20,402 nucleotides of DNA from a virus. How positions within the stretch are numbered: position 1 is the stretch's first letter; each line of letters starts with the position of its first letter. Where the stretch lies: positions 1 to 20,402 of the IMG/VR virus record IMGVR_UViG_3300027375_000070; one strand, 5' to 3'. Below the pieces are notes generated by a model, which saw only the letters and a list, made by a program, of their open reading frames with translations, searched no databases and was not told the DNA's origin. This document shows, one piece after another, positions 1 through 20,402 of this stretch. The position numbers were made by a program, and so were the translations under genes.

Positions 1-681
1 CTTAGATGATTGCATCTTAATATTATCGAAGAACTCTTGCTTTACACTACTATTATGGAATAGACCATGTACAGCAGATGTTTGCGTCAGCGATGAATGA
101 GCCATTACACCACGGTTATCCATACAGCCATGAGTAGCTTCAATATAGACAGCAACATTCTCTGTATCTGTTTCTTTCATGATCACCTTAGCGATCTGGT
201 TGACTAGTTCCTCTTGTAGCTGGCCACGACGTGCACACCACTGAGCAAGACGAACATACTTTGATAGACCAATTACTCGGCCAGTAGGAATGATGCCGAT
301 ATAGCAAACACCCTTGACAGGTTGGTGGTGATGACTACACATAGAGCGTAACTCAGCGCGAACAACCAACATACCTTCAAACCGACCTTCACCCTCATTA
401 GGGAATGAAGTCACGTTTGGCTTCTTATCATATCGACCAGACATTAACTCATAAACATACATCTTAGCTAAACGCTTAGCTGTATCCATCGAGTTAGGAT
501 CATTCTCTGTATCGATGACAAGAGACTCTAATACACCTTGAAACTTACCCTTCACCTCATCGACTAACTGTGAAAGCTCTTCTTCTTTAATGAAATCGGA
601 TATATTATCAGATGCCTTGAATTCCGCTTTCGCTTCCTTCAGTCGTAACTTGATTTTGTCCGATATCGCTGTGTAATTCAT
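1..681 (-). CDS. folE: GTP cyclohydrolase I (FolE), 3' end cut by window edge
   Basis: It converts GTP to 7,8-dihydroneopterin triphosphate, the entry step of folate and of 7-deazaguanine (preQ0/queuosine) synthesis. The frame is open from the ATG at 681 to base 1 (227 codons) with no stop, so the C-terminus runs off the left edge; compared with known FolE only a short tail should be missing. The zinc ligands are visible as C115 and H118 (in CSHHH) and C186 (in THGCMDNRG), which matches the E. coli spacing of C110, H113 and C181. The start is supported by GAGGTG four bases upstream, although the first codons overlap the end of the preceding gene by about 74 bases. With queD and queE about 8 kb upstream, the likely role is 7-deazaguanine supply. 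I am sure of the family; pathway use is inferred. Confidence 0.95.
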   Translation of the reverse strand, partial: MNYTAISDKIKLRLKEAKAEFKASDNISDFIKEEELSQLVDEVKGKFQGVLESLVIDTENDPNSMDTAKRLAKMYVYELMSGRYDKKPNVTSFPNEGEGRFEGMLVVRAELRSMCSHHHQPVKGVCYIGIIPTGRVIGLSKYVRLAQWCARRGQLQEELVNQIAKVIMKETDTENVAVYIEATHGCMDNRGVMAHSSLTQTSAVHGLFHNSSVKQEFFDNIKMQSSK

Positions 682-1003
682 CAATCACCTCATCAATTAA
701 TACTATCTCACTAGCCATGTAGCTAATAGGATAGGTTGTTGCAATTTTAAAATAACTATCTTTTAGATCTTGTGGGATACTACGATCACGATGGAAATAA
801 TAATCTAATAGCTTTTGATTGATCATAGTAGGTACAGAGACATACAATGGATCAAGATTGAATCGAAGACTATCAGGCCATCTTCCTGTGAGTTTGAACT
901 CAAGAAAGGCAGTTCTGTGCTTCTTATTACTCGGGTTAAAATCAACATAGTCATACTGCTTGTTGATGAACCCACCTGTAGTAAGCGGGTTAGTTTGCAG
1001 CAT
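608..1003 (-). CDS. Conserved phage-type hypothetical protein, 131 aa
   Basis: I cannot assign a function. The protein is soluble-looking with no signal peptide. It carries an FLEFKLTGRWP segment near residues 34-44 followed by aromatic and basic residues, a style I associate with short uncharacterised proteins of marine T4-like phages. The start at 1003 has GGAG nine bases upstream. The ORF begins inside the last codons of the small membrane gene before it (14-base overlap), and its 3' end overlaps folE by about 74 bases, so translation of the three genes is probably coupled. The long overlap with folE is unusual and leaves some doubt about where this protein ends functionally. Confidence 0.7.
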   Translation of the reverse strand: MLQTNPLTTGGFINKQYDYVDFNPSNKKHRTAFLEFKLTGRWPDSLRFNLDPLYVSVPTMINQKLLDYYFHRDRSIPQDLKDSYFKIATTYPISYMASEIVLIDEVIDELHSDIGQNQVTTEGSESGIQGI

Positions 1004-1112
1004 TGATCACAGCTCCGTGAACTAAGTCAACAGTCTTGCCAAATACAACTTTCGTGGTATCCGGATAGATTACAGCAAGTGTAACTATTACTCCAAGAAT
1101 GAAACCCTTCAT
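990..1112 (-). CDS. Small single-span membrane protein, 40 aa
   Basis: The upstream-extended ORF could start at 1178, but the ATG at 1112 (MKGFILGVIVTLAV) is preferred. It has GAGG eight bases upstream, and the larger frame would run back across a promoter (-10 at 1147-1152). Residues 3-16 are a hydrophobic stretch fitting one transmembrane helix or an uncleaved signal, and the rest (TTKVVFGKTVDLVHGAV) is mildly amphipathic. It is the first gene of the unit small protein/131-aa protein/folE, with a sigma70 promoter directly upstream. Function unknown. Confidence 0.65.
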   Translation of the reverse strand: MKGFILGVIVTLAVIYPDTTKVVFGKTVDLVHGAVINAAN

Positions 1113-1146
1113 AATATAAACCTCACAAATAATTAACGGTATAATG

Positions 1147-1175
1147 ATTCTACATTGTTCAACATATAAAGTCAA
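1147..1175 (-). promoter_or_regulatory. Sigma70-type promoter for the folE unit
   Basis: Read on the minus strand, TTGACT (1170-1175) and TAGAAT (1147-1152) are separated by exactly 17 bases. The -35 box begins nine bases after the encoded CCA of tRNA-Gly, and the next gene starts at 1112. It is one of a family of similar promoters in this window. Confidence 0.7.
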
Positions 1176-1183
1176 CATCTAAC

Positions 1184-1259
1184 TGGAGCGGGCGACCAGG
1201 TTCGAACTGGCGACATTTAGCTTGGAAGGCTAACGCTCTACCAACTGAGCTACACCCGC
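1184..1259 (-). tRNA. tRNA-Gly(TCC)
   Basis: A complete cloverleaf of 76 bases with encoded CCA. The acceptor GCGGGTG pairs with CGCCCGC (one G-U), the anticodon loop is CTTCCAA with anticodon TCC, the T-loop is TTCGAAC and the discriminator is T. It reads GGA/GGG, codons favoured by a low-GC phage. Its 5' half is also the end of an overlapping reading frame (1230-1418). Confidence 0.95.
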
Positions 1260-1418
1260 GTCATCATCAAAATCATAGTATTCACGTGCCATTATAACTT
1301 GGTCATCAAACTTTTCTTGCTCTGTCTTTTTCTTAGTGCCAAAAATACTATTCCAATTTTCTTCGTACTTTTTTAGATCAGTGGGTCTTTGCTTAGACCC
1401 TTTACCACCATCTGACAT
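1230..1418 (-). CDS. Small conserved phage protein running into tRNA-Gly, 62 aa
   Basis: A charged, hydrophilic protein starting MSDGGKGSKQRP, a beginning I recognise from unnamed small proteins in many phages; no function is known to me. TTGGAG lies five bases upstream of the ATG at 1418, a strong ribosome binding site. The coding frame continues 30 bases into tRNA-Gly, so the last residues (about AGVAQLVER) are dictated by the tRNA sequence. Either the C-terminus was extended after loss of an original stop codon next to the tRNA, or the tRNA was inserted there. The gene follows tRNA-Arg by 13 bases. Confidence 0.7.
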   Translation of the reverse strand: MSDGGKGSKQRPTDLKKYEENWNSIFGTKKKTEQEKFDDQVIMAREYYDFDDDAGVAQLVER

Positions 1419-1431
1419 AATAACTCCAATT

Positions 1432-1506
1432 TGGTCCGGCGTGACAGAATCGAACTGCCGTTTAGAAGGTAGAAGCTTCCTGTATTTTCCACTATACGAA
1501 CGCCAG
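1432..1506 (-). tRNA. tRNA-Arg(TCT)
   Basis: 75 bases with encoded CCA. The acceptor CTGGCGT pairs with ACGCCGG (one G-U at position 2-71), the anticodon stem is GGAAG/CTTCT, the loop CTTCTAC gives anticodon TCT, and the T-loop is TTCGATT. It decodes AGA/AGG, rare in many hosts but common in AT-rich phage genes. Confidence 0.93.
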
Positions 1507-1511
1507 GTATT

Positions 1512-1691
1512 TTAAACTTCTTTACCGTGCTTGTCCACTCTCACTACTTTCTGTGGTTTAGCATTAACTAAATCCATACCAACATATATAATCCCATCAT
1601 CAAGAGAGATTTTAAACTCATCTATCTCTCTAAAGTGATTGTATACTTCAATAAGAGTTTTAATCTGTTTACGGTTCAATGTGATTTTCAT
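1512..1691 (-). CDS. Hypothetical protein, 59 aa
   Basis: A short gene between the desaturase and tRNA-Arg. It begins MKITLNRKQIKTL and ends in VDKHGKEV, with mixed charged and hydrophobic residues and no membrane segment. The ATG is three bases after the desaturase stop codon, so translation is probably coupled; the upstream AAAAAG is only a weak ribosome binding site. It ends five bases before tRNA-Arg. I do not recognise the family; coding is supported by position, protein-like composition and tight packing. Confidence 0.65.
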   Translation of the reverse strand: MKITLNRKQIKTLIEVYNHFREIDEFKISLDDGIIYVGMDLVNAKPQKVVRVDKHGKEV

Positions 1692-1694
1692 AAT

Positions 1695-2477
1695 TTACTT
1701 TTTGATTAATCGGATAAACCACCCCATTGGATCCAATTCCCACCACTTCTCCTGTGTTGTCCATTTACCTGGATTGTTGTGATGGTTGTTATGCCACCCA
1801 TCACCCATTGTTGCAATACTTGCTATCCAGGAGTTCCTTGATGCGTCTCTTGTATTGTATGTTCTATATCCATGCAGGTGAGCCACAACAATAATAAATG
1901 ACACAGAGTGGAGAGTAAAGCATGCAGGAATACAATACACAAACACAGCTAGCAAAGGATCAATTGCTGCAAGAGAAACTACTGTAAATAATAGAATCTT
2001 ATAGTAATGTTTATGTATGAACAAATGGAAAGGATCACGAATCATATGTACAACATACTTTGGTGAAAAGTGATCTATATTCCAAAAATTAAACCAGCCT
2101 TTGAAAATCAACTTCCAACTAAATTTAAGCTCTTCTCCAGGACCACGTCCTATATAAGGGCTATGTGGGTCTAATTGTTTGTCAGAATTAGCATGGTGAA
2201 GTCGGTGAACGCCAACCCATGTGATTGATGATCCCATTGTAGCATGTAAACCAAGGATTGATAACAACCCTTCCCAGAACCTATTAGTTTTATATGATTG
2301 GTGGGATAATAATCTATGAAACCCAATACCAATACCAAACGTCCCAAAAAGTAATGAGAATATACCACTAATGTATAACCAACCCCACTCGTGAGTTGTG
2401 AACACATAGTATAGACCAAACACCAACATGGCGTGATTAAATATTTGAAACAGTTTTAGCTTGATATATAGATTCAT
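1695..2477 (-). CDS. Membrane fatty-acid (delta-9-type) desaturase
   Basis: A di-iron integral membrane desaturase of 260 aa, predicted to introduce a cis double bond into an acyl chain of acyl-CoA or membrane lipid. All three histidine boxes are intact: HRLLSH (54-59), HRLHH (91-95) and the third box in GDGWHNNHH (H229, H232, H233). Hydrophobic membrane segments lie around residues 12-50 and 160-200. The length is that of bacterial and cyanophage enzymes, shorter than animal stearoyl-CoA desaturases. The start at 2477 has GGAG five bases upstream, and a sigma70-type promoter at 2513-2541 lies between it and tRNA-Thr. This looks like a host-derived metabolic gene that could change membrane fluidity during infection; substrate and physiological role are inferred. 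Confidence 0.93.
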   Translation of the reverse strand: MNLYIKLKLFQIFNHAMLVFGLYYVFTTHEWGWLYISGIFSLLFGTFGIGIGFHRLLSHQSYKTNRFWEGLLSILGLHATMGSSITWVGVHRLHHANSDKQLDPHSPYIGRGPGEELKFSWKLIFKGWFNFWNIDHFSPKYVVHMIRDPFHLFIHKHYYKILLFTVVSLAAIDPLLAVFVYCIPACFTLHSVSFIIVVAHLHGYRTYNTRDASRNSWIASIATMGDGWHNNHHNNPGKWTTQEKWWELDPMGWFIRLIKK

Positions 2478-2512
2478 CTTATCTCCGAATTAGGTTGCAT
2501 ACTATTTGTCTC

Positions 2513-2541
2513 ATTATACACCGTATGCAAGGGTGAGTCAT
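2513..2541 (-). promoter_or_regulatory. Sigma70-type promoter for the desaturase
   Basis: ATGACT (2536-2541) and a perfect TATAAT (2513-2518) with a 17-base spacer, minus strand. The -35 box directly abuts the CCA end of tRNA-Thr, so transcription of the desaturase can be independent of the tRNA upstream. Confidence 0.7.
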
Positions 2542-2615
2542 TGGTGCCCCTTGACAGAATCGAACTGCCAATTGATGATTACAAATCAACTGTTATACCA
2601 TTTAACTAAAAGGGC
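2542..2615 (-). tRNA. tRNA-Thr(TGT)
   Basis: 74 bases with encoded CCA. The acceptor GCCCTTT pairs with AAGGGGC, the loop TTTGTAA gives anticodon TGT, and the T-arm is GGCAG/CTGTC with TTCGATT. The anticodon stem GTTGA/TCATC has one T-T mismatch (28-42). It reads ACA. The first base coincides with the last base of the stop codon of the DD-peptidase gene. Confidence 0.88.
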
Positions 2616-3343
2616 TACAGATTATCAATAATGTGTCTTGATACTTTCTGAACAGATTTAGTGTTGTGCTCACCAAGTATCACAATAACAAAACCCTCTC
2701 CATGTTTACTTACAAACATTGCAAGACACTTACCAGCTGGATTAGTAAACCCAGTCTTACTTATTTCGATTTCTTTGTAGTCTTTTAGTAGATTAATATT
2801 AGTATTATTAACAGTTGAAAATCTATATCTCTTCTTCTTCAACGGCTCTACAATTGTATAACTAGCTGTTGATGATATCTCTCTCATCTTATTATACAAA
2901 TGAGCATGACGAATCAGTAAAGTTAAATCTCTTGCTGTACTCTGATTCTTTCTACTAAGACCAGATGGATCATCGAAGAATGTATCATTCATTCCAAGCT
3001 CAAATGCTTTAAGATTCATCTGGATGATAAAGTTATCTCTACCACCGCGGTAACTTTTAGCTAGTGATTCTGCTGCTTGATTGTCACTCTTTACTAGCAT
3101 CAAATACAATAACTCTTCTCTTGTTCTCTTGGAACGACCGTATGGAATTTTCTCTATAAGAGAATCACTTCCAGTAACGACAATGAGAGCAGTCATTAAC
3201 TTAGTTACACTTGCAATTGGTCTTACCAGATCAGATGCATACTCTGTAACAACTTCCTCCTTAGTTACATTGTACACATACTGTGTTGCAGCTATACTCG
3301 ATTGACAAATCAAAAGAGCTAAGATTAAAACAAATTGTTTCAT
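2615..3343 (-). CDS. Secreted D-Ala-D-Ala carboxypeptidase/endopeptidase (peptidase S11)
   Basis: A serine DD-peptidase acting on peptidoglycan stem peptides in the periplasm. The active-site motifs are complete: S45-x-x-K48 (SVTK), S86-D87-N88 and K196-T197-G198. A short signal peptide (MKQFVLILALLIC, with SSIAA before the likely cleavage near residue 19) directs export. At 242 aa it contains only the catalytic domain and lacks the C-terminal domain and membrane anchor of PBP5/PBP6, so it resembles PBP7-type endopeptidases. A longer frame begins at 3388, but the ATG at 3343 is chosen because it gives the signal peptide, has AAAGG upstream and avoids starting inside tRNA-Asp. Possible roles are wall remodelling during infection or assisting lysis; these are inferred. 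Confidence 0.92.
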   Translation of the reverse strand: MKQFVLILALLICQSSIAATQYVYNVTKEEVVTEYASDLVRPIASVTKLMTALIVVTGSDSLIEKIPYGRSKRTREELLYLMLVKSDNQAAESLAKSYRGGRDNFIIQMNLKAFELGMNDTFFDDPSGLSRKNQSTARDLTLLIRHAHLYNKMREISSTASYTIVEPLKKKRYRFSTVNNTNINLLKDYKEIEISKTGFTNPAGKCLAMFVSKHGEGFVIVILGEHNTKSVQKVSRHIIDNL

Positions 3344-3376
3344 CTTGACCTTTGTAGTTATAATCGAGTATTTAGT

Positions 3377-3451
3377 TGGCGGTCTCAACGAGAATTGAAC
3401 TCGTCCCTACGGCGTGACAGGCCATTATACTAACCAATATACTATGAGACC
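3377..3451 (-). tRNA. tRNA-Asp(GTC)
   Basis: 75 bases with encoded CCA. The acceptor GGTCTCA pairs perfectly with TGAGACC, the discriminator is G, the anticodon arm ATGGC/GCCGT encloses CTGTCAC (anticodon GTC), and the T-loop is TTCAATT. The last codons of the preceding membrane-protein gene overlap its 5' end by ten bases. Confidence 0.95.
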
Positions 3452-3690
3452 TTTTTTCTGTTTCTAATCTTTATTCCAATAAACGTACCAAAAAAAGCAC
3501 CTATGACTGCAGGTATCAATAACCAGTGATTAGCAGTATATTCGATAACTGCTATACTACCAACTAGCCATACAATAGCACCCCAAATACCAGCTTTCAC
3601 TGCTCTATTTTCATTTACAGATTTTATATAATACGTGTAAAAGATATCTACAAATGTTACAGCTAAGAAAGTAAACACATAAGACCACAT
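3442..3690 (-). CDS. Small multi-span membrane protein, 82 aa
   Basis: There are three hydrophobic stretches at about residues 3-22, 32-50 and 55-74, the last followed by the basic tail KIRNRKKVS, so three membrane passes are likely. The start at 3690 has AAGGAG upstream. The 3' end overlaps tRNA-Asp by ten bases. I do not recognise a family with confidence; small VDIFYT/YIKSV-type membrane proteins occur in marine phages without assigned function. It could be membrane-active (holin-like in size), but nothing specific supports that. Confidence 0.72.
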   Translation of the reverse strand: MWSYVFTFLAVTFVDIFYTYYIKSVNENRAVKAGIWGAIVWLVGSIAVIEYTANHWLLIPAVIGAFFGTFIGIKIRNRKKVS

Positions 3691-3711
3691 ACTATCTCCT
3701 TGAATATAGGG

Positions 3712-3782
3712 CAGGGGATATAAGAATCGAACTTATGATAACGGAATCAAAATCCGCTGTGATACCTCTTCACCAATCCCCA
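3712..3782 (-). tRNA. tRNA-Gln(TTG), no encoded CCA
   Basis: 71 bases ending at discriminator G. Acceptor pairs 2-7 are perfect (GGGGAT/ATCCCC) while position 1-72 is T-T, fitting the weak first pair of glutamine tRNAs. The anticodon arm GCGGA/TCCGT encloses TTTTGAT (anticodon TTG), and the T-loop is TTCGATT. The genome continues with CCC rather than CCA, so the terminal A must be added after transcription. Confidence 0.88.
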
Positions 3783-3899
3783 ACCGAACCATATAGAAAC
3801 ATACTAATGAACCAGTCTGACGCAGCACTACGCTTGGCAGATCGTTTCCAATCTGTTTCTCGCTTTTCTAGGTAGTCTGTATGTTCAGAATTCCGCAGT
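3770..3899 (-). pseudogene. Possible start-less gene remnant ahead of tRNA-Gln
   Basis: The space between tRNA-Glu and tRNA-Gln (about 160 bases) holds an open frame of 42 codons rich in charged residues (YLEKRETDWKRSAKRS), ending inside tRNA-Gln. It looks protein-like but has no usable ATG/GTG/TTG start before a TGA at 3902-3904, and the only internal ATG leaves about ten residues. It may be the 3' part of a decayed small gene, or chance. No other feature is seen in this gap. Confidence 0.3.
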
Positions 3900-3942
3900 C
3901 CTCAATACAATTGCTTGCAAGGGCAATTAATATGTTTTTATA

Positions 3943-4017
3943 TGGCACACCGTAGGAGAATCGAACTCCTCTTACTGCCGTGAAAGGGCAATGTCCTAAC
4001 CGATAGACGAACGGTGC
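3943..4017 (-). tRNA. tRNA-Glu(TTC)
   Basis: 75 bases with encoded CCA. The acceptor GCACCGT pairs with ACGGTGT (G-T at 1-72), the anticodon arm TTGCC/GGCAG encloses CTTTCAC (anticodon TTC), and the T-loop is TTCGATT. A sigma70-type promoter lies just upstream (4035-4063). Confidence 0.93.
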
Positions 4018-4034
4018 ATCGATTCAACAATATA

Positions 4035-4063
4035 ATTATCTAACAATTACATAATTAAGTCAA
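4035..4063 (-). promoter_or_regulatory. Sigma70-type promoter for the tRNA island
   Basis: TTGACT (4058-4063) and GATAAT (4035-4040), 17-base spacer, minus strand. It sits between tRNA-Trp and tRNA-Glu, so tRNA-Glu would be the first product, with a leader of roughly ten bases. It shares an identical 16-base block over the -35 region with the promoter at 8616-8644. Confidence 0.72.
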
Positions 4064-4068
4064 CAGGT
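4053..4068 (-). repeat. 16-base block shared with 8634-8649
   Basis: The plus-strand sequence aattaagtcaacaggt occurs identically here and at 8634-8649. In both copies it spans the -35 box of a promoter placed directly after the preceding gene. Confidence 0.8.
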
Positions 4069-4141
4069 GGCCTCGGTGGAGAGAATCGAACTCCCGCAAG
4101 CAGATTTGGAGGCTGCCGTACTACCATTATACTACACCGAG
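4068..4141 (-). tRNA. tRNA-Trp(CCA)
   Basis: 74 bases with encoded CCA. The acceptor CTCGGTG pairs with CACCGAG, the discriminator is G, the loop CTCCAAA gives anticodon CCA, and the T-arm GGGAG/CTCTC with TTCGATT is typical of bacterial tRNA-Trp. The closing pair of the anticodon stem (31-39) is a C-T mismatch. It begins two bases after the metallophosphoesterase stop. Confidence 0.9.
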
Positions 4142-4143
4142 GA

Positions 4144-4713
4144 TTACTTCTTAAAACCAATAATACCACCTTCTTTTTCTATCTTCTTAAATACATCCTC
4201 AAGAAGGATAGGTCTAAAGTCCGTCTGCTCTACGCACACGCAGTGGTACATTGGATCAATAACCTTTTGATCCGGAAACCAGCGACTGGGAGATGGTTTC
4301 ATGATACGGTTAGAATGCAAATGACCGTGAATATTAACACCAAACCTATAGAGGTTGGATTCATGAACAGGAATGTGACTAAGTATAGTTCCATTCATTA
4401 CATGGTATCCTCGTATATCTCTAAAGTAGGGAGTGTAATCTTCTAGCTTAAAAATATCATGATTACCCTTGATAAGAACTTTGTCACCATTAAGTCTATC
4501 AAGTATTTTTAGAGCTTTCCTATTGATTACAACATCACCTAGGTGATATACTTTATCATTTGGTCTTACTGTTTCATTCCAACGCTTGACCATCTCTTCA
4601 TCCATCTCTTCTGGACTATCCCATGGTCTTAGCTTTGTTCCATCATCTCTAAGGAATTTACATACGCCAGCATGACCAAAGTGCGTATCGCTTACTAGAA
4701 ATGTTGCTGGCAT
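4144..4713 (-). CDS. Calcineurin-like metallophosphoesterase
   Basis: A 189-aa two-metal phosphoesterase with the full motif series: DTHFGH (9-14), GDVV, GNHD, HIPVH and GHLH in the C-terminal half. Such small stand-alone enzymes can hydrolyse phosphodiesters or phosphomonoesters of nucleotides or nucleic acids; the substrate cannot be read here. It is distinct from the gp47 nuclease further right, which has the same fold plus extra domains. The start at 4713 has AAAGGAG six bases upstream. It is probably co-transcribed with the 49-aa gene in front of it, downstream of a terminator-like hairpin. tRNA-Trp follows directly. Confidence 0.9.
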   Translation of the reverse strand: MPATFLVSDTHFGHAGVCKFLRDDGTKLRPWDSPEEMDEEMVKRWNETVRPNDKVYHLGDVVINRKALKILDRLNGDKVLIKGNHDIFKLEDYTPYFRDIRGYHVMNGTILSHIPVHESNLYRFGVNIHGHLHSNRIMKPSPSRWFPDQKVIDPMYHCVCVEQTDFRPILLEDVFKKIEKEGGIIGFKK

Positions 4714-4727
4714 ATGTTACTCCTTTC

Positions 4728-4877
4728 TTAATCTTTATACTTTCTAAACTTCCTAACTAACTTCAACAGGTAACACTTTAGACCTCTGAACGAAGGATAC
4801 CAATAAAGAACAACATTGTAACTGACTTCTTTTGGTATTGATCCGTATGCTTTTTCTAGTGTTTCTTTTGTTGTCAT
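4728..4877 (-). CDS. Hypothetical protein, 49 aa
   Basis: A short basic protein (MTTKETLEKAYG at the start, VRKFRKYKD at the end) with AGGTG seven bases upstream of its ATG. It ends 15 bases before the metallophosphoesterase ATG, so the two form a pair. Its ribosome binding site directly follows the T-tract of the terminator at 4889-4920, leaving no room for a promoter in between. Function unknown. Confidence 0.6.
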   Translation of the reverse strand: MTTKETLEKAYGSIPKEVSYNVVLYWYPSFRGLKCYLLKLVRKFRKYKD

Positions 4878-4888
4878 TTTTATCACCT

Positions 4889-4920
4889 AAAAAAAAAGAC
4901 CCGAGGTACGAGCTCGGGTC
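4889..4920 (-). terminator. Rho-independent terminator after the oxygenase operon
   Basis: On the minus strand an 8-bp stem (GACCCGAG/CTCGGGTC) with a 7-base loop is followed by nine T residues. It lies 20 bases after the stop codon of the oxygenase at 4940. The opposite strand has no T-run, so it is directional. Confidence 0.92.
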
Positions 4921-4939
4921 CTCTTGAGCTTGTTTATTT

Positions 4940-5449
4940 TTATAATCTTTTTAAATTACCTGCAATGCTTATTCTAGTTTCATTACCCATATTCTTTGAT
5001 ACTCTATGCTTTAACCATCCTGGAAAAACAAGTAGCTCACCTTCTCTAGGTTTCATTGCTGAATTTAAATTCTGAATTTCAAATACTATATCACCAGATC
5101 CTTTTGGAACCTTCACGTAATATGCAAAAGACATATCATGATCACAATGATCATGTGTGTTAGAACTCTCTAATGGTCTATGTATATGGGACCAGTGGCC
5201 AACCATACGATAACCATTATTTAGAAAATGTTGAGTCAAGATCAGCAAAAAGTTATGACCAACAGTCCCTGGTTCAGGACTAAATATCGTATCTTCAAAA
5301 AGAGAACCGTTAGGATCCTCATATAACCTTTCATGAGATTCCATTACTTGTGTTGCTATAGCGGCATTATCAATACCATCAAAAAACGCCTGAGTGACGA
5401 ATATATCGAATACTGTAACTTCAATGTTATGGCTTACTGTCGGAGTCAT
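4940..5449 (-). CDS. Putative 2-oxoglutarate/Fe(II)-dependent oxygenase, PF13759-like
   Basis: A 169-aa cupin-fold protein resembling the short phage 2OG-Fe(II) oxygenases. The metal-binding HxD is probably within THDHCDHD (about H101/D103), with the distal histidine in WLKHR (H148) and a candidate 2-oxoglutarate-binding arginine at R159. The preceding GELLVFPGWLKH is the typical strand before the distal histidine. Its substrate could be a protein, nucleic acid or small metabolite. Its ATG overlaps the stop of the other oxygenase (ATGA), so both are made together. Family fit is good, but the exact iron ligands are uncertain because several histidines cluster. Confidence 0.82.
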   Translation of the reverse strand: MTPTVSHNIEVTVFDIFVTQAFFDGIDNAAIATQVMESHERLYEDPNGSLFEDTIFSPEPGTVGHNFLLILTQHFLNNGYRMVGHWSHIHRPLESSNTHDHCDHDMSFAYYVKVPKGSGDIVFEIQNLNSAMKPREGELLVFPGWLKHRVSKNMGNETRISIAGNLKRL

Positions 5450-6039
5450 TTAATTGTAAAGTTATAGTTAATATTAATTCTTACATCTTCTCTTGTTGGT
5501 CTTGTACTACTGTGATATCTGTTACCGTTGAATAGTACGAACCTATTTTCAACAGAATGAACTACATCCTTGATAGTGAATGTACTACCTTCAATATGAT
5601 CCACATCATTTACATCAATCTGCGGATCAAATACCTCGTTAAATAATAACGTTGGACTATCGTAGTTAGTTGTTATATATAGTATCCCTATTTTTGAATC
5701 ACGGTTATCATCATCAATATGTGGATGATGTACCATTGTTTCATGGTTCCTTGTGTACAAGTTTACTCTGATTCTATGTAGTTCAAGTAACTCATAACCA
5801 AAAGATGATAGTGAACTGTTTAGTGCTTGTAGACACATATTATAGAATAATCCATATGCATTATGAGGCCTATCAATATCATATAGTGTGTTATTGAAGC
5901 TAAAGTTGTTCTCCATCAACTCACTACAAGATAAAGCAGTGTTTTTTGTGTAAGCCCATGGAAATATACCTGATGATAACCCAATTTGTAACTCAGTAAA
6001 TTGGGTGTTATCAAGTATATTATCTTTTAGTTCAATCAT
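5446..6039 (-). CDS. Putative 2-oxoglutarate/Fe(II)-dependent oxygenase, prolyl-hydroxylase-like
   Basis: A 197-aa protein with the facial triad H107-x-D109 (HPHIDD) and H176 (NRYHSS), followed by R187 for 2-oxoglutarate. The surrounding GILYITT and RFVLFNGNRYHS strands match the double-stranded beta-helix of the P4H-like superfamily. It differs clearly in sequence from the neighbouring oxygenase, so the pair is not a recent tandem duplication. Its start shares bases with the stop of the lipoprotein gene (TAATG). The target is unknown. Confidence 0.85.
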   Translation of the reverse strand: MIELKDNILDNTQFTELQIGLSSGIFPWAYTKNTALSCSELMENNFSFNNTLYDIDRPHNAYGLFYNMCLQALNSSLSSFGYELLELHRIRVNLYTRNHETMVHHPHIDDDNRDSKIGILYITTNYDSPTLLFNEVFDPQIDVNDVDHIEGSTFTIKDVVHSVENRFVLFNGNRYHSSTRPTREDVRININYNFTIK

Positions 6040-6554
6040 TATCGTTTAGTAGCAGCATCTAGTTCGTTAAACATAGTCACACTATCACCACTGCGCACAG
6101 ATTCTACCAACTTACGACTCTCATCCAGTGTAATTTTCAACATAACAAATACACGATAGCCATCTGGTTCTTTGACTACGGTTAGCTTTTCGCGTGTATA
6201 GTTAGCTAGACGTTGATTAGTAATCTGCTTACTAACACGTGCAACTTCACGATTAACATCACGAGCAGTACCACTCTGGTTCATACTCTCTTTGACCAAA
6301 GATTCGATCTTAGTTTGAATACGAGTAGCCATCTCAACACGAGCGTTCATCATTGCTTTGTCAATCGCAAACTGCATATCCGGTGATATATCAGTAGCAG
6401 TAACAATGATAGAGTTAGGATAAAGATTATCAGCAGCAAACCATTCAGGTACTGTGTTAGGTTTAGCGTCCTCTGTCTTTACCATCTTAGTAGTAGTACT
6501 AGCACAACCAGTCAAAGCGGCAACAAGTGCCATCATAATATAGATATTTTTCAT
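6039..6554 (-). CDS. Putative LPP20-like lipoprotein
   Basis: The N-terminus MKNIYIMMALVAALTGC is a lipoprotein signal with lipobox LTGC and lipidated C17. The mature part begins ASTTTK and contains VPEWF, then an amphipathic helical region (about 60-125) and a C-terminal beta-strand (YRVFVMLKITL), resembling LPP20/LPP20-like bacterial lipoproteins. The ATG at 6554 is preferred to an upstream ATG at 6578 because it gives a clean signal peptide. It would sit in the host envelope. In a phage operon with two oxygenases, superinfection exclusion or envelope modification is possible, but that is inference. Confidence 0.78.
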   Translation of the reverse strand: MKNIYIMMALVAALTGCASTTTKMVKTEDAKPNTVPEWFAADNLYPNSIIVTATDISPDMQFAIDKAMMNARVEMATRIQTKIESLVKESMNQSGTARDVNREVARVSKQITNQRLANYTREKLTVVKEPDGYRVFVMLKITLDESRKLVESVRSGDSVTMFNELDAATKR

Positions 6555-6558
6555 GATA

Positions 6559-7200
6559 TTAATCCCAAAGTCCTTCATAATATTTACCGAATAACCTCAA
6601 ACCATTAGCTATCCGAGCCTGTACAACTGCATACTCCTCATGATACAACTTCCACTTTTCCTTAGAAGTTTCACTATTATCCCCTATTTCCGGTAAAGAA
6701 GGCAACAGCTTTTCTTCCCACTGTTCATCAGCCTTACAGCTGAATGCAAATATCATTTCATCCATTACATAGTCCCACCGTTTGAAATGATTGTCATCTG
6801 TATCCCAATCATCCTTTTTTGGTGGTGCTGATGTACTTTTCAACTCCTCCGGTACATCCTCATCATCAACAAGTGGAGCACCATGTTTGGATTCCTGCAG
6901 CAACTTGAGAATCGGATGAATGACCAGTGCCATTGTATGATCTGCACCCCAAACATCGTAATTATCAATGCGAACTTTAATCTTACGGTGTCTTTTGGTT
7001 TGAACCCAATTACAGAGTCTTGCTAACCAAGAGTTACCATCTTTACCAGCTAGCCAGTCTCCGAGCTTATCATGGAGCTTATAATCCCAGCGTTCATCTA
7101 GCTTAGGATCTTCTGGATATCTTAACACCCAGAAGAAGATCATATCAGCGATCTGGTATGGTCCAATCCAGTTCTTATACGGTCCAATATAAACTTTCAT
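6559..7200 (-). CDS. Conserved phage hypothetical protein, 213 aa
   Basis: It begins MKVYIGPYKNWIGPYQIAD and contains a central VDDEDVPEELKST and DTDDNHFKRWD, a pattern I recognise from uncharacterised proteins shared by many unrelated tailed phages. No catalytic motif is evident; the protein is acidic, tryptophan-rich and soluble. The frame can be extended to 7272, but ATG at 7200 is preferred: it matches the usual N-terminus and overlaps the stop of the small gene before it as ATGA. Function unknown; the strong conservation suggests a general role such as a virion-associated or regulatory protein. Confidence 0.85.
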   Translation of the reverse strand: MKVYIGPYKNWIGPYQIADMIFFWVLRYPEDPKLDERWDYKLHDKLGDWLAGKDGNSWLARLCNWVQTKRHRKIKVRIDNYDVWGADHTMALVIHPILKLLQESKHGAPLVDDEDVPEELKSTSAPPKKDDWDTDDNHFKRWDYVMDEMIFAFSCKADEQWEEKLLPSLPEIGDNSETSKEKWKLYHEEYAVVQARIANGLRLFGKYYEGLWD

Positions 7201-7298
7201 TGTGCTATCCATCCATAATAGTTTGCAATACAGTAGACTATATATGCAAAACCTACAGCTAACACAACCCACTCAAGAAATGTAAACTGACACTTCAT
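7197..7298 (-). CDS. Small membrane protein, 33 aa
   Basis: A tiny ORF (MKCQFTFLEW at the start, GWIAQ at the end) with one hydrophobic segment over about residues 10-27. Its TGA overlaps the ATG of the next gene in an ATGA junction, and it follows the preceding gene by 13 bases, both typical of a real coupled gene. The ribosome binding site is weak. Function unknown. Confidence 0.5.
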   Translation of the reverse strand: MKCQFTFLEWVVLAVGFAYIVYCIANYYGWIAQ

Positions 7299-7311
7299 CC
7301 AATATACTAAA

Positions 7312-7767
7312 TCACTTATCGTCTTCATAATCAACCTCATTGATCATGTCTAGTTTCTGTTCCTTTGTCCACCCCTTCAGGTAGTTGTTTAACTCGTCAA
7401 AGCGTTTAAGGTATTCTTTCTTACTGATCTTTTTAGCATCTCTAACAATCTCTCCCTGATGCTGTTGATGTAGTTCAGTAATGTTAAGACCATCGCTTTC
7501 TATCTTATGACTGACGTAATCCATAGCGTCTTGATGAGACTTAGCACGAACAGCATACCTTATGTTAAACGAACTAATTGTGTTTACAACGTAGATATCA
7601 GTATCATCAGGTGCTTTAGCTAAAGTATAAGAACCGTCTTTATTATCAGTCCACTTTAACGTGTCACCAATCTTGAATCCACTTCCTTCTAATATTTCAT
7701 CATTTAGTTCAATATAATGTTCATCCGTATCAGGATTATGTTTAACATCTAGTGTCCACTTGGTCAT
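7312..7767 (-). CDS. AbrB-like N-terminus plus unknown domain, phage regulator-type protein
   Basis: 151 aa. Residues 1-52 (GFKIGDTLKW, GSYTLAK) resemble a SpoVT/AbrB-type beta-barrel with its GD-L-W pattern. Residues from about 57 (DIYVVNTISSFNIRYAV, then DAMDYV) form a second domain seen in other phage proteins of unknown role, followed by a charged helical tail ending EDDK. DNA binding is possible but unproven. The ATG has TTGGAG five bases upstream, and this site directly follows the T-tract of the hairpin terminator at 7778-7804. Confidence 0.72.
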   Translation of the reverse strand: MTKWTLDVKHNPDTDEHYIELNDEILEGSGFKIGDTLKWTDNKDGSYTLAKAPDDTDIYVVNTISSFNIRYAVRAKSHQDAMDYVSHKIESDGLNITELHQQHQGEIVRDAKKISKKEYLKRFDELNNYLKGWTKEQKLDMINEVDYEDDK

Positions 7768-7777
7768 AACAACTCCA

Positions 7778-7804
7778 ATAAAAAGAGGCGGGTTTTACCC
7801 CGCC
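7778..7804 (-). terminator. Rho-independent terminator abutting the next ribosome binding site
   Basis: On the minus strand GGCGGG pairs with CCCGCC around a 6-base loop, followed by TCTTTTTATT. It lies just after the stop codon of the HTH gene (7810), and its T-tract touches the TTGGAG site of the gene at 7767. Confidence 0.85.
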
Positions 7805-7809
7805 AAAAC

Positions 7810-8157
7810 TTATACACGCTTCAGAGATTCTTTCATACGAGCCTCTGCGTTGACATTCTTGACAAAACGCTTGTAGTAATATGCATTAGCATATGTGATG
7901 CTAAGCAGCTTTGCTACTTCGTTTGGTCCCAGACCCTGACCGTACAGATTTACTGCTTGTGTCTTTAGGTCCACCGACTTTGTCTGAGGTTTCTCCACTG
8001 TCTCCGGATTTCGAGCCAGCTTCCTTGACTTTTTTGCTGATTCCTTTTCACGCTGCTTGCAGATCTGCTCCCACGTAGGCCATTCTTTAGCCCAGACAGC
8101 TTTGCTCTCTTCAGGTGTATAACCGGTGTCAGGATCAACCATTGATTTCTTAGCCAT
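7810..8157 (-). CDS. Small helix-turn-helix protein, 115 aa
   Basis: The first half is charged and lysine-rich (KESAKKSRKLARN). Residues 66-100 (AVNLYGQGLGPNEVAKLLSI, then NAYYYKRFVKN) form a resolvase/Sigma-70 region 4-like helix-turn-helix with the usual G-x-x-x-x-V-A-x-x-L core, so DNA binding is likely. A strong sigma70 promoter (8192-8220) and GGAG eight bases before the ATG drive it, and a terminator follows it. It is a plausible phage transcription regulator; its target is unknown. Confidence 0.78.
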   Translation of the reverse strand: MAKKSMVDPDTGYTPEESKAVWAKEWPTWEQICKQREKESAKKSRKLARNPETVEKPQTKSVDLKTQAVNLYGQGLGPNEVAKLLSITYANAYYYKRFVKNVNAEARMKESLKRV

Positions 8158-8191
8158 TTCACAACTCCATAATTAATTTATCAGAATGCTC

Positions 8192-8220
8192 ATTATATGA
8201 TGAATGAATAATTAGGTCAA
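8192..8220 (-). promoter_or_regulatory. Strong sigma70-type promoter for the HTH gene
   Basis: TTGACC (8215-8220) and a perfect TATAAT (8192-8197) with 17 bases between, minus strand, 35 bases before the ATG at 8157. The -35 box starts four bases after the preceding stop codon. Confidence 0.78.
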
Positions 8221-8224
8221 CACT

Positions 8225-8407
8225 TCAAAACACGCATGAACTGTGGTTCATAGCCAATCGCTTTAACATAATCATGTCAGAATTGGTCAATTTACCTTCA
8301 TTTTTGTACATCTCCGCATCTTTGATAGCTTGCCTCAACATAGCTGGTTTATATTTAAAACAGGTCACTGCTTTAATAAACTGATCACGAAGTGCTATAT
8401 TAGACAT
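8225..8407 (-). CDS. Hypothetical protein, 60 aa
   Basis: Starts MSNIALRDQFIKAV with GGGAG seven bases upstream; the frame's earlier ATG (8434) lies inside the preceding gene and is less likely. It is helical and lysine-rich, with no membrane segment. It overlaps the previous gene by eight bases. Function unknown. Confidence 0.68.
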   Translation of the reverse strand: MSNIALRDQFIKAVTCFKYKPAMLRQAIKDAEMYKNEGKLTNSDMIMLKRLAMNHSSCVF

Positions 8408-8588
8408 TCTCAATCTCCCTGATTTGTTTTGCAATAGTATTAGTTACAACAAAGAGAGCCGTCAATACGGCTGTTGGGTTATCAGATGCCTTAGCAATCT
8501 TCATAGCATACTCGAATGCCTCGTCAAGAGTATCACGAGATGCCATCATTGGGCTAGAAATGGTACGTGCTAGTTCGTCTAATGTCAT
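8400..8588 (-). CDS. Hypothetical protein, 62 aa
   Basis: A short, mostly helical protein (MTLDELARTISSP at the start) with a near-perfect AGGAGG five bases before the ATG and its own sigma70-type promoter (8616-8644), so it is probably well expressed early. I do not recognise the family. Confidence 0.72.
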   Translation of the reverse strand: MTLDELARTISSPMMASRDTLDEAFEYAMKIAKASDNPTAVLTALFVVTNTIAKQIREIENV

Positions 8589-8615
8589 ACATCCTCCTCA
8601 TCAAATAGAAAGATG

Positions 8616-8644
8616 AGTATAGAGGTTGTACAAAATTAAGTCAA
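8616..8644 (-). promoter_or_regulatory. Sigma70-type promoter for the two-gene unit at 8588
   Basis: TTGACT (8639-8644) and TATACT (8616-8621), 17-base spacer, minus strand. The -35 region carries the same 16-base block as at 4053-4068. Confidence 0.75.
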
Positions 8645-8648
8645 CAGG

Positions 8649-8891
8649 TCACGGTTTTGGTGGTATACCTGGATAGTATCCCCATGGGTGTTTTAGATCA
8701 TCTGCGCAATCATCAGGACCACCTTTATATAACCACATCTTGGAAATAGTGATATGAGCATCACCATTCTTTATTAGATATCTAACCTGATAGAATTGAT
8801 GATCGTATATTCCATCAGGTACCCAGTGATACTGCCTTCTATAGTGTCGATTGGTAGGTGGTACAAAGATATCAACAGAAGAGGTCTTCAT
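8649..8891 (-). CDS. Hypothetical protein after queD, 80 aa
   Basis: Rich in aromatic residues, histidine and proline (RHYRRQYHWVPDG; HPWGYYPGIPPKP at the end). The ATG at 8891 lies within the end of queD (20-base overlap). An in-frame GTG at 8900 has a better Shine-Dalgarno (GAGGG) and could be the real start, adding three residues. No motif is recognised; its position makes it the last gene of the queE-queD group. Confidence 0.6.
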   Translation of the reverse strand: MKTSSVDIFVPPTNRHYRRQYHWVPDGIYDHQFYQVRYLIKNGDAHITISKMWLYKGGPDDCADDLKHPWGYYPGIPPKP

Positions 8892-9396
8892 TCCACTCAC
8901 GGTGTCCCTCTCTGAATGCCATATTGGATTGTGTCTCACGAACCTCTACACGGTAGCACCAGAGTCTCTTAGCTTCACCAGGACCCCAGTAATCAGGAAT
9001 GTATACACCATTGACATACTTGTATAACTGATCTGCCAAACCTTCACAACCAAGTCTTGGTAGGATAGTTAGTTTGGCCATCTTCTTTTGTTGAAGAATC
9101 TTGTATGTCTCCAATTCAGGATCATCCTCTGCAACTAGTAGAGTATGATCAAATTGATCTTGTAATACTTCTTTGAGTTCTTTTAATCCACCATAATCAG
9201 CTGCCCAGTTACGAACATCAAGATCATTAGTACCAAAATAGAACTTCATAGAAAAGCTATAACCATGAATCAGGTTGCAATGTGAATCTGCTCTCCATTG
9301 ACGATATGCAACTGGAAAGGCATCATGATACTCTTTTGTACTAACATACTTGTATGTGACTGGCTTAGGTCCTAAAGCTACATCAAAAATATCCAT
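8872..9396 (-). CDS. queD: 6-carboxy-5,6,7,8-tetrahydropterin synthase (QueD-like)
   Basis: A 174-aa T-fold enzyme expected to convert dihydroneopterin triphosphate to 6-carboxytetrahydropterin, the step between FolE and QueE. Recognisable features are SHCNLIHGY (H39, C40, H44), NWAADYGGL, the catalytic DH in FDHTLL (D83/H84) and GCEGLA. The classical HGH zinc motif reads HGY here; I believe related variants exist in bacterial and phage members, so activity is still likely. The ATG at 9396 (MDIFDVA) is chosen over one at 9414 and shares bases with the phosphoribosyltransferase stop. Confidence 0.9.
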   Translation of the reverse strand: MDIFDVALGPKPVTYKYVSTKEYHDAFPVAYRQWRADSHCNLIHGYSFSMKFYFGTNDLDVRNWAADYGGLKELKEVLQDQFDHTLLVAEDDPELETYKILQQKKMAKLTILPRLGCEGLADQLYKYVNGVYIPDYWGPGEAKRLWCYRVEVRETQSNMAFREGHREWNEDLFC

Positions 9397-9839
9397 TACT
9401 TCTTCTCCCACCAAAAATTAACCCAATTCTTATAAACATTTCTGTTTATTGTTCTGTGATAGTAATCAGGCTTAACAGCATCCTGAGCTGTATTATATAC
9501 TAAGCAAGCTACTTTTATATTAGGAGTATCCTCTAGTTCCCAACTGTCAATCAACTCTCTTATTGTTAAACCACTATCAGCAATATCATCAACAATTAGT
9601 ATATTCTTTCCTTGCTGGGCTGATAGCTTGATATCTTCTGGACAAAGTTTGAATCCTGTATCTCGTGTGGACCACTCAACAACCCGTAAAGGAATCTCAA
9701 GATCGTGAGACATAAGAACACCAGGAATAAGACCCCCACGACTGATTGAAACAATGAAATCAAACCCCATCTCACTCTTTCTGATCTCACTACAAATGCT
9801 ATGAATTCCTTCTTGAACTTCATCAACCGTATACTCCAT
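9396..9839 (-). CDS. Type I phosphoribosyltransferase
   Basis: 147 aa with the PRPP-binding loop ILIVDDIADSG (V-D-D-x-A-D-S-G) near residue 90 and an N-terminal SISRGGLIPG for pyrophosphate contact. The family transfers or removes a phosphoribosyl group on a purine base, such as guanine or xanthine. Its place between queE and queD suggests a link to guanine/7-deazaguanine metabolism, for instance making the GMP/GTP feeding FolE. That is inference. The start at 9839 overlaps the queE stop (TAATG), clearer than the ATG 12 bases upstream. Confidence 0.88.
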   Translation of the reverse strand: MEYTVDEVQEGIHSICSEIRKSEMGFDFIVSISRGGLIPGVLMSHDLEIPLRVVEWSTRDTGFKLCPEDIKLSAQQGKNILIVDDIADSGLTIRELIDSWELEDTPNIKVACLVYNTAQDAVKPDYYHRTINRNVYKNWVNFWWEKK

Positions 9840-10690
9840 TAAGTGCCCCATGCGTTACGCCAGATATCAACTTGAAGACGTGGACTATATCTCCAACCCT
9901 TCTTCATAGCCATCTCAGCTACTGCTTGATAATTGGTAAAGTATAGATCAGCTGTACCGCCAACTGGCATCAGATATACTTCACCTCTGAGACCGTTATC
10001 TCTATACGCTTGAACAGCTTTCTCTATCTCGTACATATCTGTTTCTTTGTCAACGACAAATTTAAGATATACCTCACCGTATGCTTCATACTCGGCAACA
10101 ATCTTTGGTTTGATAGCATCATCCCATGATTCACCAGATGGACTCAACTTAGCACTAACAGAGAATATAACTTCTGTATTGCCTTTGTTCTTTGTTCCAT
10201 AGTTATACAGGTACATCTTGAAGTCCTCAGTCAACTGCTGAGTACCATTAGTCTCAAAAGTTAATGACTTCAGACTTATCATACTTTCATTCGATAGAAG
10301 ATCCTCATATGATCTTTGCCATCCAAGTAGTGGCTCACCACCAGTAATGATAAGATGTTCATTGATCCATTTCTTGTTAGGGAGCATACCCAGGATAGAA
10401 TTAACTATACTATCTGTCTCGATAACAGGGGATAGATGCTTGAATCTAGGATCCCAGCTAGCATATGAGTCACAGCCAGTATTAACAAGTGGAAGGCTAT
10501 TATACGTTTTATACTGCTGGATACTATTAGCAATGACATCACGCTCTACCGATACCATTCCATTCTTCATACCAAACCCACTACAGGTAAAGTTACATCC
10601 AAAAGTACGAAGGAATACACTTGGTACTCCAACATACTTACCCTCACCTTGTAAGCTATAGAATAGCTCAGCTACTTTAATTTTGCTCAT
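9839..10690 (-). CDS. queE: 7-carboxy-7-deazaguanine synthase (QueE), phage variant
   Basis: A radical SAM enzyme of 283 aa making 7-carboxy-7-deazaguanine from 6-carboxytetrahydropterin. The N-terminal FYSLQGEG and TGGEP (about 116-120) are typical QueE signatures. The 4Fe-4S cluster cysteines are C32 and C36 (GCNFTC), but the third is not two residues later: the next is C73 in NTGCDSYASWD, giving CX3C-X36-C. I recall this GCDSY arrangement in other phage QueE proteins, so it is an insertion variant rather than a dead enzyme. The ATG at 10690 overlaps the end of the deformylase gene by 14 bases. Confidence 0.92.
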   Translation of the reverse strand: MSKIKVAELFYSLQGEGKYVGVPSVFLRTFGCNFTCSGFGMKNGMVSVERDVIANSIQQYKTYNSLPLVNTGCDSYASWDPRFKHLSPVIETDSIVNSILGMLPNKKWINEHLIITGGEPLLGWQRSYEDLLSNESMISLKSLTFETNGTQQLTEDFKMYLYNYGTKNKGNTEVIFSVSAKLSPSGESWDDAIKPKIVAEYEAYGEVYLKFVVDKETDMYEIEKAVQAYRDNGLRGEVYLMPVGGTADLYFTNYQAVAEMAMKKGWRYSPRLQVDIWRNAWGT

Positions 10691-11195
10691 ATTCAGGCAC
10701 CTTATAAGATTTTGTTCGTTTGTTCTTCTGTCTCATTGCTTGGTCAAAATGAAACTTATTAGCTTTATGTGTAAAGTTAACTCCATCTAAGTGATCCATC
10801 TCGTGGAGTACACATCGTGCTGATATACCAGTAAACTTATCAGTATGAGCTTCACCGTGAGAATCCATATAACGGATACGTACCAGCATTGGACGTTTAA
10901 TCTTAATGAATAAGTTAGGGTAAGAAAGACAACCTTCCTCTAACATAACTTCCTTTTCACTAACATCCGCAATAGTGGGGTTGAACATAACCTTAGTTGG
11001 GTTAGACCATAATACAAATACTCGATAAGGTAATCCACACTGATTAGCTGATAAACCAATACCCTTATAGTGGATCATAGTCTCAATAAGGTTGTTAGCA
11101 AGCTCATGAGGATTGATTGGAGGTTTGTTGAAATCAAATCTCTCTAGCTTTGTACTAAGCATTGGGTGGGTAGTAGGTACTAGATCATATATCAT
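10677..11195 (-). CDS. def: Peptide deformylase
   Basis: It removes the N-formyl group from new proteins. All three active-site motifs are present in this 172-aa protein: GIGLSANQCG (45-54), EGCLS (87-91, with metal-binding C89) and HEMDH (131-135, with two metal histidines and the catalytic glutamate). Compared with host enzymes it has the usual core length with a basic C-terminal tail. Deformylases are known auxiliary genes of marine phages, thought to help rapid synthesis of proteins in infected cells. The start overlaps the gp46 stop (TAATG). Confidence 0.95.
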   Translation of the reverse strand: MIYDLVPTTHPMLSTKLERFDFNKPPINPHELANNLIETMIHYKGIGLSANQCGLPYRVFVLWSNPTKVMFNPTIADVSEKEVMLEEGCLSYPNLFIKIKRPMLVRIRYMDSHGEAHTDKFTGISARCVLHEMDHLDGVNFTHKANKFHFDQAMRQKNKRTKSYKVPEYEQN

Positions 11196-12910
11196 TATTT
11201 CACCATCTGACTAAAGTTTTTAACTTTCTGGAATTTGATCACTGAATGGAATTTATCAAAGAGTTGATCACCTTTGTGAGATATTATAAACAAGTTTGTA
11301 TCAGCAGTCAACGTATTAATGATCTTTAAGAACTCTTCCGTACCGCTATTATCTAATGAACTATCAAACACTTCATCCATTATCAAAAGGTTGGTAGAAG
11401 CAGAGTTACGGAGTTTACTGATTGATCTCCATGTGAACAGGAGTGCCAAGTCAATACGCATCTTCTCACCTTCTGAGAAAGACTCGTAACTGAAATCATC
11501 TCTATGTCTTGATTTGATAGTCTCTTCGAAATTCTCGTTCAAATCAAAGTTAACAAAGAAGTCCATTGCAGCCAAGTATTTGTTAACAAGTTTATTTATT
11601 ACAGGAATATATTGTTTAATGATCTTAGTCTTAACACCAGAGTCCTTCAATAATACAGCAGCTACATCTAGTACTGCCTTATCTTTCAATAACTCCTCTT
11701 TAGTATTGACATTACTCTTCAATGAACGCTTGAGCGTATCCATCTCTTCACTATCAATACCGATTGCAGTACCTTTTTGTTTTAACTGATCTATCTCTGT
11801 TTTGATAAGAGACAGTGTATTCTCATATATTTGAATCTGGGTACGATAGTTGAGAGCAGTTACACGTTTTTCAGATAACTGATCATTGACCTCATCTATC
11901 TCTAAGATCCTGGAACTAATGACCTGCTGTTGATTAACAATATCATCTTTAGCAGTGACTAGCTGAGTAAGCATAGCCATCTTCTCGTCAATGGATTTAT
12001 CCTTAAAGACTTGCTCTATAGCTTGTCTGCATGTAGGGCAGTCGTCGTTATTGTTGAAGAACTCTATCTCACCTTCAACCTTCTTTATCTTCGCATCTGC
12101 TATTTCGTACAACCGTTCTATCTTCTTTAGTTTTATATGTACTTGAGCACTATCTGCAATTGTACTCTCCATGGTTGATATGATAGAGTTAATCTCACCT
12201 AGAGTATCCAATGCTATTTGTAGATTACCACCAACCTCGACTGACTGAGCAGTCTTATTAGCAATGACTGCTTCGTTGTTCTGAAGCATGGACTCAGCTA
12301 GTCTTTTTTGTAGTTCGATCTTCTCTGCAAGAAGTTTCAACTCGTAATTGACACTAGTAATCTCTTCTTTGTTGAGTTGCACCTTCTCTTTAAGAATACT
12401 GTTCATTGTAGAGAAGATCTGAATGTCTAAAAGATCCTCAATGATCTCTCTACGATGAGCAGCAGGGAGTTGCATGAATGGAGTAAACGATGCACTACCA
12501 AGCATGACGATCTGAGAGAATGATTTGAAGTTTAGCTTGAGTATATTCTTCTCAAGCATCTCTTGATATTCTCTTACATCGGAAGTCTGGTTCAGCATAT
12601 TACCATCTACGATAATATCGAACACACTTGGTTTCTGACCTCTACGTACTAGATATTGTTTTGAGCCAATAGAGAACTCGATCTCAACCAACATACCCTT
12701 CTTGTTGATTGAATTGATCAGCTGTGATTTGTTAATCTTTCGAAATGGCTTAGCAAATAGGGCAAAGCAAATGGCATCAAGAATAGTACTCTTACCAGCA
12801 CCATTCTCTCCAACTATAAGCGTTGATCTCGACTTCTGAAAGTTAACTTCGGTCCAAACATCACCAGTAGATAGAATATTCTTCCATCTAATCTTTGAAA
12901 ATAAAATCAT
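11195..12910 (-). CDS. 46: Recombination endonuclease subunit gp46 (Rad50/SbcC-like)
   Basis: The ATPase subunit of the gp46/gp47 complex that resects DNA ends for recombination-dependent replication. The 571-aa protein has a Walker A (GENGAGKS, 34-41), two long coiled-coil arms (about 160-285 and 300-440) with the zinc-hook CPTC at 291-294, an ABC signature (SEGEK, about 482) and a Walker B (LLIMDE, about 512). The length matches T4 gp46 (560 aa). It starts one base after the gp47 stop. A perfect sigma70 promoter inside the end of gp47 could give extra transcription. Confidence 0.97.
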   Translation of the reverse strand: MILFSKIRWKNILSTGDVWTEVNFQKSRSTLIVGENGAGKSTILDAICFALFAKPFRKINKSQLINSINKKGMLVEIEFSIGSKQYLVRRGQKPSVFDIIVDGNMLNQTSDVREYQEMLEKNILKLNFKSFSQIVMLGSASFTPFMQLPAAHRREIIEDLLDIQIFSTMNSILKEKVQLNKEEITSVNYELKLLAEKIELQKRLAESMLQNNEAVIANKTAQSVEVGGNLQIALDTLGEINSIISTMESTIADSAQVHIKLKKIERLYEIADAKIKKVEGEIEFFNNNDDCPTCRQAIEQVFKDKSIDEKMAMLTQLVTAKDDIVNQQQVISSRILEIDEVNDQLSEKRVTALNYRTQIQIYENTLSLIKTEIDQLKQKGTAIGIDSEEMDTLKRSLKSNVNTKEELLKDKAVLDVAAVLLKDSGVKTKIIKQYIPVINKLVNKYLAAMDFFVNFDLNENFEETIKSRHRDDFSYESFSEGEKMRIDLALLFTWRSISKLRNSASTNLLIMDEVFDSSLDNSGTEEFLKIINTLTADTNLFIISHKGDQLFDKFHSVIKFQKVKNFSQMVK

Positions 12911-12911
12911 A

Positions 12912-13961
12912 TTATGTGGATTCTATATTGATCGCCTCATTATACAGATTTCTTAGCAGGTTGTCAAGTCTTTTCTTATCGGCAGTAGTATCTAACTGCT
13001 CGCAAAACTTGGACAGGATGGTCATTGTATCTTCAGCACTTTCAATGATATCATCATCATCCTGAAGATCCATATGCATATGATCGTCAACAACTTGAAG
13101 ATCAGCAATACCAGCTTTCTCTAACTTATCAATTAGCATATCGAATTGAAGTGGGTTATCTCTACTTTGTACTATGACCTTAACAAAGCAGTCTTTCAAG
13201 TGATCGTATTCCGCAACCTTATACTCGTTGTTGTAGAATACTTTATGAAACATTCTACTAGGGTTCTGAATGAACTCTAATTCTCTTGTTTCTGTGTCGA
13301 AGATATGGAACCCTCTTGGATCTTCATAATCAGCCCACGTAAGCTCATAAGGATTACCGAGATAGTGAATATTCCCAGAGCTTGAACGATGATGAAAATG
13401 ACCAGTACACACAAGATCAAATCGGTTAAATATATTTGCATCAAATCCATGATCATTTACCTGTCCTTTATACATTTGAAAGCCAGCTAGTTCAAGATGA
13501 CCAAAGCATACCTGTGCAGGTGTACTTTGAATCAAGTCCATTACTTGCTGGTAATTGTCAGCGCATATCCATGGTAGCATTAGTATATCTAAGCCATCAT
13601 ATCTATACGTATCCGGTTGGTCGACTACAGTAATGTTATCGTAATCGTTTAATAAAAGTGAGGGGGAGTTGACTTCGTTGGTGTTCTTGTAGAAGACATC
13701 GTGATTACCGACGATAACATCAATTTCAATACCTCTACCATAAAGAGGATCAAAAAAATACTTCCTACAATTACTGAGAGTGAGATAATTAATATACTTG
13801 CGACGATCGAACATATCGCCAAGATGAATAACGCTGCGTACATCTCGCTCGTCGAGTGTTCTGATGAAAGTGTCTTTGTAGAATTTCTCAAAATGTTTAT
13901 CGAATGCTGCATGGTCCCCTCTTGCCCCAAAGTGGGTGTCTGTTATCAATGCTATTTTCAT
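12912..13961 (-). CDS. 47: Recombination endonuclease subunit gp47 (Mre11/SbcD-like)
   Basis: The nuclease subunit partnering gp46, 349 aa (T4 gp47 is 339). Phosphoesterase motifs are in order: DTHFG (8-12), GDMFDRR (48-54), GNHD, GHLE and GHFHH. The C-terminal region is acidic (DLQDDDDI) before a helical end. Its ATG overlaps the end of gp55. Confidence 0.97.
   Translation of the reverse strand: MKIALITDTHFGARGDHAAFDKHFEKFYKDTFIRTLDERDVRSVIHLGDMFDRRKYINYLTLSNCRKYFFDPLYGRGIEIDVIVGNHDVFYKNTNEVNSPSLLLNDYDNITVVDQPDTYRYDGLDILMLPWICADNYQQVMDLIQSTPAQVCFGHLELAGFQMYKGQVNDHGFDANIFNRFDLVCTGHFHHRSSSGNIHYLGNPYELTWADYEDPRGFHIFDTETRELEFIQNPSRMFHKVFYNNEYKVAEYDHLKDCFVKVIVQSRDNPLQFDMLIDKLEKAGIADLQVVDDHMHMDLQDDDDIIESAEDTMTILSKFCEQLDTTADKKRLDNLLRNLYNEAINIEST
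12939..12967 (-). promoter_or_regulatory. Consensus sigma70 promoter inside gp47, ahead of gp46
   Basis: TTGACA (12962-12967) and TATAAT (12939-12944) with 17 bases between, both boxes perfect. It lies within the last codons of gp47 and would start transcription about 20 bases before the gp46 ATG. Confidence 0.7.
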
Positions 13962-14500
13962 TATTCCTCAATGAATTTATCAATACCAATCTTTTCCTGT
14001 GGTTTACGTTTCTTTTCTAAGTTTTCTTCGAATGATTTGACAAAGTCACTCATCTTCTCGTTATCAAACATATTAGTCATCACAACACCTTCACTATCAT
14101 CACCATCCTGTAAATTAAATAACTCATCAGCAATAGAGGACTGCATATACACTTGGTGTTTGATGTAGAGGTGCTTCTTCTCTTTCTGTATCCTTCTTAG
14201 GAATGCAAAGTATATGATCTGTGTAAAGTATGCAAAAGGATTGGTAGACTTTTCTGGATCAAAATTATCAATATACATGATACAGTTTTCAATACCGTCT
14301 GCAATCATTTCATCTTTATATGAGTAGTTAATAAAGTTTGGTTTGGTTGCTAAACGGTTTGCAATGAGAAGTATACATTCACCAAGATAGTTTGGTAGTA
14401 TTGGTTTAGGCTTACCTTCAGCAACAGCAGCTTTAACAGTCTCCTTATGCTTCTTTATTGCTTCATAAAAAGTTTTATTATCAATGTAGTTTGTAGCCAT
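13961..14500 (-). CDS. 55: Late-transcription sigma factor gp55
   Basis: A 179-aa sigma70-family protein that directs host RNA polymerase to T4-type late promoters with the sliding clamp and co-activator. The conserved region-2 core (EMIADGIENCIMYIDNFDP, about 67-85, and NPFAYFTQIIYFAFLRRI, about 89-106) is characteristic, as in T4 gp55 (185 aa). Its presence fits the TATAAATA-type promoters ahead of the capsid genes in the same window. Confidence 0.95.
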   Translation of the reverse strand: MATNYIDNKTFYEAIKKHKETVKAAVAEGKPKPILPNYLGECILLIANRLATKPNFINYSYKDEMIADGIENCIMYIDNFDPEKSTNPFAYFTQIIYFAFLRRIQKEKKHLYIKHQVYMQSSIADELFNLQDGDDSEGVVMTNMFDNEKMSDFVKSFEENLEKKRKPQEKIGIDKFIEE

Positions 14501-14501
14501 A

Positions 14502-14900
14502 TTAATGCATCTTATTGTTAGGATTCAGTTTTTCAAGCATCGCAGCAAGCATATCAGCAGAGCTCTCTTGATCTAGTGCTTCTAGTTTAACGATGTTATC
14601 TAGTTCATCATCAATACTCTCGTCTACCTCAGTGATATATGTTTCTAGAGTTGATGTGTAGTAGCTAGCCATGGATGATCTTGCATCCATTACGTGGAGT
14701 AGGTGGTCTCTATTAAATGCAATCTGCCTCTTATCTGCAAAGGGCATATATCTTAATAAGCCAATTATTGGTCTATCGTTACTGGGAGAGAAAATATAGT
14801 TAATCGTAAAGGGGTTATCAACAATCACTTCTTTATTAGTTTCGTGAGCAAATGTTCCTATAATCTCTACGTTATTTTGAAGTTTTATTATTTTTACCAT
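14502..14900 (-). CDS. Conserved hypothetical protein between uvsW and gp55, 132 aa
   Basis: The N-terminal part (MVKIIKLQNNVEIIG at the start, with VDNPFTINY further on) looks like a small beta-barrel similar to Sm-like folds. The C-terminal part is acidic and helical (ESIDDELDNIV; AAMLEKLNPNN). It is packed one base from both neighbours. I recall unnamed proteins of this kind at the same place in cyanophages; the function is unknown, but its position suggests a role in late transcription or recombination. Confidence 0.78.
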   Translation of the reverse strand: MVKIIKLQNNVEIIGTFAHETNKEVIVDNPFTINYIFSPSNDRPIIGLLRYMPFADKRQIAFNRDHLLHVMDARSSMASYYTSTLETYITEVDESIDDELDNIVKLEALDQESSADMLAAMLEKLNPNNKMH

Positions 14901-14901
14901 T

Positions 14902-16341
14902 TCATCCCTTGAGGTCTATTGAAAATGTTTTGTATTCAAACTTCTCTTCATTATATATCTTGATACGTTCAACAAAATGATTCAGAGTAAAATTACGTCT
15001 TTGTTTCCACTGTAGATCATCAGCTATGTCGATAAGGACGGCTTTATCCTTTCTACTTCCCTTTCGTAGTCCACGTCCGATGGATTGGAGATTTCTAATT
15101 CGTGACTTTGAAGGTGAAGCGAAAATGATATTGTGCAGGTTCGTAATGTTGACACCAGTAGAAAAAGTACCGTAAGAAGCAACAATAATCGAATCAGTTT
15201 CCAATTCCACAGCTCTTCTAATAGCATCTCTATCCTCACCAGACATCGTACCAGAAACGAAGTAGACTTTTCTATCACCTGCCTTATCCTTAATAAGATC
15301 GTATATTGCTTTTCCATGTTTGTCAACATATTGATATAAAATTAATGTATTGCCTTTAAGAGTCAGGGCTAGATTGCGTATAAACTTATTTCTAGGAGTA
15401 TGATTAATTAAGAACTCAATCTCATTCCTATACGGTGCAGCTTTGTTCAAGTTCCTGTAGTAATCATCGTACTTGAGCATCACAGCTTTGATCTTAAACT
15501 CAGATAGGTACTTCTGCTCAATCAATTCTGCTGTGGTGATTACTTTCTTTACAGTACCAAATAATCCTTCAAGTACTAGCTTATGTGTTTGAGAGCCATC
15601 TAGCGTACCTGTAAAGCCAAACCTATACTTGCAGTCCATTAGGTTCTGCATAATTGTTGTAAGGGACTTAGCTTTAAATAAATGAGCCTCATCCCCAATC
15701 ACAACATCAAACTGTTGAAACCATTTACGAGGTTGAGTGTATATTGATTGCCATGTTGATATGTATATTTGCTTATCAGTGTCTTTCTCCTGACCAGAGA
15801 ATATCTGATGACAGTGTGATTCAGAATCAAACCCATACTCTTCGAAGTCGCCGTACATTTGATGTACTAAAGTAGTAGTTGGTACAATCAGTAGAGTCTT
15901 TAATCCATAGTATCTACAGATCAAGTAAATCATTAACGACTTACCAGATGCTGTAGGAGATAGTAGCAACGCTCTTCTTTTTCTTATTGCATAGAGGAAC
16001 GTTGATAACTGATAGTCCCTTGGTTCTTTCGTGAGCTTGATATTCTTAAAGAAATCATCAAGATCTATCTCACCTGTATCATCCTCGAAATCCGATAATA
16101 ACTCAACGGGGTAGTTGTTTTGATTTGCAAAATCTTTGATATATTCTATCAGGCCAGCATATATGTGATGAGTGCCAGAGTTGAATAATCGAATCTTACC
16201 GTCCCATCTTTTATTTTTAACAGAAGGAATAAAACGAGCACCGGGTACTTCAAATGTAAAATAGTTACTCAGTTCCTGAGCAATACTATCTTCACAGTGT
16301 ACCTTAACATAGGTCTCATTGTATCGTTCTATTTGTATCAT
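14902..16341 (-). CDS. uvsW: UvsW helicase
   Basis: An SF2 RNA-DNA/DNA helicase that unwinds R-loops and branched DNA, helping the switch from origin- to recombination-dependent replication. The 479-aa protein shows an N-terminal DNA-binding region (1-100), Walker A SPTASGKS (128-135), DEAH (217-220), motif III GFTGT and motif VI QSIGRGLRKG. T4 UvsW has about 500 residues. It overlaps uvsY by four bases. Confidence 0.96.
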   Translation of the reverse strand: MIQIERYNETYVKVHCEDSIAQELSNYFTFEVPGARFIPSVKNKRWDGKIRLFNSGTHHIYAGLIEYIKDFANQNNYPVELLSDFEDDTGEIDLDDFFKNIKLTKEPRDYQLSTFLYAIRKRRALLLSPTASGKSLMIYLICRYYGLKTLLIVPTTTLVHQMYGDFEEYGFDSESHCHQIFSGQEKDTDKQIYISTWQSIYTQPRKWFQQFDVVIGDEAHLFKAKSLTTIMQNLMDCKYRFGFTGTLDGSQTHKLVLEGLFGTVKKVITTAELIEQKYLSEFKIKAVMLKYDDYYRNLNKAAPYRNEIEFLINHTPRNKFIRNLALTLKGNTLILYQYVDKHGKAIYDLIKDKAGDRKVYFVSGTMSGEDRDAIRRAVELETDSIIVASYGTFSTGVNITNLHNIIFASPSKSRIRNLQSIGRGLRKGSRKDKAVLIDIADDLQWKQRRNFTLNHFVERIKIYNEEKFEYKTFSIDLKG

Positions 16342-16772
16342 AAGCCCATTTTAAACTTTTCCCACTCTACAGCGTTCTTAATTAGATAGCCACGATTGTT
16401 GAGAGTACGGATAATGTTTTCGATAATTTCGATCTTATCTTCTGTAAGTGTAATTCTTTGTTGTATTGTTTGCAGGTCTTCATCAGATTCCAAGTACATT
16501 GGAATATCTGATTTGAGTATCTTTAGTGGTTGCGGATCCCACTTGTATTCTTTAAGATATTCTTCAGGTAGAATACCCTGATAATATTGATGCTTGAGTT
16601 TATATAGCTTCTTGAAATCACCATTCAGCTTCGTATGCAAAGCCTTGGCCATGTAGAATTCTTTTAAATACTTAGAGTGTAGCTGAGGAATACGGAGAGA
16701 CTCTTTGCCAAGCTCGGTCTTATCAATCTCACTATCCTTTTCCCATTCAACTATTAGATCATCTGTTTTCAT
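16338..16772 (-). CDS. uvsY: Recombination mediator UvsY
   Basis: It loads UvsX recombinase onto single-stranded DNA coated with gp32. At 144 aa it matches T4 UvsY (137). The C-terminal NNRGYLIKNAVEWEKFKMG aligns well with the T4 end (SRGFAIKHIQDMRAFE), and the charged helical N-terminus and adjacency to uvsW support the call. GGAGG lies five bases before the ATG, and a sigma70-type promoter (16796-16824) separates it from the late virion genes. Confidence 0.88.
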   Translation of the reverse strand: MKTDDLIVEWEKDSEIDKTELGKESLRIPQLHSKYLKEFYMAKALHTKLNGDFKKLYKLKHQYYQGILPEEYLKEYKWDPQPLKILKSDIPMYLESDEDLQTIQQRITLTEDKIEIIENIIRTLNNRGYLIKNAVEWEKFKMGL

Positions 16773-16795
16773 ACAGTCCTCCGATAATGAACTGT

Positions 16796-16824
16796 ATTGT
16801 ACAGCAATGAAAGCTATAAGTCAA
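16796..16824 (-). promoter_or_regulatory. Sigma70-type promoter for the uvsY operon
   Basis: TTGACT (16819-16824) and TACAAT (16796-16801), 17-base spacer, minus strand. The -35 box ends exactly at the base before the stop codon of the tail gene. It would allow early/middle expression of uvsY through queD independent of late transcription. Confidence 0.75.
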
Positions 16825-17367
16825 CTATACTCTGTTTATAGTGTAGTTTACATACTCAAAAGTTACTGATGATTCGAGATATGCAACGTCACTGGCTGTT
16901 GTAACAAAGTTCAACTCACCTAGCGATATAGGAAACGCATCTCTAAAAGTTACTTCTATGTTAGGATTCTTTGAACTTGTCATAACCATTAACTTAACAT
17001 CAGAGCGGATTGCAGCTGTTGGATCTGACTTTAGACTATTATCTATAGAGTAGGTCTTACCATGCTCACCAGGGGTCAGTGTAGCAGGACCAGCAATACT
17101 GTATATCCAGTTCCATATTTCCATGTAGTTAGTTAGATCTTCATCCACCATAAAAGATACACTGAGAGGAGAGTAATTTAAATGGTCTCCAGGTAGTGGG
17201 ATCTTTACGAATGGTGTTTGATAGTCCACGGAGCCAACAAACGTAAGGCCTGGTATAGAGGCTGTTTGAAGGAAGTAGTTAAGCATAGGAGCTCTTTGCA
17301 GAACTAACCTAAAGTTATTGGGGGATAGAAAGTTTCTATTTGTTGGGGTGTTTTGAAGGGCGCTCAT
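16825..17367 (-). CDS. Tail-tube-fold protein (gp19- or gp3-like)
   Basis: 180 aa with the layout of T4 tube-family proteins: NNFRLVLQRAP, IPGLTF, then VSFMVDEDLTNYMEIWNW, and a C-terminal LGELNF plus beta-strands. This fold includes the tail tube gp19 and the tube-terminating gp3. Position next to gp23 and uvsY, and the VDE-L-x-x-x-x-E-x-W segment, make a gp3-like tail completion/sheath stabiliser possible. I cannot decide between the two from sequence alone. It has a late promoter (GATAAATA) and AAGGA upstream. Confidence 0.8.
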   Translation of the reverse strand: MSALQNTPTNRNFLSPNNFRLVLQRAPMLNYFLQTASIPGLTFVGSVDYQTPFVKIPLPGDHLNYSPLSVSFMVDEDLTNYMEIWNWIYSIAGPATLTPGEHGKTYSIDNSLKSDPTAAIRSDVKLMVMTSSKNPNIEVTFRDAFPISLGELNFVTTASDVAYLESSVTFEYVNYTINRV

Positions 17368-17384
17368 AGTATATCCTTTTTTAC

Positions 17385-17392
17385 TATTTATC
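17385..17392 (-). promoter_or_regulatory. T4-type late promoter (GATAAATA)
   Basis: Seven of eight bases of the gp55-dependent consensus TATAAATA, 18 bases before the tail gene ATG and directly after the terminator at 17396-17424. Confidence 0.72.
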
Positions 17393-17395
17393 CAA

Positions 17396-17424
17396 ACAAA
17401 AAGAGAGGACCCGAAGGTCCTCTC
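17396..17424 (-). terminator. Rho-independent terminator after gp23
   Basis: On the minus strand the 9-bp perfect stem GAGAGGACC/GGTCCTCTC has a TTCG tetraloop and is followed by TTTTTGTTT, 40 bases beyond the capsid stop codon. It insulates gp23 from the tail gene. Confidence 0.93.
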
Positions 17425-17464
17425 AAAATTACTGCTATGTTATATTGTAATTTTTATATTCAAA

Positions 17465-18796
17465 TTACATTAGATTGTCGATCAGGACTCTGCGATAGTA
17501 AACGTTGCTATCTTTTGTGAGAGCGCCTGAACCAGCTGTAGAACCTTCTGCGAATGGGTTTGCAACCATTCCGTAACGGGTCTTGAAGCCAATCTTTGGT
17601 TGGAAGCTGTCAGGATCAACAGCACGAACCATCTGTAAAGGAACATATGGGCAGTAGAACAAGCCAGCGTCGAATGCAGAAGCACCCTTATAGCCAACTA
17701 CCAAGTAGTTACCTGTTGCATATGGATCGATATAAACACGGATACGACCGTTCAATACGCCAGCAAAAGTATTGCCAGTGTCATCAACATTCAAGTTGTT
17801 GCTATTTAAAGCAGGAGCGTAATCAAGAACACCAGCCATCTGAAGTGCAGAAGCAACGTCAGAAGAACAGATGATCATGTTACCTTTACCACGACGAGTA
17901 GCCTTGGCGATTTGGTTAGCTTCACGCTCAACTTGGAACATTAAGCCCTTGAACTTCTCAACAGACCAACGGCCGTTTGAGTCAGTATCTAAGTCGAAAC
18001 GACCAACTGTTGTTGTGTTTTCTGAAGCACCTCTGGTAGCTGTAACGTTGATTGTACGAACAACTTCACGGTTGATCTCAGCAAGGATCTCAGCCGATAA
18101 AATGTTTGACAATTCTGTTTCAGCGTCAAGACCGTGGATTGCTTTCAAGTCTTGTGCGAGTTCCATTGAGTACTCAGCCTTTAAAGCACGGGACTTAGCT
18201 GTTACAGTTACTTTCTCGATTGAGAAAGCCATTTCAGCAAATGCTACGTTACTTGCAGTTCCTAAACCTTCTGCTTGAGCAGTAGACATACCAGAACCGA
18301 AGTTATAGATACCAGCTTCTGCAACGTTAGCAGTACCAGTTGTTGTGTTACCAGGAACACCACCAACATGCTTCTGACCCAATGTATTAGCACCGGTAAC
18401 TACAGAAGAGAATGATGTGTTAACTTCATTGTAGAAGTTCTCAACACCACTGTTGGAGCTGTTGCTGTACTTGGAGCGCATTGCGAAGATCAAACCGGTA
18501 GGACCAGTCATTGGCTGAACGCCGCAGATGTCATAAGCGATAAGATTAGGCATTGCACGACGAACTAAAGAGATCAAAACTGGATCGAAAGTATCGATAT
18601 CAGCGCCGGTCTGGTTAGCAGGTGCAGCTTCTGTTAAAGTTTGTGGAACATATTGATTAGCTTCGCGAAGTGCTCTTTCTGTGTTCTCGAGAACAACAGC
18701 TGTTACGCTTCTACGATGCTGGTCTTTAATAGGTGCCAAATCTGGATGAGCCAGAATCGGATCCCATTTGTTTTGTAATTCTTCAGCTAACATCAT
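17465..18796 (-). CDS. 23: Major capsid protein gp23
   Basis: 443 aa, HK97-fold capsid protein precursor. The prohead protease cleavage site is visible: L54-T55-E56 before AAPANQ, after a helical delta region (1-56). The mature start then reads IDTFDPVLISLVRRAMPNL, strongly typical of T4-like gp23, and conserved IAYDICGVQPMTGPTG follows. It is shorter than T4 gp23 (521), as in cyanophages. AAGGAG lies eight bases before the first ATG; a second ATG follows at once. Confidence 0.97.
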   Translation of the reverse strand: MMLAEELQNKWDPILAHPDLAPIKDQHRRSVTAVVLENTERALREANQYVPQTLTEAAPANQTGADIDTFDPVLISLVRRAMPNLIAYDICGVQPMTGPTGLIFAMRSKYSNSSNSGVENFYNEVNTSFSSVVTGANTLGQKHVGGVPGNTTTGTANVAEAGIYNFGSGMSTAQAEGLGTASNVAFAEMAFSIEKVTVTAKSRALKAEYSMELAQDLKAIHGLDAETELSNILSAEILAEINREVVRTINVTATRGASENTTTVGRFDLDTDSNGRWSVEKFKGLMFQVEREANQIAKATRRGKGNMIICSSDVASALQMAGVLDYAPALNSNNLNVDDTGNTFAGVLNGRIRVYIDPYATGNYLVVGYKGASAFDAGLFYCPYVPLQMVRAVDPDSFQPKIGFKTRYGMVANPFAEGSTAGSGALTKDSNVYYRRVLIDNLM

Positions 18797-18832
18797 TTTT
18801 ACTTCTCCTTACGAGGGTTAATAGAACTTTAT

Positions 18833-18840
18833 TATTTATG
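18833..18840 (-). promoter_or_regulatory. T4-type late promoter (CATAAATA) for gp23
   Basis: Seven of eight bases of the late consensus, about 37 bases before the gp23 ATG; it overlaps the last codons and stop of gp22. Confidence 0.75.
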
Positions 18841-19798
18841 CTTTGTTTGTTCTTGCGATAGAAGAAAAATAACGCTTGATATTACCGTCTTGGAAAGAAA
18901 CTTGGGTTTCTTCGCTCAGGTCATTGTTACCAATTGCGCTGTCTTCTTCTGAGTACTGGTTTGCTGGTTGTACTGCTGGGAAATAGTTTTCTTTAACCAG
19001 TAACAACTTTTGATGATATGTATCTGCACTGTCAAAGTCAATACCTTCAGCTAACTGACGAAGTCTTTCAACTTGGGTCAAAGCTAAGCCTTCAGCTACT
19101 TGATTGAAAATCTCGTGTTGAGCAAAACCATCGATTGATTTAGCCAGTTCGATGTTCTCAGTGATTTGAGCATTTAACTTATCTTCCAACTCTTCTACCT
19201 TATTAGTAAGAGCAGACAATACATCTAACTTGTCTTCTGGGATCTCGATATAGTTTTCAGCAAAAAGATTCTTTAAACCATCCATGAAATCTTCTGTGAT
19301 TTCTGAGCGTAAAGAAGCTTCGATAGCAACTTCGTTCTCTTTCATCCACTGCTCTACACAGTAGTTCAGATAGTCATCTAATTTTGAAGATAACTCTTCT
19401 GCGATTTCTTGAACAGACTCTTCTAATCTTTCTGCATATGCTTCTTCAATAGCAGCTACTTCGTCTTGAACGCGAGCATGGATAGCTGCTTCAAAAATTG
19501 TAGTTGCTTTTTCTCTGAAGTCTTCGGAGAGATCTTCTCCGTTAAACATTGCGTCGATGTGTTCTTTCATTGCTACCGATGCCTTATTCTTAGCTGACAT
19601 ATCTCCTGTTGGAGCTGTGTTATTTTCTGGATTTGTATCTTGCTGGCCATTCTGATCAGCATCGATAGTTTGTGGGTTCATATCACCCTGTTGTTTTGAA
19701 TTAGGTAGTGTGGCTTTCTTGTTGGAAGCACTTGGTACCATTGATACACCAGTCTGTCCACCACCCACTGATAATTCATCTAATTGTTTTCTTGCCAT
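18836..19798 (-). CDS. 22: Prohead scaffolding core protein gp22
   Basis: A 320-aa acidic, coiled-coil-rich protein between gp21 and gp23, the order seen in T4. A low-complexity Q/N/T/G-rich segment (about 10-70) precedes long helices with many E/L/K residues (75-250). It forms the prohead core and is degraded by gp21. AAGGAG is eight bases before the ATG and a perfect late promoter lies upstream. Identification rests on composition and position, since scaffold sequences diverge. Confidence 0.9.
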   Translation of the reverse strand: MARKQLDELSVGGGQTGVSMVPSASNKKATLPNSKQQGDMNPQTIDADQNGQQDTNPENNTAPTGDMSAKNKASVAMKEHIDAMFNGEDLSEDFREKATTIFEAAIHARVQDEVAAIEEAYAERLEESVQEIAEELSSKLDDYLNYCVEQWMKENEVAIEASLRSEITEDFMDGLKNLFAENYIEIPEDKLDVLSALTNKVEELEDKLNAQITENIELAKSIDGFAQHEIFNQVAEGLALTQVERLRQLAEGIDFDSADTYHQKLLLVKENYFPAVQPANQYSEEDSAIGNNDLSEETQVSFQDGNIKRYFSSIARTNKA

Positions 19799-19826
19799 TT
19801 TCTTTACTCCTTAAAAGTATCTTTAT

Positions 19827-19834
19827 TATTTATA
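19827..19834 (-). promoter_or_regulatory. Perfect T4-type late promoter (TATAAATA) for gp22
   Basis: Exact match to the gp55-dependent late consensus, 29 bases before the gp22 ATG in the 46-base gap after gp21. Confidence 0.88.
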
Positions 19835-19844
19835 TTTTAAAAAT

Positions 19845-20402
19845 TTACAGTGAGCGGATAAATTCCTGGAATACAAGAATTTTCTGTTCTTCGAGGTTCT
19901 TACTTGAGGTTTTTTGAATAGTTTTCTTCATCTCTTCCAGCTTCTGAGCTTTAAGAATACCGTTATCCCAAACCCACTCAACACCTTCCATGATACCTCG
20001 TACAAATGCATCTGGTGCTGATGGATCAGCTACAATGTCAGCTGCAGTTGCTAAATGGAAATCATCCTGTACTTCATTAATACCTTCGTTATTAGCTCTC
20101 AGTGAACCCATGCCTCTTGAAGATACTCCAAGGTTAGCACCTTCGCTCATAAGATTCTTAACAATGTTACCGTAAGGAGTATCCATAATCTTTGCTTTAC
20201 CAACAAAGTTAGAACCCTCTTTTACAAGTGATTTAATCATGTGAGAAACTCTATCTAGGTTGATGCTAGGACCCTGTGGGTGACCTAATTCACCAAACGC
20301 TCTATTCTCTTTGATGTATTCTCTGTTGTATCTCTCTACTTCCTTTTCGAGGATGTTGCTTCTATACATTCTACCATTGCGGTTTGGAATATCAGCTTGC
20401 AT
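19845..20402 (-). CDS. 21: Prohead core protease gp21, 5' end cut by window edge
   Basis: A serine protease maturing the prohead (peptidase U9/U35-like). The visible 185 residues begin MQADIPNRNGRMY, which in T4 gp21 is internal, so the true start lies beyond the right edge with roughly 20-35 residues missing. The catalytic histidine is in GELGHP and the serine in GVSSRGMG, both intact. The end is complete at 19845. Confidence 0.93.
   Translation of the reverse strand: MQADIPNRNGRMYRSNILEKEVERYNREYIKENRAFGELGHPQGPSINLDRVSHMIKSLVKEGSNFVGKAKIMDTPYGNIVKNLMSEGANLGVSSRGMGSLRANNEGINEVQDDFHLATAADIVADPSAPDAFVRGIMEGVEWVWDNGILKAQKLEEMKKTIQKTSSKNLEEQKILVFQEFIRSL

Follow-up and report, generated by a model that had tools for sequence, protein, structure and literature searches.

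A membrane fatty-acid desaturase gene in the tRNA island of a T4-like phage and its apparently phage-dominated lineage

The window, meaning the whole stretch of DNA that was analysed, is a virus contig of 20,402 bases that carries T4-like genes for gp23, a tail-tube protein, UvsW and an SbcD-like (gp47-type) nuclease, together with genes for QueD, QueE and FolE. Its gp23 and gp47 are 74.5% and 51.4% identical to their nearest matches, those of Stenotrophomonas phage DLP6, and the nearest match of its UvsW is from a Synechococcus phage (55.9%). The cysteines of QueE are spaced as CxxxCxxC; in the QueE-like radical SAM protein of the window (9842-10690, minus strand) Cys32 and Cys36 are followed by the next cysteine, Cys73 (in CDSYASW), 36 residues further on, and the cluster-binding loop seems to contain an insertion. 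Elsewhere in the window (4943-6039, minus strand), a 2OG-Fe(II) oxygenase-like gene (phrog_81) adjoins a phrog_274 match labelled endonuclease V.

A tRNA search located seven tRNA genes (Gly, Arg, Thr, Asp, Gln, Glu and Trp) on the minus strand between 1184 and 4141, and it is within this island, as the sequence-only reading had stated, that the desaturase gene lies (1695-2477, minus strand), with tRNA-Thr(tgt) (2542-2615, minus strand) directly upstream of its leader and tRNA-Arg (1432-1506, minus strand) on its other flank. The orf encodes 260 amino acids from an ATG start codon and is the sole desaturase match within the 20-kb record. Upstream of the desaturase gene, profile matches and a homologue on the contig of a related phage (L112) identify a PbpG-like S11 D-Ala-D-Ala peptidase (2615-3343, minus strand) with a signal-like N-terminus and the motifs SxxK, SDN and KTG, for which a cell-wall or lysis role is possible.

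The leader of the desaturase gene contains a Shine-Dalgarno-like GGAG (2483-2486, minus strand), read from the sequence, five nucleotides ahead of the ATG and retained in L001, a sister contig described below. Further upstream is a candidate promoter (2513-2541, minus strand) in which ATGACT is separated by 17 nucleotides from an exact TATAAT (2513-2518), with 10 of 12 hexamer positions matched. The perfect TATAAT that had been read as the gene's own promoter is thus present, but the window holds 21 copies of TATAAT where shuffled sequences would lead one to expect 27.8, the hexamer being if anything rarer than by chance, and promoter-like sites within positions 1-5500 number 28 against 21.5 expected (standard deviation 4.7). 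L001 shares the TATAAT exactly, but its -35 hexamer lacks one base and has a substitution at another. Because the counts are at chance level and the -35 hexamer is not kept, a promoter of the desaturase's own is no more than a possibility. The sequence TATAAATA, which is taken here to be the T4 late-type promoter consensus, has one exact match in the whole window, at 19827, and none near the desaturase gene.

The window gene encodes a membrane fatty-acid desaturase. Its product matches PF00487 (FA_desaturase) with 56.8 bits against a Pfam cut-off of 29.7, and a search of PDB sequences returned only SCD1-type chains (E-values 1.9e-15 and 4.4e-15). The NCBIfam DesA-family model scores 63.8 bits, far under its cut-off of 400 bits, and in PHROGs the match is phrog_35201, a family without a name. 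Histidine boxes are found at residues 54-59 (HRLLSH), 91-95 (HRLHH) and 229-233 (HNNHH), in agreement with the family patterns HxxxxH, HxxHH and HxxHH, and a ninth histidine (H200) precedes a GYR-type segment in the alignment with SCD1. All nine metal-ligand histidines are therefore present, which bears out the completeness of the three boxes asserted from the sequence alone. An AlphaFold model computed from a 50-row alignment (mean pLDDT 94.7) has an SCD-like fold with long membrane-type helices. Foldseek matched this model to 4zyo, 6wf2 and two chains of 4ymk with TM scores of 0.72-0.77 by query length, and with E-values below 0.001 it found stearoyl-CoA desaturases only. The gene may be annotated as a membrane fatty-acid desaturase of the SCD/DesC type on the combined evidence of its orf, PF00487, the nine histidines, the PDB sequence match and the modelled fold.

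The surroundings of the predicted active site depart from those of SCD1. The asparagine of the SCD1 metal site, which is presumably a water-mediated metal ligand, aligns with Ile196 of the window protein, so the metal site would differ in detail. Asparagine at this position was not taken as family-defining; it is present in 33 of 37 bacterial rows of the 91-row set described below but in only 26 of its 54 viral rows, and thus absent from 28 viral and four bacterial rows. Just ahead of the second box, the arginine and aspartate of SCD1, assumed here to be CoA contacts, are replaced by glycine and valine. Most of the bacterial rows, which are of mixed kinds, also lack the SCD1 arginine and aspartate. 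Among the rows shown in the alignment, a segment of the SHxGW type follows the second box in most bacterial proteins and is absent or altered in the phage proteins.

The histidines themselves are nearly invariant among viral homologues. Eight of the nine positions are occupied by histidine in every row of a 34-row viral alignment (H229 in 33 of 34) and in all 54 viral rows of the 91-row set (H229 in 50 of 54). A degenerate lineage with lost active residues, which the sequence-only reading had named as evidence that would count against it, was looked for; instead, the histidines are retained in the window protein and its viral relatives. The four viral rows in which His229 has become glutamine are all second copies that adjoin another desaturase gene. 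They comprise L010:2305-3058 and second copies in L117, L145 and L152, they form a clade of their own in the tree, and they are possibly inactive partners.

In the sister contig L001, whose desaturase is 97% identical to that of the window, the genes from the S11 peptidase gene through the desaturase gene to folE are arranged as in the window. The two desaturase genes differ at 49 nucleotides and eight amino acids over 260 codons (dN 0.014, dS 0.305, dN/dS 0.046), and the dN/dS of five neighbouring genes ranges from 0.007 to 0.113. The low ratio indicates that the desaturase gene is under purifying selection and is being maintained. With a full orf, a PF00487 score above cut-off, all nine histidines, an SCD fold in the model and this dN/dS, the claim of an intact desaturase at 1695-2477 is upheld, and the enzyme looks functional.

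Relatives of the window protein were sought in viral, bacterial and plasmid sequences. A collection of 50,697 phage records gave three matches at an E-value of 10, one in Pelagibacter phage Mosig and the others in two records that bear the name 'Acinetobacter phage MD-2021a', and not one cyanophage record of the collection matched even at this threshold. The 'Acinetobacter phage MD-2021a' records were not counted as phage, the match in one of them (H1) being adjoined by trpB, trpC, btuB, baeS and baeR in DNA of bacterial appearance. CAKLQH020000002.1 (L185), which bears the name Acinetobacter phage MD-2021a and carries these trp, btuB and bae genes, looks like a bacterial chromosome, a caution for users of phage databases. 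In IMG/VR, a first scan found 30 loci and a profile scan found 239 confirmed stretches. Among the best 80 of these 239, L002 encodes an identical desaturase (100%), as L001 does a nearly identical one, the other relatives are about 42-55% identical to the window protein, and the closest outside its own species are on two phage contigs, L112 and L113 (55%).

Bacterial relatives are more distant. In a scan of 84,980 species, each represented by a single genome, and with Bacteroidota and Actinomycetota not specifically targeted, the best 80 of 582 confirmed matches are 29-39% identical to the window protein. The class of genome G001, which includes a cyanobacterium (G003), has matches in 288 of 291 genomes (36-37% for the best by E-value), and the phylum of Tardiphaga in 115 of 398 (32-37% for the best by E-value). 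In the class of Tardiphaga, 26 of 289 genomes match, one of them (G357) across most of the protein length with 41% identity; this relative, L207, is the best bacterial match in the test for a host gene, the others being mostly at or below 39%. It is located in a 1.7-Mb genome, on a contig of bacterial appearance, where its flanking genes, named by sequence reading, are glycosyltransferase-like and YajC-like. Among 72,556 plasmid records, 44 match, the best at about 34% identity.

A first tree was built of 107 rows drawn from 109 viral and 82 bacterial sequences plus the proteins of the window, of Mosig and of a mislabelled record, filtered at 70% identity and with a length floor of 190 amino acids; one branch (SH-aLRT 97) separates 59 viral rows from 48 others. 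A second tree of 91 rows omitted six rows on long branches (five viral, the sixth from the mislabelled record), took in further bacterial rows only when these were less than 65% identical to rows already present, and thinned the bacterial rows at 57%. In it a branch (100/99) divides 36 bacterial rows from L207 and 54 viral rows, the rows having been picked by similarity to the window gene, a selection that favours its kin. The window protein groups with those of L112 and L113 (100/91) within a set of ten viral rows (97/98), and L207 pairs with a phage row (98/91). A topology that unites all viral rows without L207 is not clearly rejected (p-AU 0.057), and L207 may be either a recipient or close to the donor. 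Kinship with cyanophages, the frame that the sequence-only reading had implied, was discarded: besides the lack of cyanophage matches at an E-value of 10, the 91-row tree does not group the gene with cyanobacterial desaturases but with phage contigs, apart from cyanobacterial and other bacterial enzymes. On these trees and identities, the lineage to which the gene belongs appears to be phage-dominated and old.

Many of the related phages carry more than one such gene. Two or more desaturase orfs are present in the fetched flanks of 37 of 103 viral loci, and two or more desaturase matches in 15 of 18 large records, which were picked because they hold such a locus. Five desaturase genes lie consecutively on one phage contig (L124:2397-6208), all five above the Pfam cut-off, and the 364,554-base record IMGVR_UViG_3300042350_002797 (L155) has six desaturase matches. 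The neighbourhoods are varied. By sequence reading, the L113 desaturase gene adjoins tail-fibre-like and endolysin-like reading frames. In Mosig the desaturase gene is located among genes for an aminotransferase, a MoaA-type protein, an Asp/Arg hydroxylase and an FMN reductase, ahead of the tail-fibre genes. L030:1435-7879 encodes an AMP-binding enzyme, a Trp_halogenase family protein and a ketoacyl synthase as well as two desaturases, in what looks like a small biosynthetic cluster. Plant-type ferredoxin (Fer2) was found in none of 20 phage records by a search that was positive in 12 of 14 control genomes.

The best reading of the locus is that of a host-membrane-remodelling desaturase of a phage-borne lineage. 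It is considered quite probable, from the sequence and the modelled fold together, that the window protein is an active membrane di-metal acyl desaturase of the SCD/DesC kind, belonging to a phage-dominated clade, that would raise the unsaturation of the host membrane during infection. It would be inserted into the host inner membrane as infection proceeds and would accept electrons from a ferredoxin, a rubredoxin or a cytochrome-type donor, which probably belongs to the host since none of the 20 phage records encodes a plant-type ferredoxin. With O2 it would introduce a cis double bond, most likely at position 9 judging from the fold only, into saturated C16/C18 acyl chains. These chains would probably be lipid-linked rather than CoA-linked, because glycine and valine take the place of the SCD1 arginine and aspartate beside the second box, a weak argument given that bacterial rows mostly lack both residues. 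Unsaturation of the host membrane would then rise while the phage replicates, assembles or lyses the cell.

Ile196 at the asparagine position and the absent or altered SHxGW-type segment of the phage rows shown count against this reading, as do several distant relatives located among biosynthetic-type rather than lipid genes. The latter raise the prospect that the protein is an active desaturase or related oxygenase of a substrate other than bulk membrane lipid, such as an acyl chain carried by a small molecule, by a glycolipid or by a surface structure, which would be modified together with other phage enzymes. The enzyme cassette of Mosig, the L030 genes and the altered asparagine position of the window protein itself would all fit such a role. 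However, relatives of the Mosig and L030 type share only about 26-33% of their residues with the window protein, and no such cassette was seen next to the desaturase genes of the window and L112, which stand among tRNA genes with an S11 peptidase gene nearby, so that another substrate is judged unlikely.

The tRNA island bears on a different possibility, that of a host gene captured recently and either weakly selected or carried along passively at a hot spot formed by tRNA genes, and the 41% relative on a bacterial-looking contig of one alphaproteobacterial genome might be taken in its favour. Yet the dN/dS is that of a constrained gene, the phage relatives at 42-55% are closer than the bacterial ones, mostly at or below 39% among the best matches examined, and the gene falls within the phage clade of the 91-row tree. 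Moreover, L112, a contig that has 16 tRNA genes and the S11 peptidase homologue, likewise holds its 55% identical desaturase gene within a tRNA island, which suggests long residence rather than recent capture. Recent acquisition, which the sequence-only reading had implied by calling the island a common place for acquired genes, is accordingly regarded as highly improbable. Even less probable is a catalytically dead membrane protein with another role, as a scaffold or a partner of another desaturase. The His229Gln second copies that adjoin another desaturase gene would speak in its favour, but the window protein retains all nine histidines and has no second desaturase match beside it in the record.

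If the preferred reading of an active membrane-remodelling enzyme is correct, a T4-like phage whose desaturase has no cyanophage kinship joins the viruses that are able to reset the unsaturation of host membranes, and its desaturase is a defined, conserved protein for testing. A bolder conjecture, which is entertained with more doubt than belief, is that phages own an old and diversified desaturase family, with as many as five or six paralogues arrayed in one genome and with changed metal-site surroundings, whose members would differ in the double bond that they introduce or in the carrier of the chain; the family would then be a lipid-tailoring kit of the phages and not a loan from their hosts, and a copy of the lineage may be present in at least one bacterium. 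The phage-dominated lineage and its multicopy arrays make the gain that phages derive from lipid unsaturation a testable question.

The window protein resembles mammalian SCD1 (4ymk, 4zyo, 6wf2) in fold and in its nine histidines, but differs from it in having 22-23% sequence identity, Ile196 at the asparagine position and different residues beside the second box. It belongs to the same family as the enzymes of Cyanobacteria, Planctomycetota and Acidobacteriota, for which the label DesC-like is assumed here, has the same histidines and is up to about 39% identical to them; in contrast to the window protein, these enzymes are on the other side of the tree (100/99), mostly possess the SHxGW-type segment in the rows shown, and have the asparagine in 33 of 37 rows. 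Lipid desaturases of cyanophages, reportedly described by Roitman et al. in 2018, are likewise membrane desaturases borne by phages, but the window gene has no cyanophage match in the phage collection at an E-value of 10 and stands apart from cyanobacterial enzymes in the 91-row tree.

Closer parallels are found in other viruses. The published description of desaturases (vFADs) in phages of Arctic brine and sea ice covers 12 genes in four populations, with two phages having five copies each, and reports purifying selection and two clades, A and C, in which microbial members are absent (PMC7300359). According to a further article, two of the Arctic vFAD phages are predicted to infect Pseudomonas, and in situ transcription of the Arctic phage desaturases is low (PMC10405475). 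Judged by these descriptions, the window gene resembles the Arctic vFADs in being phage-borne and SCD-like with three histidine boxes and under purifying selection, and differs from the five-copy phages in being a single copy in the tRNA island of a T4-like phage. Other articles mention desaturases in viruses of Lake Baikal (PMC7678222) and on a pelagiphage-like scaffold (PMC11480375), and an SCD-type desaturase together with fabF in freshwater pelagimyophages (PMC7029224). The last-named phages have non-cyanobacterial hosts and resemble the window phage in being myophages with a stearoyl-CoA-type desaturase, but no fabF-like gene was noted near the window desaturase gene. Among the articles searched, none treated fatty acid desaturase and jumbo phage together. 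Since phage desaturases, phage-only clades and five-copy phages have been published, the kind is already known and the window gene is a further member of it, which makes the find a fairly ordinary one, if well supported; of more interest are the breadth of the lineage on the phage side and its arrays, though these too were foreshadowed in the literature.
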